A stretch of 64,000 nt of DNA, taken from assembly GCF_002944315.1 (NCBI RefSeq), contig NZ_CP024311.1:2518501-2582500 (forward strand). The letters run 5' to 3'. This document shows positions 1 to 64,000 of the stretch, one piece after another. A model generated the notes under the pieces. The model was not told where the DNA came from and did not search any database. It was given only the letters and a program-made list of their open reading frames with translations. Positions within the stretch are counted from its first letter, which is position 1. Each line of letters begins with the position of its first letter. A program made the translations under genes and the position numbers. The DNA is from Rhizobium sp. NXC24. Its GTDB lineage: Bacteria > Pseudomonadota > Alphaproteobacteria > Rhizobiales > Rhizobiaceae.

Positions 1-134
1 TAGCGTTCCGCGCGACTGTCGGTGACGAGGTGCACGGAATAACCGCGCTCCTTCAGCTTGTGGGCCAATGCCTCGGCCGGAAAGACGTGGCCGCCGGTTC
101 CGCCGGCGGCAAGCAGGATAATACCTTTACTCAT
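1..134 (-). CDS. murG: MurG, UDP-GlcNAc:lipid I N-acetylglucosaminyltransferase (N-terminal fragment)
   Basis: Only the first 44 codons lie in the window; the gene runs off the left edge. The product begins [20 protein letters not shown] and so shows the MurG glycine-rich loop (GGTGGHVFP, about residues 11-19) that contacts the lipid I diphosphate. MurG adds GlcNAc to lipid I to make lipid II at the inner face of the membrane. The ATG has a GGGAG element about 8 bases upstream. It is the last dcw gene visible here, 178 bp after ftsW, a wide gap for this cluster. Confidence 0.96.
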
Positions 135-316
135 GATCTTCGCTCCCGCGAATACCCCCTGCGCGAGGGCATCTCCCTAATATAGGAAGCCGCCATGCCC
201 GCGTCACTGAAGCGCTTCAAACCTCCTTCATAGACTCCCATCTTCGCGAAAGCGACCGAAGAATAGGCGTTGTCCGGGAGATGGGGATAAAGCGCAGATG
301 GGGCCAATGCGATCAC
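131..316 (-). CDS. Possible 61-residue ORF between ftsW and murG, coupled at both ends
   Basis: An open frame exactly fills the ftsW-murG interval. It starts with a GTG that overlaps the ftsW stop (GTGA) and stops with a TGA that overlaps the murG ATG (ATGA). Such four-base overlaps are typical of translationally coupled genes. The product is a small mixed-composition protein with a basic tail, no recognised domain and no obvious membrane segment. Against it: it contains AGG and AGA codons and also carries a candidate murG promoter. I do not recognise it, and the open frame may be chance. Confidence 0.28.
179..207 (-). promoter_or_regulatory. Candidate sigma-70 promoter for murG
   Basis: On the minus strand GTGACG (207-202) is followed after exactly 17 bases by TATATT (184-179), which is 5/6 of the -10 consensus. 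Transcription would start near 172, about 38 bases before murG. The site lies in the unusually long ftsW-murG interval, so it could uncouple murG from the upstream dcw transcript. Prediction from sequence only. Confidence 0.4.
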
Positions 317-1467
317 TCCGCCGGCAATCCATGCGTCACACGAAAGAGGCTGCGATCCTGCGCCCTCTTTTCCGGCCGATGGCGCGTCAGGGCCAGGATG
401 AAGCCCGCCGTCACACAGATGGCGGTCATCGACGAGCCGCCATAGGAGATCAGCGGCAGGGTCATGCCCTTGGCGGGCAGCAATTGCAGGTTCACGCCGA
501 CATTGATGATAGACTGGATACCGATCTGCAGCACCAGGCCTGCAACGGCAAAGCGGTTGAAATCATTCTTTTCCTTATAAGCATGCGACAGGCCGCGCAG
601 CACCAGAAAGGCGAAGATGCAGACGAGCACCATGCAGAAGACGACACCGAATTCCTCGGCAGCCACCGAGAAGATGAAGTCGGTATGGGCGTCCGGAATG
701 ATGCGCTTGACGATGCCTTCACCCGGCCCGACGCCGAACCAATTGCCGTGAATGATTGCTTCCTTGGCGGTATCGACCTGGAACGTATCGCCCTCGCCGG
801 TCATGAACTTGTCGACGCGGAGCGCCACGTGGGGAAAGACATAATAGGCCGCCACGAAGCCACCGACGCCGAGGCCGCCGAGCACTCCGATCCACAGCCA
901 GGGCATGCCGGCCATGAAAAACATGCCGCCCCAGACGGCGGTAGTGAGAATCGTCTGCCCAAGGTCGGGCTGGGCAACTAGGAGTGCAGCAACGATGCCG
1001 AAGAGGATGATGGCGAAGAGATTGCCCGGAATTTCCGGCTGGCGCGCATGCTCCGCAAACAGCCAGGCACAGACGACGACGAAGGCCGGCTTCATGAATT
1101 CTGATGGCTGGATGGAGAGCGCCGCGATGTTGACCCAGCGCCGCGATCCCTTGACCTCGATACCGAAGAACAAGGCGAACAGCATCATCGCCAGCGAGAC
1201 GATCAGCAGAATGACCGCCGTACGGCGCACCTGCCGGGGCGTCATGAAGGAGATGCCAATCATCGTCGCGATCGCCGGAACCAGAAACAAGGCGTGACGC
1301 TTGACGAAATGGAAGGGTTCGAGCCCGATGCGCTCGGCGACGGCGGGCGACGCCGCGAACGAGAGCATGAAGCCGATGCCGATCAGCAGGATGAACAATG
1401 CCAGGAAAATACGGTCGATGGTCCAGAACCATTCGGCCAAGGCCCCACGCTCAACGCGGCTTACCAT
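313..1467 (-). CDS. ftsW: FtsW, SEDS-family septal peptidoglycan polymerase
   Basis: A 384-residue polytopic membrane protein. It makes septal glycan strands from lipid II together with the transpeptidase FtsI encoded upstream. SEDS hallmarks are visible: GSRRWVN followed by QPSEFMK (about residues 107-127), PDAHTDFIFSVAAEEFG (about 265-281) and LPLISYGGSS (about 340-350). I chose the ATG giving MVSRVERGALAEWF, which has GGAGG about 7 bases upstream and begins one base after the murD stop. A longer in-frame extension runs into murD and lacks support. Confidence 0.95.
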   Translation of the reverse strand: MVSRVERGALAEWFWTIDRIFLALFILLIGIGFMLSFAASPAVAERIGLEPFHFVKRHALFLVPAIATMIGISFMTPRQVRRTAVILLIVSLAMMLFALFFGIEVKGSRRWVNIAALSIQPSEFMKPAFVVVCAWLFAEHARQPEIPGNLFAIILFGIVAALLVAQPDLGQTILTTAVWGGMFFMAGMPWLWIGVLGGLGVGGFVAAYYVFPHVALRVDKFMTGEGDTFQVDTAKEAIIHGNWFGVGPGEGIVKRIIPDAHTDFIFSVAAEEFGVVFCMVLVCIFAFLVLRGLSHAYKEKNDFNRFAVAGLVLQIGIQSIINVGVNLQLLPAKGMTLPLISYGGSSMTAICVTAGFILALTRHRPEKRAQDRSLFRVTHGLPAE

Positions 1468-1468
1468 A

Positions 1469-2881
1469 TCAATCGCCTCCTGTTGCTGACCCGACCAGCA
1501 TGGTGACACCTTCGACCGCAGCCACGTGGCTGACGAAGGCATCACCCCTGACCTCGAAATTCTTGTACTGATCGAAGCTTGCGCAAGCCGGTGACAACAT
1601 CACCGCCGCCGTCTCGTGTTCGTCCCTGTCGGCGTCGGCTGCGGCATGGGCGACAGCGCGCTCCAAAGTGCCGGATATTTCGTAGGGCACCTGCTCGCCG
1701 AGCGTCGCCGCGAAGGCCGGTGCCGCTTCACCGATCAGGTAGGCCTTGGCTATGCGCGGGAAGAGCGGCGCCAGCGTCGTGATACCGCCTTCTTTCGGCA
1801 GGCCGCCGGCGATCCAGTAGATATGATCGTAGCTCGAGAGCGCAGGTGCGGCGGCATCCGCATTGGTCGCCTTGGAATCATTGACGAACACGACGCGGCC
1901 ACGCCGGCCGACCGGCTGCATGCGATGCTTGAGGCCAGGAAAGGATTTGAGCCCGGCGCGGATATCGTCAGCGGAAACACCGACAGCCAGACATGCGGCT
2001 ATCGCCGCCGCGGCATTCTGCGCATTGTGACCGCCGCGCAGCGTCTGGATGCCGTCGAGATCGGCAATGTCCGAGGTTGCCCCAGTCGATGCCTGGACGA
2101 TGCGGCTGCCTTCGGCATAAAGCCCGTCAGCCAACGCATGCCGGCGCGAGATGCGGGTAACCTTGCCGCCCGCCCGTTCGACGCGATCGGCAATCAGCGA
2201 AGAATAGCTGTCGTCGACGCCGATGACGGCAACGCCGCTGCCGGCCACCAGCCGTTCCTTGATATCGGCATAATGCTGCATCGTGCCGTGCCGGTCGAGA
2301 TGATCGGGCGTCAGATTGAGTAGAATGCCGGCGGAAGGATTGAGGGTCGGGGCGAGATCGATCTGATAGGAAGAGCATTCGACGACGTAGTAGCGCTCCG
2401 CCTTCGGCGGCTCCAACGTCAGGATGGCCGTACCGATATTGCCACCGAGCTGCGTATCGCGGCCGCTCGAGTGCAGGATATGGGCAATCAATGCCGTCGT
2501 GGTCGACTTGCCGTTGGTGCCGGTGATGGCGATGAAGGGGCACTCCGGCGCATGCGCCCGCCGCTCGCGGACGAAGAGCTCGACATCGCCGATGATCTCG
2601 ACACCGGCTGCGTGAGCGAGATCGACGGTCCAGTGCGGCCTCGGATGCGTCAGCGGCACGCCGGGCGACAGCACGAATGCCGAGAGGCCGCTCCAGTCGA
2701 TCGTTCTGAGATCGGCGGCCGGGATACCTTCGGCCGCAGCCTTCGCCACGCTGTCGGGATTGTCGTCCCAGGCAGTCACCTCGGCACCACCGGCGACAAG
2801 CGCCCGCGCGGTGGCAAAACCCGAGCCACCGAGGCCGAACAATGCGACCTTTTTCCCCTTGAGCGTGGTGACAGGGATCAT
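1469..2881 (-). CDS. murD: MurD, UDP-MurNAc-L-alanine:D-glutamate ligase
   Basis: A 470-residue cytoplasmic Mur ligase that adds D-glutamate to UDP-MurNAc-L-Ala using ATP. The N-terminal Rossmann-like domain begins near residue 10 ([17 protein letters not shown]). The ATP loop [14 protein letters not shown] is near residue 118, and the Mur ligase central and C-terminal domains follow, including [12 protein letters not shown] and [14 protein letters not shown]. Length is normal for the family. It lies 7 bp after mraY and 1 bp before ftsW, consistent with a single dcw transcript. Confidence 0.97.
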
Positions 2882-2888
2882 CGCCGCC

Positions 2889-4010
2889 TCACCGAAGCTT
2901 CAAGGTCGAGAGGCCGATCATCGCCAGGATGACCGCAACGATCCAGAAGCGCACGACCACTTGGCTTTCCGTCCAGCCCTTCTTCTCGAAGTGATGGTGG
3001 ATCGGCGCCATCAGGAAGACGCGCCGGCCGGTCATCTTGAAGAAACCGACCTGGATGATGACCGAAAGCGCCTCCAGCACGAAGAGACCGCCGATGATCG
3101 CCATGACGATCTCATGCTTGGTAGCAACTGCCACCGAACCGATCATGCCGCCCAGCGCAAGAGAACCGGTGTCGCCCATGAAAATGGCCGCCGGCGGCGC
3201 ATTGAACCAGAGAAAGCCGAGGCCGGCGCCGATAACAGCGCCCAACACCACGGCCAATTCGCCGGTACCGGGCACGAAGTTGATCGCCAGATAGTCGGCG
3301 AAGACATAGTTGCCGGCGAGATAGGCGATAACGCCGAAGGAGGCGGCGGCAATCATGACCGGCACGATGGCAAGCCCGTCGAGACCGTCGGTCAGGTTGA
3401 CAGCGTTACCGGCGGAAACGATGACGAAAGCACCGAACAGCACGAAGAACATGCCGAGATTGAGCATGAAATTCTTGAAGAACGGGAACGCGATCGACGA
3501 ACCGAAGGTCGAACCGGCGGTACCGGAGGACAATGCCGTACTCATCATAAAATAGACGGCAATGGCGGCGATGACGAATTCGATGCCGAGGCGGGCGCGG
3601 CCGGAAAAGCCCTTATCGCTCTGCTTCGTTACCTTGAGATAATCGTCATAGAAGCCGATGGCACCGAAGCCCAATGTCACCAGCAGCGTCGCGACCACAT
3701 AGACGTTGGCAAGATCGGCCCAAAGCATTGACGACACGACGATGCCGGCCAAAATCATCAGCCCGCCCATGGTCGGCGTACCTGCCTTCTTGAAATGAGT
3801 CTGCGGACCGTCGGCGCGAATCGGCTGGCCCTTACCCTGGCGTACACGCAGGGAAGAGATGATTCGCGGCCCGAAGAGGAAGACGATCAACGCCGAAGTG
3901 AACAAAGCGCCGCCGGTGCGGAACGTGATGTATCTGAACAGATTGAGAAATCTGAAATGAGTACTGAAAAAATGAACGTGGTCCGACAGTTCGGCAAGCC
4001 AGATCAGCAT
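2889..4010 (-). CDS. mraY: MraY, phospho-MurNAc-pentapeptide translocase
   Basis: A 373-residue protein with about ten membrane segments. It transfers phospho-MurNAc-pentapeptide from UDP to undecaprenyl phosphate, forming lipid I. Conserved elements are [10 protein letters not shown] near the first cytoplasmic loop, FYDDYLKV (the aspartate pair), [13 protein letters not shown] with its catalytic aspartates, and [12 protein letters not shown] near the C-terminus. It sits 11 bp after murF and 7 bp before murD. Its product feeds MurG. Confidence 0.97.
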
Positions 4011-4021
4011 AAGAGCCCTTT

Positions 4022-5482
4022 CTAAAGCCCCTGATGGGAGTGGGGCTCCGTGTCGGCAAATGCTGGAAACTTGTCAAGCAAAGCTGCCACGATCTTCCCG
4101 AATCCTATCCCCAGCGACGATTTCACCATCAAAACGTCGCCAGGGGCGACCGAGTTGATCACGAATTCCGAGAGCTCCTCCGTCGTCTCACGATATTCGA
4201 CATGAACACTTTCCGGCAGCGCATCCCTCAACGCCGCCATCTCCGGACCTGCCAGCCAGACATGCTCGATGCCTGCCGCCAGCAGCGGACCGGCAAGATT
4301 GGCATGCACTCTCTGGGCATAATCCCCCATTTCCAGCATATCGCCGAGGATGGCGATCCGCCTGCCCGCTCTAGCGCCGACATTGGCATCCGGCGAAGAT
4401 GTCGCCAGCAGCGCGATGGCCGCGCGCATGGATGCAGGGTTGGCGTTGTAGCTTTCATCAATCAGCGTGAAGTAGCCATTGGCGATTGCGCGCTTATGGC
4501 GCTGCCCCCTGCCCTTTTCCGCCTGCAGCGTCGCCAGCGCATCGACCGCCTTGTCGAGATCGGCCTCGACGAGCATCACTGCACCGAGGACAGCCAGCGC
4601 GTTTTCCGCGATATGCCGGCCTGGCGCTCCGATCGCCACTTCCATCGTCTCGCCGCCAATTGTCAGCCACAGCGTCGAATTCTCTTCCGAGGCGTTAAAT
4701 TCCGCGAGCCGCACATCCGCCTTGGCATGCTGGCCGAAACTGTGCACATGCTCGACGCCGGCGGCCAACGCAGCGCGCTCCAGGAAATCGAACTGATCGT
4801 TGTCCCGGTTGAGGATGACGTGACCGCCCGGCACGACGCCGTCGAAAATCTCCGCCTTGGCAGCGGCAATCTCGGTGATGTTCTTGAAATTGCCGAGATG
4901 GGCCGGCGCAATCGTGGTGATGATCGCCACATGCGGCTGCACCATTCTCGTCAGCGGCCGGATCTCCTCCGGATGGTTCATGCCGATCTCGAAAACACCG
5001 AAATCCGTATCTTGAGGCATGCGCGCCAAACTCAGCGGCACGCCCCAATGATTGTTGAAGGAGGCGACGGAGGCATGCACCTTGCCCGAGGGCGACAATG
5101 TCCGGCGCAGCATCTCCTTTGTGGTGGTTTTGCCGACCGAGCCAGTCACAGCGATGATGCTCGCCTGCGTACGCTGACGGGCGGCAACGCCAAGCCTGGC
5201 GAGCCCAGCCAATACGTCGTCGACAACGATCTTTGGCACGGTCAGCCGGCCCATCGCCGGCAACCGCGCCTCGCTGATCACGATCAACGCCGCGCCGTTC
5301 GCCATCGCCAAGTTGGCGTAGTCATGGCCATCGACGCGATCGCCCTTGATGGCGAAGAAAGCTTCGCCCGGCTTGATCGAACGGCTGTCGATGGAAATCC
5401 CCGTAACGCCCTCAGGCAGCACTCCGAAGGAGCGGCCCGCAATGGCGGCGATCATGTCTTCAGTTGTCCATAGCCAGCTCAA
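4022..5482 (-). CDS. murF: MurF, UDP-MurNAc-tripeptide:D-Ala-D-Ala ligase (TTG start)
   Basis: A 486-residue Mur ligase that adds D-Ala-D-Ala to complete the UDP-MurNAc-pentapeptide. The ATP loop is [14 protein letters not shown] (about residue 115), followed by [14 protein letters not shown] and [14 protein letters not shown], both typical of MurF. The best start is a TTG at 5482 overlapping the murE stop (TTGA), which keeps the N-terminus [13 protein letters not shown]. The first in-frame ATG is nine codons later and would remove it. Very tight coupling to murE. Confidence 0.95.
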
Positions 5483-6942
5483 GACTTTACCTCCTCCAGT
5501 GCTTTGCGCAGTTCGGCATGGTCGGAGAAAGGCAGCGTCACGCTGCCGATCGTCTGACCTTCCTCATGCCCCTTGCCCGCGACGATCAGCGTATCGCCGG
5601 ATTTCAGCATGCCGACTGCCTCGCGGATCGCCTTGGCGCGATCGCCGATCTCGGTGGCGCAGGGTGCCGCGGCCATGATCTCGGCGCGGATCGCCGCCGG
5701 CTCTTCGGAGCGCGGATTGTCGTCGGTGACCACAACCACATCGGCTAGACGGCAGGCGATTTCGCCCATGATCGGCCGCTTGCCGCGATCGCGGTCGCCG
5801 CCGCAGCCGAAGACGACGATGACACGGCCGGTGGTGAACGGCCGCACCGAATTCAGCACATTTTCCAAGGCATCCGGCTTGTGCGCATAGTCAACATAGG
5901 CAAGTGCGCCATCATGGGTATGACCGACAAGCTCCAATCGCCCGGAAGCGCCGGAGAGCTTTTCCAGCGCCGCCATGGCAACCGGCGCGGCAACGCCGGT
6001 GGAAATGGCAAGACCGGCGGCAACGAGCGTATTGGCCACTTGGAAATCGCCGGCAAGCGGGATGTGAACCTCGAAAATATCGTCACCCAGATGCACTTCC
6101 GCGATCTGCTTATGACGGAAATGCTCGACACGCTTCAACGCCAGGAAATCGCCCTTGCGGCCGACAGTGCGTATATCCTGCCCCGCGTTGCGCGCAGCGG
6201 CAATCGCCTGTTCCGACCACGCATCGTCGGCAAAGATCACGGCCGGCGAGCCTTTCGGCAGCAGATCCCTGAACAGCCGCATCTTGGCGGCCAGGTAATC
6301 CTCGACGGTCGGGTGATAGTCCATATGGTCGCGGCCGAGATTGGTGAAGGCGGCAGCAGCAAGCCTGACGCCATCGAGGCGGAATTGGTCGAGGCCATGG
6401 CTGGAGGCTTCCATCGCCGCATGGGTGACGCCCTCATCCGAAAGCTCGGCAAGCAACTGATGCAGCGACACCGGATCGGGTGTCGTCAGCGAACCGTAAT
6501 CGTTACGCGTCGGTGATATAACACCGGTCGTTCCAATCATTGCCGCCGGATGGCCCGCATGCGCCCATATCTGCCGAGTGAAAGAAGCGACGGAGGTCTT
6601 GCCGGCGGTGCCGGTAACGGCGACCATCGTCTCCGGTTGCCTGTCGTAAAAGCGGGAAGCAGCAACGGCGAGGAAACGCCGCGGCTCCGCAACGGTCAAC
6701 AGCGGCGCACCAGCGGCGACCGCACCCTGGCCGGCAACAATGACAGATGCACCACGCAAAACGGCATCAGCAATGAAACTTGCGCCATCGGCCTTCGTGC
6801 CGGCGACAGCTATGAAAGCCATGCCGGGCGCAACCTTACGGCTATCGGCGGAAAGGCCTGTTATCTCAAGATCGCCAAGTGTCCCGCCAATTTGTTCATT
6901 GAGTTCCGGAAACGCATTTCCGGCAATATCCCGCAAGTTCAT
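5479..6942 (-). CDS. murE: MurE, UDP-MurNAc-dipeptide:meso-diaminopimelate ligase
   Basis: A 487-residue cytoplasmic Mur ligase. The ATP loop is [13 protein letters not shown]. The DNPR motif in [12 protein letters not shown] marks specificity for meso-diaminopimelate rather than lysine, as expected in a Gram-negative. The chosen ATG gives [15 protein letters not shown]. An in-frame extension of about 66 codons towards ftsI looks noncoding (arginine/serine-rich, unlike MurE). The 64-bp ftsI-murE gap is among the larger ones in the cluster. Confidence 0.95.
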
Positions 6943-7006
6943 CGAATATACTTTTCGTTCTTGATCAGTCCGCCCCTCGCGAATCGACCCGTTTATTCTT
7001 TCACGC

Positions 7007-8758
7007 TTAATAAGACACCAGCAAGGCGGAGTTACCGTTTCCGAAACTCGGTTGGATTCCGAGGATCGGCGCTGCCCGGGCGATGATATCGCGAGCGATC
7101 GGCGCCGCCGTGTATGCCGAGATCGTGCCGCCATGTTCACCGGTCTTCGGCTCGTCGCAGAAGGTCATGATGACATATTGCGGATTGTCGATCGGGAAGG
7201 CAGCCAGGAAGGTGTTGAAGTTCAGCGTATGCGAATAGTGGCCGTTGACGACCTTGTCGGCCGTGCCGGTTTTACTGCCAACATCGTAGCCGGGCACGCG
7301 AGCGGCGCGGCCGGAACCCTTGGAGCCGTTGAAATCGAGCAGGAAGCGGATGTCGTCGCTCGTGCTCTTCTTGACGACAGTCTTGGCGATCGCGTCGGCC
7401 TGTTCGCGGGTCCGCGGCAGGAAGGTCGGCTCGATCAGCTTGCCGCCATTGACGAGAGCCGCACCGGCAACCGCTGTCTGCAGCGGCGTGGTGGAGACGC
7501 CGTGGCCGAAGGAGATGGTAATCGAGTTGATCTTCTTCCACACGCGCGGCTGCGTCGGCATCTTCACTTCCGGCAGCTCGGTGTTCAACTTGGTGAGCAG
7601 CCCCATCCGCGTCAGGAATTCCTTGTGCGCGTCGATACCGACTATGTCGGCAATCTTTGCCGTGCCGATGTTGGACGAATACTGGAAGATTTCCGGAACC
7701 GTCAGCACACGATGCTGACCGTGGAAGTCGTGAATGGTGAAGCCGCCGATGCGGATCGGATTGGTGGCGTCGAAGGCATCGCGCAGCGTCACCTTGCCAG
7801 CATCAAGCGCCATCGCCATGGTGAAGGTCTTGAACGTCGATCCCATTTCGAACGTGCCGTTCGTCATACGGTTCAGCCAGCCTTCTGCAGCGCCTTCGTT
7901 CGGATAATTCGGATCGAAATCGGGTGCCGACGCCATGGCCAGCACTTCGCCGGTGCGGGCGTCGAGCACCGCGGCACCGGCACCCTTTGCCTGGAAATTA
8001 TTGACGGCATTGACGACGGCGTCATGCACGATGTCCTGCACGCGAAGATCGATCGACAGCTTCACCGGCTGCAGCGGCTGGTCGGTGGTCATGCCGGCAG
8101 CCGCGAGATCGGCAAGCCCCTGGTCGTCGATATATTTCTCCATACCGGTGACGCCGCGGTTGTCGATATTGACGTAGCCGAGAATATGGGCAGCGGTCGA
8201 ACCGCCGGGATAGAAGCGGCGTTTTTCCGGACGGAAACCGATGCCGGGAATGCCGAGCGCCAGGATCTGGCTCTGCTGTTTCGGCGTCAACTGGCGGCGA
8301 AGCCAGGCGAAATGCGAGGTTTTGACGGCCAGCTTTTTATAGGTGCCCTTGGTGTCGAGATCGGGCAGCACGGTGCGCAATTGCTCGACCGCTTCATCGG
8401 GATCGATGATCTTGTTCGGTTCGGCAAACAGCGACACCGTGCGGATATCGGTCGCAAGCAGTGCGCCGTTGCGGTCGACGATATCGGGGCGCGATGCCAT
8501 CAGCCGGTCCGGCGGCAGGATGCTCGACGTCGTATCCGGCGGCGTCATGGCGAACTGAGCAAGACGACCGCCGATGATGCAGTAGACAACGGCAAAGCTC
8601 GCAACCAACAGAATGACGCGGCTTTTGGCCTGATTAGACTTGCGCTTACGGGCACCTTCGAAGGTCGAACGGCCAAAGCCGTCATTCGGGCGGTTATTGC
8701 CGTCGGTGGAGAAATGTGCCTTGCTTTTCAAGACCATGATGCGCGAAAGAAAAGACAT
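7007..8758 (-). CDS. ftsI: FtsI (PBP3), septal peptidoglycan transpeptidase
   Basis: A 583-residue class B penicillin-binding protein that crosslinks septal peptidoglycan with FtsW. It has a basic N-terminus, one membrane anchor (about residues 48-66), a PBP dimerisation domain, then the transpeptidase domain. The three active-site motifs are STFK (in [12 protein letters not shown]), YSSN (SxN) and SKTGTADK (KTG). The ATG at 8758 shares one base with the ftsL stop; a GTG one codon earlier is possible. Length is normal. Confidence 0.95.
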
Positions 8759-9303
8759 CACTCGTCCACCGATCCCGTTGCGATATTGTCGACTTCTTGT
8801 TTTTTGCGCTTCAGCAGCGACGGCGCCTTGGCGACCGGACGCGGCGCGGGAGCGGCGGCGACATCGGCGATCGCCTTCCTGATCTCGGCATCCGTCGTGT
8901 CGCCACTCTTCGATGCCGCGCTGGCGCTCGAGTGGGGTTTCGCATTTCCGGCCTTGGTCGTCTTGTCAGGCGTGGCGGCATCCTTGGCATCGGCGACGGT
9001 TTCCGGCGGAACCTGCGAGCGGAGCATCGGCAATTCGCTCGGCTGAACAATCGCCGTCGACAGCGTCGGCTGCAATTTGAGTTCGCTGCTGTAGTTGTTG
9101 ACCAATCGCTCCAGGCGGTTTGGCTGCACGACCAGCGCCCAATCCGCCTTCAGAAGCTCGATCGTGTCCTTCTCCAGCTTGATTTCCGATTCGAGGCGGT
9201 GAACCTCTTCGAGCTTCAGTTCGGCACGATGCTTGATCGTGTAGGTCACGGTGGCCATCGCTGTCATGACGCCAATCAGGACGATGTCAAAAGTCTTCAG
9301 CAT
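8758..9303 (-). CDS. ftsL: FtsL-like division protein with an extended C-terminal tail
   Basis: A 181-residue bitopic protein placed between rsmH and ftsI, the classic ftsL position. It has a short N-terminus, one membrane segment (about residues 5-22), then a heptad-rich stretch (about 28-60: ELKLEEVHRLESEIKLEKD) expected to form the coiled coil with FtsB/DivIC. The last 80 or so residues are Ala/Pro/Thr/Lys-rich and probably disordered, so it is longer than the roughly 120-residue enterobacterial FtsL. Identity rests on topology and synteny. It starts 1 bp after the rsmH stop. Confidence 0.85.
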   Translation of the reverse strand: MLKTFDIVLIGVMTAMATVTYTIKHRAELKLEEVHRLESEIKLEKDTIELLKADWALVVQPNRLERLVNNYSSELKLQPTLSTAIVQPSELPMLRSQVPPETVADAKDAATPDKTTKAGNAKPHSSASAASKSGDTTDAEIRKAIADVAAAPAPRPVAKAPSLLKRKKQEVDNIATGSVDE

Positions 9304-9304
9304 A

Positions 9305-10330
9305 TCAACCTCCGAGCTTTCCGAGACTGGCGAGATTGGGCAGATCGAAGATCGAGAGATCGGCAGCCTCGGCGGGCGCAGCGGTGCGAAGACCCGCGCG
9401 CAGCTTGGCCGAACGCGCCCGCGGATTGGCCTCCGCTTCCGCATCGCTTGCCGAAACCATCGACTTGCCGATCGGATCGAAGGTCGCGAGCCGCTCATGA
9501 ACCATGGGCATATGACGAGAACCGGTGGCACGGCCGGAGCGATCGGCGAAGAACTTCTTGACGATCCGGTCTTCCAGTGAATGAAAGGTAACGACAACCA
9601 GACGCCCGCCGGGCTTCAGCACGCGCTCGGCCGCAAACAGCGCCTGCGCCAATTCGCCAAGCTCGTCGTTGACGAAAATGCGCAGCGCCTGGAAAACACG
9701 GGTCGCCGGATGGATCTTGTCCTTGGCCTTTCGCGGCGTGACGATCTCGATCAGACCAGCGAGATCGCGGGTCGTAACGAACGGCGCTTCCGCCCGACGC
9801 TTTTCGATCGCATGGGCAATGCGCGGCGCCTGCTTTTCTTCCCCGAGGAAGGCGAAGATACGGATGAGATCGGCGAGCTTGGCGCGGTTGACGACATCGG
9901 CGGCCGATACGCCACTTGCCGACATGCGCATGTCGAGCGGGCCGTTCTTATTGAACGAGAAACCGCGCTCGGCCTCGTCGAGTTGCATGGAAGAGACACC
10001 GATATCGAGCACGACACCATCGAGCCCACCCTGCGGCGCATGATCGGCAAGCTGCGAAAACTGCGAACGAATAAGTGAAAGATGACCCGCATGAGCGGCA
10101 ACCATCGCCTGCCCCGCCGCGATCGCCGTCGGATCACGATCGAGCGCGATCACATCGGCACCACCAGACAGAATAGCAGAGGTATAGCCACCAGCACCGA
10201 ACGTGCCGTCGAGAATGACCTTGCCGGCGGCCGGTGCCAGCGCCTCAAGCACCTCAGCAAGAAGAACCGGAATGTGACGAACCGGTCCGCCACCAGCATC
10301 AGTCGAGCCTCCGCCAGGATTCGCCGCCAT
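9305..10330 (-). CDS. rsmH: RsmH, 16S rRNA (cytosine1402-N4)-methyltransferase
   Basis: A 341-residue SAM-dependent methyltransferase (formerly MraW) that modifies C1402 in the ribosomal P site. SAM-binding motif I is [15 protein letters not shown], followed by [19 protein letters not shown] and [16 protein letters not shown] are family signatures. The ATG gives [24 protein letters not shown], 14 bp after mraZ. A much longer upstream frame only reads across mraZ in another phase and is not used. Confidence 0.96.
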
Positions 10331-10344
10331 TCCGTTTCCCCGTT

Positions 10345-10785
10345 CTATTCTGAGCGCCTGCCCGCCAGCTTGCGCTCCTCTCGTGCCTGCGCCTGCAAGA
10401 CCTGAAAAGCCTCCGGCTGCCACAGTTGAAAATGATCCGCCCGACCAACGAAGGTCACCTCGTTGGCGATACCGGTGAAACCGCGGATAAAATCCGTGAC
10501 CATCAGCCGCCCTTCCGCATCGAGCCTCATAAAGACCCCGCCCCCGTGAATGAGGAGCGACATCTGGTTCGCCGCCGGCGAAAAAGGATCGTCCGCCGCA
10601 ATCTGCCGCTCGAACCGATCGAGCAGATCGAGACCGCCGACGCTGATCGCCGGAAACACAAAATCCTGGAAACAATACAGCTCCTGGATATTGCGCTCCG
10701 CCAGCACGGAACGAAATGCCGCCGGCACGGATACCCGGCCCTTGGCATCGATCCTGTTGGTCGCATTCGATAGGAAGCGGTTCAT
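10345..10785 (-). CDS. mraZ: MraZ, DNA-binding regulator at the head of the dcw cluster
   Basis: A 146-residue AbrB-like protein with two MraZ repeats. Each carries the DxxGR motif: [14 protein letters not shown] (about residues 12-25) and [14 protein letters not shown] (about 88-101). MraZ forms ring-shaped oligomers and in E. coli represses its own dcw promoter through spaced TGGGN boxes. Four such boxes lie 177-211 bp upstream here. The ATG gives [17 protein letters not shown]; an upstream alternative adds only four residues. Confidence 0.95.
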
Positions 10786-10961
10786 GACGCGAAACACCCG
10801 TTTCCCATGACTTACGGGCGATCATTCGCCCGCAGACATAGCCAAAATCGGACACAGCTTCGCAAGCCGAAAGAGAGAATACTCTTCCGACACCCCCAAG
10901 AAAGGAGGGATCATGGCTTTGCGATGAATGGGCGATGATTTGCCCTTGTGCAGTGTGCTTT

Positions 10962-10996
10962 TGGGATACCATGGGACCATATGGGCGTCAATGGGA
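10962..10996 (-). promoter_or_regulatory. dcw promoter overlapped by four MraZ-type TGGGN boxes
   Basis: On the plus strand TGGG occurs at 10962, 10972, 10982 and 10992, giving four TGGGN units with five-base spacers and an exact 10-bp period. On the minus strand TTGACG (10991-10986), a 17-base spacer and TATCCC (10968-10963) form a plausible promoter towards mraZ, entirely inside the box array. Established in E. coli: MraZ binds TGGGN repeats at its own promoter. Inferred here: autorepression of the dcw operon. The boxes read on the strand opposite to mraZ transcription. Confidence 0.6.
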
Positions 10997-11031
10997 TGAA
11001 GCCACAGAGACGTGGCCACAGCCTGAATATT

Positions 11032-11062
11032 CATAACCCGTTAAGTTTAACGAAAGGTTATG
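11032..11062. repeat. Inverted repeat in the rnpB-mraZ intergenic region
   Basis: CATAACC (11032-11038) is repeated in inverse at 11056-11062, enclosing a second inverted pair, CGTTAA/TTAACG (11039-11044/11047-11052). It lies about 40 bp upstream of the candidate dcw promoter. The 10786-11215 interval also holds a hairpin (CGGGCGA/TCGCCCG, 10815-10832) in the mraZ leader. It contains no convincing gene. Function is unknown; it may be a transcription-factor site or part of the rnpB 3' region. Confidence 0.35.
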
Positions 11063-11132
11063 ATCGCCCTGAACCGCCGATCCAAAACGGATTGTTTTCA
11101 CAGACGAAAACCCCTCCGCCGACACGGTCGGA

Positions 11133-11162
11133 AGACCGAAAAACCAAGGCTTTTGGCGGTCT
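11133..11162 (-). terminator. Weak candidate terminator downstream of rnpB
   Basis: On the minus strand an outer AGACCG/CGGTCT pair surrounds a short CCAA/TTGG hairpin directly followed by five Ts. It starts about 55 bases beyond the predicted rnpB 3' end. The inner stem is only four pairs, so the call is tentative. Confidence 0.3.
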
Positions 11163-11215
11163 GAGAAATTGTTTCCACAGGGCAATGACGAGCATCGACG
11201 CCGGTCGAAAATATG

Positions 11216-11625
11216 ATTTGCCAGTTGGCCTGTAAGCCGGGTTCTGTATGGCTCCGGCCGAGGCCGGAACGTGGCAGCCATTCATCTGGGACGACGCTTG
11301 CGCGCCGCCTCTTGCAACCCACCCGGATGACCGGCCCGGAAACGGGCTGGACCGCTTTCGCGATCCGCGTCATCCCTATTCGGTTTTGCTCCCGGTGGGG
11401 TTTACCGTGCCGCCGCTGTTGCCAGAGACGCGGTGGGCTCTTACCCCACCCTTTCACCCTTACCCGATCCGAAGACCAGGCGGTTTGCTTTCTGTGGCAC
11501 TTTCCCTGAGGTTGCCCCCGCCGGACGTTATCCGGCACCGTGTTTCCGTGGAGCCCGGACTTTCCTCACCCCACCGCCTTTCGGCATTGGTGAGGCGCGG
11601 CTGCCCGGCCAACTGGCAGGGCTCC
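11216..11625 (-). ncRNA. rnpB: RNase P RNA (bacterial type A)
   Basis: Catalytic RNA that removes 5' leaders from tRNA precursors. Read on the minus strand, the conserved 5' core TGAGGAAAGTCCGGGCTC lies near 11573-11556, and the 3' end carries AACCCGGCTTACAGGCC followed by AACTGGC. The P1 stem is visible as a perfect 11-bp complement between 11607-11617 and 11220-11230. The total of about 400 nt fits type A RNA. Exact ends are estimated. Overlapping open frames on both strands are not genes. Confidence 0.95.
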
Positions 11626-11683
11626 ATTAGCCGAGAGCGCCGGCAATTGCCATCGAAATATGCAGCTTTATTTCCGTTCGGAC

Positions 11684-12877
11684 CTAAGTACGGAAATGTG
11701 CAGAGAAATCCGTGCGGTAGCCGTCGTCCTTGATTCGGCCTTCGAGCAGCAGTTCGGCGCCGAGCCTGCCGATCTCGTCCGAACTCTTCGCCGCCGTGCC
11801 GCAGCCACCCGTTAGCACCGCTACGCGTGGTGACGACGTGTAACCGATCATGGGATAGCCAGTCGGCGAATAGGAAACGGCACAGGAATTGGTGAACGTC
11901 GATGGCCCTGTCAGGCTCGGAACCAGGTCGTGGATGATCCGCGTCAGGTGATCGCGTGCCTTGTCGCGACCGGCGGTTCGAAACCACTTACGCAAATCCG
12001 GCTCGTTTTCGAACTGGAGATCGTCTGGATCGCCGCCGATCTTGATGTAGTATTTCCCGTCAGGATAGCGGATCGGCGGCAGCAGGTAGATGCTGTCGGT
12101 ATGGTCAGGCCTCGAAGATATCAGCGACGGCATGGCCGAGAGCGCCTCGGCCTCCGCCTCGCCCACCTCGAAGAAAGCCACAGTGCGACCATAAACCTTC
12201 ACTTCAACCGGCTGCGGCAACAGATTCTCGGCAATGGAGAAACTGCCGGCGGCAAGCAGGACTCTCTCCGCCCGGAACGTCTCGCCTTCCGCCGTTGTGA
12301 CGACCGCCAGACGGTCCTCGTCGCGGATCGAGACAACCGTCTGCTTGATGACGCGAGCCCCCGCCTTCTCCGCCAGCAACGACTGTGCCTTCACCAGCCG
12401 CCGCGGGCTGATATGTCCCGCGCCTTTCGGCTCGTAGACGCCCTCGCTGCCTTCAGCAAAGGAGAAGAAGGGGAATTTCGCCTTCAGCGCAGCGTCGTCC
12501 AGAAGCTCCGTCCGGACACCGAGCCGAGCTGCCGCATCGACGACATTGCTGACGTAGTCATGGGCGCCGCCACGCTTGGACCCGACCACAAGGCAGCCGA
12601 CCGGGGCGTAGAATTGAATGCCGCTGTCGCGCTCGATCTCCGCATAGCGGCCGATCGAACGGTTGGCGAGCCGCGCCCAGTCGGCGTCGGGATCGATGGT
12701 GCGGGTGATCCGGCCTTCGTCATAGTGACTGCCGAAAACGCCCTGGTGGTTCACACGGTCTTCGGGCTCGTCCGGGCCGATGACGGCTATGCCGTCTGTC
12801 TGTTTGGCCAGATGGCGCGCGGCAGCAGCCCCCATCATTCCTCGACCGACGACGATGAACCTGAAATCCGCTGCCAT
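11684..12877 (-). CDS. FAD-dependent amine oxidase, DAO family (MSOX/MTOX-like)
   Basis: A 397-residue cytoplasmic flavoprotein. The dinucleotide fold is at the N-terminus (FIVVGRGMMGAAAARHL). GSHYDEGRITR near residue 50 closely resembles monomeric sarcosine oxidase and N-methyltryptophan oxidase. A cysteine in TNSCAVSYSPTGYPMIGY sits where those enzymes attach FAD covalently. The likely reaction is oxidative demethylation or deamination of a secondary or N-methylated amino acid; the substrate cannot be told from sequence. It ends 58 bp before the rnpB 5' end. A 7-bp inverted repeat (11671-11696) overlaps the stop codon. Confidence 0.8.
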   Translation of the reverse strand: MAADFRFIVVGRGMMGAAAARHLAKQTDGIAVIGPDEPEDRVNHQGVFGSHYDEGRITRTIDPDADWARLANRSIGRYAEIERDSGIQFYAPVGCLVVGSKRGGAHDYVSNVVDAAARLGVRTELLDDAALKAKFPFFSFAEGSEGVYEPKGAGHISPRRLVKAQSLLAEKAGARVIKQTVVSIRDEDRLAVVTTAEGETFRAERVLLAAGSFSIAENLLPQPVEVKVYGRTVAFFEVGEAEAEALSAMPSLISSRPDHTDSIYLLPPIRYPDGKYYIKIGGDPDDLQFENEPDLRKWFRTAGRDKARDHLTRIIHDLVPSLTGPSTFTNSCAVSYSPTGYPMIGYTSSPRVAVLTGGCGTAAKSSDEIGRLGAELLLEGRIKDDGYRTDFSAHFRT

Positions 12878-12959
12878 GTTATGTCCCTCGCAAATGATCG
12901 CAAATTCGATAACATGGAAAGCGAGTCCGCCCCACCCGCAATCCTCTTAAAAGCGGCGA

Positions 12960-13517
12960 TTAATCGAGGAGCGCCAGCACCTTACCGCAATATTTCTGCG
13001 AGACCGGATTCATGCGCGTTGCTGCATGACCGGCATTGTATTTGAGGATGGTGTTGCAGGTTGGTCCACCGCCAAGTTGCTGTGCCGCGGCGAGGTATTT
13101 CATGCCGAACTTGATGTTCGTCTCGGGATCGTAAAGTCCCTTGGCACTGCCCGAATAGCCCATCAGCTTTGCGGTCGTGGGCTTGATCTGCATCAGGCCG
13201 ATCTCGCCGGCACTACCGCGCCGTTTTGGATTGAAATTGCTTTCGATCTGAATGACCGCGGTCGCCAATTCGACCGGCACGCCGTTCTGCTTAGCGTATT
13301 TGGTAATCAGCGCCGAATAGGGATTTTGCGTCGTGAAGGAGTTTTCCGCATCTCTCAATTCGGCGGGGACACTCGGCATTGGATAGCCGACCGTACGCGT
13401 AATGATCTGCAGGGGGACGGTCTGGGTTTTCTCGCCGTGGGGGTCGGCATAGGCGCAATCATATCCTGTCAGCAGTACGCTCACGCACGCTGCCGCCGCA
13501 ACAATCAGATTTTTCAT
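12960..13517 (-). CDS. Secreted lytic transglycosylase (SLT family)
   Basis: A 185-residue protein with a signal peptide ending near CAYA-D (about residue 25). The SLT domain follows: the catalytic glutamate in VIQIESNFNP, then GLMQIKPTTAKLMGY, ETNIKFGMKYL and YNAGHAA. It would cleave the MurNAc-GlcNAc bond in the periplasm, leaving 1,6-anhydroMurNAc. The protein is essentially a bare catalytic domain. About 270 bp without a gene (13518-13783) separates it from the amidase; that stretch holds a repeated CGTTACG but nothing else recognisable. Confidence 0.88.
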   Translation of the reverse strand: MKNLIVAAAACVSVLLTGYDCAYADPHGEKTQTVPLQIITRTVGYPMPSVPAELRDAENSFTTQNPYSALITKYAKQNGVPVELATAVIQIESNFNPKRRGSAGEIGLMQIKPTTAKLMGYSGSAKGLYDPETNIKFGMKYLAAAQQLGGGPTCNTILKYNAGHAATRMNPVSQKYCGKVLALLD

Positions 13518-13783
13518 TTAGTCTTTTGTCTCCGAGCGCGGAACCGTGGACAGCACAAGCCATCAGTCCGGCGGGAGGCAAAAAGAGCCGCCGGAGTTCA
13601 CGGTCCCCGTTATTCTTTACGGCCGCGCGACACACAAACTAACTTGCGCGACCGCCGTTCAAGCGGGCGCCGTTAGACCAGCCCAATGCGGAGATAATAG
13701 GGAAATGATGTGGCGCTGAAGCACGTTACGCATTTTGAGCGTTACGGCGTCTATTCCACCGTAAAAACGAGGCCCACCTACCC

Positions 13784-14545
13784 TTAGGAGAAGCGAGGCA
13801 GCGCGGACAGCAAACGATGAAGTGTATCGATGGTCGAAAAATCGGCGATCCCATCCACTCGCTCCTGGCGAAAATGGCGCTGGAAAGCCTCGACGTCTCC
13901 CGCCAGTTTTGTGGAGAATTCGCCTGTAATTTCCGTTTCATAACCATAGAGCGAGAGCATGGATTGCAAAGCCTCGATCGGCTGCCCGACATCGCCCCTC
14001 TGAAAGAACCGCCCGCCGGTGATCGGCGTCGGTTCGACCCAGTGGCCGACGCCCGCTTCGGCCAGTCGCGCCCACGGAAATTTTTCGCCCGGATCGACCT
14101 TGCGAACAGGAGCGACATCGGAGTGTGCAAGCACACGCTCAGGTGAAATCGCCCAGCGATGGCCGCAATCACGACACAGTTCGATGACCGCCTCGATCTG
14201 TGCATCGGGAAAATCCGGCAGCCCGCCGGGATGACCGGCATTGGCGATTTCGATGCCGATCGACAGCGAATTGATGTCGGCCTCGTTATGCCAGACGCTC
14301 TTGCCGGCATGCCAGGCACGACGTTCCTCCGGTACGAGCTGGATCACCCGCCCATCCTCGAAGACGAAGTAATGGCTCGACACCTGGCTCTCGTCGCGAC
14401 AGAGCCAATCAAGCGCGCCTTCGGCCGTGCCCATGCCGGTATAGTGCAGCAGGATCATGTCTGGCTTGCGCCCGTCCCGCCGCTCGCCATGGTTCGGCGA
14501 CGGCTGCACGCTGGCACCGGAAAAATCTGCCGCAAAGGAACTCAT
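13784..14545 (-). CDS. AmpD-like N-acetylmuramoyl-L-alanine amidase with peptidoglycan-binding domain
   Basis: A 253-residue protein without a clear signal peptide. Amidase_2 domain (about residues 10-165): zinc-ligand region MILLHYTGMGT (His34), SSHYFVFEDG, and AHSDVAPVRKVDPG with the second histidine and the aspartate. A PG_binding_1 domain follows (about 180-250: GDVGQPIEALQSMLSLYGY). It probably removes stem peptides from anhydromuropeptides during cell-wall recycling. The ATG overlaps the upstream stop (ATGA), so it is co-translated with the TerB/J-domain gene. Confidence 0.9.
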   Translation of the reverse strand: MSSFAADFSGASVQPSPNHGERRDGRKPDMILLHYTGMGTAEGALDWLCRDESQVSSHYFVFEDGRVIQLVPEERRAWHAGKSVWHNEADINSLSIGIEIANAGHPGGLPDFPDAQIEAVIELCRDCGHRWAISPERVLAHSDVAPVRKVDPGEKFPWARLAEAGVGHWVEPTPITGGRFFQRGDVGQPIEALQSMLSLYGYETEITGEFSTKLAGDVEAFQRHFRQERVDGIADFSTIDTLHRLLSALPRFS

Positions 14546-15252
14546 GCAGCGCGGCGTTCTTTCTCGATTTCCGCGTAGGCTGCATTGAGCGCCGCCATGC
14601 GCTCATTGGCGATGAGGTGGAATTCCTCCGGCACACCGCGCGAGACGAGGCGGTCAGGGTGATTCTCATAGACCAGGCCATGATAGCGGCGACGGATGGT
14701 CGTGAAATCGTCCTGGGGCGATACGCCGAGCACCTTGTAGGGATCGCGGCCGCCGGCGCTGACATGGCGCGCCATGATCTGTTCGAAACGCTGCTCGCTC
14801 ATATGGAAGATCTGAGCAATATGCTGCAGGAAGGCCATTTCCTTCTCGTGGATCAGACCATCAGCCTTGGCGATATGGAAGAGACCATCGAGCACGTCTT
14901 CCAGCACCGGGCAATTCTTCGCGCAGGTGACGCAGAGCGACGACAGCTTTTCTGCATAGGCCTCGTAGCCCGCAACGTCCTGGCGTGCCAGATTATAAAG
15001 ACGTGCGACGTTCTTCGCCTGATCCGGCGGAAATTCGAAAATCTCACGGAAGGCGTTGACCTCGTTTTCGGTCACCACGCCATCGGCCTTCGCCATCTTG
15101 GCGGAAAGCGCGATGATAGCGACGGAAAAGGCCACCTTGCGGCGGGTCTCCGGATCGCCTTCGAACAGCGTACGAATGGCTTCGACCACTGCCGACAGGG
15201 CATTGCCAGCGGTGCCACCAACAGCATTCAGCAATTTTTCCCAAAACGACAT
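14542..15252 (-). CDS. TerB-type plus J-domain co-chaperone (DjlA-like, no membrane anchor)
   Basis: A 236-residue protein. A TerB-like helical domain spans about residues 35-155 (AKADGVVTENEV and AKADGLIHEKEM repeats). A C-terminal J domain (about 170-232) contains the HPD motif in YENHPDRLVSRG, which stimulates DnaK ATPase. E. coli DjlA has the same domain order but an N-terminal membrane segment; here the N-terminus (MSFWEKLLNAVGGTAGNAL) is at best a short amphipathic helix. It is the first gene of a pair with the amidase. Its DnaK clients are unknown. Confidence 0.85.
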   Translation of the reverse strand: MSFWEKLLNAVGGTAGNALSAVVEAIRTLFEGDPETRRKVAFSVAIIALSAKMAKADGVVTENEVNAFREIFEFPPDQAKNVARLYNLARQDVAGYEAYAEKLSSLCVTCAKNCPVLEDVLDGLFHIAKADGLIHEKEMAFLQHIAQIFHMSEQRFEQIMARHVSAGGRDPYKVLGVSPQDDFTTIRRRYHGLVYENHPDRLVSRGVPEEFHLIANERMAALNAAYAEIEKERRAA

Positions 15253-15536
15253 GATGGTCTCAATTACCCCTTCTGAATAGAAACACGTTGATCAAATAAT
15301 GGTTGCGATTGCAAGGAGTCCATTGGTCGCACAGACGAAAACACTTTTCACAATTCGGTAATGATGGCGTGTTCGAAGCTGTGATTTGCGATTCCGCCGG
15401 ATCGGGCAACTCATTGCCCGGATGAAAAAGCAAGCACGCATTTCTTAAATTCTTTACTTTACAGCCATGCCCGCCTGTCGCATCCATTCCGAGGCAATCA
15501 CCGAAATGAGGCAGCCCGGCTGCGAGGAGGATACCC

Positions 15537-16748
15537 ATGGCCAAACAGAAAGTCGCAATGCTCACCGCCGGCGGATTGGCGCCCTGTCTCTCCTCTGCGG
15601 TCGGCGGCCTGATCCAGCGCTACAGCGACGTTGCGCCCGATCTCGACATTATAGCCTATCGCTCCGGCTATCAGGGCGTTCTGCTGGGTGACCGCATCGA
15701 GGTGACGCCTGGCATGCGCGAGCGTGCACATCTATTGCACCGCTACGGCGGCTCGCCGATCGGCAACAGCCGCGTCAAGCTCACCAACGCCGCCGACTGC
15801 GTCAAACGCGGTCTCGTCAAGGAAGGCGAAAATCCGCTGCGCGTGGCCGCCGAGCGCCTCGCCTCCGACGGCGTCACCATTCTCCATACAATTGGCGGTG
15901 ACGACACCAACACGACCGCAGCCGATCTTGCCGCCTACCTCGGCGCCAACGGCTATAACTTGACCGTGGTCGGCCTGCCGAAGACGGTCGACAACGATGT
16001 CGTGCCGATCCGCCAGTCCCTCGGCGCCTGGACGGCGGCCGAAGTCGGCGCGCATTTCTTCGACAATGTCAGCAACGAACAGACCGCCGCTCCGCGCACC
16101 CTCGTCATCCATGAAGTCATGGGCAGAAGCTGCGGCTGGCTGACGGCGGCGACAGCCCGCGCCTATATTCAGAAGACCAGTGCCAATGAATATGTGGATG
16201 GCTTCATGATGAATGCCGCCATGAAGAGCATCGACGGCCTCTATCTCCCGGAAATGGCCTTCGACATCGAAGCAGAAGCCGAGCGCCTGAAGGCCGTTAT
16301 GGACAAGACTGGCCAGGTGACGCTGTTCGTTTCGGAAGGCGCCGGCCTCGAGGCCATCGTGGCCGAGCGGGAAGCTGCCGGTGAAACCATCAAGCGCGAT
16401 GCCTTCGGTCATGTGAAGATCGACACTATCAATGTCGGCAACTGGTTCCAGAAGCAATTCGCCACCCTGCTCGGCGCAGAGCGCTCCCTGGTGCAAAAGT
16501 CGGGCTATTTTGCCCGCTCGGCGCCCGCTAACGGCGACGACCTGCGCCTGATCCAGGGCATGGTCGACCTCGCGGTCGAAAGCGCATTGAATAAGATCTC
16601 GGGCGTCACCGGCCATGACGAAGGCCAGGGCGGCAAGCTGCGCACCATCGAATTCCCGCGCATCAAGGGCGGCAAGCCCTTTGATCTGTCCCTGCCGTGG
16701 TTCGCCGAAGTCATGGATCACATCGGGCAAAAATACGCGCAATCCTAA
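15537..16748 (+). CDS. pfp: Pyrophosphate-dependent 6-phosphofructokinase
   Basis: A 403-residue PFK-family enzyme interconverting fructose 6-phosphate and fructose 1,6-bisphosphate. The motif GGDDTN (residues 120-125) has aspartate where ATP-dependent enzymes have glycine, and PKTVDND (148-154) keeps the lysine typical of PPi users, so pyrophosphate is the predicted donor and the reaction is reversible. MGRSCGWL is the sugar-phosphate binding signature. The start has GAGGAGG 8 bases upstream. The 284-bp gap before it (15253-15536) holds a hairpin at 15403-15420 and otherwise nothing recognised. Confidence 0.93.
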   Translation: MAKQKVAMLTAGGLAPCLSSAVGGLIQRYSDVAPDLDIIAYRSGYQGVLLGDRIEVTPGMRERAHLLHRYGGSPIGNSRVKLTNAADCVKRGLVKEGENPLRVAAERLASDGVTILHTIGGDDTNTTAADLAAYLGANGYNLTVVGLPKTVDNDVVPIRQSLGAWTAAEVGAHFFDNVSNEQTAAPRTLVIHEVMGRSCGWLTAATARAYIQKTSANEYVDGFMMNAAMKSIDGLYLPEMAFDIEAEAERLKAVMDKTGQVTLFVSEGAGLEAIVAEREAAGETIKRDAFGHVKIDTINVGNWFQKQFATLLGAERSLVQKSGYFARSAPANGDDLRLIQGMVDLAVESALNKISGVTGHDEGQGGKLRTIEFPRIKGGKPFDLSLPWFAEVMDHIGQKYAQS

Positions 16749-16807
16749 TTGACGGATCGCAAATCCAATGTCTTTGCTGGCGGCGAATAGGAATAGAGGA
16801 GGATTCC

Positions 16808-17443
16808 ATGTCCATCGAAACCTGGCTCGCGTTCGCCGCCGCATCCTGCATTATGCTGGCAATACCCGGTCCGACCATTCTCCTTGTGATCTCATATGCA
16901 CTCGGCCACGGTCGTAAGACGGCGCTGGCAACGGTGACCGGCGTAACGCTTGGCGATTTCACGGCGATGACTGCCTCGCTCGCTGGTCTCGGCGCCCTTC
17001 TCGCCACCTCGGCCACTCTGTTCACGATTCTCAAGCTGATCGGCGCAGCCTACCTGATGTTTCTGGGAATCAAGCTCTGGCGCGCCCCGATTGTGACCGG
17101 CCCGATGGGCGACAATGACAATCTTCCCGAGGAAAAGCCGCTCAAGATTTTACTGCACGCTTACGTTGTGACCGCCTTGAACCCGAAGAGCATTGTCTTC
17201 TTCATCGCCTTCGTGCCGCAGTTTCTCGACCTGTCGAAGCCCTTCCTTCAGCAAACCGTTATTTTGGAGGCGACATTCCTCACTCTGGCAGCACTGAACT
17301 CCCTGCTCTACGTTTTCATCGCCGATATGGCGCGCGGTTTTATTCGCAAGGCAAGCGTGCAACGCGCCGTTAACCGGACGGGCGGAACCCTGTTGATAGC
17401 CGCCGGCGCAGTGACCGCCGGATATCGCCGGTTGGCCGCTTGA
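16808..17443 (+). CDS. LysE/RhtB-family amino acid exporter
   Basis: A 211-residue inner-membrane protein with about six hydrophobic segments. The LysE family signature is present early (IPGPTILLVISYALGHGRKTA) and again at the NPKSIVFFIAFVPQF segment. Family members export amino acids or homoserine lactones; the substrate here is unknown. The ATG at 16808 follows AGAGGAGG with a good spacing; a longer frame overlapping the pfp end lacks support. It lies 59 bp after pfp in the same direction. Confidence 0.88.
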   Translation: MSIETWLAFAAASCIMLAIPGPTILLVISYALGHGRKTALATVTGVTLGDFTAMTASLAGLGALLATSATLFTILKLIGAAYLMFLGIKLWRAPIVTGPMGDNDNLPEEKPLKILLHAYVVTALNPKSIVFFIAFVPQFLDLSKPFLQQTVILEATFLTLAALNSLLYVFIADMARGFIRKASVQRAVNRTGGTLLIAAGAVTAGYRRLAA

Positions 17444-17557
17444 TGCTGTCCAGGGTTGCGGGGCGATCACGGATAGGTTAATGGGGGATTCATAAATTTA
17501 TCAACCCTGTGGCTGATTTGCACCGCAGGGCGGTTTGGTTTTTTCGAAAGTGACAGA

Positions 17558-18715
17558 ATGGTAGCGATCGGATTTCCCAGCCTAAAGCGCAGCGTTGCCT
17601 TTTCGGCAATGATGTGCGGCGTCCTCGCAGGGTGTGCAAGCACTCAGCAGCAGACGTCCCAGGCAGAACTCCCGTCGGCACAAACCAACGTGCCGCATCC
17701 GAATACAAACCCGGCTCCGGTCGGTGCTGCGTCGACCACAGGCGGCGTAGCGGTGGCTTCCACCACACCAGCTACAGGCCAGCAGATTCAGCCTCAGCAG
17801 CAGGCAGCATTGATGAAGTCGGACCGGGTTGGCGCCGGTTCGGTGGCTCCGAATCAGATTCAGGCAGCCCAGGACCGCATGGTTGGTCCGGTGGCAAATG
17901 CACCGAATGCAGCGAACCAGGGTACTGTCGCGATAGCGGCCGTAACCGGCGCGCCCGCAGCGGGCACATCCGCAGCCGCCGCTTATGCGGCCTCCGACGA
18001 ACCCGTGGTTCCCACCGTCGTCGCCATCCCGATCCCGAACCCGGCACGTCCAGGCGATACCGCGCTGCTGCCGGTGTCAGGTTCCGCGACCCAGGGTCAG
18101 GCGACCATTCCGATGACGTCGGACGTGGCGGCCATTCAGTCCGTCGTTCCGACGCCCCGCCCGGGCGAAGATGCACCGATCATGGCGCCTGCCGAAGTCG
18201 CCTATGCCGCGCCGATGCAGATCGCCGGCATGGGTTATGCGGACACCCGCATGCATTATGATTTCAACTTCGATGCCAGCGGCCCGACGGTCGTTTCGGC
18301 GGTACTGACCCCTCAGAATTACGATTCCGACGTGCCGGCGGAGGAGAAGAGCTACGTTTCGAAGCTCATCCAGAAATATGCCAAGCTTTATGAAATTCCG
18401 GAATCTTTGATCCATCGCGTCGTTCATCGCGAGAGCCGCTACAATCCGAAGGCATATAACCGCGGCGGTTACTTTGGCCTGATGCAGATTAGATACAACA
18501 CGGCCAAGTCCATGGGCTACGACGGTCCGCCTGCAGGCCTACTCGATGCCGAGACCAACATCAAATATGCCGCGAAATATCTGCGCGGCGCATGGATGGT
18601 GGCCGACAACAAGGCCGAGGCCAAAGAAGCCAATGCCGTTCAGCTCTATGCGCGCGGCTATTATTATGATGCCAAGCGCAAGGGCCTGCCGGACGTCGCG
18701 CAAGGCAATTACTGA
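17558..18715 (+). CDS. Lytic transglycosylase lipoprotein
   Basis: A 385-residue protein with a lipoprotein signal (VLAGC, lipidated Cys26). A long Ala/Pro/Gln/Thr-rich linker (about residues 27-260) follows, probably a flexible spacer. The C-terminal SLT domain (about 275-380) has the catalytic glutamate in RVVHRESRYNP, GLMQIRYNTAKSMGY, ETNIKYAAKYL and the YARGYYYDAK end. It should act on periplasmic peptidoglycan from a membrane-anchored position. The stop is 10 bp from the convergent serine hydrolase stop, with no obvious terminator between. Confidence 0.88.
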   Translation: MVAIGFPSLKRSVAFSAMMCGVLAGCASTQQQTSQAELPSAQTNVPHPNTNPAPVGAASTTGGVAVASTTPATGQQIQPQQQAALMKSDRVGAGSVAPNQIQAAQDRMVGPVANAPNAANQGTVAIAAVTGAPAAGTSAAAAYAASDEPVVPTVVAIPIPNPARPGDTALLPVSGSATQGQATIPMTSDVAAIQSVVPTPRPGEDAPIMAPAEVAYAAPMQIAGMGYADTRMHYDFNFDASGPTVVSAVLTPQNYDSDVPAEEKSYVSKLIQKYAKLYEIPESLIHRVVHRESRYNPKAYNRGGYFGLMQIRYNTAKSMGYDGPPAGLLDAETNIKYAAKYLRGAWMVADNKAEAKEANAVQLYARGYYYDAKRKGLPDVAQGNY

Positions 18716-18725
18716 TTATCCCGGA

Positions 18726-20138
18726 TCATTTCGCCAGCGCCGGTTGGGCCATGTCCTGACCGGCGTTGATTATATCCAGTATCCTCTTCAGTAGAATTTG
18801 CGGCTTATAGTCCAGCCAGCCCGGCGTCAGCCCCATGCGCACCAGCACGAGATTGGCTGACGGCACAATGGCGACGCTCTGGCCATCATGTCCGAGCATC
18901 CAGAACGTATCCGTCGGCAGGCCGAACTGCGCATCCGAACCACCGGGACCGGCAAGCCAGGCTTGAACCTGCGTATAGATGCCTTCGGATGCCGTCGTCG
19001 GAGTGCGCATCGCGCCAACAAAGCCTTCCGGCAACAGGCGCTGGCCCTTCCAGACACCATCCTGCAGCAGGAATTGGCCAAAGCGCGCCCAGTCGCGCGG
19101 CGTCGCATAAAGATAGGAACTGCCGACATAAGTACCGCGCTCATCGGCTTCCAACACAGCGCTGAACATGCCGAGCGGCGCAAACAACGCTTCACGCGGA
19201 TAGGTGATCGCCGCACTCTCATTGGGAAGCTTGTTCATCCAAATCCGAGAGAGCAGCGTCGCCGTGCCGCTGGAATAGCTGAATCGTTCGCCTGCCGCCG
19301 CCTCTTGAGGCGCACTCGAGGCAACCCTGGTCGAATCCGGATCGAGATAGAGCATGCGCGTCACGTCTGAGACTGCGCCATATCCCTCATTGAAGGCCAA
19401 ACCGCTCTCCATGCTAAGGAGATCGCTGAGCTTGATGTTCTTGCGCGCGTCGGCACTCCATTGCGGCAAAAGATTCTGATCGTCGAAGGACATGCGGCCG
19501 GAAAGCATGAGGCGGCCGATGATGGCGGCATTGACGGTCTTCGTCATCGACCAGCCGATCAAAGGCGTGCCCTTGTCGAATCCCTCGCCATAGGTCTCCG
19601 CGATGATGCGGCCGTTCTTGACGACGACGATGGCGCGCATGGCGGGACCGGCAAAGTCCGGATTGGCAAGGAGCTTGGAGAGCGCGAGGCCGGTGTCGTC
19701 TTGGCCCAGCACGGCCTTATCGCCATCCGGCCAAGGAGAATCGCTTTTGGCCGCTTTGATCTTATTGAGGAACGCCGCGCTGCGCGCCGCCGGCAGATCG
19801 CCGTCCGGCACCGTCGTGCAGCCGAGCGCGCCGCGGTAGAGCGCATAGTTTGGTGCAAACATGCCGAGAAAGCGGGCGGTTACCACGCCTTCCTCTCGAT
19901 TGACCGAAACCCGAACGAGCTTCAGCGCCGGATTGCCCGGCGCCTGCACGTCATCCGCCAATATCCGCTCGGGATCGCGCTTGGCGATAAAGGTATTCGA
20001 GCAGACGATCTTGGCGGCATAGCCGTCCCCGACCCTCAACAATTCCGGTGGCCAGACCGAAAGCCAGACCGCACCGCCCGCGACAATGATCAGCAGCAAA
20101 AAAACAAGAGCCCCGACCACTCTCGATATTAAACGCAT
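18726..20138 (-). CDS. Serine hydrolase of the class C beta-lactamase/esterase family
   Basis: A 470-residue protein with an N-terminal membrane anchor or uncleaved signal (about residues 5-27) and a beta-lactamase-like domain. The nucleophile motif is SMTK (in IGWSMTKTVNAA). The second motif is YSSG rather than the usual YxN, and the third is HDGQ in place of KTG, patterns common in family VIII esterases and related periplasmic hydrolases rather than true beta-lactamases. The chosen ATG gives MRLISRVVGALVFLLL and has GGAGG upstream. Confidence 0.8.
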   Translation of the reverse strand: MRLISRVVGALVFLLLIIVAGGAVWLSVWPPELLRVGDGYAAKIVCSNTFIAKRDPERILADDVQAPGNPALKLVRVSVNREEGVVTARFLGMFAPNYALYRGALGCTTVPDGDLPAARSAAFLNKIKAAKSDSPWPDGDKAVLGQDDTGLALSKLLANPDFAGPAMRAIVVVKNGRIIAETYGEGFDKGTPLIGWSMTKTVNAAIIGRLMLSGRMSFDDQNLLPQWSADARKNIKLSDLLSMESGLAFNEGYGAVSDVTRMLYLDPDSTRVASSAPQEAAAGERFSYSSGTATLLSRIWMNKLPNESAAITYPREALFAPLGMFSAVLEADERGTYVGSSYLYATPRDWARFGQFLLQDGVWKGQRLLPEGFVGAMRTPTTASEGIYTQVQAWLAGPGGSDAQFGLPTDTFWMLGHDGQSVAIVPSANLVLVRMGLTPGWLDYKPQILLKRILDIINAGQDMAQPALAK

Positions 20139-20304
20139 ATCACACACCCTCCGAAGGAATGCGGAGACAATCAGGAAATGCAGGAATGTGAAAGACCTAT
20201 CGTCGCCACAGCCTTGCAAATATCACCGTGACGGCCCTACCGGCCGGGTCTGCCAACAGTCCACGTCATCAGACTGTAGCATTGCCGGGTTACACGCGCT
20301 GAAC

Positions 20305-20322
20305 CTGACAAATCGGTGACAA
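20305..20322 (-). promoter_or_regulatory. Candidate Pho-box-like direct repeat upstream of btaA
   Basis: Two TGACA units lie 11 bp apart just before the btaA start. Read on the minus strand they form TTGTCAC-CGAT-TTGTCAG, 10 of 14 fixed positions of the PhoB box (two CTGTCAT units, four-base spacer). A weaker match is on the plus strand at 20263-20280. Rhizobial btaA is known to be phosphate-starvation regulated. The orientation and the closeness to the start codon are unusual, so this is tentative. Confidence 0.35.
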
Positions 20323-20329
20323 GACTCAG

Positions 20330-21577
20330 ATGACGGAATTTGCCCCGGATGCCGGTCTCCACAAGAATCGGAAACTCAAGGACGCTCTGCTGCAACACAA
20401 GGCTCTGTCGAAGGCCGGCTTTTCGGAGCGCCTGTTCGGCATGTTGTTTTCCGGCCTTGTCTATCCGCAGATCTGGGAGGATCCGGATATCGACATGGAG
20501 GCGATGGAGCTGCAGCCGCACCACCGCATCGTCACAATCGGCTCGGGCGGCTGCAACATGCTCGCCTATCTTTCGCAGAACCCGGCTTCCATCGATGTCG
20601 TCGACCTCAATCGTCACCACATCGCGCTGAACAAGCTCAAGCTCGCCGCCTTCCGGCTGCTACCCGGACATGCCGATCTCGTGCGCTTCTTCGGCACGCC
20701 GGACGTTAGCGCCAATAGCCAGGCATACGATCAGTTCATCGCGCCGCGTCTCGATCCGGCGACCGCCGCTCACTGGGATGGCCGCGACATGTATGGCCGC
20801 CGCCGCGTCACGGTGTTCAACCGCAACATCTATAAGACCGGCCTGCTCGGCCGCTTCATCGGCGCCGCCCATGTGCTGGCCCGCCTGCACGGCGTCCGCC
20901 TCGGCAAGATGACGGAAGCCCGCACGGTCCGCGAACAGCGGCAGTTCTTCGACAACGAAATTGCGCCGATCTTCGACAAGCCGATGGTCCGCTGGCTACT
21001 CGGCCGTAAGAGCTCGCTTTTCGGCCTCGGCATCCCGCCGCAACAATATGACGAACTTGCGAGCCTCGCAGGTGACGATTCCATATCTGGCGTCCTGAAG
21101 CACCGCCTGGAAAAGCTGGCCTGCCACTTCCCGATGCGGGACAATTATTTCGCCTGGCAGGCCTTTGCGCGGCGCTATGCCTCCCAACACCAAGGCCCGT
21201 TGCCGACCTATCTGCGGCCTGAGCACTACGCCGCAATCCGCGCCAATGCCGACCGCGTCGATGTGCATCATGCCAACTTCACGGAGCTTCTGGCCTCCAA
21301 GCCCGCCGCTTCGCGCGACCGCTATATCCTGCTCGACGCCCAGGACTGGATGACCGACGAACAGCTCAACGACCTCTGGGCTGAAATTACCCGCACGGCC
21401 CGCGAAGGCGCCCGCGTCATTTTCCGCACCGCCGCCGAAAAGAGCATCATCGAAGGTCGCCTCTCCCCCGCCATTCGCGATCAGTGGGTCTATTTCGAAG
21501 AGCGCTCGCAGGAGCTTAACGTCCGCGACCGCTCGGCGATCTACGGCGGCTTCCACATCTACGGGAAAAAAGCGTGA
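20330..21577 (+). CDS. btaA: BtaA, SAM:diacylglycerol 3-amino-3-carboxypropyltransferase
   Basis: A 415-residue DUF3419 protein. It transfers the aminocarboxypropyl group of SAM to diacylglycerol, giving diacylglyceryl-homoserine, the first step to the betaine lipid DGTS, which replaces phospholipids under phosphate limitation. LVYPQIWEDPDIDMEAM and the SAM-binding segment VTIGSGGCNMLAYLSQNP followed by DVVDLNRHH are typical. It overlaps btaB by four bases (GTGA), and the pair has no other members. Phosphate control is expected from family knowledge. Confidence 0.93.
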   Translation: MTEFAPDAGLHKNRKLKDALLQHKALSKAGFSERLFGMLFSGLVYPQIWEDPDIDMEAMELQPHHRIVTIGSGGCNMLAYLSQNPASIDVVDLNRHHIALNKLKLAAFRLLPGHADLVRFFGTPDVSANSQAYDQFIAPRLDPATAAHWDGRDMYGRRRVTVFNRNIYKTGLLGRFIGAAHVLARLHGVRLGKMTEARTVREQRQFFDNEIAPIFDKPMVRWLLGRKSSLFGLGIPPQQYDELASLAGDDSISGVLKHRLEKLACHFPMRDNYFAWQAFARRYASQHQGPLPTYLRPEHYAAIRANADRVDVHHANFTELLASKPAASRDRYILLDAQDWMTDEQLNDLWAEITRTAREGARVIFRTAAEKSIIEGRLSPAIRDQWVYFEERSQELNVRDRSAIYGGFHIYGKKA

Positions 21578-22248
21578 GCCAGGCGGATACAGGTCTTCAG
21601 ACAAGCTCGAAGAACCATGCCGGACTGATGGACGGCATGTACCGTTACCAGCGGCACATCTACGACCTGACCCGCAAATATTACCTCTTCGGCCGCGATC
21701 GCACCATTGCGCACCTCAACGTGCCTTTGAGCGGCTCCCTACTGGAAGTGGGTTGCGGCACCGGCCGCAACATGTTGCTGGCTCATCGTCGCTTTCCCTC
21801 GGCGAGACTCTATGGCCTCGACATCTCCCAAGAGATGCTGATTTCGGCCCGCAATAATTTTCGCGGGCTGAAACAAGTACCGGATTTCCGCGTCGCCGAC
21901 GCCACTGCCTTCTCGGCTGGTGATTTCGGTGTCGACGGTTTCGATCGTGTCATGATTTCCTACGCACTCTCGATGATCCCGGACTGGAAGAGCGCGATCG
22001 ATGCTTCGCTGAACGCGGTCATTCCCGGCGGCGAACTGCACATCGTCGATTTCGGCCAACAGGAGCGCCTGCCTGGTTGGTTCCGCACCATGCTGAAAGG
22101 CTGGCTGACAAAGTTCCACGTCACCCCCCGCGCCGACCTCCGCGCCGTGCTCGAAGAGCGAGTCGCGGCGCGCGGCGCGAAGCTGGTATTCGAAGAAATC
22201 GGCCGGGGTTATGCATGGAGAGCTGTCGTCATTAAGCCGGCCGCCTAG
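21574..22248 (+). CDS. btaB: BtaB, diacylglyceryl-homoserine N-methyltransferase
   Basis: A 224-residue class I SAM methyltransferase. It trimethylates diacylglyceryl-homoserine to DGTS. Motif I is LLEVGCGTGRNMLLAH (about residues 49-64), followed by GLDISQEML and later the VDFGQQERLPGWFR region shared with BtaB. A GTG start overlaps the btaA stop. Identity depends on the pairing with BtaA, since the domain alone is a generic Methyltransf_11/25. A terminator-like hairpin follows about 100 bp downstream. Confidence 0.92.
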   Translation: MSQADTGLQTSSKNHAGLMDGMYRYQRHIYDLTRKYYLFGRDRTIAHLNVPLSGSLLEVGCGTGRNMLLAHRRFPSARLYGLDISQEMLISARNNFRGLKQVPDFRVADATAFSAGDFGVDGFDRVMISYALSMIPDWKSAIDASLNAVIPGGELHIVDFGQQERLPGWFRTMLKGWLTKFHVTPRADLRAVLEERVAARGAKLVFEEIGRGYAWRAVVIKPAA

Positions 22249-22350
22249 CAAAAAAAGTGGAATTCGGCACGAAATCCGCTCATGCGGCATTCCAAGTATA
22301 AGAATTTACTTGAAGATAACGCATTTTTTACGTTGATATGGTGAAAAAGT

Positions 22351-22393
22351 GGCAAGGGCCGGCTGACAAACAGCTTGGTCCTTTGCCTCTTTT
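22351..22393 (+). terminator. Candidate rho-independent terminator after btaAB
   Basis: GGCAAGG (22351-22357) pairs with CCTTTGCC (22380-22387) around an inner GCTG/CAGC hairpin, followed by TCTTTT. It is about 100 bp after btaB. The stem contains a bulge, so the strength is uncertain. Confidence 0.45.
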
Positions 22394-22467
22394 GGATTTT
22401 GGGGACCACACATCACGGAAGCCAAGTCTTGGGGCAGCAAGATTACTCGCGCCATAACGGGATATCC

Positions 22468-23259
22468 ATGCGCAGGCTTCTGTCATGCTTACTGCCGCTC
22501 GCCCTCCTGCTGAATAGCTGCACCATGGGTTATGACAGCTTCCAGACCGCGTCGATACCGAAGACGCGTTTCAAGGATACGAAGCCGCAGGATTTCGGTC
22601 GCGACCATCCGGAGCGCCACCCCATTCACGGCATCGACATCTCGAAATGGCAAGGCGATATCGACTGGCGGACGGTGAAGAGTTCCGGCGTCGCCTTCGC
22701 CTTCATCAAGGCGACCGAAGGCAAGGATAGGGTCGATCCCCGCTTCAACGAATATTGGCAGGAAGCCAATAGCGCCGGCATTCCGTACGCCCCCTATCAC
22801 TTCTACTATTTCTGCTCGACAGCGGACGACCAGGCCGACTGGTTCATCAACAATGTGCCGAAGAATGCAATGATGCTGCCGCCGGTGCTCGACGTCGAGT
22901 GGAACGCCGAATCCAAGACCTGCCGCACCCGGCCGGATCCGCAGACGGTGCGCACAGAGATCAAGCGGTTCATGGACCGCCTGGAGGCTTATTACGGCAA
23001 GCGCCCGATCATCTATACGTCGGTCGACTTCCATCGCGACAATCTTGCCGGCTATTTCAAGGATTATCACTTCTGGGTCCGCTCGGTCGCAAAGCATCCG
23101 ACGGCGACCTATGCCGATCGCTCCTGGGCATTCTGGCAATACACGTCGACAGGCGTAATTCCAGGCATCAAGGGGCCAACGGACATCAATGTTTTTGCCG
23201 GTTCCGAACAGAATTGGCACAACTGGGTGGCGGCAGTAGAGAAGCAAGGAAATTCTTGA
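22468..23259 (+). CDS. GH25-family lysozyme (putative lipoprotein)
   Basis: A 263-residue protein with a short signal ending in a lipobox-like LLNSC (Cys about 17). The GH25 muramidase domain (about residues 48-250) begins with HGIDISKWQGDIDWRTVK, holding the first catalytic aspartate. The LDVEW motif carries the catalytic Asp/Glu pair, and YTSVDF and AFWQYTSTG complete the fold. It would hydrolyse MurNAc-GlcNAc bonds in the cell envelope. The ATG at 22468 gives MRRLLSCLLPLALLL; an upstream in-frame ATG adds 31 residues without a signal-like start. Confidence 0.88.
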   Translation: MRRLLSCLLPLALLLNSCTMGYDSFQTASIPKTRFKDTKPQDFGRDHPERHPIHGIDISKWQGDIDWRTVKSSGVAFAFIKATEGKDRVDPRFNEYWQEANSAGIPYAPYHFYYFCSTADDQADWFINNVPKNAMMLPPVLDVEWNAESKTCRTRPDPQTVRTEIKRFMDRLEAYYGKRPIIYTSVDFHRDNLAGYFKDYHFWVRSVAKHPTATYADRSWAFWQYTSTGVIPGIKGPTDINVFAGSEQNWHNWVAAVEKQGNS

Positions 23260-23338
23260 GACTACCTGAATTTCTCTCTTGCTTCTGTCACAATCTTCTG
23301 TGAAAGCGACCCTATTCTATCAGCAAAGAGGATCGCCT

Positions 23339-24583
23339 ATGGACCCCTATACCATTCGACGCAGCGCACTCGCGTTTGTCTTCGCTTCAGCCATGGCAAG
23401 TGTGGCAATGGCGCAGAACGCGACCCCGACCGCGGCGGCGAATGCAGGTGGAACCAATGCCCCGCAGGTGGCTTGCGGCGGTGATCTCTCTTCCTTCCTG
23501 GCCGGCGTCAAGGCCGAGGCCACCGCGGCTGGCGCGGATGCTGCGGCCGCGGACAAGACACTGGCCGGCGCGCAGATCGACCAGAAGGTCCTCGCTATGG
23601 ATCGTAGCCAGGGCGTATTCCGCCAGACCTTCCTCGAATTCTCGCAGCGCACTGTCAGCCAGGCCCGCCTCGACATCGGCCGCCAGAAGATAAAGCAGTA
23701 TGCCGACGTCTTCGCCAAGGCCGAGCAGGACTACGGCGTGCCGCCCGGCGTCATCACCGCCTATTGGGCGATGGAAACCGATTTTGGCGCCGTTCAGGGC
23801 AATTTCAACACCCGCAACGCGCTCGTTACTCTCTCGCACGACTGCCGGCGCCCCGAGTTTTTCCGCCCTCGTCTGATCGCATTCATTGAAATGGTGCAGC
23901 ATGGCGATGCCGATCCGGAAACCACGACCGGTGCATGGGCTGGCGAAATCGGCCAGACGCAGATGCTGCCGCCCTCGATCATTGCTTTCGGTGTTGATGG
24001 CGATGGCGACGGCCACGTCAATTTGAAGACAAGCGCGCCCGACGTCATTCTGACGACGGCCCGATACATCCAAAGCCTGGGCTTCCAGCGCGGCCAACCC
24101 TGGCTGCAGGAAGTCACGGTGCCGGATAATCTGCCTTGGGAGAAATCCGGCCTGGGCGGCCCACTCACGGCCGCCGACTGGTTCCAGCTAGGCGTCAAGC
24201 CGCGCGACGGTAACACCAATTTCGGTTCCCTGGCGGCCGCCCTCATCCTGCCGCAGGGCCGCAAAGGCCCGGCTTTCCTGACCTATCCGAACTACAACGC
24301 CTATCTGGAATGGAACCAGTCGTTCATCTACACGACGTCCGCAGCCTATTTCGCCACACGTTTTGCTGGCGCTCCAACCTATAACAAAGGCACACCGGAA
24401 GCGGGGCTGAACGATGTCGATATGAAAGCGCTTCAAACCAAGCTTTCGGCACGCGGCTACGATGTCGGCAAGATAGACGGTATTCTCGGCTCGGGCACGC
24501 GCGTCGCCGTTCAAAAAGAACAGTTTCGCCTCGGCCTTCCCGCTGACGGCTGGGCGACACAATCATTGCTGAACGCGCTTTAA
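23339..24583 (+). CDS. MltB-like lytic murein transglycosylase with C-terminal peptidoglycan-binding domain
   Basis: A 414-residue periplasmic protein. The signal peptide ends near VAMA-Q (about residue 25). The SLT_2/MltB domain (about 45-340) has its catalytic glutamate in YWAMETDFGAVQGN, followed by RPRLIAFIEM, the GEIGQTQMLPPSI substrate loop and a calcium-binding-like GVDGDGDGHVN. A PG_binding_1 domain ends the protein (about 352-412: LQTKLSARGYDVGKIDG). The chosen ATG follows AAAGAGGATCG. A strong terminator follows. Confidence 0.92.
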   Translation: MDPYTIRRSALAFVFASAMASVAMAQNATPTAAANAGGTNAPQVACGGDLSSFLAGVKAEATAAGADAAAADKTLAGAQIDQKVLAMDRSQGVFRQTFLEFSQRTVSQARLDIGRQKIKQYADVFAKAEQDYGVPPGVITAYWAMETDFGAVQGNFNTRNALVTLSHDCRRPEFFRPRLIAFIEMVQHGDADPETTTGAWAGEIGQTQMLPPSIIAFGVDGDGDGHVNLKTSAPDVILTTARYIQSLGFQRGQPWLQEVTVPDNLPWEKSGLGGPLTAADWFQLGVKPRDGNTNFGSLAAALILPQGRKGPAFLTYPNYNAYLEWNQSFIYTTSAAYFATRFAGAPTYNKGTPEAGLNDVDMKALQTKLSARGYDVGKIDGILGSGTRVAVQKEQFRLGLPADGWATQSLLNAL

Positions 24584-24603
24584 GGGCGATTGCCTTGCCA
24601 TGG

Positions 24604-24628
24604 AAGGCGGCCGCTGGCCGCCTTTTTC
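24604..24628 (+). terminator. Rho-independent terminator
   Basis: A perfect GGCGGCC/GGCCGCC stem (24606-24612/24616-24622) with a three-base loop is followed by TTTTTCGTTTTT. It ends the MltB-like gene. Confidence 0.85.
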
Positions 24629-24748
24629 GTTTTTGCACCTGCAACTATCAGATGATTTTCCGGGTATCCGATCGAGGCTCGGCAAGAAACGGGTGGAAAG
24701 CGCCTCTGATTTCGTCAAAATAAACTCAAAATGGCGGAGGTGCAGCGG

Positions 24749-25675
24749 ATGAACACCAGCAATGGCATGAACGCACTGACCTGGAGCCTGCTGTTGGCGC
24801 TCGGCTTGATCTGGGGCGGTTCATTCTTCTTCGCCCGCATCGCCGTCCATTATGTGCCGCCGTTTACGCTGGTCTTCCTTCGCTTGTCGCTCGCGGCAAT
24901 AGCGCTGCATGCCTACATTGCCGGTCGTTTCGCAATCTATGATTTGCTGCGAACCCATTGGCGGCAGTTCCTATTGCTGGGCTTGATCAACAACGCCGTG
25001 CCGCATGCGCTGATCTTCGTCGGTCAAACCCAGATGGGTGCGGGGCTCGCATCCATTCTGAACGCAACGACGCCGATCTGGACCGTATTGATCGGCAATC
25101 ACTTCACCACCGACGAGCGGCTGACCTCCGCCAAGCTCGCCGGCTGCTTGACAGGGCTCGCCGGCACGATCGTGCTGCTCGGCCCAAGCGTGGCGAGTGG
25201 AGCCGAAGTTCCGCTCTGGGCGCTGCTGCTGCCAATCCTTGCCGCGATCTCCTACGGTTTCGCCGCGATCTATGCCAAGCGTTTCAAAGGCATGGCGCCG
25301 CCCGTTATCGCAGCAGGTCAACTGACCTGCTCCGCGGCGCTCATACTGCCGATGGCTCTTTTGCTGGATCAACCTTGGACATTGGCCACGCCACCAGCCA
25401 GCGCCCTCGCCGCCATTCTCGGCATGGCGCTGTTGTCGACGGCCTTCGCCTATATCCTCTATTTCCGCATCATGGCGCTCGCCGGCGCCACCAACGCCTC
25501 GCTGGTGACCCTGCTCGTACCGCCAAGCGCCATTCTCCTCGGCTTTCTCTTCCTCGGCGAACGCCTGGGACTGACGGAAATTGCCGGCATGCTGCTGATC
25601 GGCACAGGCCTGCTCATTCTCGACGGGCGGCTTTTCGCACGCCTGCGACCGAACGCGGGAACGGGTGACCTATAA
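24749..25675 (+). CDS. EamA/DMT-family transporter
   Basis: A 308-residue inner-membrane protein with about ten hydrophobic segments in two EamA repeats (about residues 10-140 and 155-295). It contains the family-typical LIWGGSFFFARIAV and FLFLGERLGLTEIAGMLLIGTGLL. Family members move small metabolites; no substrate can be assigned. I chose the second ATG, which has GGAGGTG 8 bases upstream, over the ATG at 24731. Its stop codon overlaps the convergent downstream gene by six bases. Confidence 0.88.
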   Translation: MNTSNGMNALTWSLLLALGLIWGGSFFFARIAVHYVPPFTLVFLRLSLAAIALHAYIAGRFAIYDLLRTHWRQFLLLGLINNAVPHALIFVGQTQMGAGLASILNATTPIWTVLIGNHFTTDERLTSAKLAGCLTGLAGTIVLLGPSVASGAEVPLWALLLPILAAISYGFAAIYAKRFKGMAPPVIAAGQLTCSAALILPMALLLDQPWTLATPPASALAAILGMALLSTAFAYILYFRIMALAGATNASLVTLLVPPSAILLGFLFLGERLGLTEIAGMLLIGTGLLILDGRLFARLRPNAGTGDL

Positions 25676-26560
25676 TTCGGCCGCAACGGCCCGCCGGACC
25701 AATCTGCCAAGCACTGACGGCACGATCAGGAAAAACGCGAAATAAAGGGTGGTCAGCACCGGCACCAAATAGACGACGGCACTCTCGTCTGGAGAAAGAC
25801 TGCCGAGATAGCCGAGGGCGGCCCAGATGATGGCCAGAGCCAGACAAGCGAACAGCCAGAGACGCCACAGATGCCCCTGTCGCAGCCTTTCGGCGCGCAT
25901 GAAGGGCGCGATTGCCGGAGCGAGCATGGCGCCAAACATCAACAGCAAACCACCAAGCTTATTCTCCGTCGCGCGCAACAACGCATAGAACGGGAGAAGA
26001 TACCAGGGCGACACGATCTGAAACGTATCTTCCGTCGGCAAATCGGGAAGGCTGAACAGACGGTTCATCGTCAGACCGAAAGCAATGCCGGAGACCACCG
26101 CCGCGACGCCAACCACGGCAAGGAAAATCATGATCCGACGCCAGGAGTGCCTTTGCCAGGTCGCATGATGCATGACGCCCAGATCGACGATCAGGAGCGC
26201 AAGCGACAGCACGATCTTGCAATCATAGCCCGTCACGGACCAGGCAGCCATGATGTTGCCAATCAACGGGAATTGCGCCAGCCAGAACTCCAACTGTCCC
26301 CAAGGCACCAGAAAGGAGAGGAAGGGTACCAGTTCCGACATCACCCAAACGCCGATCAGCAGGACCCACGGCACTTTCCGCCAGGCTGAGAAATCGCCGA
26401 TATAGATCGAAAAACCGATATGGATGAACAGCGCCAGATAAAATGTGCCGGTCAAGCTCAGCGCGCCGTTTCGCGCCGGAAGAAGCAAGCCGGCCAATAC
26501 GACAAGAACGAGGAAAAGACCGATATCGTGCGCTCGCGACCGATTTATCTCATCGCTCAT
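25670..26560 (-). CDS. Degenerate cytochrome b-like membrane protein retaining one haem-ligand pair
   Basis: A 296-residue polytopic protein whose sequence follows cytochrome b of the bc1 complex. FYLALFIHIGFSIYIGDF matches helix B, LVPWGQLEFW (residues 84-93) matches the LPWGQMSFW segment, VMHHATW matches helix D, and SPWYLLPFYALLRA (184-197) with NKLGG matches the PEWY/helix F region. The ligands equivalent to the high-potential haem are kept (His47; His131 or 132). The residues 14 positions earlier, which would hold the second haem, are not histidine. PEWY has become SPWY and the AB loop is missing. It is shorter than normal (about 400) and stands alone. Start could also be at 26617. Function unknown. 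Confidence 0.7.
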   Translation of the reverse strand: MSDEINRSRAHDIGLFLVLVVLAGLLLPARNGALSLTGTFYLALFIHIGFSIYIGDFSAWRKVPWVLLIGVWVMSELVPFLSFLVPWGQLEFWLAQFPLIGNIMAAWSVTGYDCKIVLSLALLIVDLGVMHHATWQRHSWRRIMIFLAVVGVAAVVSGIAFGLTMNRLFSLPDLPTEDTFQIVSPWYLLPFYALLRATENKLGGLLLMFGAMLAPAIAPFMRAERLRQGHLWRLWLFACLALAIIWAALGYLGSLSPDESAVVYLVPVLTTLYFAFFLIVPSVLGRLVRRAVAAEL

Positions 26561-26647
26561 GACGCACTTCACCCACCCTTTCCACTGCCGGCGAATATCC
26601 CAGATTAACCGATTCATGCCTCAGCAAAAGACATCCGCCTTAATCTT

Positions 26648-26686
26648 GTTCACAGCTAAATTAACGATGCATTAAATTTCGTGAAC
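26648..26686. promoter_or_regulatory. Imperfect palindrome containing a CtrA-type TTAA-N7-TTAA box
   Basis: GTTCAC (26648-26653) and GTGAAC (26681-26686) flank inner AAATT/AATTT arms. The centre is TTAACGATGCATTAA (26661-26675), which fits the CtrA consensus TTAA-N7-TTAA exactly. It lies between the divergent cytochrome b-like gene (start 26560) and the micropeptide (start 26839). The region is AT-rich, which raises the chance of a random match. Confidence 0.35.
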
Positions 26687-26838
26687 GCCACACCTTTATA
26701 GTTTTCGCATTAAAAACAATCACTTGCCACGATATCTCGATTCAAAACCTGCGCAACCTACCGCGTCGCAGCATCGAATTCGCTTTCCAAGCGACACATT
26801 TTTGACATAGGCTCTAACAGTTGACTAAGGAGGAAGAC

Positions 26839-26916
26839 ATGGGATTGACGCGATCCATCAACGTCCTAGTGGTCAGTGCAGCGTTCCTATTCGTTTTGAC
26901 GATGCTTTTCATCTGA
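26839..26916 (+). CDS. 25-residue hydrophobic micropeptide
   Basis: An ATG preceded by the near-perfect Shine-Dalgarno TAAGGAGG (26825-26832, six-base gap) opens a 25-codon frame ending in TGA. The product starts MGLTRSINVLVV and is then almost entirely hydrophobic (AAFLFVLTMLFI), so a single membrane helix with a short basic N-terminus is predicted. It is alone between a divergent gene and its own downstream bidirectional terminator. I cannot assign a function. Confidence comes from the ribosome-binding site and the isolated gene architecture. Confidence 0.6.
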   Translation: MGLTRSINVLVVSAAFLFVLTMLFI

Positions 26917-26977
26917 CGAAATAGCGACAGTGCAGGAAACCGAACTCCTGAAAGCGAACAAAACACCTATTCCATTT

Positions 26978-27012
26978 AAAAAGCGCATGCCGGAAACCGA
27001 CATGCGCTTTTT
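26978..27012. terminator. Bidirectional rho-independent terminator
   Basis: AAAAAGCGCATG (26978-26989) and its exact complement CATGCGCTTTTT (27001-27012) form a 12-bp stem with A and T tracts on both sides. It can end the micropeptide transcript on the plus strand and the metF transcript on the minus strand. Confidence 0.88.
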
Positions 27013-27034
27013 CATGTTCACACCCCAGATCTTG

Positions 27035-27937
27035 TCAGGCGGCGGCGCCGGCACGCGCATCTGCCCTGCGCTGTATGCCCAATCGCTCAAGAACGGCCGA
27101 GACCAGCGGCGAGCGGTTCATCGTATAGAGATGAAACTCATGAATGCCGCGACGAACCAGGTCCTCGATCTGCTCCGCGGCGACATCCGCAGCGACATTG
27201 GCCCGCTTGTCGGCCTGCTCGTCCAAGCCGTCAAAACGCTCGTCCAGCCAGGAAGGAATGTTGGTGCCGCAGGCGCCGGCAAACCGCTTTAATTGCGTCA
27301 AGTTCTGGATCGGCATGATACCCGGCACGACGGGAATCTTGATACCGGCGGCACGGACGCGGTCGTGATAACGTTCAAACGCGTCATTGTCGAAGAAGAA
27401 CTGGGTCAGCGCCCTGTTGGCGCCGTTATCGGCCTTGCGCTTCAGCATGTCGATATCGGCTGCTGTATCACGGCTCTCCGGATGTTTCTCCGGATAGGCG
27501 GAGACGGAAATATCGAAATCGCCGCGCTCGCGTAGTGCCAATACCAGCTCGGCCGCATTGGCGTAGCCGCCCGGATGCGGCTGGTAGGCGGAGCCGACCC
27601 CGCCCGGCGGGTCGCCACGCAACGCCACGAAACGGCGGGTGCCGGCGGCGAGCAAATCGTCGATGACACGATGCGTTTCCTCGCGCGTTGCCCCCACGCA
27701 GGTCAGATGCGAAGCAGTCGAGAACGGCGTCTCGTGGATCATCCGACGCACGGCAGACAATGTCGGCGCCTTGGTCGAACCACCCGCGCCATAGGTAACC
27801 GAGACAAAATCCGCGTCCCATTCGGCCAGATCAGCCACCGTGTTCCACAATTGCGTCTCGGCTTCGTCCGATTTCGGCGGGAAGAATTCGAAGGAAATAC
27901 GAATGCCACGCTGGCCGTTTTCAGTCTTTGAAGGCAT
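27035..27937 (-). CDS. metF: MetF, 5,10-methylenetetrahydrofolate reductase
   Basis: A 300-residue TIM-barrel flavoprotein that reduces methylene-THF to 5-methyl-THF, the methyl donor for MetH. Family motifs are FEFFPPKSDEAE (catalytic glutamate region), VSVTYGAGGST, HLTCVGATREE, ALRGDPPGG and TQFFFDNDAFERY. The ATG at 27937 has GGGAGAG upstream and starts one base after the stop of the ArsR-methyltransferase gene, so both are co-transcribed. Methionine-cycle control through that regulator is likely. Confidence 0.95.
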   Translation of the reverse strand: MPSKTENGQRGIRISFEFFPPKSDEAETQLWNTVADLAEWDADFVSVTYGAGGSTKAPTLSAVRRMIHETPFSTASHLTCVGATREETHRVIDDLLAAGTRRFVALRGDPPGGVGSAYQPHPGGYANAAELVLALRERGDFDISVSAYPEKHPESRDTAADIDMLKRKADNGANRALTQFFFDNDAFERYHDRVRAAGIKIPVVPGIMPIQNLTQLKRFAGACGTNIPSWLDERFDGLDEQADKRANVAADVAAEQIEDLVRRGIHEFHLYTMNRSPLVSAVLERLGIQRRADARAGAAA

Positions 27938-27938
27938 A

Positions 27939-28964
27939 TCAAGCTCTCCCGGCAAGAATGGGGGACGATTGGCGATCCTGCCCGGCGGCGATCAGCAGCC
28001 GCGGGTCGCGCGCCAGCCAGATCGTGACCGTCAGCGCTTGACCGCCTTCCTTCCCCGAATGAAGGTCCTGCACCTGTTCGACATCAAGCCCTGCCATTTT
28101 CAACCATTCCGATATGGTCTGATGCGAGAAACCGAGTCTCAGATGCGCATGTTCGTCGCGTAGATATTCCAGCCCGTGCGGCGCAAGATCGATGATCACC
28201 AGCCGGCCGCCGGGCCTGAGCATTCGCGCCGCCTCGTTAATGGCAATCTCCGGCTGGTCGAGGAAATGCAGCACCTGATGGATGGTAATCAGGTCGAAAT
28301 CCTGCGCCTCGAGCGGCAGGTTGAAAATGTCGCCATGCCGCACGGAAGCGGCGGTGATGTTTGAGCGGTCGAGATTGGCGCGCGCCACGGCCAACATGTC
28401 ACGGCTGGCGTCGATGCCGACCGCGCGGCGATAATGACCCGCCAACAATTGCAGCATACGGCCCGTGCCGGTGCCTAGATCCAGGAAAGAGTCGATCTGC
28501 TGCGGACCAATCAAGTCGATCAGCGCCTTGTCGACATCCTCGTCGGCCACATGCAGTCGGCGAAGCTCGTCCCATTCCGCAGCGTTGCGGCTGAAATAGG
28601 CCTGTGCCCGTTCCGCACGGACACGCTTGACGGCAGAAAGCCGCTCGCCATCCCGCAGCAACACCGGATCGTTTTCAGCCGTGTGGCGGAGAAGCGTGCG
28701 CACGAGGACGACCGCCTTGCCTTCCTGCTTCAGACGGAAATAGGCCCAGGCACCCTCCTGATAGCGGTCGATCAGGCCGGCCTCGCCGAGCAGCTTCAGA
28801 TGGCGGGAAATGCGGGGCTGCGACTGGCCGAGAATTTCGGTAAGATCCGTCACGGTGAGATCGCCAGCCGCAAGAAGCGCCAGCAGACGTAACCGCGTCG
28901 GCTCGCCGGCCGCCTTCAGTATGTCCACCAGATCATCCAAACCGAATTTCACGAGATCCGTCAT
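27939..28964 (-). CDS. ArsR-family regulator fused to a SAM-binding methyltransferase domain (SahR-like)
   Basis: A 341-residue protein. An N-terminal ArsR-type winged helix (about residues 8-95: AAGEPTRLRLLALLAAGDLTVTDLTEILGQSQPRISRHLKLLGEAGL) is joined to a Methyltransf_11-type Rossmann domain (about 140-300: SFLDLGTGTGRMLQLLAG, VGIDASRDML). Related regulators in Proteobacteria respond to S-adenosylhomocysteine and control methionine-cycle genes. The gene leads an operon with metF, and a perfect 16-bp palindrome lies just upstream. Whether the second domain catalyses or only senses SAH/SAM is open. Confidence 0.88.
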   Translation of the reverse strand: MTDLVKFGLDDLVDILKAAGEPTRLRLLALLAAGDLTVTDLTEILGQSQPRISRHLKLLGEAGLIDRYQEGAWAYFRLKQEGKAVVLVRTLLRHTAENDPVLLRDGERLSAVKRVRAERAQAYFSRNAAEWDELRRLHVADEDVDKALIDLIGPQQIDSFLDLGTGTGRMLQLLAGHYRRAVGIDASRDMLAVARANLDRSNITAASVRHGDIFNLPLEAQDFDLITIHQVLHFLDQPEIAINEAARMLRPGGRLVIIDLAPHGLEYLRDEHAHLRLGFSHQTISEWLKMAGLDVEQVQDLHSGKEGGQALTVTIWLARDPRLLIAAGQDRQSSPILAGRA

Positions 28965-28982
28965 CCAGCACCCAATCAAGAT

Positions 28983-28998
28983 ATAAAGATATCTTTAT
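28983..28998. promoter_or_regulatory. Perfect palindromic operator candidate for the ArsR-methyltransferase regulator
   Basis: ATAAAGATATCTTTAT is a perfect 16-bp palindrome, 19-34 bases upstream of the start codon. Its position overlaps the expected core promoter or early leader and its symmetry suits a dimeric ArsR protein, so autoregulation of the regulator-metF operon is the natural reading. Confidence 0.65.
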
Positions 28999-29106
28999 GT
29001 GATTTGCATTCGATCTGCAAGACCCAATTGCTGGCTGGGAGAATTCGACGTCGGAAATCTGTTAGGTTTTGTCGACCGGGGAATATGCGCTTCCTGACCT
29101 ACGGCA

Positions 29107-29133
29107 AAGAAAAACCCCGGACTTGCCGGGGCT
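29107..29133 (-). terminator. Rho-independent terminator of ettA
   Basis: On the minus strand the six-pair CCCCGG/CCGGGG stem (29131-29126/29120-29115) with a five-base loop is followed by TTTTTCTTT. It begins 27 bases after the ettA stop. Confidence 0.88.
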
Positions 29134-29157
29134 CTCCATGACAGAAAGACAGCAAAC

Positions 29158-30807
29158 TTATCGTGTCAGGCGCTTGTGCGCCTGGCTGCCCGGATTGAGA
29201 GCATCGGGGCCGAGGCGGCGGATCTTGTCTTGCTCGTAATCTTCGAAATTGCCTTCGAACCATTCAACATGGCCTTCGCCTTCAAAGGCCAGAATATGCG
29301 TGGCCAGGCGGTCGAGGAACATGCGATCATGGCTGATGATGATGGCGCAGCCAGCGAAGTTTTCGAGCGCGCTTTCCAGCGCCCCCAGCGTTTCCGTATC
29401 GAGGTCGTTGGTCGGTTCGTCGAGCAGAAGCACGTTGCCGCCAGCCTTCAGCATCTTGGCCAAGTGAACGCGGTTGCGCTGACCGCCGGAGAGATTGCCG
29501 ACCTTCTGCTGCTGGTCGCCGCCCTTGAAGTTGAAGGCACCGCAATAGGCGCGCGAGTTCATGTCGAACTTGCCGAGCTTGATGATTTCGGCGCCGCCGG
29601 AGATTTCCTCCCATACGGTCTTATTGCCGTCAAGCGCGTCGCGGCTCTGGTCGACATAGCTGAGATGCACTGTCTCGCCGATGCGGATCGAGCCGGAATC
29701 CGGCTTTTCCTGCCCGGTAATCATCTTGAACAGGGTCGTCTTGCCGGCGCCGTTCGGGCCGATGATGCCGACGATGCCGCCCGGCGGCAGCTTGATCGAC
29801 AGATCGTTGACCAGCGTGCGACCTTCGAAGCCCTTGGTGATGCCCTCCATCTCGATCACCACCTGGCCGAGACGCTCGCTGACCGGAATGATGATCTGCG
29901 CATCACCGGGGCGCTGATTTTCGGCAGCATCGACTAGCTGTTCGTAAGCGTTGATACGCGCCTTGGACTTGGCTTGACGGGCCTTGGGGCTGGAGGCGAT
30001 CCATTCCTGTTCGCGGCTGATTGCCTTCTGACGGCCAGCTTCTTCCCGGGCTTCCTGCAGCATGCGCTTGGCTTTGGCCTGCAGATAAGCGGAATAATTG
30101 CCTTCGTAGGGAATGCCACGACCGCGGTCGAGTTCGAGAATCCAGCCGGTAACATTGTCGAGGAAGTAACGGTCGTGGGTGATCATCATCACGGCACCCG
30201 GATAGTCGCGCAGGTGCTTTTCCAGCCAGGCGATGGTCTCGGCGTCGAGATGGTTGGTCGGTTCGTCGAGCAGCAGCAGGTCCGGCTGCGAGAGAAGCAA
30301 GCGGCAAAGCGCGATACGGCGGCGCTCACCGCCGGAAAGGCTGGTGACTTCGGCATCGCGCGGCGGGCAGCACAATGCTTCCATCGCCATCTCGACCTGG
30401 CTTTCCAGATCCCAGAGATTCTGGCTGTCGATGATATCCTGGAGTTTGGCGCCCTCGTCCGCCGTCTCGTCGGAATAGTTCATCATCAATTCGTTGTAGC
30501 GATTGAGGATTTCGGTTTTCTTGGCAACGCCTTCCATGACGTTTTCGAACACCGTCTTGTTGGGATCGAGCTGAGGCTCCTGCGCCAGGTAGCCGATAGT
30601 GGCGCCTTCGGCCAACCAGGCTTCGCCAGTATATTCCTTGTCGAGGCCGGCCATGATGCGCAGCACGGTCGACTTACCGGCACCGTTCGGGCCGAGAATG
30701 CCGATCTTGGCGTCGGGATAAAAAGAGAGATGAATATTTTCGAGGATCTTCTTGGCGCCATAGGCCTTATTTAGACCGGCCATATGATAGATGAACTGAC
30801 GTGCCAT
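29158..30807 (-). CDS. ettA: EttA, energy-dependent translational throttle ABC-F ATPase
   Basis: A 549-residue cytosolic protein with two ABC cassettes and no membrane domain. Cassette 1 has GPNGAGKST (about residues 39-47), signature SLSGGERRR and LLLDEPTNHLD. Cassette 2 has GPNGAGKTT (about 351-359), NLSGGQRNR and LLLDEPTNDLD. The charged inter-domain linker (about 240-320) is the ABC-F P-site tRNA interaction motif. EttA binds the ribosomal E site and gates the first elongation step according to ATP/ADP. It appears monocistronic with its own terminator. Confidence 0.93.
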   Translation of the reverse strand: MARQFIYHMAGLNKAYGAKKILENIHLSFYPDAKIGILGPNGAGKSTVLRIMAGLDKEYTGEAWLAEGATIGYLAQEPQLDPNKTVFENVMEGVAKKTEILNRYNELMMNYSDETADEGAKLQDIIDSQNLWDLESQVEMAMEALCCPPRDAEVTSLSGGERRRIALCRLLLSQPDLLLLDEPTNHLDAETIAWLEKHLRDYPGAVMMITHDRYFLDNVTGWILELDRGRGIPYEGNYSAYLQAKAKRMLQEAREEAGRQKAISREQEWIASSPKARQAKSKARINAYEQLVDAAENQRPGDAQIIIPVSERLGQVVIEMEGITKGFEGRTLVNDLSIKLPPGGIVGIIGPNGAGKTTLFKMITGQEKPDSGSIRIGETVHLSYVDQSRDALDGNKTVWEEISGGAEIIKLGKFDMNSRAYCGAFNFKGGDQQQKVGNLSGGQRNRVHLAKMLKAGGNVLLLDEPTNDLDTETLGALESALENFAGCAIIISHDRMFLDRLATHILAFEGEGHVEWFEGNFEDYEQDKIRRLGPDALNPGSQAHKRLTR

Positions 30808-30931
30808 AGCTTGGGTTACTCCACGGGCGGATACATTGCGAATTGTGCCGCTATGTAGGCGAAACCCCGCCCTCGGGCAACGGAGAAACCTTGTCCGAGG
30901 GCATTTATCGCGCCGAGCCGCCTGCTGGGTG

Positions 30932-31681
30932 TCAGAAACCCGCTGCGTCCACCACGCCCTGATCGCAGCCGAACGATGTGCTGCCGGCGCCCTGGATCAA
31001 TTGCTCGAGTCGCGGCTCGTTTCCTTCCGACGGCTGAATAGCGTCTTCCGACAAGCCGATCGTCAGTTCCGAGATCACCCGCACCTTGCCGACTTGGCGG
31101 CAGCTCATCTTCACGCGGCCACTGGCGCCCTCGCCAAAACTTTTGTCGAAAGCAGCCTTGATGGTTTCGGCATCGAGCGTCTTGCCGATATTCTGCGCGA
31201 AAAGATCGCGCACAGCGGACGCATTGAGTTCATTGATCAACCCCACCGCAGTCCCGAAATAATCATCGGCGCTGAGCTTGGTGCAACTGCCGTGTTTGAT
31301 CCACTCATGCCGCTCCAGACCGGATTGCGTGCCGGGCATGACTTTGTCCAGCGCGGCCTTGGTTTCCGCCGAGAGTTGAACAGCCGGCAGGTCTTTCCAG
31401 TCCCGGCCGCGATCGGACTGCTTCAGATCATCGGAAACGTCGCAATATTCCTGCCGCATCGGCCAGAGGCCGTGTAGTGAAAAGTTCTTGGCGTCAAAAT
31501 TATTCGCTGATTGATTTCGGCATTCCGCCTTCTTTTGGTTCGTCGCGCAGAACGCGGGTTCCCAACTCGCCGCCAGAATAAAGCGCGTCCGTCCATGGCT
31601 ATTCTCCTCAGCCACGGCACTCGTCGCCATCACCACCGCAGTCAGAACCGCAACTGCAAACCTTTGAAGCCAAGGCTTCAT
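30932..31681 (-). CDS. Periplasmic ribonuclease of the T2 family
   Basis: A 249-residue protein with a cleavable signal (about residues 1-24, SAVA-E). The two conserved active-site segments are present: FSLHGLWP (CAS I) and HEWIKHGSC (CAS II), each with a catalytic histidine. Cysteines C45, C55, C83, C134 and later ones suggest disulphides. It should degrade RNA in the periplasm, like E. coli RNase I. The ATG follows GGAGG. A LexA-type box lies 18-32 bases upstream of the start. A possible stem, CCCTCGG/CCGAGGG (30870-30901), lies beyond the stop. Confidence 0.9.
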   Translation of the reverse strand: MKPWLQRFAVAVLTAVVMATSAVAEENSHGRTRFILAASWEPAFCATNQKKAECRNQSANNFDAKNFSLHGLWPMRQEYCDVSDDLKQSDRGRDWKDLPAVQLSAETKAALDKVMPGTQSGLERHEWIKHGSCTKLSADDYFGTAVGLINELNASAVRDLFAQNIGKTLDAETIKAAFDKSFGEGASGRVKMSCRQVGKVRVISELTIGLSEDAIQPSEGNEPRLEQLIQGAGSTSFGCDQGVVDAAGF

Positions 31682-31698
31682 TTCATACCTCCAAAATA

Positions 31699-31713
31699 GA
31701 ACAATATGAGAAC
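31699..31713 (-). promoter_or_regulatory. Candidate LexA (SOS) box upstream of RNase T2
   Basis: GAACAATATGAGAAC, or GTTCTCATATTGTTC on the minus strand, fits the alphaproteobacterial LexA direct repeat GTTC-N7-GTTC exactly. Both plus-strand half-sites are followed by A (GAACA-N6-GAACA). It sits in the divergent promoter region, next to the RNase T2 start. About two matches to the eight fixed bases are expected by chance in 64 kb over both strands, so location and extended match carry the argument. Confidence 0.42.
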
Positions 31714-31848
31714 AAATAAGCAGTTTGATTTGCCGCACGCAACCCTGAATCGCAAAAACCACGAAGATTTATTTCTGTGAGCTTCCCTCGCCGTCCATTG
31801 CAATCCCGCCGGCGATGACCTTTCGTCCCACATGGGGAGGAAACACGC

Positions 31849-32784
31849 ATGATGTTTGCCGAAACGAGGCATTTGGATAGTCCGACGGGCGCGACGCTCG
31901 CCTATCATCATGCGCCGGCAGATGGCGCCGCGCGTGGCATGCTTCTCGTCAGCCACGGTCTTGCCGAACATTCCCGTCGCTATGAACGCTTCGCCGCAGC
32001 GATGGCAGCGCGCGGCTTTCATGTCTATGCTCACGATCATCGCGGCCACGGCGAGACAAAAGCTGTCGATGCGCCACTCGGCCGCTTCGCAAGGCGCAAT
32101 GGTGTCGATGCGGTCATTGCCGATGTGCTGGCGATGCGCGAGCTTGCCGCAACCGCCCATCCCGGCCTGCCGATCATTCTCTTCGGCCACTCCATGGGCG
32201 GGCTGATCAGCCTCAACGTAGCCGTGACGCATCCCGACAAGTTCGATGCCGTCACCGTTTGGAACTCGAATTTCAACCCTGGTCTCGCCGGGCGCGCGGC
32301 GCAGATCATCCTGAAGGCAGAACGCATGCTGAAGGGGTCCGATGTCCCGAGCGGGCTGTTGCCGAAGCTGACCTTCGGCGCCTGGGGCCAATCGATCGCC
32401 AACCGCCGCACCGAATTCGATTGGCTATCCCGTATTCCCGAAGAGGTGGATAAGTACATTGCCGACCCGCTCTGCGGCTTCGATGCCTCGGTGTCGCTGT
32501 GGCTGGATATTTTCGAACTGACCTTCCGTGCACCACAAAGGGATCACCTCGATCGGCTTCGGCGCGACATGCCGATCCATCTTATCGGCGGCAGGCATGA
32601 CCCGGCGACGAACAATGGAAAAGCAATTTCCTGGCTGTCAGATCATTTGAAAAAGGCCGGCTTCTCGCATACCACCATGACCATCTATCAGGACATGCGG
32701 CATGAGACTCTGAACGAGATCGGTGCGGCCACAACCATTTCGGATTTTGCCGACTGGTGTCAGCAAGTGACGGCAAAGGACTGA
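31849..32784 (+). CDS. Alpha/beta hydrolase, monoacylglycerol lipase/lysophospholipase type
   Basis: A 311-residue hydrolase of the Hydrolase_4 (serine aminopeptidase S33-like) family. The nucleophile elbow is FGHSMGG (about residues 112-118). LVSHGLAEHSRRYERFA and YAHDHRGHGETK are the oxyanion and early-strand signatures of monoacylglycerol lipase/PldB relatives. The aspartate is in GGRHDPATN and the histidine in DMRHETLNE near the C-terminus. No signal peptide, so cytosolic. The ATG has GGGAGG upstream. Substrate is probably an acylglycerol or lysophospholipid. Confidence 0.85.
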   Translation: MMFAETRHLDSPTGATLAYHHAPADGAARGMLLVSHGLAEHSRRYERFAAAMAARGFHVYAHDHRGHGETKAVDAPLGRFARRNGVDAVIADVLAMRELAATAHPGLPIILFGHSMGGLISLNVAVTHPDKFDAVTVWNSNFNPGLAGRAAQIILKAERMLKGSDVPSGLLPKLTFGAWGQSIANRRTEFDWLSRIPEEVDKYIADPLCGFDASVSLWLDIFELTFRAPQRDHLDRLRRDMPIHLIGGRHDPATNNGKAISWLSDHLKKAGFSHTTMTIYQDMRHETLNEIGAATTISDFADWCQQVTAKD

Positions 32785-32945
32785 TTCCCAAAGGAATGTT
32801 TGAATAAATGCCACCGGCGGTTCCCTGCCCCGTTTGCATCAACCGAAGCCTCCATATTCTCTGGCGCGAGCGGCGCTTTGCTTCCGGGCCGGTATCCGAT
32901 ACATCTGAGAACACTTTCGTGCCGTAGCCGCCCATCGGGACCGAT

Positions 32946-34148
32946 ATGACCGATAATAAAACCAAGAAACCACCCCTTTCCGGCATTCGTGTCATCGAAC
33001 TCGCCCGCGTTCTTGCCGGCCCCTGGGCAGGGCAGATGCTGGCCGATCTCGGCGCCGATGTCATTAAGGTCGAGAACCCGGATGGAGGCGACGATACGCG
33101 CCAATGGGGTCCGCCTTTCGTCGAAGGCAAGGATGGGAAAAACCTGTCCGCCGCCTATTACCACTCCGCCAATCGCGGCAAACGTTCCGTTGTCGCTGAT
33201 CTGAAGACCGAAGAGGGCCAGGCCCTTGTTCGGCGGCTGGTCATAACCGCCGATGTGCTGATCGAGAATTTCAAGCTGGGCGGCCTCGTCAAATATGGAC
33301 TCGACTACGGGAGCCTGCGGAAGATCAATCCAAAACTGGTCTATTGCTCGATCACCGGCTTCGGCCAGACCGGTCCCTATGCCGGTCTCGCAGGCTATGA
33401 CTATATCGTCCAGGGCATGTCCGGCTTCATGTCGATTACCGGCGAGCCAGATGGGCAGCCGATGAAGGCGGGTGTCGCGATCGCCGATATCTTTACCGGA
33501 ATCTATGCCGTCTCCGCGATCGAAGCAGCCCTCATCCATGCGCTGAAGACCGGCGAAGGTCAGCTTGTCGACATGGCGCTGCTCGACGTGCAATCCGCCG
33601 TGCTTGCCAATCAGAACATGAACTACCTGATCTCCGGCAAGGCTCCCACTCGCCTTGGCAATGCGCATCCCAATATCTCGCCCTATGAGGTCGTGCCGAC
33701 GGCCGATGGCTACCTGATCCTTGCTGTCGGCAATGACGGGCAGTTCCGCCGCCTCTGCACGATTCTCGGCATCGACGAGCAGGCAAATGATGAGCGCTAC
33801 GCAACCAACAAGGCGCGCGTCGCCCATCGCCACGACGTCCGCGCTTTCATCTCGGCGAAAACGCTTTCCTGGAAAAAGGCGGATCTGCTGAAAGCCTGCG
33901 AGGACAATGCCGTGCCGGCCGGCGCGATCAATACGATCGAAGACATGTTCGCCGACCCGCAGATTGAGGCTCGCGGCCTGCGGATCGACCTCGAGGATGC
34001 CGCAGGCACCGTCATCCCGAGCGTACGGACGCCGGTCGTCTTGTCGGAAACGCCGCTGACCTATACGCGGCCAAGCCCGCGCCTTGGTGAACATCAGGAG
34101 GAGGTTCTCGCCGAATTGGCGGAACTGGAAGGAAGGGCGAAACCATGA
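32946..34148 (+). CDS. Class III (CaiB/BaiF) CoA-transferase
   Basis: A 400-residue CoA-transferase family III protein. Family features: GIRVIELARVLAGPWAGQMLADLGADVIKVENP at the N-terminus, HSANRGKRSVVADLKTEEG, and the aspartate in QLVDMALLDVQ expected to form the acyl-CoA intermediate. The GSGMMS-type region is GMSGFMSITGEPD. The acyl substrate is unknown. It overlaps the following ThDP enzyme by four bases (ATGA), so they probably act in one pathway. The 161 bp before it hold nothing recognised. Confidence 0.88.
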   Translation: MTDNKTKKPPLSGIRVIELARVLAGPWAGQMLADLGADVIKVENPDGGDDTRQWGPPFVEGKDGKNLSAAYYHSANRGKRSVVADLKTEEGQALVRRLVITADVLIENFKLGGLVKYGLDYGSLRKINPKLVYCSITGFGQTGPYAGLAGYDYIVQGMSGFMSITGEPDGQPMKAGVAIADIFTGIYAVSAIEAALIHALKTGEGQLVDMALLDVQSAVLANQNMNYLISGKAPTRLGNAHPNISPYEVVPTADGYLILAVGNDGQFRRLCTILGIDEQANDERYATNKARVAHRHDVRAFISAKTLSWKKADLLKACEDNAVPAGAINTIEDMFADPQIEARGLRIDLEDAAGTVIPSVRTPVVLSETPLTYTRPSPRLGEHQEEVLAELAELEGRAKP

Positions 34149-35803
34149 AACGCACCGGCGGCCAGCTTATCGTCGAAGCCCTCAAGGCAAATGGCGTGCA
34201 GCGCATCTCCTGCGTTCCCGGCGAAAGCTTTCTGGCCGTGCTCGATGCGCTGCATGACAGCGACATCGATGTGCTGGTCTGCCGCCAGGAGGGCGGCGCG
34301 GCGATGATGGCGGACGCCTGGGGTCGGCTGACGGGTGAGCCCGGCATCTGCATGGTCACCCGCGGGCCGGGGGCGACCAATGCCTCGGCCGGCCTGCATA
34401 TTGCCCGACAGGATTCGATCCCGCTAATCCTCTTCATCGGCCAGGTACAGCGCGATGCCCGCGAGCGCGAGGCCTTCCAGGAGGTGGAGTTCCGCCGCGC
34501 CTTCACCGAATTCGCCAAATGGGTCGGCGAGATCGACGATGCCGCCCGCATTCCGGAATTCGTCACCCGCGCCTTCGCGGTGGCCACTTCGGGCCGGCCC
34601 GGCCCCGTCGTGCTGACACTACCCGAGGACATGCTGCGCGACGAGGTCGAAGCCCCACATGCCAAGCGCTACATGCCGGTCGCTGCCCATCCCGGCCGCA
34701 GCCAGATCGATGATCTCCATTTGCGCCTGATCGCAGCGGAACGGCCAATGGTTATCCTCGGCGGCACGCGCTGGGACGAGGACGCGGTCGCTAACCTCCG
34801 GAGCTTCGCCGAACGCTTCAAGCTGCCCGTCGGCTGCTCCTTCCGTCGGCAAATGCTGTTCGATCATCTGCATCCGAATTATGCCGGCGATGTCGGTATC
34901 GGTATCAACCCCGCGCTGGCGAAGGAGATCAAGGAAGCCGACCTGCTGATCCTTCTCGGCGGACGCCTTTCCGAGATGCCATCGTCCGGCTACACACTGG
35001 TCGATATCCCCTACCCGCACCAACAACTCGTCCACATCCATCCCGATCCGTCGGAGCTCGGCCGGGTCTATCGTCCGGATCTGGCGATCTGCGCAAGCCC
35101 CGCCGACTTCGTGGTGGCAATCGCCGATCTCGAAGCACCGGCGGAACCGCGTTGGGCAGAGCGGACGGAGCGCATGCACGCGGCCTATCTCGCCTGGTCG
35201 AAAACGCCGGAAAAGAGCCCTGGTGCCGTGCATATGGGCCGGATCATGGATTGGATCGAGGCCAATACCGCGCCCGATACGGTCTTCACCAATGGTGCCG
35301 GCAATTACGCCACCTGGCTGCACCGCTTCCATCGTTTTCGCCGCTTCAACACTCAGGCGGCCCCGACTTCGGGCTCGATGGGTTATGGCTTGCCGGCCGC
35401 GGTTGCCGCCAAGCAGCTCTTTCCTGAGCGCGAGGTGATCTGCTTTGCAGGTGACGGCTGCTTCATGATGCACGGACAGGAATTCGCAACCGCCGTGCAA
35501 TATCATCTGCCTTTGATTGCGCTGGTCATCAACAACGGCATGTATGGCACCATCCGCATGCACCAGGAGCGGGAATATCCCGGCCGCGTCAGCGCTACAG
35601 CATTGAACAATCCGGATTTCGCAGCCTTTGCCCGCGCCTACGGCGGCCATGGCGAAACGGTGAAGACTACCGAGGAATTCGGCCCAGCCTTTGAACGCGC
35701 CCGCGCCAGCGGCAGGCCGGCGATCATCGAAATCGTCCTCGATCCCGAGGCCATCACGCCCTCACGGACCCTGACGGAAATTTCGCAATCGAAAAGCCGA
35801 TGA
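34145..35803 (+). CDS. ThDP-dependent enzyme of the acetolactate synthase/decarboxylase superfamily
   Basis: A 552-residue protein with the three TPP-enzyme domains: N-terminal pyrimidine-binding (catalytic glutamate in CRQEGGAAMMADAWGR, about residue 51), central domain, and C-terminal diphosphate-binding domain with GDGCFMMHGQEFATAVQ...NNG (about residues 438-465). No regulatory-subunit gene lies nearby, which argues against biosynthetic acetolactate synthase. Coupling to a CoA-transferase recalls oxalate (Frc/Oxc) pairs, but the N-terminal sequence is not like oxalyl-CoA decarboxylase. The substrate is unassigned. Confidence 0.8.
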   Translation: MKRTGGQLIVEALKANGVQRISCVPGESFLAVLDALHDSDIDVLVCRQEGGAAMMADAWGRLTGEPGICMVTRGPGATNASAGLHIARQDSIPLILFIGQVQRDAREREAFQEVEFRRAFTEFAKWVGEIDDAARIPEFVTRAFAVATSGRPGPVVLTLPEDMLRDEVEAPHAKRYMPVAAHPGRSQIDDLHLRLIAAERPMVILGGTRWDEDAVANLRSFAERFKLPVGCSFRRQMLFDHLHPNYAGDVGIGINPALAKEIKEADLLILLGGRLSEMPSSGYTLVDIPYPHQQLVHIHPDPSELGRVYRPDLAICASPADFVVAIADLEAPAEPRWAERTERMHAAYLAWSKTPEKSPGAVHMGRIMDWIEANTAPDTVFTNGAGNYATWLHRFHRFRRFNTQAAPTSGSMGYGLPAAVAAKQLFPEREVICFAGDGCFMMHGQEFATAVQYHLPLIALVINNGMYGTIRMHQEREYPGRVSATALNNPDFAAFARAYGGHGETVKTTEEFGPAFERARASGRPAIIEIVLDPEAITPSRTLTEISQSKSR

Positions 35804-35845
35804 GTGCGAACTCACCGGCTTTTCAAAAATGCATCGAAGCTCAGA

Positions 35846-36190
35846 TCAGTCGATCGCAGCGGTGACGATGAACTCGACCTTGTATTTCGGCGCAGCGAGC
35901 TTAGCTTCGCTGGTGGCGCGGGCTGGCGTGTTTGCCGGATCGACCCAGGCTTCCCAGGCGGCGTTCATTTCGGCGAAATAGGCGATGTCGGAGAGGTAGA
36001 TGATCGTCTGCAGAATCTTCGACTTGTTGCTTCCGGCGGCGGCCAGCAGGCGGTCGACTTCGGCCAGCGCCGACTTGCACTGATCCGTGACGCTTTCGCC
36101 TTCACCAACCTGGCCGGCGAGGTAAACGGTGTTGCCGTGAATAACAGCGCCGCTCATGCGGGCTCCGGCGTCGATACGCTTGATGCTCAT
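35846..36190 (-). CDS. RidA/YjgF-family enamine/imine deaminase
   Basis: A 114-residue RidA-family protein. These trimeric enzymes hydrolyse reactive enamines and imines formed by PLP enzymes or amino-acid oxidases. Typical segments are AVIHGNTVYLAGQVGEG, VTDQCKSALAEVDRLLAAAGS and YLSDIAYFAEMNAAWEAWV; the usual active-site arginine region is seen as PARATSEAKL. The ATG follows a GGAGAG element. It is co-directional with the DUF442 gene but separated by 93 bp. Confidence 0.88.
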   Translation of the reverse strand: MSIKRIDAGARMSGAVIHGNTVYLAGQVGEGESVTDQCKSALAEVDRLLAAAGSNKSKILQTIIYLSDIAYFAEMNAAWEAWVDPANTPARATSEAKLAAPKYKVEFIVTAAID

Positions 36191-36283
36191 GCTTCTCTCC
36201 TGATGTTGTTCAGTGACGGGTAACAAACCGGGCGCCACCCATCGGCAGCGCCCTCAATCTCTTGCGTGTTTGGCGGTAGTCGC

Positions 36284-36622
36284 TCAGCCGCGGATATGAT
36301 GCGTCTTCTGATAGATCGCGGTCGAGCGCGCGCCGGAACGGCAATAGCCGAGCATCGGCCGCGGGAATTCGTCGAGCGCGTCGACCATGCCCTGCACGGC
36401 TTCTTCGGTTACACCCATCGGCCCAACGGGCACATGCGCGATTTCAAGGCCAAGCTCCTTGGCGCGGGCTTCAATGACAGAAAACGGCGTCTGATCCGGG
36501 CTCTCATTGTCCGGACGATGGCAGACGATTGAGTTGAAACCCATGGCCTTGATCTGATCGAGATCCTCCAGGGTGATCTGGCCGGAAACCGAGTATTCGT
36601 CATCGATCGGGCGGATATCCAT
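36284..36622 (-). CDS. DUF442/TIGR01244-type phosphatase-like protein
   Basis: A 112-residue small protein of the DUF442 (beta-lactamase-hydrolase-associated) family. It has the fold's ISVSGQI-like start, VCHRPDNESPDQ, and an active-site loop YCRSGARST resembling protein phosphatases and rhodaneses. The arginine is five positions after the cysteine, closer to the rhodanese-like loop length than CX5R. It lacks the metallo-beta-lactamase domain that accompanies this module in sulfide-oxidising or Blh proteins. Function not established. Confidence 0.75.
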   Translation of the reverse strand: MDIRPIDDEYSVSGQITLEDLDQIKAMGFNSIVCHRPDNESPDQTPFSVIEARAKELGLEIAHVPVGPMGVTEEAVQGMVDALDEFPRPMLGYCRSGARSTAIYQKTHHIRG

Positions 36623-36695
36623 GGTTCATTTCCTCTGTGAAACCGAGGGCCATGGTCTACGCCGCCATAGGGCAAGCGTCAACCGCTCAAGCCCT

Positions 36696-37535
36696 TCAGA
36701 CGAAGGCAAAGTTGAGTGCGAAACTCCTGGCTTCCCCGGGCTGAAGAATATTGAATTCACCCGCCTCCTCCAGCTCGCCGCGCGATGCCAGGCGATGCGA
36801 AACGGGCTCGATTCCGAGGACGTGCGCCGGCGCGCGCTGGTTGCGCCAGACCTGCAGGAACGGCAGCGTATCCGTGCCGAATCGAACCCGCAGCGATTTG
36901 CCGCCAATGGCGGCGATCGGCCCGAGGCACACTTCGGACCAATCCTCGCCCTTCGCCGTCGCCGGCACGCAGAAAAGACCGCCCTTTTCCTCGCCGAAGG
37001 TCCATGGGAAACCGCCGTTCTCCAGCATCTGGCCAGAGAGGCGCACGCCGTCATCGAACCATTTGCCACCAATATTCATGTGATACATCAGGAAGACCGG
37101 CATCGCCTCGATGCTGGTGTTGACGACACGGTCGTTAAGCGAAACCTCGCCGGTCGCGCCGTCGATGCGCCAATGACGCTCCAGCCGTGCCGTGCGGCGT
37201 TCGGCGGTGACGATATCGATATCGGCGCGGCACTCCGCATTGCCGTTCTCGGATCGGGTCCATAGGATCTTGGCGGGATGCGAGGAGACAGAGCCGTGCA
37301 GCGGATAGCGCTTGCCCTCGAAAGCGTCAGACATTGGCTCCGGATGGCGGATATGATCCGGACCGCAGGTAAAGAGAAAGCCCTCCAGCGAATGATCGAT
37401 GCGCGGGTCGCCATCATCCGGAATGGCGCGGCCGGGCGCAAGATTGTTGCCGTCGACGATGCAGGCGCCGATGTCCAGCACGGAGTTCTCATCCAGCGTC
37501 AGCTTCGGTCCCTTGGCTGCGGCGAAATCCATCAT
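36696..37535 (-). CDS. Aldose 1-epimerase-like protein (DUF4432 group)
   Basis: A 279-residue beta-sandwich protein of the galactose-mutarotase superfamily. Visible family-like elements are GFLFTCGPDHIRHPEP, YPLHGSVSSHPAKI (the His region), LNDRVVNTSIEAMPVFLMYHMNIG and GIEPVSHRLASRGELEE. It probably binds or epimerises a sugar; the substrate is unknown. The ATG pair at 37535/37532 follows GGAGG. A 223-bp AT-rich divergent region separates it from the L,D-transpeptidase; it holds a TTGACGCC/GGCGTCAA inverted pair 55 bp apart. Confidence 0.7.
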   Translation of the reverse strand: MMDFAAAKGPKLTLDENSVLDIGACIVDGNNLAPGRAIPDDGDPRIDHSLEGFLFTCGPDHIRHPEPMSDAFEGKRYPLHGSVSSHPAKILWTRSENGNAECRADIDIVTAERRTARLERHWRIDGATGEVSLNDRVVNTSIEAMPVFLMYHMNIGGKWFDDGVRLSGQMLENGGFPWTFGEEKGGLFCVPATAKGEDWSEVCLGPIAAIGGKSLRVRFGTDTLPFLQVWRNQRAPAHVLGIEPVSHRLASRGELEEAGEFNILQPGEARSFALNFAFV

Positions 37536-37758
37536 CTCCTGCAATCCTCCCTAGCGGCTCCCCGGCCATCCCATCAAAAATGGCTCCAAAATGGGACAAA
37601 TCCAGATTTAGTGGTGGTTTGTCTTACCGAACGTTAACTTGACGCCTTGATCACACAAATTTTTATCTTTTATTCAGCATGATAATCTTAAATTCCACAC
37701 TGGCGTCAAAATTGCCATGTGTGTGTCGGCTCAGCCATCACCCGAGGATTCGACAGAC

Positions 37759-39210
37759 GTGAACCGGTTCCTGAAATTCAGCCTTACTTTGGCTCTGACT
37801 GCCGCGACCTCTGCCCTCGCGCTGAACAATGCGCAGGCACAATATTATCACGGCGGGAACGACGTGGTTCTTGTGACCCCTGACGGACGAATCCTTGATC
37901 AATATCCGAACCAAGGCAGCGTAACCGTCGCCCGCGACGGGCGCGGCCATCGCGTGCTGATCGATCGCTACGGCAACGTCGTCGCTACCGAGATGCGCGC
38001 CAGCACTTATTACCCCCGCGCGCCTCGCCGCGACGCCTACAATGACGATGGCTATGGCGACGGCAACCGATATGGCGACACGCAGCTTTCCAACAATGGC
38101 GGCTACCGCGACTATCGCCAGTATCGCGGCGATGATGGTGGCTATGTCGACAATGGCTATGATCAGCAGGATCGCGGTGTCGTCACCAGCGGCATTCCGC
38201 GCGACGGCGAAATCCAGAGCGAGCCGCTCGACAATCAATCGCTGCCGGGCGGACAAGCCACACAGAATCCGAATGGCGCCGACTACGCGTCGATCGATCC
38301 GCAGGAACAGGCACCTGCTATCGAACGCAAGCCGCCTGCTGAGCCCGTCATCACGCTGAAGGGCAAGTCGAAGGTGGAGATCACCGCGCTGGAGGTCTTC
38401 CTCTCTCGCCAGGGCATTTCGCCGGGCGCGATCGATGGCCGCATGGGCGCCAATGTCACCAAGGCGGTCTACGCCTACCAGCAGATGACTGGTCAGACGC
38501 TGAACCCGAACGACACGGATTCGATCCTCGAACAACTGCGCTTATCGGGCGGCATGCCGATCATCAACTATACGATCACGCCTGCCGATGCCGCTGGCCC
38601 CTATGTCGCATCGATCCCTGAAGACTATGCCGAGAAGGCACAGATGCCGTCGCTCGGCTATACCTCGACCACGGAAATGCTGGCCGAACGTTTCCATATG
38701 GATGAAGGCTATCTGAAGGAACTCAATCCCGGCGTCGATTTCACGGTCCCCGGCACCACGATCAAAGTGGTCAACACCGGCCCGGGCAAGACCGGCACCG
38801 TTGCCAAGATTCTGGCCGACAAGGGCCGCAAGCAGGTTTTCGCCTATGACGCCAGCGGCGCTCTGATTGCCGCCTACCCCGCCAGCATTGGCTCGACCGA
38901 CACGCCGTCGCCCTCCGGCACGGTCACGGTCGAGCGCGTCGCTTTCAATCCGGGCTACACGTACAATCCGAAGATCAACTTCAAGCAGGGCGCCAACGAC
39001 AAGATCCTCGACATTCCGCCCGGCCCGAATGGCCCGGTCGGTCTTGTTTGGATGGCGCTATCGAAACCGACCTACGGCATTCACGGCACCCCGGACCCTT
39101 CCAAGATTGGTAAGTCGCAGAGCCACGGCTGCGTGCGCCTGACCAACTGGGATGCGACCGAACTTGCCAAGATGGTCAAGCCCGGCGTAGTCGTCGAATT
39201 CGTCGATTGA
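37759..39210 (+). CDS. L,D-transpeptidase with peptidoglycan-binding domain
   Basis: A 483-residue periplasmic protein. The signal peptide ends near NAQA-QYY (about residue 28). A Tyr/Asp/Gly-rich low-complexity stretch (about 85-160) is followed by a PG_binding_1-like domain (about 212-265: ITALEVFLSRQGISPGAIDG), a LysM-like segment (TEMLAERFHMDEGYLKELNPG), and a YkuD domain (about 355-483) with catalytic Cys in KSQSHGCVRLTNWD. It forms 3-3 crosslinks or attaches proteins to peptidoglycan. A GTG at 37759 fits the signal peptide best; an ATG at 37717 adds 14 residues. Confidence 0.88.
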   Translation: MNRFLKFSLTLALTAATSALALNNAQAQYYHGGNDVVLVTPDGRILDQYPNQGSVTVARDGRGHRVLIDRYGNVVATEMRASTYYPRAPRRDAYNDDGYGDGNRYGDTQLSNNGGYRDYRQYRGDDGGYVDNGYDQQDRGVVTSGIPRDGEIQSEPLDNQSLPGGQATQNPNGADYASIDPQEQAPAIERKPPAEPVITLKGKSKVEITALEVFLSRQGISPGAIDGRMGANVTKAVYAYQQMTGQTLNPNDTDSILEQLRLSGGMPIINYTITPADAAGPYVASIPEDYAEKAQMPSLGYTSTTEMLAERFHMDEGYLKELNPGVDFTVPGTTIKVVNTGPGKTGTVAKILADKGRKQVFAYDASGALIAAYPASIGSTDTPSPSGTVTVERVAFNPGYTYNPKINFKQGANDKILDIPPGPNGPVGLVWMALSKPTYGIHGTPDPSKIGKSQSHGCVRLTNWDATELAKMVKPGVVVEFVD

Positions 39211-39231
39211 TCGCATTTGAGCAAATGATAA

Positions 39232-39263
39232 GGCCGCCGGATGAGCCATCCGGCGGCCTTTTT
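39232..39263 (+). terminator. Rho-independent terminator of the L,D-transpeptidase gene
   Basis: A 12-bp stem, GGCCGCCGGATG/CATCCGGCGGCC (39232-39243/39247-39258), with a three-base loop is followed by TTTTTATT. It lies between convergent genes. Confidence 0.92.
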
Positions 39264-39277
39264 ATTGTGAAAGCTTG

Positions 39278-39991
39278 CTAGGCCGCGGTGCGGATCGCCT
39301 CATGAACAGCGCTGCGGGCCGAAGCCGTCAGCCGCGCCGGCAAGAGCCGCATCATTTCCTCGGCGAAGGCGCGGGCATTTTCCTGAGCCTTGTCGAGATT
39401 GCTGACCCGGTTCGGATCCATGGTATAGAGCGTGCCGCCGCAATCGAAGATATCGCGGAAAGCGGAGCGTTCGATGATCGGCGTTTCTAAAACCGTGACA
39501 CTGCGCTGAGACAACAACGCTTTCACCACCTGCAGCGCTCTGGTCGTCACCATCGAATTCACGCGGGTCAGAACGACCGAATGATTGATGTGAATGCCGG
39601 CTTTCTGTTCCATATATTGCAGTAGCTCCAGCACCTGCGCGCCGCCCCGCGCATCCATCGCACAGCCTTGGATCGGAATGAGCACATGATCGGAGAGACC
39701 GAGCGCCGTTGCCAACAGCGGCGTGCGGGCACCCGGCAGATCCAGGATGAAGTAATCCGTCGCACTGTTCTCGGAAAGATGTATCGGCAGGGACGCGCTC
39801 GTCACGAAATCGATGACGGAAATATTGGGAACACGGCTGGAGATTTCATACCAGTGCGAAATCCAGTGCTGCGGATCAGCGTCAAGAATGGTAACGCGAT
39901 AACCGCGTCGCGCCAGTTCCGTGGACAACAGCAAAACCGCCGTCGTCTTCCCTGCGCCACCCTTCGTATTTGCAAATGTGATAACTGGCAT
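39278..39991 (-). CDS. Orphan ParA/VirC1-like ATPase
   Basis: A 237-residue deviant-Walker ATPase. The A motif KGGAGKTT (about residues 10-17) has the signature lysine, followed by ILDADPQHWISHWYE and YFILDLPGART. No ParB gene or centromere-like repeats lie nearby, so it is not a plasmid partition cassette. Proteins of this type position cargo, such as conjugation complexes (VirC1), chemoreceptors or septum factors. Upstream, 39992-40269 contains a transcription terminator for the next gene and AT-rich DNA with TTAAC motifs but no gene. Confidence 0.82.
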   Translation of the reverse strand: MPVITFANTKGGAGKTTAVLLLSTELARRGYRVTILDADPQHWISHWYEISSRVPNISVIDFVTSASLPIHLSENSATDYFILDLPGARTPLLATALGLSDHVLIPIQGCAMDARGGAQVLELLQYMEQKAGIHINHSVVLTRVNSMVTTRALQVVKALLSQRSVTVLETPIIERSAFRDIFDCGGTLYTMDPNRVSNLDKAQENARAFAEEMMRLLPARLTASARSAVHEAIRTAA

Positions 39992-40211
39992 TGTCGGTCT
40001 CCGGCAAGATGGCGGTGAGCACGAACATCGCTCATTTCAGCACCATCTGAGTCATTGGTGCGATTAACGTATTGTTTCGAAATATGGTTAACAAAGCCCT
40101 AATGGCGCTTGTCGCGCATTAAGATATCGCGTCGGCGAGGGCCTAGCAGGCTACACCATCGGCACGCCACTTGCCGGTGAAGATTGCGATCGTCAACCTG
40201 CCAGATAGGCA

Positions 40212-40245
40212 CAAAAAATCGTGCCGCAATCATCTCGCGGCACGA
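40212..40245 (-). terminator. Rho-independent terminator of the gamma-glutamylation operon
   Basis: On the minus strand CGTGCCGC/GCGGCACG (40244-40237/40227-40220) forms an 8-bp stem followed by ATTTTTT. It starts 26 bases after the alcohol dehydrogenase stop and closes the five-gene operon. Confidence 0.88.
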
Positions 40246-40269
40246 CTGAAAATTAAAGCCGACATTGCC

Positions 40270-41418
40270 TTAGAAGCAGTCGTGGAACAGCGCCTTGGTG
40301 TTCTCCAGCGTCATCGGCACCGGATTGCCACCGGCGCTTGGATCTTCGATCGCCATGGCCGAAAGCTCGTCGATGCGATCGGGCGCAATGCCCATAGCCG
40401 AGAGGCTTTCCGGAACGCCGAGTTCGGCCCGCAGCTTCAACACATAGTCATAGAAACCGTCGAAACCACCGGAAATGCCGAGATAGGCGGCAGCACGGGC
40501 GATCTTTTCTTCGATTGCCTTGCGGTTAAAGCGCAGGACGGCCGGCATGACGACGGCATTGGTCATGCCGTGATGCGTGTTGTAGACGGCGCCGATCGGA
40601 TGCGACAGCGCGTGAATGGCGCCCAGCCCTTTCTGGAAGGCGACAGCACCCATGGCGGCGGCGCTCATCATATTGGCGCGGGCTTCGAGGTCGGTACCTT
40701 CCCGATAGGCGCGCGGCAGGAATTCCTTGACGAGCCGCATGCCTTCCAGCGCGATGCCGGCCGACATCGGATGATAGAACGGCGAGGAATAGGCTTCCAG
40801 GCAATGGGCGAAGGCATCCATGCCGGTGCCGGCGGTGATGATCTTCGGCATGCCGACGGTCAGTTCAGGATCGGAGATCACGACGCCCGGCAGGAACTTC
40901 GGATGGAAGATGATCTTCTTCACATGCGTTACAGAATTGGTGATGACGCTGGCGCGGCCGACCTCGGAGCCGGTGCCGGCGGTCGTTGGAACAGCGACGA
41001 TCGGAGCAATGCCCTCGACATTGGCGCGAGTCCACCAGTCGCCGATGTCCTCAAAATCCCAGACCGGTCGTGTCTGGCCAGCCATGAAGGCAACGCATTT
41101 GCCGAGATCGAGGCCCGAGCCGCCACCGAAGGCGACGACGCCGTCATGACCGCCATCCTTGAAGGCCTTGACGCCGGCCTCGAGGTTCTTCTCGTTCGGG
41201 TTCGGATCGACGTCGGCGAAGATGGCACGGCCGAGGCCGGCGTCTTCGAGAATATCCAGCGCCGTCTTGGTGATCGCCATCGAGGCGAGCCCTCGGTCGG
41301 TGATCAGGAGCGGCTTCTTGATCCCCAGGCTTTTGCAGGCATCCGCCAGTTCCGTGATCCGGCCGCGGCCGAGCTTGACGGCGGTGGGATAGCTCCAATT
41401 GGCTGAGATATTGCTCAT
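40270..41418 (-). CDS. Iron-containing (group III) alcohol dehydrogenase
   Basis: A 382-residue NAD(P)-dependent dehydrogenase. Nucleotide-binding motif GGGSGLDLGKCVAF (about residues 97-110), TTAGTGSEVGRASVI, and metal ligands in GMDAFAHCLEAY (D and H) plus ALSHPIGAVYNTHHG. It should oxidise a primary alcohol to an aldehyde. It overlaps the aldehyde dehydrogenase by four bases (ATGA) and is the last operon gene, so the aldehyde would be passed to its neighbour. In this context the inferred substrate is a gamma-glutamylated amino alcohol. Confidence 0.92.
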   Translation of the reverse strand: MSNISANWSYPTAVKLGRGRITELADACKSLGIKKPLLITDRGLASMAITKTALDILEDAGLGRAIFADVDPNPNEKNLEAGVKAFKDGGHDGVVAFGGGSGLDLGKCVAFMAGQTRPVWDFEDIGDWWTRANVEGIAPIVAVPTTAGTGSEVGRASVITNSVTHVKKIIFHPKFLPGVVISDPELTVGMPKIITAGTGMDAFAHCLEAYSSPFYHPMSAGIALEGMRLVKEFLPRAYREGTDLEARANMMSAAAMGAVAFQKGLGAIHALSHPIGAVYNTHHGMTNAVVMPAVLRFNRKAIEEKIARAAAYLGISGGFDGFYDYVLKLRAELGVPESLSAMGIAPDRIDELSAMAIEDPSAGGNPVPMTLENTKALFHDCF

Positions 41419-42800
41419 GCTGTTACCTTCTTCAAATGGTAGGATTTCGGGCGCGTCAGGTTATGAAAACCAAGCACGGAAAGCGAGCCGCCACGGCCCG
41501 TTTCCTTGACGCCGGTCCAGCACAGTGCCGGATCGAGATAGTCTGCGCGGTTCATGAAGACGGTGCCGGTTTCGATATCGCGGCCGATGCGCGAAGCGCG
41601 CTCGACATCCTTGGTCCAGAGCGACGCCGTCAAGCCATAAGGGCTGTCATTCATCAATTCCAGCGCTTCCGCATCGCTCTTCACCTTCATGATGCCGACG
41701 GCGGGGCCGAAGGTCTCTTCGCGCATAAAGGCCATGGAATGATTGACATCGACGAGTATCTGCGGCGCGAGATAGGCGCCGCCGTCATCGGCCGGGAAAA
41801 GCTTGGGGTCGACCAGCGCCCTGGCGCCCTTGGCGACGGCATCGGCGATCTGCTCGCGGACCACCTTGGCGAAACGCTTGTTCGCCATCGGGCCAAGCGT
41901 AGTTTCCGGCTCCAGCGGATTGCCGAGCTTGTAGTTCGACACCCAGGCGACCGACTTCTCGACGAAGGCGTCGTAAAGCGATTCATGCACATAGATTCGC
42001 TCGATGCCGCAGCAGCATTGGCCGGAATTGTAGGTGGCACCATCCATCAGCGTGTCGACGGCCGCCTCGAGGTCGGCATCTTCCATGACATAGCCCGGAT
42101 CCTTGCCGCCAAGTTCGAGGCCAAGGCTGGTGAAGGTGCCGGCGGCAGCGCGTTCGATCGACCGCCCGCCTTCGACCGAACCGGTGAAGTTGACAAAGTT
42201 GAAGCTGCCGGCGGCGATCAGCGCCGACGTCGTTTCATGATCGAGGAAGACGTTCTGGAAGACATCAGCAGGAACGCCGGCCTCGACGAAAGCCTGAACC
42301 AGCCGTTCGCCGACCAGCAGCGTCTGGCTGGCATGTTTCAGAACAACGGTATTGCCGGCCATCAGCGCTGGGGCGATCGTGTTGATCGCGGTCATGTAGG
42401 GATAGTTCCATGGCGCGATGACGAACACGACGCCATGCGGTTCGCGCTCGATACGACGGGCGAAATTCGCGCTGTCTTCCACCACCATCGGCGACAGCGC
42501 ATCGGCTGCGATCGACGCCACATAATTCGAGCGCTCGTTGAAGCCGCGATATTCGCCGCCGTATTTGATCGGGCGGCCCATCTGCCATGCGAGCTCCGGC
42601 ACGACGACATCGGCCATTTCGTTGAGGCGCGCAGCACCCTTCAGCACCAGTTGAACGCGGTCTTCCAGCGGGCGGCGCGCCCAGTCCTTCTGAGCCTTGC
42701 GGGCGCGGGCGACCGCTTCCTTGGCCGCATCCAGCGACAGCGCCGGACGCTCCGCATAAATCTCCCCATTTACCGGGGACACGCATGTGATCATGGTCAT
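41415..42800 (-). CDS. NAD(P)-dependent aldehyde dehydrogenase
   Basis: A 461-residue ALDH-superfamily enzyme. The active-site pair is visible: ELGGKDPGYV (general-base glutamate) and YNSGQCCCGIER (nucleophilic cysteine). IAPWNYPY and FTGSVEGGR are cofactor-domain signatures. It would oxidise an aldehyde to the acid. The start giving MTMITCVSPVNG at 42800 follows AGGA; an upstream in-frame start adds 16 residues. Coupled to the alcohol dehydrogenase, it suits a two-step alcohol-to-acid oxidation. Confidence 0.93.
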   Translation of the reverse strand: MTMITCVSPVNGEIYAERPALSLDAAKEAVARARKAQKDWARRPLEDRVQLVLKGAARLNEMADVVVPELAWQMGRPIKYGGEYRGFNERSNYVASIAADALSPMVVEDSANFARRIEREPHGVVFVIAPWNYPYMTAINTIAPALMAGNTVVLKHASQTLLVGERLVQAFVEAGVPADVFQNVFLDHETTSALIAAGSFNFVNFTGSVEGGRSIERAAAGTFTSLGLELGGKDPGYVMEDADLEAAVDTLMDGATYNSGQCCCGIERIYVHESLYDAFVEKSVAWVSNYKLGNPLEPETTLGPMANKRFAKVVREQIADAVAKGARALVDPKLFPADDGGAYLAPQILVDVNHSMAFMREETFGPAVGIMKVKSDAEALELMNDSPYGLTASLWTKDVERASRIGRDIETGTVFMNRADYLDPALCWTGVKETGRGGSLSVLGFHNLTRPKSYHLKKVTA

Positions 42801-42961
42801 GATCGAAATCCTGTTTCTATAGTCACGAATATGGTCTCGGCTGATCACCGAAAAACTACCCCAAGAGCTTACATCGCCGAAAGAAGCGATTTACCGCAGC
42901 CACCTTCCCTGCCCGCGCCTGACGACGAAAATCGGGCGGAAATCAAAAATCACAGGAAGGC

Positions 42962-44332
42962 TTACGCTCTTTCGAATCCTCTCGCCACCTCCCAGTCGGT
43001 GATGCGGCGATCATATTCCTCCTGCTCCCATTCGGCAGCACGGGTGTAGTGATCGATGACATCGTCGCCGAAAGCGGCGCGCAGCATCTGAGAGCCGCTC
43101 AGCGCCACCGCAGCGTCTCGCAGCGTGCGCGGAATTTCGCGAACCTCGCGGGCACCATAGGCGTCCCCCACGAAGGGTGCCTCCAGTTCAAGCTTGTTCT
43201 CGATGCCATCTAGGCCGGCGGCAATCAGCGCCGCAAAAGCGAGATAGGGATTGAGATCGGAGCCGCCGACGCGGCATTCGATGCGGATTCCCTTGGTCTC
43301 GGCGCCGCAGAGACGATAGCCCGCGGTACGGTTGTCGGTGCTCCAGATCGCCTTGGTCGGCGCGAAAGTGCCTGCCACGAAACGCTTGTAGGAATTGATG
43401 TAGGGCGCGAGGAAATAGGTGATCTCGCTGGCATGCGTCAAAAGACCGGCGACATAATGCTTCATCAGCGGCGTCATGCCATGTTCTTGTTCCTTGTCGA
43501 AGAACAGCGGCGTCTTGCCGTCAGCGCTCCACAGCGACTGATGAATATGCGACGAGCTGCCGGCGGAATTATAGTTCCACTTCGCCAGGAATGTGATGGC
43601 CTTGCCCTTCGACCAGGCGATCTCCTTGCAGCCATTTTTGATGATCGTATGGCGGTCCGCCATGGTCAGCGCATCGGCATAGCGGACATTGATTTCCTCC
43701 TGCCCCGCCGAAGCCTCCCCCTTGGAATTTTCGACCGGAATGTCGGCTCCCTGCAGGCCAGTGCGGATCGCCCGCATCACCCCTTCTTCCTTGGTGGTCT
43801 GGAAGATGTGGTAGTCTTCATTATAGCCACTGGCGAGATGCAGGTTGCGATAGCCGGATTCACGGGCGCTGTCATAGCTCTGATCGAACAGGAAGAATTC
43901 CAGTTCGGAGGCCATGAAGGCCTTCATGCCCATTGCTTCAAGCCGCCTGACCTGCTTCTTCAGGATGGCGCGCGGCGAATGCGCCACCTCTTCATGGGTG
44001 TGATGATCGAGCACGTCGCAAAGCACCAGCGCCGTGCCCTCAAGCCAGGGAATGCGGCGAAGCGTGGCGAGATCGGGCTTCATCGTATAGTCGCCGTAGC
44101 CCTTTTCCCAGCTCGTCGACTTGTAACCCGAGACGGTCTCCATCTCGAGGTCGGTCGCCTGGAGATAGTTGCAGCTATGCGTTTCCTTCCAGGCGCTCTC
44201 CACGAAGAATTCCGCCTGGAAACGTTTGCCCATCAAGCGACCCTGCATGTCCACCTGACATGCCAGAACCGTATCGATGCGCCCCTCGGCCACATCTTTC
44301 TTGAGGTCGTCGAACGTATAGCTAGTGCTCAT
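42962..44332 (-). CDS. Glutamine synthetase-family gamma-glutamyl-amine ligase
   Basis: A 456-residue GS-I fold ligase. Metal and substrate motifs are seen in ELEFFLFDQ, GQEEINVRYADALTMADR (GS glutamate site), and FLAKWNYNSAGSSSHIHQSLW, where canonical GS has a GSGMHCHQSLW-type loop. The sequence and the neighbours fit the PuuA/GlnA4 group, which joins glutamate to an amine using ATP, rather than ammonia-assimilating GlnA. There is no GlnA-like C-terminal adenylylation signature that I can recognise. Inferred step: amine or amino alcohol plus glutamate to gamma-glutamyl amide. Confidence 0.85.
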   Translation of the reverse strand: MSTSYTFDDLKKDVAEGRIDTVLACQVDMQGRLMGKRFQAEFFVESAWKETHSCNYLQATDLEMETVSGYKSTSWEKGYGDYTMKPDLATLRRIPWLEGTALVLCDVLDHHTHEEVAHSPRAILKKQVRRLEAMGMKAFMASELEFFLFDQSYDSARESGYRNLHLASGYNEDYHIFQTTKEEGVMRAIRTGLQGADIPVENSKGEASAGQEEINVRYADALTMADRHTIIKNGCKEIAWSKGKAITFLAKWNYNSAGSSSHIHQSLWSADGKTPLFFDKEQEHGMTPLMKHYVAGLLTHASEITYFLAPYINSYKRFVAGTFAPTKAIWSTDNRTAGYRLCGAETKGIRIECRVGGSDLNPYLAFAALIAAGLDGIENKLELEAPFVGDAYGAREVREIPRTLRDAAVALSGSQMLRAAFGDDVIDHYTRAAEWEQEEYDRRITDWEVARGFERA

Positions 44333-44432
44333 GAGTGATCCGCCTGAACAATGAATTGGGGTGTCAGACAACGGAACGCCGGCTCGTAGCTGGGAGCAAC
44401 CCGGCGCCGTGCGTTTCGTTTATACCGGTGAA

Positions 44433-44454
44433 GGGGCCGCACGCAGGCGGCCCC
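44433..44454 (-). other. Intercistronic GC-rich hairpin between permease and ligase genes
   Basis: GGGGCCGC/GCGGCCCC (44433-44440/44447-44454) forms a perfect 8-bp stem with a six-base loop in the 149-bp gap after the permease. No T-tract follows, so it is more likely a processing or stability element than a strong terminator. Confidence 0.5.
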
Positions 44455-44481
44455 GCCGTTCGAGAAATGCAGCTCCGATGC

Positions 44482-46053
44482 TTAGCTTTCGCCGACGGCC
44501 GCTTCTGCCGCTGCGATTTCGGCCTTGCGCTTGGCGATCGCGTCGCCGATCGGCGGTCCCTTGAAGCGCCGCCGCTCGAAGCCGAACCAGACGATCGCAG
44601 TCAGGACAAAGAAGCCGACGGTGATGATGCCTGCCCAGTCATTCGGCGGCTGAATGCCGAGAACAAAGATCACGATCATCGCGATGATCGACAGCACGGC
44701 AAAAAGCTTGAACAACCCTTCACCGAGGTTCCACGGGCCCATCTTGTCCCACTTCGACGTACCCCAGGCAAACAGACCGAGCGTGATCGGGATCGCGAAG
44801 GAGAAGAAGAGGAAGATGACGGTGCACGAAACGACGATGGTGTAAACCGGTGTATCGCCGATCGACACCAGCGACGAACCCCAGACGAACAGCACCGAAA
44901 GAATCGAGCCGGTCCAGATCGCGGAAACCGGCGTGCGGTGTGTCGGGCTGACCTTGGAAAGTGCCTTCGATGCAGGAAGACCGCCGTCACGCGAGAACGC
45001 AAAGATCATGCGCGATACAGAGGTGACCGTTGCAAGGCCGCACAGCCACTGGCTGATGAAGATCAGGAGATACAGGATATCCTTGACGATGGGGTTCACT
45101 TGAGCATCCATCGCCCAGAAGAACACGTTCCAGCCCTGCTTTGCGGCGTCGTCCATATTCGGGATCATCAGAACGAATGCACACAGCATGATATAGCCGA
45201 ACAAGGCCGACCAAAGCACGGAGGCTACCATGCCGCGCGGAACGGAATGCGCTGCCTTGACCGTTTCCTCCGATGTATGCGCCGAGGCGTCGTAGCCGGT
45301 GATCGTGTAGATCGGCAGCAGGAGGCCGAGCGCAAAGACCCAGAAGGTGGAAACCTGCGGCCAGACCGGTGCTCCGGTTGCCGAACCATCGGCGGCAATC
45401 GTTGCCACACCCGAGTAGTTCGTGAAGGTGAACAGCCGCGCGAAATCATAGGATGGTGCGGCGATCAGGCACACGACCGCAAGTGCGATCGAGGTTGCGA
45501 AGATCAGATAGCCGGAGAAGTCGGTGAGCTTCGCGGTCAGCCCGATACCCATATGGTTCACGAGCGCCTGAAGGCCGGTGATGACCACCAGGAACACGAT
45601 ACGGACCAATGTCGTATCGACCATGCCGAAATAGCCGCCGAAAGCACCGATGAAGAAATAATAGGTGCCGACATTGATCGCGCCGAGAACGGTGACGAGG
45701 CCGAGCAGGTTAAACCATGCAGTCAGCCAGCCGGTGAAACGGTTGCCGAGGATCGAGCCCCAGTGATAGAGCCCGCCCGCAGTCGGATAAGCGGAGCTGA
45801 TCTGCGCCATCGCCACGGCAAAGACCAGCGAAATGAAGCATCCGACCGGCCAGCCGATGCCGATCGCGGCACCGCCTGCGCCAGAAGTCGCCTGGGCGAG
45901 CGAATTGATGCCGCCCGAAAGAATGCAAATGATGGAAAAGGATACGGCAAAGTTCGAGAACGAACTCATGCGCCGTTCCAACTCCTGGGCATAGCCCATG
46001 GAGTGCAGAATATGCACGTCCTGCTTCTTGTCCAACTCTGTGTAATCAGACAT
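44482..46053 (-). CDS. APC-superfamily amino acid/amine permease
   Basis: A 523-residue inner-membrane protein with 12 or more hydrophobic segments. The APC signature region SFSIICILSGGINS near segment 1 and the YPTAGGLYHWGSILG element are typical of GABA/choline-type permeases. It would import the amine substrate of the operon. The start giving MSDYTELDKKQDVHILHSMGYAQELERR (46053) has GGGGG ten bases upstream; an ATG three codons earlier is possible. The C-terminal tail is charged and alanine-rich. Confidence 0.9.
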   Translation of the reverse strand: MSDYTELDKKQDVHILHSMGYAQELERRMSSFSNFAVSFSIICILSGGINSLAQATSGAGGAAIGIGWPVGCFISLVFAVAMAQISSAYPTAGGLYHWGSILGNRFTGWLTAWFNLLGLVTVLGAINVGTYYFFIGAFGGYFGMVDTTLVRIVFLVVITGLQALVNHMGIGLTAKLTDFSGYLIFATSIALAVVCLIAAPSYDFARLFTFTNYSGVATIAADGSATGAPVWPQVSTFWVFALGLLLPIYTITGYDASAHTSEETVKAAHSVPRGMVASVLWSALFGYIMLCAFVLMIPNMDDAAKQGWNVFFWAMDAQVNPIVKDILYLLIFISQWLCGLATVTSVSRMIFAFSRDGGLPASKALSKVSPTHRTPVSAIWTGSILSVLFVWGSSLVSIGDTPVYTIVVSCTVIFLFFSFAIPITLGLFAWGTSKWDKMGPWNLGEGLFKLFAVLSIIAMIVIFVLGIQPPNDWAGIITVGFFVLTAIVWFGFERRRFKGPPIGDAIAKRKAEIAAAEAAVGES

Positions 46054-46183
46054 GTATGTCATTCCCCCTAAAACCCGGTCGCCCACGGAATTGCGGGCCA
46101 CCATTGTGCCACTTGCGCCGCTGGCTTTTTGCCATACGGCCCGATCGCAGTTGAACTGCTCCCCGGGGTCTTTTCTTCTATGC

Positions 46184-46951
46184 TCAGGCTTCCAGACTGC
46201 TCTGGATAAGCCCTGTTAGATAGTCGGCCACGACCCCTTGGCCGACGTCATCTCGGATGAGGTCGTTGCGGACCTCGATCATAACGTTATGCAAACCGTT
46301 GGCGAGCCCATGCAGTTTAAGCGTATGGGTGACGCCATCTTCTGGCCCGTAAGGCTCGTTGCGCTCGGTGCGGTAGAGCGGCGCCTCTGCAGCAGCATCG
46401 AGCATGCGATCCGCCAGCCAGCGGTCTTCATCGTGCAGAATGCCGAGCTCCACCGCCCGCTGCCTGCCATTGTAAACAGGCGTGAAGCTGTGAACCGTGA
46501 CGATCACGGTGTTTTGTTCCCTCGCCGCCCTCTCTTTCAGGAGCGCGCGAATGCGGTCATGGAACGGTATATAAAGAGCGTTCGTGCGCGCTTGCCGGTC
46601 GGAGGTTTGCAGGTCCTGGTTACCGGGGATCGTGTAGATCTCGCTAACCTCCGGCATCGCGCCCGCGCTTTCGGGCGGACGGTTGCAGTCGTAAATCAGC
46701 CGCGAGAAGCGTTGATAAACCAGCGTAGCATCGAGGCTGCCGGACATCTTCGTGGCGACCGCTAGCGCACCCGGATCCCAGGCGATGTGGCTGGACAGCG
46801 CTTCGGTCGAAAGGCCCAGATCGCCGAAATATTTGGGCAACGTGCGTGAAGCATGTTCGCAGATGATGAAAACCGCGCTTTTTCCGTCCGGCCGTTCGAC
46901 CGCGACGCAATCGCCATCCGCTTCCGTCAGAATGCCTTGCGCGGCATGCAT
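46184..46951 (-). CDS. N-formylglutamate amidohydrolase-family enzyme
   Basis: A 255-residue hydrolase of the HutG/N-formylglutamate amidohydrolase family. Family motifs are IICEHASRTLPKYFGDLGL, HIAWDPGALAVA, DCNRPPES, TVHSFTPVYNGRQRAVELGIL and MIEVRNDLIRDD. HutG itself removes formate from N-formylglutamate, but no histidine-degradation genes are present. Being first in an operon with a gamma-glutamyl ligase, this member may instead hydrolyse a gamma-glutamyl amide, the role PuuD plays in E. coli. The ATG at 46951 follows GAGGG; a TTG one codon earlier exists. Confidence 0.85.
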   Translation of the reverse strand: MHAAQGILTEADGDCVAVERPDGKSAVFIICEHASRTLPKYFGDLGLSTEALSSHIAWDPGALAVATKMSGSLDATLVYQRFSRLIYDCNRPPESAGAMPEVSEIYTIPGNQDLQTSDRQARTNALYIPFHDRIRALLKERAAREQNTVIVTVHSFTPVYNGRQRAVELGILHDEDRWLADRMLDAAAEAPLYRTERNEPYGPEDGVTHTLKLHGLANGLHNVMIEVRNDLIRDDVGQGVVADYLTGLIQSSLEA

Positions 46952-46990
46952 CAAAGGCGCCCTACCCTCTTAATAAAATCTTTATAAGAA

Positions 46991-47084
46991 AAGAATTCTT
47001 CAGGTTTCGGCGACTGTCAACTGGAAACTGAAATTATTTCTTCATTTGTGACATTGACTCGAAATGTGACAGCGTAGTTATATT
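46991..47084. promoter_or_regulatory. Divergent control region between the amidohydrolase and rpiR genes
   Basis: Two palindromes lie here: AAGAATTCTT (46991-47000) and GAAATTATTTC (47030-47040). The second resembles the GAAA-N-TTTC-type operators of RpiR regulators. TGTGAC occurs twice, 18 bp apart (47047 and 47065). A possible plus-strand promoter is TTGACT (47054-47059) with TATATT (47079-47084); its 19-base spacer is longer than ideal. Confidence 0.4.
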
Positions 47085-47130
47085 CCTTCCAGGAGACCGG
47101 CATAAGACCGTCCCGGGGAGCAAAAATAGA

Positions 47131-48003
47131 GTGAGCAATGCGTCGAAAACAGTTTCGGACGTAATCAATGCCCAATTCGACGCGCTGACGCGCGCCGAAA
47201 AGCAGCTCGCCAAGAGCCTGCTCGACAACTACCCGGTTTCGGGGTTGGGCAGCATTACGACAGTTGCCGAAAATGCGCGGGTTTCCACGCCGACAGTGGC
47301 GCGCATGGTGCAGAAACTCGGCTTCAAGGGTTACCCGGACTTTCAGTCCCGCCTCCATCAGGAAGTCGAGGCGACCATCTCGAATCCGCTCACCAAACAC
47401 GACCGCTGGGCGTCCAATGCTCCCGGCACGCACATCCTTAACCGCTTTGCTGACGCCATTATGGGCAATCTCCGCCAGACCCTGACGGATATCGATGCAG
47501 CCACCTTCGATAACGTCGCTGCGCTGCTGTCAGAGCACAAACGCGGGCTTTATTTCGTCGGTGGACGCATCACCGGCGCGCTTGCCGAATATTTCTTTAC
47601 CCATATGCAGGTCATCCGCCCGAACACGACCTTGCTCTCCTCCAACTCCAGTTCCTGGCCGCAATATGTTTTGAACATGAATCCCGGCGATCTGCTGGTG
47701 ATCTTCGATATCAGACGTTACGAGCAGGAAATAGTCAGCCTCGCCGCCGCCGCCCGGCGTTGCGGAGCCGAGATCATCGTCTTCACCGACCAATGGGCGA
47801 CCCCTGCCGTCAAATATGCAAAGCACACATTCCGCGTGCAGATCGAAGCGCCTTCGGCCTGGGATTCCTCCGTCGTCACCCTTTTCATCGTCGAAGCGCT
47901 GATCGAAGCCATACAAAGCTCGACCTGGGACGAGACGAGTGAGCGCATGAAAACGCTTGAAGGCCTGTTCGAACAAACAAGGCTGTTCCGCAAGCTAGGT
48001 TAG
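47131..48003 (+). CDS. RpiR-family transcriptional regulator with SIS domain
   Basis: A 290-residue regulator. N-terminal HTH_6 domain (about residues 5-80: ITTVAENARVSTPTVARMVQKLGFKGYPDFQ) and C-terminal SIS domain (about 125-260: GLYFVGGRITGALAEYFFTHM, LLVIFDIRRY, IIVFTDQW) that normally binds a phosphosugar or other small effector. The GTG start follows CGGGGAG. It is divergent from the amidohydrolase operon and 184 bp before a same-strand ABC transporter, so it may control both. Confidence 0.9.
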   Translation: MSNASKTVSDVINAQFDALTRAEKQLAKSLLDNYPVSGLGSITTVAENARVSTPTVARMVQKLGFKGYPDFQSRLHQEVEATISNPLTKHDRWASNAPGTHILNRFADAIMGNLRQTLTDIDAATFDNVAALLSEHKRGLYFVGGRITGALAEYFFTHMQVIRPNTTLLSSNSSSWPQYVLNMNPGDLLVIFDIRRYEQEIVSLAAAARRCGAEIIVFTDQWATPAVKYAKHTFRVQIEAPSAWDSSVVTLFIVEALIEAIQSSTWDETSERMKTLEGLFEQTRLFRKLG

Positions 48004-48047
48004 CAGGGAGGAAAGTATAAAGTTACAACCTAAGGATCGGCTAGCAA

Positions 48048-48059
48048 GACAGGCCTGTC
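48048..48059. promoter_or_regulatory. Perfect 12-bp palindrome upstream of the ABC transporter operon
   Basis: GACAGGCCTGTC is a perfect palindrome between rpiR and the solute-binding protein gene, about 130 bp before its start. It could be an operator; nothing links it to a specific regulator. Confidence 0.3.
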
Positions 48060-48187
48060 ATCGTTAGCGAATAAAAGTAAATCTCCGATGTTCAGGAAGC
48101 GCAACCCATTGAAATCCGTCACACAACCTTCATGCAACGTCATTAACAGCAACGCCAGACACTGAAAACCCAAAAGGAGGAATACCA

Positions 48188-49291
48188 GTGACCTCGAAAA
48201 TTCATCGTCTTCTGACGCTCTCCACTGCAATGCTCGTCGCCACGACCGCCATTGCTGCTGCTGAACCGAGCGCAGACCTTATCGCTGCCGCCAAGAAGGA
48301 AGGCACGCTGACCACCATCGCCCTGCCCCACAACTGGTGCGGTTATGGCGACCTCATCGCTGCTTTCAAGGCGAAGTACAGCATCGATGTCAACGAACTG
48401 AACCCGGACGCCGGGTCGGGCGATGAAGTTGAAGCAATCCGCGCCAACAAGGGCAACACCGGCCCGCAGGCTCCCGACGTAATCGACGTTGGTCTCTCCT
48501 TCGGCCCGACCGCCAAGAAGGACGGCCTGCTGCAGCCTTACAAGGTCTCCACCTGGGACTCGATTCCGGACAGCGCCAAGGATGCCGACGGCTTCTGGTA
48601 TGGCGACTACTACGGCGTTCTCTCCTTCGTCACCAACAAAGACGTCGTGAAGAACCCGCCGAAGGACTGGGCTGACCTGCAGAAGCCGGAATACGCCAAC
48701 ACCGTATCGCTCGCTGGCGACCCGCGCACCTCCAACCAGGCCGTACAGGCCGTTTACGCCGCTGGCCTGGCTGCCGGCGAAAAGGATGCCGCCAAGGTCG
48801 GCGCTGCTGGTCTCGACTACTTCGCAAAGCTGAACAAGGCTGGCAACTTCGTTCCGGTCATCGGCAAGTCCGCTTCGCTCGCTCAGGGCGCAACCCCGAT
48901 CGTCGTCGCCTGGGACTACAACGGCCTCGCATGGCGCGACAGCCTGAACGGCAACCCGCCGGTTGACGTTACAGTTCCGGCTTCGGGCGTTGTCGCTGGC
49001 GTTTACGTTCAGGCGATCTCGGCTTTCGCTCCGCACCCGAACGCTGCCAAGCTCTGGATGGAATTCCTCTATTCCGACGAAGGCCAGATCGGCTGGCTGA
49101 AGGGCTATTGCCACCCGATCCGCTTCAACGACCTGGCGAAGAACAAGAAGGTTCCGCAGGAACTTCTCGACAAGCTGCCGCCGGCAGCAGCCTATGAAAA
49201 GGCCGTTTTCCCGACGCTCGATGAACAGGCTGCCGGCAAGACCGCCATCACTACCAAGTGGGATTCTGTCGTCGGTTCGAACGTACAGTAA
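48188..49291 (+). CDS. ABC transporter solute-binding protein (iron/polyamine-type)
   Basis: A 367-residue periplasmic protein. The signal peptide ends near AIAAA-EPS (about residue 25). The mature chain has the two-lobed SBP layout with APDVIDVGLSFGP and VVAWDYNGLAWRD segments seen in the AfuA/PotD/phosphonate-type cluster. The ligand is not determinable. The GTG start has AAGGAGG 7 bases upstream. Codons such as GCT, GTT and TTC are frequent, as in highly expressed rhizobial genes. A strong hairpin follows before the permeases. Confidence 0.88.
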   Translation: MTSKIHRLLTLSTAMLVATTAIAAAEPSADLIAAAKKEGTLTTIALPHNWCGYGDLIAAFKAKYSIDVNELNPDAGSGDEVEAIRANKGNTGPQAPDVIDVGLSFGPTAKKDGLLQPYKVSTWDSIPDSAKDADGFWYGDYYGVLSFVTNKDVVKNPPKDWADLQKPEYANTVSLAGDPRTSNQAVQAVYAAGLAAGEKDAAKVGAAGLDYFAKLNKAGNFVPVIGKSASLAQGATPIVVAWDYNGLAWRDSLNGNPPVDVTVPASGVVAGVYVQAISAFAPHPNAAKLWMEFLYSDEGQIGWLKGYCHPIRFNDLAKNKKVPQELLDKLPPAAAYEKAVFPTLDEQAAGKTAITTKWDSVVGSNVQ

Positions 49292-49305
49292 TTTCAGCTA
49301 ATATG

Positions 49306-49340
49306 ACCTCCCCGCTTCGGCGGGGAGGTTTTCCTTTTTT
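49306..49340 (+). terminator. Terminator/attenuator between binding-protein and permease genes
   Basis: A nine-pair stem, ACCTCCCCG/CGGGGAGGT (49306-49314/49321-49329), with a six-base loop is followed by TTTCCTTTTTT. It probably keeps the binding protein more abundant than the downstream membrane components. Confidence 0.85.
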
Positions 49341-49362
49341 GACGCCGCGGAATGGGCCAATC

Positions 49363-50256
49363 ATGAGCATCGTCACGACATCAACGATCAGTACCGCCCC
49401 CATGATCAATAAGCGCGTGGTTGTCGATTGGCTGGGCATTGCGCCCTTCCTGATCTTCGCGCTTCTGTTTCTCATACTCCCAACGATCTATCTGGTCGCA
49501 GGTGCGTTTCTGACGCCCGACGGCAGCCTAACGTTGAAGAACATCGGCGATCTTTTCACAAAATCCATCTTGGACTCGTACTGGATCAGCATCAGAGTGT
49601 CTGTCGCCTCGGCGCTCGGCGGCGCACTAATCGGCTTTTATCTGGCCTGGGCCCTGGTCATGGGTGGACTTCCGGCCTGGGTGCGCCATGCCTTCCTGAC
49701 TTTTTCCGGCGTCGCTTCAAATTTCGCCGGTGTGCCTCTGGCTTTTGCATTCATCGCCACGATCGGTCGCCTGGGCCTCGTCACGCTGCTGCTGAAAAAC
49801 TGGCTTGGCTTCGACATTTTTCATGCAGGCTTCAATCTCTACAGCTTCGTCGGCCTGACGATCACCTACATGTACTTCCAGATTCCGCTGATGGTTCTGA
49901 TCATCACGCCAGCCCTGGACGGTATGAAGAAGGAATGGCGCGAGGCGGCCTCGATCCTTGGGGCGACCAATGGGCAGTATTGGCTGATGGTGGCACTCCC
50001 CATCCTGTGGCCGAGCCTGCTTGGCACGACGCTGCTGCTGTTCGCCAATGCCTTCGGCGCCATTGCGACCGCAATCGCCCTGACTGGCAGCTCGCTGAAC
50101 ATCATACCGATCCAGCTCTATGCCCAGATCCGCGGCGACGTGCTGCACAACGCCAACCTCGGCTATGCGATGGCTCTCGGCATGATCGTCATCACCGGCA
50201 TTTCCAACGTCATCTACATCATCATGCGCATGCGCGCAGAACGGTGGCAGAAATGA
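49363..50256 (+). CDS. ABC transporter permease (first of pair)
   Basis: A 297-residue inner-membrane protein with about six segments and the binding-protein-dependent transport loop (EWREAASILGATNGQYWLMVALPIL, about residues 188-212), which docks on the ATPase. The ATG gives MSIVTTSTISTAPMINKRVVVDWLG; the upstream extension runs through the terminator hairpin and is not used. It overlaps the next permease by four bases (ATGA). Works with the products of 48188, 50253 and 51053. Confidence 0.9.
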   Translation: MSIVTTSTISTAPMINKRVVVDWLGIAPFLIFALLFLILPTIYLVAGAFLTPDGSLTLKNIGDLFTKSILDSYWISIRVSVASALGGALIGFYLAWALVMGGLPAWVRHAFLTFSGVASNFAGVPLAFAFIATIGRLGLVTLLLKNWLGFDIFHAGFNLYSFVGLTITYMYFQIPLMVLIITPALDGMKKEWREAASILGATNGQYWLMVALPILWPSLLGTTLLLFANAFGAIATAIALTGSSLNIIPIQLYAQIRGDVLHNANLGYAMALGMIVITGISNVIYIIMRMRAERWQK

Positions 50257-51041
50257 AGCTGCAAAAATTCTTCGCCTGGATCGCGGTCGTCATCGGCGCC
50301 TTCTATTTCATCGTTCCGCTTATCGGCACGCTGGAATTCTCGCTGCGCATGCGCCGCGATGCCTATAGTTTCGATGCCTATGCATCGGTCTTTTCCGATG
50401 CGCACTTCCTTTATGCGTTCGGCTATTCCATGCTCATGGCCGCGCTGACCATTGTCGTCGGCATGCTGCTCGTTGTCCCGACGGCCTATTGGGTGCGGCT
50501 TCGCTTGCCACAGTTACGCCCGGTCGTCGAATTCATTACGCTGATGCCGCTGGTCATTCCTGCGATCGTGATCGTCTTCGGCTACCTGCGTCTCTACAAT
50601 TCATCGTCGATCCTGCCGCTGACGGGCTTCGAGCAATCGACGAACTTTCTGCTCGTCTGCTCCTATATTGTCTTGGCGCTCCCCTATATGTATCGTTCGG
50701 TGGATACGGCGATGCGCACGATCGATGTAGGTACCCTGACGGAAGCCGCAGAAAGCCTCGGCGCGAAGTGGACCACCATCATGTTCCGCTGCATTTTTCC
50801 CAATGTCATGAGCGGCGTTCTGTCTGGCGCCTTCATCACGCTGGCGATCGTCATGGGCGAATTCACCATGGCTTCGCTGCTCAATCGTCCGGCCTTCGGC
50901 CCCTATATGCAGCTCGTCGGCGCCAATCAGGCCTATCAGTCTTCGGCGCTGGCGATCATCGCACTCGCTGTGACCTGGCTCAGCATGGGCCTTCTCCAGC
51001 TCGTTTCCCGTTTCTCCAGATCCGCTCCGATTAAGGCGTGA
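50253..51041 (+). CDS. ABC transporter permease (second of pair)
   Basis: A 262-residue membrane protein with about six segments. The EAA loop is TEAAESLGAKWTTIMFRCIFPNVMSG (about residues 165-190). The start ATG lies inside the preceding gene's stop (ATGA). It is the PotC/ThiP-half partner of the first permease. The longer upstream frame overlapping that permease is a shadow. Confidence 0.9.
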   Translation: MKLQKFFAWIAVVIGAFYFIVPLIGTLEFSLRMRRDAYSFDAYASVFSDAHFLYAFGYSMLMAALTIVVGMLLVVPTAYWVRLRLPQLRPVVEFITLMPLVIPAIVIVFGYLRLYNSSSILPLTGFEQSTNFLLVCSYIVLALPYMYRSVDTAMRTIDVGTLTEAAESLGAKWTTIMFRCIFPNVMSGVLSGAFITLAIVMGEFTMASLLNRPAFGPYMQLVGANQAYQSSALAIIALAVTWLSMGLLQLVSRFSRSAPIKA

Positions 51042-51052
51042 GGCTTCACACC

Positions 51053-52114
51053 ATGGCTTTTCTCGAACTTACCAACATCAAGAAGTCCTTCGGCGAAACC
51101 AAGGTCGTTCATGACTTCACCATGCATATCGAGAAAGGAGAATTCGTCTCCTTCCTCGGACCGTCCGGCTGCGGCAAGACGACCGTTCTGCGCATGATCG
51201 CCGGTTTCGAAACGCCGACCGCCGGCATGCTGACGATCAACGGCAAAGATCAGCGTCCCCTGAAGCCGAACCAGCGCAACATCGGCATGGTGTTCCAGGC
51301 TTACGCACTGTTTCCGAACATGACCGTGCATGACAACGTCGCCTTCGGCCTCAAGGTCGCCGGCGTTGCCAAGCCTGACATCGACAAGCGCGTCAAGGAA
51401 ATGCTCGGCCTGATCAAGCTTGATCATCTTGCCGGTCGTTATCCGTTCCAAATGTCCGGCGGCCAGCAGCAGCGCGTGGCGCTCGCCCGCGCCATCGCCG
51501 TGAAGCCGCAGGTCCTCCTGCTCGACGAACCGCTCTCGGCGCTTGATGCCAAGATCCGCGTATCGCTGCGTGAAGAAATTCGCGCCATCCAGCAGCAGCT
51601 CGGCATCACCACCGTTTTCGTGACGCATGACCAGGAAGAAGCTCTGTCGATCTCCGATCGCATCGTCGTCATGAACGCCGGCCGCGCCGACCAGATCGGC
51701 ACGCCCTTCGAAATCTACAACACGCCGGCCACCCGCTTCGTCGCCTCCTTCGTCGGCACGCTGAACCTCATCGAAGGCAAGGTCGTCGATCCGGACAGCA
51801 ACCGCATCATGATCGGCGATCAGGGTGTGACACTGAAGCAGTCGGTCACCGCCTACAAGCCCGGCGACACCGTATCGCTGGCGCTGCGCCCAGAAGCCGG
51901 CTCGCTGGCAGAATCGGCGAAGGGCGACACTGCTCTGACCGGCGAAGTCTCCTCGGCCCACTTCCTGGGTTCGGTCATCCGCACGCGCATGAATGTCGGC
52001 GGCAACACCATTTCCTTCGACATGTTCAACAGCCCCGGAATGATGCCTCCGAGCGTCGGCGAGAAAGTCACGCTACGCTTCGCCTCCTCCGATCTGCTGG
52101 TCATCCAGGATTGA
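51053..52114 (+). CDS. ABC transporter ATP-binding protein (PotA/FbpC-like)
   Basis: A 353-residue ATPase. Walker A GPSGCGKTT (about residues 37-45), Q-loop MVFQAYALFP, signature MSGGQQQRVALARA, Walker B LLLDEPLSALD and H-loop VTHDQEEAL. The C-terminal TOBE-type domain begins near residue 240 (TLNLIEGKVVDPDSN). It energises the adjacent permeases for import. I chose the ATG at 51053 (MAFLELTNIKKSFG); a GTG five codons upstream overlaps the permease end. A terminator follows. Confidence 0.92.
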   Translation: MAFLELTNIKKSFGETKVVHDFTMHIEKGEFVSFLGPSGCGKTTVLRMIAGFETPTAGMLTINGKDQRPLKPNQRNIGMVFQAYALFPNMTVHDNVAFGLKVAGVAKPDIDKRVKEMLGLIKLDHLAGRYPFQMSGGQQQRVALARAIAVKPQVLLLDEPLSALDAKIRVSLREEIRAIQQQLGITTVFVTHDQEEALSISDRIVVMNAGRADQIGTPFEIYNTPATRFVASFVGTLNLIEGKVVDPDSNRIMIGDQGVTLKQSVTAYKPGDTVSLALRPEAGSLAESAKGDTALTGEVSSAHFLGSVIRTRMNVGGNTISFDMFNSPGMMPPSVGEKVTLRFASSDLLVIQD

Positions 52115-52146
52115 TAAGCAGCGCAATTGGACAGATTTTTCGCACG

Positions 52147-52172
52147 CGCCGGGCAAATCGCCCGGCGTTTTT
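52147..52172 (+). terminator. Rho-independent terminator of the ABC transporter operon
   Basis: CGCCGGGC/GCCCGGCG (52147-52154/52160-52167) forms an eight-pair stem followed by TTTTTCTTT. It isolates the FMN riboswitch transcript downstream. Confidence 0.88.
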
Positions 52173-52204
52173 CTTTGATTTCTGTTGCACCGCAATTATA
52201 GTCC

Positions 52205-52352
52205 AGGCGTTCTCAGGGCGGGGTGCAATTCCCCACCGGCGGTATGGAGGCTGATCTCCGAGCCCGCGAGCGCCTTCCGGTTCGCTGGAAGGGTCAGCAG
52301 ATCCGGTGAGAGGCCGGAGCCGACGGTATAGTCCGGATGGAAGAGAGCAAGC
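52205..52352 (+). promoter_or_regulatory. FMN riboswitch (RFN element)
   Basis: The conserved RFN core is recognisable: TCTCAGGGCGGGGTGCAATT near 52211, CCCCACCGGCGGTA, AGCCCGCGAGCG, GATCCGGTGAGA and the closing GGATGGAAGAGAGCAAG-like end near 52351. FMN binding to this aptamer turns off riboflavin genes. The leader after it (52353-52442) has two stems: CGCAAGG/CCTTGCG and CAAGGG/CCCTTG (52405-52410/52424-52429). The latter lies next to the ribH ribosome-binding site, so control of translation is plausible. Confidence 0.95.
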
Positions 52353-52430
52353 CGGGTCGACGGCTCCTTCGCGCAAGGGGCTTCTGCGGCCTTGCGTGTT
52401 CGCCCAAGGGATATTGAGTTAAACCCTTGA

Positions 52431-52919
<489 letters not shown>

Positions 52920-52929
52920 GTTAAGATGG

Positions 52930-52954
52930 TGGAGGCGGCAAAGGCCCGCCTCCA
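52930..52954 (+). terminator. Hairpin between ribH2 and the VOC gene
   Basis: TGGAGGCGG/CCGCCTCCA (52930-52938/52946-52954) is a perfect nine-pair stem with a seven-base loop directly after ribH2. Only TTCCTCC follows, so it is probably a partial terminator or processing site. Confidence 0.5.
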
Positions 52955-52976
52955 TTCCTCCGGCAAGGAGCATCGC

Positions 52977-53327
52977 ATGACCGTCCTGCGAATTGTCCCC
53001 AATCTGCATGCGGCCGATCCCGCCAGCGCTCGCGCCTTCTATGGCGACCTGCTCGGCTTGGATATCGTTATGGACCACGGCTGGATCATCACCTTTGCCT
53101 CGAAGGCGCAGACTGTGCCGCAGATCAGCATAGCCAGCGAAGGCGGCTCAGGCGCGACCGTGCCCGATCTTTCGATTGAGGTCGACGATGTCGATCAGGT
53201 CTATCAGCGCGCCCGGTCGATGCAGCTCGACATCGTCTACGATCTGAACGACGAACCCTGGGGAGTCCGGCGTTTCTACGTCCGCGATCCCTTCGGCAAG
53301 ATCGTGAATATTCTGTCCCATCGATAG
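52977..53327 (+). CDS. VOC-superfamily (glyoxalase/bleomycin-resistance fold) protein
   Basis: A 116-residue single-domain VOC protein with two beta-alpha-beta-beta-beta modules: IVPNLHAADPASARAFYGDLLGLDIVMDHGW and later DLSIEVDDVDQVYQRARS with WGVRRFYVRDPFGKIVNIL. Metal ligands are not clear. The family includes dioxygenases, isomerases and drug-binding proteins; function unassigned. The start follows AAGGAG. It ends 5 bp from the convergent GntR gene. Confidence 0.8.
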   Translation: MTVLRIVPNLHAADPASARAFYGDLLGLDIVMDHGWIITFASKAQTVPQISIASEGGSGATVPDLSIEVDDVDQVYQRARSMQLDIVYDLNDEPWGVRRFYVRDPFGKIVNILSHR

Positions 53328-53332
53328 GCCGT

Positions 53333-54061
53333 TCATCCCAAATCGACGTTGAAGGTCACCCGCTCCGCCGACCATAAAGTCTCGGAATAGGTAATGGGCG
53401 CACCATCGTTATCGACATCCACTTTGAGAACGACCAATACCGGTGTTGACTTCGGCTGCCGCAACAACCGCGCCTCCTCGGCATTCGGCATGCGCGCCTC
53501 AATCTCGGTCGATAGGCGCACATAGTCGTGGACGCCGTAGCTCGCGAGTGCTGCGGTAATGGTCTGATATTGCAGCCTCGCCTTGTCGAAATCCGGAAAT
53601 CGGTCAGCCGGATAGTAGGTGTCGCCAAGTTCGACGGGCACTCCATCCGCCGTCATGACACCGCGGCGATGGATGACCGGCGCGCCAAGCGCAAGCCTCA
53701 GCCGCGCCGCGACAAGCTCGGATGCCGGGACGACCTCGTGGATCAATAATTCGCCGCCAGGCTCGAAACCTTGCTCGATCAAATTCTGGGAGAACCGCGT
53801 CTTCTTCGAGAGCCTATAGTCGAGAGCCCCTCTGTGAACGAAGGTCCCTCGCCCCTGCTCCGCGCGCACCAATCCCCGCTGCTCCAAATGGCCGAGCGCC
53901 TGGCGGACAGTGAAACGGCTAACACCGAAACGTTGCATGAGTTCAGGTTCGGTCGGCAATTTGGCGCCCGGAGCAAAGGTCCCGGTGGCGATATCCGCCG
54001 CCAGGATTTCGCCGATCTGATGCCAGAGAGCACTGCCGCTCTTGCGATCGATCGTTTCCAT
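53333..54061 (-). CDS. GntR/HutC-family regulator, PhnF-like
   Basis: A 242-residue regulator. The N-terminal GntR winged helix (about residues 10-75: LWHQIGEILAADIATGTFAPGAKLPTEPELMQRFGVSRFTVRQALGHLEQRGLV) is followed by a UTRA effector domain (about 95-240). The length and the SRFTVRQALGHLEQRGLVRAEQGRGTFV region resemble PhnF regulators of phosphonate genes, but no phosphonate genes are adjacent. It starts 1 bp after the methyltransferase stop, so the two form an operon. Confidence 0.82.
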   Translation of the reverse strand: METIDRKSGSALWHQIGEILAADIATGTFAPGAKLPTEPELMQRFGVSRFTVRQALGHLEQRGLVRAEQGRGTFVHRGALDYRLSKKTRFSQNLIEQGFEPGGELLIHEVVPASELVAARLRLALGAPVIHRRGVMTADGVPVELGDTYYPADRFPDFDKARLQYQTITAALASYGVHDYVRLSTEIEARMPNAEEARLLRQPKSTPVLVVLKVDVDNDGAPITYSETLWSAERVTFNVDLG

Positions 54062-54062
54062 A

Positions 54063-54749
54063 TCAGATGCGCTTTTCGAGCCGGAACAGGAGCTTGTATT
54101 CAGCAGGATAGCTCAGCGCGTCGAGAATGCTCGGATAATATTTGCGATCCTTCGATCCGCTGACGAAGCCGCTATAGCCGAAACGCCGAACGGAAACATC
54201 GAAGCCGGCGGCTGCGAAGGCATCGATATAGTCCTGCGGAGAGCGATCCTGCACCGGCGCATTGCTGTTGCCGCCGATCAATTCGCGCCACTTCGGCCAA
54301 AGCGGCATTTCGTTGTGGCAACCGGTGACGGCGTAATAGACACCGCCATTGCGCATGACCTCGAACATCTGCTCGGCATGCCGCTTCAACTCCGGCAGCA
54401 GGTAAACGACCTCATAGCTGAATGCGACATCGAAGCTATCGGCAAAAGGCGAAAGATCGGTGGTGACTTGAAACTGCAGCGGCATGTTGCCCTTGGCCGC
54501 CACAGCCGCCGCAACCGATTCCGAAGCAATGTCGATGCCGACGCCGCGACGGAACGGCCGCATCGCATGAAGCAGCCGCAGAAAGCCGCCGCGATTGCAG
54601 CCAAAATCCAGCACCGTTTTCGACGAAAAATCCCGCTCTGGCACGCTCTCGATGAAATGCCGCCAATAGGGGCTGTGCGATTCCGCCATCGCAATGTCAC
54701 CATTCGGTTCGGTATGCCAAGTTGCATAAGTGGTTGCTGCATTTGTCAT
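54063..54749 (-). CDS. Class I SAM-dependent methyltransferase
   Basis: A 228-residue methyltransferase. SAM motif I VLDFGCNRGGFLRLLHA (about residues 46-62), GVGIDIASESV, and a motif IV-like FDVAFSYEVVYLLPEL. The acceptor is unknown. It is coupled to the PhnF-like regulator. The ATG at 54749 is preceded by a weak GAGCG element; a longer frame starting near 54809 is possible but less typical. The 54750-54912 gap holds the terminator of the next gene. Confidence 0.78.
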   Translation of the reverse strand: MTNAATTYATWHTEPNGDIAMAESHSPYWRHFIESVPERDFSSKTVLDFGCNRGGFLRLLHAMRPFRRGVGIDIASESVAAAVAAKGNMPLQFQVTTDLSPFADSFDVAFSYEVVYLLPELKRHAEQMFEVMRNGGVYYAVTGCHNEMPLWPKWRELIGGNSNAPVQDRSPQDYIDAFAAAGFDVSVRRFGYSGFVSGSKDRKYYPSILDALSYPAEYKLLFRLEKRI

Positions 54750-54856
54750 GATGCGCTCGCTGTTGGTGTTGACTGAGCGAGTGATAGCGCACCTCTGTGA
54801 CAGGCACATGAATTCGTCCGGACGACTGGATCACTTTAGGGCCAATCGCTGGACAA

Positions 54857-54890
54857 ATAAAAAGAAGGCCCTGCCAAAGCAGAGCCCTCT
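54857..54890 (-). terminator. Rho-independent terminator of the carbohydrate ABC operon
   Basis: On the minus strand AGGGCTCTGC pairs with GCAGGGCCTT (54888-54879/54874-54865; ten pairs including G-T) and is followed by CTTTTTATTT. It starts about 25 bases after the ATPase stop. Confidence 0.85.
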
Positions 54891-54912
54891 TCAATATGCC
54901 AAATGCCGACGC

Positions 54913-55917
54913 CTAAGCGCGAATGGCCTGATCGTTTGCGTCGAAGCGATGCATATGTCTGGTCTCCGGCGTCGCATAGACCGTTTCGTCCGGCTCGTAT
55001 TTGTGTTCGCCGAAGAGGCGCGCGGTCAGAAGGCCGGTTTGCTCGGATTCGAGATAGATGATCGTATCGGCGCCGAGATGTTCGACATGGATGACCTTGG
55101 CGGCCCAGGTGCCGTGGTCGCGCGACAAAGTGATATGCTCCGGACGGATGCCGATGGTCTTGGCACCGCTCTGCTCGAGCTTCTCCGCCGGAATGAAGTT
55201 CATCTGCGGCGAACCGATGAAGCCGGCGACGAAGATGTTCGCGGGCCGGTTATAGAGCTCCATCGGCGAACCGATCTGCTCGATCGCGCCGGCGTTCATC
55301 ACGACGATCTTGTCGGCCAGCGTCATGGCTTCGACCTGATCGTGGGTGACATAGATCATCGTTGCCTTCAGGCTGCGATGCAGGCGGGCGATTTCAAGCC
55401 GGGTCTGAACGCGCAATGCCGCATCGAGGTTCGACAGCGGCTCGTCGAATAGAAAAAGCTCCGGTTCGCGCACGATGGCGCGGCCAATGGCGACGCGCTG
55501 ACGTTGGCCGCCGGAGAGTTCGGCGGGACGACGGGCGAGATAGGGGGCGAGAGAAAGCATGCTCGACGCCTTCTCCACACGACCTTCGATCTCATCCTTG
55601 GCGGTGCCAGCCTGCTTCAGGCCGAGGCCCATATTATCTTTCACCGTCAGATGCGGATAGAGCGCATAGGACTGGAACACCATGGAAATGCCGCGCTTGG
55701 CGGGCGGCGTAACCGTCACATCCTTGCCATTGATCAAAACCGCGCCCGAGGTTACGTCCTCCAGGCCGGCGATGCTGCGCAGAAGAGTCGACTTACCGCA
55801 ACCGGAAGGGCCGACGAAAATGACGAACTCGCCATCCTTCACCTCGAGGTCGATGCCCTTCAGCACATCATGCGTACCATAGGCCTTGCGAATGGATTTC
55901 AGTTGAAGCGATCCCAC
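54913..55917 (-). CDS. Carbohydrate ABC transporter ATP-binding protein (UgpC/MsmK type)
   Basis: A 334-residue ATPase. Walker [10 protein letters not shown] (about residues 38-46), [15 protein letters not shown]-loop, signature [14 protein letters not shown], Walker [17 protein letters not shown] and VTHDQVEAM. The C-terminal OB/TOBE region starts near 235 ([15 protein letters not shown]). The start is a GTG at 55917. It is the last gene of a five-gene operon with the oxidoreductase, two permeases and, more distantly, the binding protein. Confidence 0.92.
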
Positions 55918-55930
55918 AGTCTCTTATCCC

Positions 55931-56995
55931 TTACAAATAAACGGGCTTGCCGGTGCGCACGCTCTCGTCGGCGGCGAGGCAGATGCGTAGCGATTGAACA
56001 GCGTCGGCCATATGGCGGCTAAGGTCGATATCCTCGCGGATGGCCTTCAGCATGAAGGCCTGTTCGCGATCGCACAGCTCCTGGTGACCCGGCTCTCCGT
56101 CCATGCGCAGATCCTGATCGGGACGGATGAACTTGCCGTTCGGACCGGTCTCGGCCGTATGCAGCCGGATGACGGAGGTCTTGGTGTGCGTGTCGATGTC
56201 GTCCGACTTGGCGTTGGGGTCCATGACGATCGAGACCGCGCCATTCGGCGACATCACATCCTTCACGAAGAAAGCCGTTTCGGAAATCATCGGCCCCCAG
56301 CCGGCCTCGTACCAACCGACCGAACCGTCTTCGTAGATCACCTGCAGATGGCCGTAATTGTACATATCCGGCGCGATCTCGTCCGACATGCGCAGACCCA
56401 TGCCGCGCACCTCGACCGGCTTGGCGTCCGTGATCTGGCACATGACGTCGACATAATGCACGCCGCAGTCGACGATCGGCGACGTGGTGCGCATCAGCGC
56501 CTTATGCGTCTCCCAGGTCGGTCCGCTCGACTGTTGGTTCAGGTTCATGCGGAAGACATAAGGACCGCCGAGCTTGCGCGCCTCGGCAATCAATCGCATC
56601 CAGGACGGATGGTGACGCAGGATATAGCCGATCACCAACTTGCGGCCGGCTTTCTCGGCTGCGGCCACAACGCGCTCCGCATCCTCAACGGTCGTCGCCA
56701 GCGGCTTTTCCACGAATACGTCGCAGCCCGCCTCGAAAGCCATGACGGCATAATCCGCGTGGCTGTCGGAATAGGTATTGATCGAGCAAAGATCGGGCTT
56801 CAACGCCTTCAGCGCCGTCTCGAAATCCGGATGGATCGTGTAACCCTGCAGCTCATCAGCCAGCTTCGGCTTCGAGCGATTGACGAGGCCAACAATCTCG
56901 AAACCGGGATTGTTGTGGTAGGCAAGCGCATGGCTGCGGCCCATATTGCCAAGGCCGGCGACCAACACGCGGATCGGCTTATGAGATGAGCTCAC
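55931..56995 (-). CDS. Gfo/Idh/MocA-family sugar oxidoreductase
   Basis: A 354-residue NAD(P)-dependent oxidoreductase. Rossmann motif VLVAGLGNMGRSHALAY (about residues 9-25) and the catalytic-lysine motif VFVEKPLA near residue 95, then the GFO_IDH_MocA_C domain with VDCGVHYVDVM. It probably oxidises a sugar, sugar acid or cyclitol brought in by the transporter. A GTG start overlaps the permease stop (GTGA). The extended upstream frame through the permease is a shadow. Confidence 0.88.
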   Translation of the reverse strand: MSSSHKPIRVLVAGLGNMGRSHALAYHNNPGFEIVGLVNRSKPKLADELQGYTIHPDFETALKALKPDLCSINTYSDSHADYAVMAFEAGCDVFVEKPLATTVEDAERVVAAAEKAGRKLVIGYILRHHPSWMRLIAEARKLGGPYVFRMNLNQQSSGPTWETHKALMRTTSPIVDCGVHYVDVMCQITDAKPVEVRGMGLRMSDEIAPDMYNYGHLQVIYEDGSVGWYEAGWGPMISETAFFVKDVMSPNGAVSIVMDPNAKSDDIDTHTKTSVIRLHTAETGPNGKFIRPDQDLRMDGEPGHQELCDREQAFMLKAIREDIDLSRHMADAVQSLRICLAADESVRTGKPVYL

Positions 56996-57831
56996 TTGAC
57001 TGCTCCGGATGTAATGCCGCGAATGAGTTGGCGTGAGAAGAGGACGTAGAGGATGAGGATGGGCAGGATGGCGAGCGTCAGCGCCGCCAGGACCGCGTTC
57101 CAGTTGGTAACGAATTGGCCGATGAAGATCTGCGAGCCCAGCGTCACCGTCTTGGTCGCCTCGCTCGGCGCCAGGATCAGCGGGAACCACAGGTCATTCC
57201 AGATCGGGATCATGGTGAAGACGGCGACCGTCGCCATGGCCGGACGAACCAGCGGCAGCACAAGGCGGAAGAAGATCGCATATTCGCTGAGCCCATCGAT
57301 GCGGCCCGCATTCTTCAAGTCATCCGAGACGGTTCGCATGAATTCGGACAGGATGAAGATAGCGAGCGGCAGGCCCTGCGCCGTGTAGACGAGGATCAGT
57401 GAAGTCAGCGTATTGACCAAGCCGGCTGCGACCATACCCTGCAGGATGGCGACCGTGCCGAGGCGGATCGGGATCATGATGCCGATCGCGAGATAAAGCC
57501 CCATGATGGTATTGCCGCGGAAGCGGTATTCCGACAGCGCGAAGGCGGCCATGGCGCCGAACAGCAGGGTCAAGACGATCGAGACGATCGTCACGATGAA
57601 GCTGTTCTCGAAATAGGTCAGGAAATCCCCCTGCTTTAGAACGGTCTGATAACCGATCAGACTAAAGCTGGATGGCGTTGGGATGCTCAGGGGCGCGCGG
57701 AAGATCGAGGCGCGGTCCTTGAAGGAATTGATGATGGTCAGAAACACCGGAAAGATGGCAAGCAACGTGTAGGCGATCAACGCCAGATGCACGAGGCCGG
57801 AGCGGACAAGGGAAGTGCGTGCCTTGGACAT
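56992..57831 (-). CDS. Carbohydrate ABC transporter permease (MalG-like)
   Basis: A 279-residue inner-membrane protein with six segments. The EAA loop is KNAGRIDGLSEYAIFFRLVLPLVRPAM (about residues 190-216). It ends in the SRQLIRGITSGAVK tail characteristic of MalG-type CUT1 permeases. It starts 12 bp after the partner permease and overlaps the oxidoreductase gene. Confidence 0.92.
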   Translation of the reverse strand: MSKARTSLVRSGLVHLALIAYTLLAIFPVFLTIINSFKDRASIFRAPLSIPTPSSFSLIGYQTVLKQGDFLTYFENSFIVTIVSIVLTLLFGAMAAFALSEYRFRGNTIMGLYLAIGIMIPIRLGTVAILQGMVAAGLVNTLTSLILVYTAQGLPLAIFILSEFMRTVSDDLKNAGRIDGLSEYAIFFRLVLPLVRPAMATVAVFTMIPIWNDLWFPLILAPSEATKTVTLGSQIFIGQFVTNWNAVLAALTLAILPILILYVLFSRQLIRGITSGAVK

Positions 57832-57843
57832 CGTCGCCTCTCC

Positions 57844-58797
57844 TCAGAACTGGTAGCGGCGGATGCGCCGCTGGACGATGAAAAGATAGAATGAGACGCC
57901 GGCGAGAATGATCAGGAACATTACCGTCGCGATGGTCGCGCCCATCGAGCGGTCGCCGAGCTGTAGCTGGAAGCCGAAGAAGACGCGGTAGAGCAACGTG
58001 CCAAGAATATCGGTGGAACCATCCGGCCCCGCCAGCGCGCCCTGCACGGTGTAGACAAGGTCGAAAGCGTTGAAATTGCCGACGAAGGTCAGGATCGAGA
58101 TAATGCCGATCGCCGGCAGCACCAGTGGCAGCTTGATCTTCCAGAACTGGCTCCAACCGGTGATGCCATCGCACTCGGCCGCCTCGATCACCTCTTCAGG
58201 GATGTTCAGTAGCGCGGCATAGATCAGCATCATCGGGATGCCGACATATTGCCAGACCGAGATCAGCGCGACGGTGACGAGAGCCGTGCCCGGCTTGCCG
58301 AGCCAGGGAGCAAAGAACGACTTAAGGCCGACCATGCCCATCAAATCGGGCGCCACACCCCAGAGCGGCGACAGAATGAGCTTCCAGATGAAACCGACGA
58401 TGACGAAGGAAAGCAGCGTCGGCAGAAACATGGCGGTGCGATAGAAGGCGACGAACCGCAGCTTCGGCAGCGACAGCAGCGCCGCGAGCGCGACACCGAT
58501 CGGGTTCTGCACGCACATGTGGATGGCAAAGAAGATCAAATTGTTGCGCAGCGCATTCCAGAAATCATGCGACCAGCGATCATCCCCGAACAACACTTTG
58601 AAATTGTTGAGACCCACGAAGGTCGATTGGTTGTCGACGACGTTGTACAGCGACAGCCGCAATGTCTCGATCAGAGGCAGGATCATCACCGCCGTGTAGA
58701 CGATGAAGGCCGGAAGAAGGAAAACGAAGATATGCCAACGCTTCTGGCGCTTGATCGGGACCGCATCAAAAGCGGCTGATATACTGGCTTTGCTCAT
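57844..58797 (-). CDS. Carbohydrate ABC transporter permease (MalF-like)
   Basis: A 317-residue permease with six main segments and a longer N-terminus. The EAA loop is IEAAECDGITGWSQFWKIKLPLVLPAI (about residues 200-226). Forms the CUT1 transmembrane pair with the MalG-like protein. It is preceded by a 305-bp gap after the binding-protein gene. Confidence 0.92.
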   Translation of the reverse strand: MSKASISAAFDAVPIKRQKRWHIFVFLLPAFIVYTAVMILPLIETLRLSLYNVVDNQSTFVGLNNFKVLFGDDRWSHDFWNALRNNLIFFAIHMCVQNPIGVALAALLSLPKLRFVAFYRTAMFLPTLLSFVIVGFIWKLILSPLWGVAPDLMGMVGLKSFFAPWLGKPGTALVTVALISVWQYVGIPMMLIYAALLNIPEEVIEAAECDGITGWSQFWKIKLPLVLPAIGIISILTFVGNFNAFDLVYTVQGALAGPDGSTDILGTLLYRVFFGFQLQLGDRSMGATIATVMFLIILAGVSFYLFIVQRRIRRYQF

Positions 58798-59057
58798 GGC
58801 TTTCTGCCTGCTTTTATTGGCTACGCATCGGGACGGCAGCGCAAACGTTCAATTCGCCCGCTGTTCCGGCTCTCCGGCCAAACATGGAGAAACAATATCG
58901 GGCGCGGCTCGATGTGGTGTCGCGACAGCCGCGGGTCCGGCGGCTCATATCGGCATACAAGATAATGAAGGCGCGTCATGCACTTACCCATCAAAAGCGG
59001 GAAAGCAGCAACCGATGACCTCTGTCCTTCTATCCGCATGCACCGGCGGTAGAACAA

Positions 59058-59082
59058 GGTGAGGAGCACGAGGCCCCTCACC
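59058..59082 (-). other. Hairpin in the 305-bp gap after the binding-protein gene
   Basis: The gap 58798-59102 holds GGTGAGG/CCTCACC (59058-59064/59076-59082), extendable with one mismatch, 21 bases after the binding-protein stop. It lacks a T-tract and is probably an mRNA-stabilising or processing element giving excess binding protein. Nothing else recognisable is in the gap. Confidence 0.5.
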
Positions 59083-59102
59083 CGACTTACGTCAAAGCAG
59101 GC

Positions 59103-60362
59103 TTACTTGGCCGGCTTGTACCACTTGTCGAGGCCGGCTTGCAGCTTCTTGGCAGCAGCGTCCGGCGCGTCCGTGCCGTTGATCACGTTGGCGGATTCCG
59201 TCCAGGTTTCGTTTTCCAGGTTCGGCGTGCCGCGCGACAGGATCTGGTACGTCGAACGAACCGTCGACTTGTGATTGTCACGCCAGGAAACGAATTCCTG
59301 AGCGAGCGGATCGGTCATCTTCACCGGATGCGAGTTCAGGCTGAAGAAGCCCGGCAGCGCGTTGGCGTAGATGTTGGCGAACTCGTCCGAGGCGACCCAG
59401 CTCAGGAACTTCTTGGCCTCTTCCGCATGCTTGCTCTTGGCATTCAGACCGACGCCGATATCCGGATGGTCGGAGATGTAAGCCGTGTCGCCAGCCTTTG
59501 CGACCGGCGGCGGGAAGGCACCCATCTTGAACTGAGCCTGCGTGTTGAACAGCGCGATTTCCCACGAACCGGCCGGGTAGATGGCAGCCTTGCCGAGCGT
59601 AAAGAGGTTCTGGCTGTCAGAATAGCTCTGGGCTTCGAAGCCGTCGCCGAGGTAAGGTTTCCACTTGGCGAGTTCCTTGTAAGGATCGACCCACGGAGCA
59701 TCCGTCAGTTTTTCCTTACCAGAGATCAGAGCCAGGCGACCGTCTTCACCCTTCCAGTAGTTCGGGCCGATGTTCTGGTAGCCCATGGTTGCAGCTTCCC
59801 ACAGATCCTTTGTGCCCATGGCCATCGGAATGTAGGTGCCGTCGGCCTTGAGCTTGTCCAGCACTGCGAAGAATTCGTCGCGAGTCGCCGGAACCTTGAG
59901 GCCGAGCTTGTCGAAGGCATCCTTGTTGTAGATGAAGCCGTGGATGACCGAAGCCATCGGCACGCAGAAGGTCGACTTGCCGTCGTCCGTGGTCCAGGCA
60001 GCCTTGGCGACCGGCGAGAAGTTATCCATACCCTTCAGCGATGTCAGGTCGGACAACTGCTTCTTGTTGAAGAGGTCCAGCGAAGCGTCGAACGGACGGC
60101 AAGTGATGATGTCGCCGGCGGAACCAGCTTCAAGCTTGGCGTTCAGCGATGCGTTGTACTCGGTCGGAGCCGTCGGCGAGAAGACGATCTTGATGCCAGG
60201 GTTCTTGGCTTCGAATGCCGGGATGATCTTTTCCTGCCAAATCTGCAGGTCGTCGTTGCGCCAGCTTTCAACCGTCAGCGTCACGTCCGCCGCATGCGCG
60301 AAGCCGACCGAGGTCAGCAGGCTGGATGCGAGGAGTAAGCCTTTCAGAACATTGTTTTTCAT
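59103..60362 (-). CDS. Carbohydrate ABC transporter solute-binding protein (family 1)
   Basis: A 419-residue periplasmic protein. The signal peptide ends near AHAA-DVT (about residue 25). The mature chain begins TLTVESWRNDDLQIWQEKIIPAFEAKNPGIKI, with the SBP_bac_1 pattern, GDIITCRPFDASLDLF and MYNKDAF-like GFIYNKDAFDKLGL. It captures an unidentified sugar for the permeases encoded downstream. The ATG follows GGAGAGGG. The gene is divergent from the BadF-type kinase, with a 550-bp AT-rich control region between. Confidence 0.92.
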   Translation of the reverse strand: MKNNVLKGLLLASSLLTSVGFAHAADVTLTVESWRNDDLQIWQEKIIPAFEAKNPGIKIVFSPTAPTEYNASLNAKLEAGSAGDIITCRPFDASLDLFNKKQLSDLTSLKGMDNFSPVAKAAWTTDDGKSTFCVPMASVIHGFIYNKDAFDKLGLKVPATRDEFFAVLDKLKADGTYIPMAMGTKDLWEAATMGYQNIGPNYWKGEDGRLALISGKEKLTDAPWVDPYKELAKWKPYLGDGFEAQSYSDSQNLFTLGKAAIYPAGSWEIALFNTQAQFKMGAFPPPVAKAGDTAYISDHPDIGVGLNAKSKHAEEAKKFLSWVASDEFANIYANALPGFFSLNSHPVKMTDPLAQEFVSWRDNHKSTVRSTYQILSRGTPNLENETWTESANVINGTDAPDAAAKKLQAGLDKWYKPAK

Positions 60363-60727
60363 TTCCCTCTCCTGTTTAAGCGCCCGGAAAAAGGCACCGT
60401 TCTCGATCTGAAAATCCGTTGGCATATCCGAGGAAACAGCCAACGCTCCACAAGGACCGCCAACATTGCCGGCCCCAAATGCACAAGGGCGCAAGGCACT
60501 GTGCCTGATCGGCCCGATCAATCGTGACCCGCCGGACGACCGGACAAGGACACCAGAAACTCAACACACGGGAATTTCATGACGAATGCTGTCGCGCAGA
60601 CCCTGTTTGATCTACGCGGCTCCTGACAACGGCAGAGGTCCGTCACCTTCTGCTTGGCGTTCCGGCTATTGTTATCTTGCCGGTTCTGCCGATGCCTGTT
60701 CGAACTGTTCCCTTGGAAGAATTAAGG

Positions 60728-60868
60728 CCAAAAAAATACCAATTGTCCAGCCGAAATTTAACTTTTCTGAGTCGGAAAAACAGATAAAAAATTTTATTGA
60801 TATTTTTCAATATGATACAGAAACGCAAAAAGCGACGCATTGCCTATTGGTAAATGGTATTTTTTTGG
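60728..60868. promoter_or_regulatory. AT-rich divergent control region with a 14-bp inverted repeat
   Basis: CCAAAAAAATACCA (60728-60741) occurs as its exact inverse complement at 60855-60868. GGTA is further repeated at 60849, 60856 and 60867. The stretch 60720-60900 is strikingly AT-rich compared with its surroundings. It sits between the sugar-binding-protein gene and the kinase/GntR pair, so these are candidate GntR operator sites or curved promoter DNA. The remaining 60363-60727 holds nothing recognised. Confidence 0.45.
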
Positions 60869-60912
60869 TATTGTAGGAAAAATGGGGAACGGGTGGTTAT
60901 CCGGAGGGTGTG

Positions 60913-61797
60913 ATGACGGAGTTTGCGATCGGTATCGACGGCGGGGGAACAAGCTGCCGCGCTGCTGTGACAGACAGGCTGGGTAAAGTCCTTGGTAACG
61001 GCAAGGCGGGGGCAGCCAATATCCTTTCCGATCTCGAAAACTCTTTGGTCAACATCGTCGCATCCGCCCAAGAAGCCCTCAGCGACGCCGGACTCGATCC
61101 GGAGTTGGTCCATACACTGCCCGCCGTTGTCGGCACGGCCGGCGCCAACGTCGGTGACTATGGCAAGCGCATCGAAAAAGCGCTGCCCTTTGCAAACAGC
61201 CATGTCGTCACCGACGCGACGATAGCGCTTCAGGGTGCGCTCGGCGATGCCGATGGGATAATCGGCGCATTCGGCACCGGTTCCGTCTACAATGCTCGAC
61301 GCGACGGCAAGATTTGGGGCATCGGTGGTTGGGGCTTTGTCATTGGCGACCAAGCAAGTGGTGCGCGTCTCGGCCGCGATCTGCTGGAGCGCTCACTTCT
61401 GGCGCACGACAAGGTGCAGCCACCCTCGCCAATCACCGAAAAGATCATGGCTGAATTCGACGGCGATCCCGAACGCATCGTCGAATTCGCCCATGCTTCC
61501 AAACCGAAAGATTTTGCGCGTTACGCGCCGATGGTCTTCGAACATGCCGAAAGGGACGATGTGGTCGCTGTCGGCATCGTCAAGACAGCGGTGAACGCTA
61601 TCGCCGAAAGCCTCGACACGCTGCTTTGGCCCGAATGCCCGGCGGTCTGCCTACTGGGCGGTCTCTCGAAGGCATATCATCCCTGGCTCGCTTCGCGACA
61701 CAAGGCGCTTCTCGCGGAACCGAAAGGCGACGTATTGCGCGGCGCGGTCGAACTGGCGGCAAAGCTCCTGCAAAAAGACATGGGGAGCACGCCATGA
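60913..61797 (+). CDS. BadF/BadG-type sugar kinase, N-acetylglucosamine kinase-like
   Basis: A 294-residue ASKHA-fold kinase. Phosphate-1 motif IGIDGGGTSCRAAV (about residues 7-20), phosphate-2 region GAFGTGSVYNARRDGK, GGWGFVIGDQASGARLGRDLLE, and an adenosine-type CLLGGLSKAY near the C-terminus. This pattern is shared with N-acetylglucosamine and glucosamine kinases. It probably phosphorylates the sugar imported by the divergent transporter. The ATG follows GGAGGG; a GTG one codon earlier is possible. Overlaps gntR (ATGA). Confidence 0.85.
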   Translation: MTEFAIGIDGGGTSCRAAVTDRLGKVLGNGKAGAANILSDLENSLVNIVASAQEALSDAGLDPELVHTLPAVVGTAGANVGDYGKRIEKALPFANSHVVTDATIALQGALGDADGIIGAFGTGSVYNARRDGKIWGIGGWGFVIGDQASGARLGRDLLERSLLAHDKVQPPSPITEKIMAEFDGDPERIVEFAHASKPKDFARYAPMVFEHAERDDVVAVGIVKTAVNAIAESLDTLLWPECPAVCLLGGLSKAYHPWLASRHKALLAEPKGDVLRGAVELAAKLLQKDMGSTP

Positions 61798-62558
61798 CCG
61801 AGGATTTGAGCCATATCTTCTCGCCGGAACGCCTGCTCGCCGGCGGCACCGGCCCGCTTTATGTCAAGCTGCGCCGCACGCTCGAAGACGCCGTCAAGGT
61901 TGGCACGCTGAAACATGGTGATGCCTTGCCGCCGGAACGCGACATAGCCGAATATGCAGCCGTCAGCCGCGTGACGGTACGCAAGGCGATCGACGATCTC
62001 GTGGCAGAGGGCATCCTTGTCCGTCGCCATGGCTCCGGCACTTTCGTCGCCAAGCCGGTCTCCAAGGTCGAACAGCGCCTATCGCAGCTAACGTCCTTCA
62101 CTGAAGACATGGCACGGCGGGGCATGACAGCACGCTCCGAATGGCTGCATAAGGGCGTGCACACCCCCTCGCCCGATGAAATGATGATCCTCGGCCTTGC
62201 CGCCGGCACCAAGGTTTCCCGCCTCAGCCGTCTGCGCATCGCCGACGACCAGCCGCTGGCCATCGAACATGCCAGCGTCTCCGGCGAGTTCCTGCCGGAC
62301 CCATCCACAGTGACCGCGTCGCTTTATGCCGAGCTCGAAAAGCGCCAGGTCCGCCCGGTCCGTGCCGTCCAACGCATCTCTGCGACCAACATGAAAGAGG
62401 CCGACGCCGGCCTGCTAGGCGTCCCCGTCGGGGCTGCGGGCCTATCGATCGAACGCATCTCCTACCTCGGCTCCGGTCGCGCCGTGGAATTTACCCGCTC
62501 GCTCTATCGAGGGGACGCTTATGACTTTGTTGCGGAGCTGACGATTGGAGCGACTTAG
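61794..62558 (+). CDS. GntR/HutC-family regulator (NagR-like)
   Basis: A 254-residue regulator. GntR winged helix (about residues 18-85: LYVKLRRTLEDAVKVGTLKHGDALPPERDIAEYAAVSRVTVRKAIDDLVAEGIL) with a UTRA domain (about 105-250) that usually binds a phosphosugar. Co-translated with the kinase, whose product could be its effector. The likely targets are its own promoter and the divergent transporter promoter. The chosen ATG lies inside the kinase stop. Confidence 0.88.
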   Translation: MTEDLSHIFSPERLLAGGTGPLYVKLRRTLEDAVKVGTLKHGDALPPERDIAEYAAVSRVTVRKAIDDLVAEGILVRRHGSGTFVAKPVSKVEQRLSQLTSFTEDMARRGMTARSEWLHKGVHTPSPDEMMILGLAAGTKVSRLSRLRIADDQPLAIEHASVSGEFLPDPSTVTASLYAELEKRQVRPVRAVQRISATNMKEADAGLLGVPVGAAGLSIERISYLGSGRAVEFTRSLYRGDAYDFVAELTIGAT

Positions 62559-62613
62559 GGTTGAGTTAACGAGCATCCCTCACTCGCTTTTTCCACACCG
62601 TCAAATCAGATCA

Positions 62614-64000
62614 TCATGCCGCGTCATCCACTGCGGTATCGCGGCTTTCCGGCACATAGTTGAGCACCGGTCCCAGCCAGCGCTCCACCTCCGCAACGGG
62701 CATGCCCTTGCGGGCCGCATAGTCTTCCACCTGATCTCGCTCGACCTTTGCTACACCGAAATAATAGGAGTCGGGATGGCCGATATAGAGTCCGGAGACG
62801 GAGGAACCGGGCCACATGGCGTAGTTTTCGGTGAGCTTCACCCCGGTCGCCGCTTCCGCATCGAGCAGACGGAACAGGGTCTCTTTTTCGGTGTGGTCGG
62901 GCTGGGCAGGATAGCCCGGCGCCGGGCGGATGCCGGCATAGGCCTCCGCCAGCAACTCGTCGCCATCGAGGTTTTCGTCCTTGGCATAGCCCCAGAACTC
63001 GCGCCGCACCCGCTCATGCATCCGCTCGGCAAAAGCCTCGGCGAAGCGATCGGCGAGCGCCTTGACGAGGATCGAAGAGTAATCGTCATTGGCGCGCTCA
63101 AAACGCTCGGCGATGGCAATTTCCTCTATACCGGCCGTGACGACAAAACCGCCGACATAGTCGCCGACGCCACTCGAAACGGGCGCTACGAAATCTGATA
63201 ACGCCACGTTCGGGCGGCCATCCCGCTTCGACAATTGCTGGCGCAGTGTATAGAAGGTCGCGAGTTCGTCGGTGCGGCCCTCATCGGTGAACAATCTGAT
63301 ATCATCGCCGACCGTGCCTGCCGGCCAGAAGCCTACAACGGCGCGCGGGCGGAACCAGTTCTCCGCGATGATCTTTTCGAGCATGGCCTGTGCATCGGCA
63401 TAAAGCTGCCGCGCCGCCTCACCCTGTTTCTCGTCTTCGAGGATGGCCGGGAAACGGCCCTTCAACTCCCAGGTCTGGAAGAACGGCGTCCAGTCAATGT
63501 ATGTGGCAAGCTCTGCCAGATCGTAATTCTCGAACACCTTCGTTCCAAAGAACTGCGGCGTCACAGGCTTGTAATTCGCCCAATCAACCTTCTCGGCATT
63601 CTCGCGCGCCCTTGCGAGCGGCAGCCGTACCTTCTCCGCCTCGCTGCGGGCATGTGCCGCGGCGACCTTGGCATATTCCGTGCGAACCGTATCGACATAG
63701 CCCTGCTTAGCCTCCGGCGACAACAGCGCCGAGACGACACCTACGGCACGGCTGGCATCGGTGACATAGACCGTTTGGCCCTTCTCATAGCGTGGATGGA
63801 TCTTCACGGCAGTGTGCACGCGGCTGGTGGTTGCACCGCCGATCAGCAGTGGAATATCGAACCCCTGCCGCTCCATTTCCGAAGCAACATGCACCATCTC
63901 GTCCAGGGACGGGGTGATCAGGCCGGAGAGGCCGATGATATCGACCTTCTCGGCGATTGCCGTTTCCAGGATCTTCGTCGCCGGCACCATGACGCCGAGA
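62614..64000 (-). CDS. metH: MetH, cobalamin-dependent methionine synthase (C-terminal fragment)
   Basis: About 460 C-terminal codons are in the window; the gene continues past the right edge. The end of the cobalamin-binding domain is visible (VDIIGLSGLITPSLDEMV, IPLLIGGATTSRVHTAVKI), then the SAM-binding reactivation domain (about the last 330 residues), including FFQTWELKGRFP and IRPAPGYPAQPDHTEK. E. coli MetH has ACP where this protein has AQP. It takes the methyl group made by MetF (27035-27937) to form methionine. It is convergent with gntR. Confidence 0.95.
   Translation of the reverse strand, partial: LGVMVPATKILETAIAEKVDIIGLSGLITPSLDEMVHVASEMERQGFDIPLLIGGATTSRVHTAVKIHPRYEKGQTVYVTDASRAVGVVSALLSPEAKQGYVDTVRTEYAKVAAAHARSEAEKVRLPLARARENAEKVDWANYKPVTPQFFGTKVFENYDLAELATYIDWTPFFQTWELKGRFPAILEDEKQGEAARQLYADAQAMLEKIIAENWFRPRAVVGFWPAGTVGDDIRLFTDEGRTDELATFYTLRQQLSKRDGRPNVALSDFVAPVSSGVGDYVGGFVVTAGIEEIAIAERFERANDDYSSILVKALADRFAEAFAERMHERVRREFWGYAKDENLDGDELLAEAYAGIRPAPGYPAQPDHTEKETLFRLLDAEAATGVKLTENYAMWPGSSVSGLYIGHPDSYYFGVAKVERDQVEDYAARKGMPVAEVERWLGPVLNYVPESRDTAVDDAA

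Follow-up and report, generated by a model that had tools for sequence, protein, structure and literature searches.

A rare, shortened cytochrome b homologue encoded away from the bc1 genes in Rhizobium sp. NXC24

Described cytochromes b and the cytbL gene

The closest described relative of the gene analysed here, cytbL (cytochrome-b-like), is the cytochrome b of the bc1 complex (PF00033/PF00032). In the R. capsulatus protein His212 is a ligand of haem bH and His198 a ligand of haem bL (PMC4807273, available part of the text). An extra cytochrome b, QcrB3, has been described in Streptomyces coelicolor; it is encoded away from the qcr-cta genes, has a size of 61 kDa and 55% identity to QcrB, and has been suggested to be able to replace QcrB (PMC7931247, available part of the text). 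The likeness to QcrB2/QcrB3 is that QcrB3, as cytbL, is an extra free-standing cytochrome b paralogue; QcrB3 still resembles QcrB closely in both length and sequence, whereas cytbL is shortened and has neither the full length nor both haem sites.

CytbL shares with bc1 cytochrome b the fold, the order of the helices, the bH ligand of helix B, Arg61 and Trp65 of the B-C region and the LPFYAxLR sequence after the Qo motif. It differs in its length (296 aa, against 424 aa for the canonical bc1 cytochrome b of the same genome), in the absence of an AB loop, of ligands for haem bL and of the glutamate of PEWY, in its shortened DE loop, in the pocket residues and probably the second ligand of haem bH, and in its position, which is not beside Rieske and c1 genes. 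To subunit IV of cytochrome b6f there is only a partial match (TIGR01156, 23.1 bits, far below the cut-off of 127.05), and cytbL has both halves in one shortened chain. To our knowledge, no natural cytochrome b is known which has lost its haem sites and is nevertheless kept by selection, and none was found in searches of the open-licence full-text literature of PMC. No description of a shortened cytochrome b family was found in the same literature either, including PMC4013037, PMC9162462, PMC4807273 and PMC7931247 in their available parts.

The window is a stretch of 64,000 nucleotides of Rhizobium sp. NXC24 contig NZ_CP024311.1 (Table 1). As proposed in a first-pass annotation made from the letters of the window, cytbL is a stand-alone homologue of bc1 cytochrome b, and the gene is real and intact: the open reading frame is where it had been placed, its ATG start is backed by the aligned N-termini of relatives, and the landmarks LVPWGQLEFW and SPWYLLPFYALLRA are present. 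The C-terminal domain is recognised by Pfam (Cytochrom_B_C, PF00032, 6.1e-15, 55.8 bits, above the cut-off of 20.7), while the N-terminal haem domain (Cytochrome_B, PF00033) matches with 3.2e-4 and 21 bits, under the cut-off of 27.2. Cytochromes b of the PDB match with E values down to 1.6e-17, the profile-profile comparison with canonical cytochrome b (hhalign) gives an E value of 2.1e-43, and the predicted fold is that of cytochrome b.

Table 1. Features of the cytbL locus, in window coordinates
Feature	Position	Strand	Remarks
EamA/DMT-type transporter	24731..25675	+	Pfam EamA 2e-36; convergent with cytbL, overlaps the cytbL stop
cytbL (cytochrome-b-like gene)	25670..26560	-	296 aa and TAG stop; ATG start at 26560
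SPWY replacing the Qo motif PEWY	26000..26011	-
His131 codon, aligned in the favoured register with the Qi-site histidine (His216 of the own canonical protein)	26168..26170	-	His in 13/24
Asp126 codon, aligned in the favoured register with the second bH ligand (His211 of the own canonical protein, 212 in R. capsulatus)	26183..26185	-	Register scan
Leu68 codon replacing the bH-pocket glycine (own canonical Gly131)	26357..26359	-	Leu 21, Met 2, Val 1 of 24
His47 codon, at the position of the helix-B ligand of haem bH (His110 of the own canonical protein)	26420..26422	-	His in 24/24; helix B register clear
Small ORF between metF and cytbL	26839..26916	+	25 aa (MGLTRSINVLVVSAAFLFVLTMLFI); conserved in the genus; a neighbour outside the finding
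metF-like gene, upstream of cytbL	27035..27955	-	Named from the sequence by eye
ArsR-type regulator fused to a methyltransferase	27939..28979	-	Pfam HTH_5 and Methyltransf_11
ABC-F ATPase, ettA-like	29158..30807	-	Named from the sequence by eye

The absence of Rieske and cytochrome c1 genes from the neighbourhood, also claimed at first pass, holds. Within the window no Rieske motif is found in the six-frame ORFs of at least 90 aa, and the CxxCH motif matches twice, in 54021-54773 (+) and in 23390-24187 (-), the latter antisense to the lytic transglycosylase gene. Neither of these two ORFs is a c1 gene, the sole genomic c1 match being at C1:2722607. The genome (7.3 Mb, 4 contigs) contains two PF00032 matches, cytbL and a 425-residue frame at C1:2723610, the canonical cytochrome b, which has the single Rieske N-terminal match (C1:2725214) just upstream and the c1 match just downstream. 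There is one ordinary Rieske/cytochrome b/c1 set, about 180 kb from cytbL. No gene for a redox partner was recognised beside cytbL, and the neighbouring genes vary from lineage to lineage.

Family and distribution

Relatives were collected from genome searches and from a set of 5.8 billion proteins, which was searched with single sequences and with profiles; each protein search scored only the roughly 8000 candidates with the most shared words. Twenty-four short members were gathered: P0001-P0008, P0034-P0039, P0050, P0051, P0053 and the genes at L023, L144-L148 and L199. Counts over these exclude P0052, a piece of 187 aa; P0003 ends at a contig end and P0049 is the same protein as L199. The canonical set comprised 28 rows (the own gene and 27 others) for the register scans, hhalign, the tree with 20 short members and the canonical residue counts; 5 or 7 of the 28 entered the L-INS-i alignment and tree, the MAFFT alignment and the 24-member site counts. 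Excluded canonical rows were P0016, P0022, P0026, P0029, P0030, P0031 and P0041, together with the canonical hits of one protein search and the canonical genes at the loci of other genomes except the own one.

The family is rare among the sampled genomes. In the order sample the A4 profile matches 5 of 397 genomes at an E value of 1e-55, among them G776 with a frame of 427 residues, by its length an ordinary cytochrome b, so that the short form is present in 4. In the family sample 12 of 394 genomes match the A1 profile at 1e-30 and three of them have a short frame (the own genome, G238 and G168); at these strict cut-offs more distant members may escape. The short form was found only in the own genome and in G949, which belongs to another order, in a class sample of 385 genomes, and only in the own genome and in G003 among 61 genomes (37 of the genus, the own included, and 24 others of the order). 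Named sources of short members are a Bradyrhizobium MAG (L023), an Ahrensia sp. (P0038) and a Rhizobiaceae MAG (P0003). The short members form one branch in both trees, with support of 100/99 for 20 short against 28 canonical rows and 100/100 for 21 short against 7 canonical rows, both trees carrying long-branch warnings.

A search for metF in 31 genomes of the genus gave a match in 30, G003 being the one without. In the 29 besides the own genome there is no trace of cytbL (tblastn, E 0.1) within 1.5 kb of metF, and metF is followed by the transporter (21) or the lytic transglycosylase (8), so that cytbL is an addition to a locus which does not otherwise vary. In G003 cytbL adjoins the same transporter as in the window. 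As a separate observation, 30 of 30 metF loci of the genus also encode the hydrophobic microprotein MGLTRSINVLVVSAAFLFVLTMLFI, apparently a small membrane protein under conservation, although only one of these loci has cytbL.

Haem and quinone sites

Helices B and C of the short family align clearly to canonical cytochrome b (z of 4.1 and 6.6), and Trp65 and Arg61 are kept in 24 and 23 of the 24 members. In the C-terminal half five core residues are invariant in all 24 (Tyr192, Leu195, Gly204, Leu249 and Phe277). The losses read at first pass are confirmed for haem bL and for the Qo motif. Alanine (Ala33) stands 14 residues before His47 and valine (Val117) 14 before His131, there is no histidine at the equivalent positions, and own canonical His96 and His197 are without a histidine counterpart in P0001. 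The AB loop is indeed missing, the stretch from helix A to His47 being about 26 residues shorter in P0001 than in the own cytochrome b; by eye it is shortened in the other short rows of the alignments too, by varying amounts. With the change of PEWY to SPWY the Qo glutamate is absent from cytbL, and the glutamate is lost in 19 of the 24 members (Pro 8, Gln 6, Glu 5, Asp 2, Asn 2, Ser 1 at this position). At the Qi site, own Asn222 of the DE loop is deleted in P0001 and own Lys244/Asp245 are opposite His138/Ser139, while the Qi histidine itself may be kept as His131.

All 28 canonical rows have Gly131, which lines haem bH, as well as Asn222 and both haem histidines of helix D. Arg113 is kept in 24 of them and replaced by Thr in 4, the helix-B ligand of bH is a histidine in 27 and an asparagine in one, and at the position of the Qi histidine 20 rows have His and 8 have Arg. 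Arg113 (Arg114 of R. sphaeroides) and the DE-loop residues have their roles at the bH propionates or in the Qi site. At the Arg113 position, three after the bH ligand, the 24 short members have Phe 22, Val 1 and Ile 1 (Phe50 in cytbL), and at that of own Gly145 they have Gly 17, Ser 4, Ala 2 and Arg 1.

The first-pass annotation had also placed histidines at both ligand positions of the high-potential haem. For His47 this is right, as it occupies the true ligand position in all 24 members. Its partner would be either Asp126, which we favour, or His131. Residue 126 is Asp in 15 members, Asn in 5 and Ser in 4, and residue 131 is His in 13, Phe in 6, Gln in 3, Asn in 1 and Asp in 1; the argument to which we give most weight is that residue 126 is always Asp, Asn or Ser although inside a membrane helix, while 131 is His in 13 only, as expected if position 126, and not 131, faces the invariant His47. 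Gap-free scoring against the canonical profile, summed over 24 members, gives 50.5 for the Asp126 register, 27.8 for the one three residues away and -32.0 for the register pairing His131 with the ligand. Against a membrane-helix background the sums are -42.6, -65.3 and -125.0, so that the order is unchanged and, all three being negative, no register fits well. Taken singly, nine sequences vote for the Asp126 register, seven for that three residues away, four for the His131 register (P0001, P0002, P0003 and P0008) and four for others; in our opinion P0001-P0003 do so mainly because His then meets His. In both the MAFFT (29 rows) and the L-INS-i (28 rows) alignments Asp126 aligns with the bH ligand and His131 with the Qi histidine; the hhalign result differs from this assignment by one residue, and an earlier scan of 20 members ended in a tie. 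P0053 is the clearest case for the Asp126 register (DMWVAH, canonical HIWALH), and seven of the 24 members have a proline exactly 10 residues before position 126, as has the own cytochrome b, whose Pro201, nearly invariant in canonical rows, precedes His211. From family register and alignments, the second bH position is more probably Asp126 than His131, and it is probable, though not certain, that the VMHH histidines (His131/132) were wrongly read as counterparts of a haem ligand.

On balance we lean towards cytbL being a shortened paralogue of a rare family which left the bc1 complex and which is probably haem-free and non-redox, not a carrier of the Q cycle. It keeps the cytochrome b fold, chiefly the N-side helices B-C and the C-terminal helices, but the alignments show that it has lost the AB loop, the two ligands of bL, the glutamate of the Qo site, the Qi residues of the DE loop and accessory residues of the bH pocket, with the likely consequence that no haem is bound. 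At the two positions which held the bH iron, His47 of helix B and Asp/Asn/Ser126 of helix D would then form a buried polar pair, facing one another where the cofactor used to be, and the protein would act in the membrane without redox function. As its most likely role we tentatively propose that of an accessory protein whose emptied cofactor cavity, or whose old protein-contact surfaces, would bind a partner or a lipophilic ligand; a repurposed quinone-binding protein, as suggested at first pass, is possible.

The other suggestion made there, a membrane cytochrome with a single haem bH held by His47 and His131, without bL, passing electrons between the quinone pool and an N-side partner, we regard as unlikely. 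It is consistent with the conserved His47, with the presence of His131 in the window protein and 12 others, with the four sequences which individually choose its register and with the end of helix D in the fragment model, which lies nearer to this register in poor alignments. Of the bH site, however, only His47 is secure: the likelier partner is Asp126, as the family-wide register indicates, and the pocket glycine (to Leu, Met or Val) and arginine (to Phe, Val or Ile) are gone in 24 of 24 members each. His131 is missing in 11 of the 24, with at least three changes on the 21-member tree, the Qo glutamate and the Qi residues are lost, and no partner gene was recognised nearby. If one haem were bound, cytbL would provide a natural model in which the bH site is reduced to a minimum. 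If instead the protein is empty, the fold is separable from its cofactors, and the family offers a simple system for what this fold does alone and for which conserved residues serve folding and which electron transfer; an ancient fold made for carrying electrons may have been put to another use.

Selection, divergent alleles and possible roles

Between the window and G003 copies of cytbL dN/dS (NG86) is 0.27, with 0.05-0.15 in five neighbouring genes, and dS is 1.05, with 0.68-1.10 in the same neighbours; with a dS like that of the neighbours, the two copies seem to date back to the separation of the species. For the two copies in the genus of G238 and G168 dN/dS (NG86) is 0.13, and 0.02-0.055 for four neighbours. 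The genomic copies contain no internal stops, database proteins being open by construction. These values are best read as relaxed purifying selection, with protein change fast but constrained.

In a third genus (five genomes) cytbL lies between ettA and a gene for an HSP70-like protein (Pfam) in G571, G543 and G617; in G474 the two genes adjoin without it, and G510 gave no cytbL match. The three copies have 33-42% identity and a dS of 1.67-3.10, near saturation, while the five flanking genes are 89-100% identical with a dS of 0.21-0.55. DNA similarity ends at most about 23 bases from the ettA stop and resumes past cytbL, with only patches of 68-71% inside. As they diverge far more than their flanks, the copies are probably older than the species, and are probably replaced alleles or old duplicates sorted by loss.

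Such alleles would suit a family of empty cytochromes b in which the iron site of bH has become a direct contact between His and Asp/Asn/Ser and which diversifies as in an arms race, for example as a decoy against agents attacking bc1; we regard this reading as less likely than not. A protective or regulatory paralogue which mimics the surface of the true cytochrome b and titrates an inhibitor or toxin of bc1, or enters respiratory complexes and modulates them, is improbable. The invariant residues of the C-terminal core would agree with it, as would three species of one genus with very different alleles at the same spot, as under changing selection, and QcrB3 is a precedent for a free-standing paralogue affecting respiratory complexes (PMC7931247, available part of the text). 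QcrB3, however, is full-length and 55% identical to QcrB, unlike cytbL; there is no known toxin, inhibitor or interaction, the allele pattern is seen in one genus only, and the dS of the window and G003 pair is ordinary. A decaying paralogue without function, to which fast protein evolution, the loss of most known sites and patchy presence might point, is very improbable, being already disfavoured by dN/dS values of 0.27 and 0.13, both below 1, and also by the open genomic copies and by residues invariant over 24 members.

Some minor features were noted at these loci. In genus g158 the DNA separating ettA from the HSP70-like gene forms a variable site (about 2.1, 1.1, 1.1 and 0.2 kb in L144, L145, L146 and L193), unrelated or highly diverged between similar flanks. 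In G571 the variable stretch contains after cytbL an extra ORF for a putative lipoprotein of 270 aa (L144:10044-10853, +), without a Pfam or PADLOC match; the stretches of G543 and G617 are too short for such an ORF. Elsewhere in the window an adjacent gene pair at 20330-22248 (+) resembles, by eye, the betaine-lipid genes btaA/btaB, and a serine hydrolase gene at 18726-20219 (-; Pfam Beta-lactamase PF00144, 2.6e-21) adjoins the btaA-like gene both in the window and at L149.
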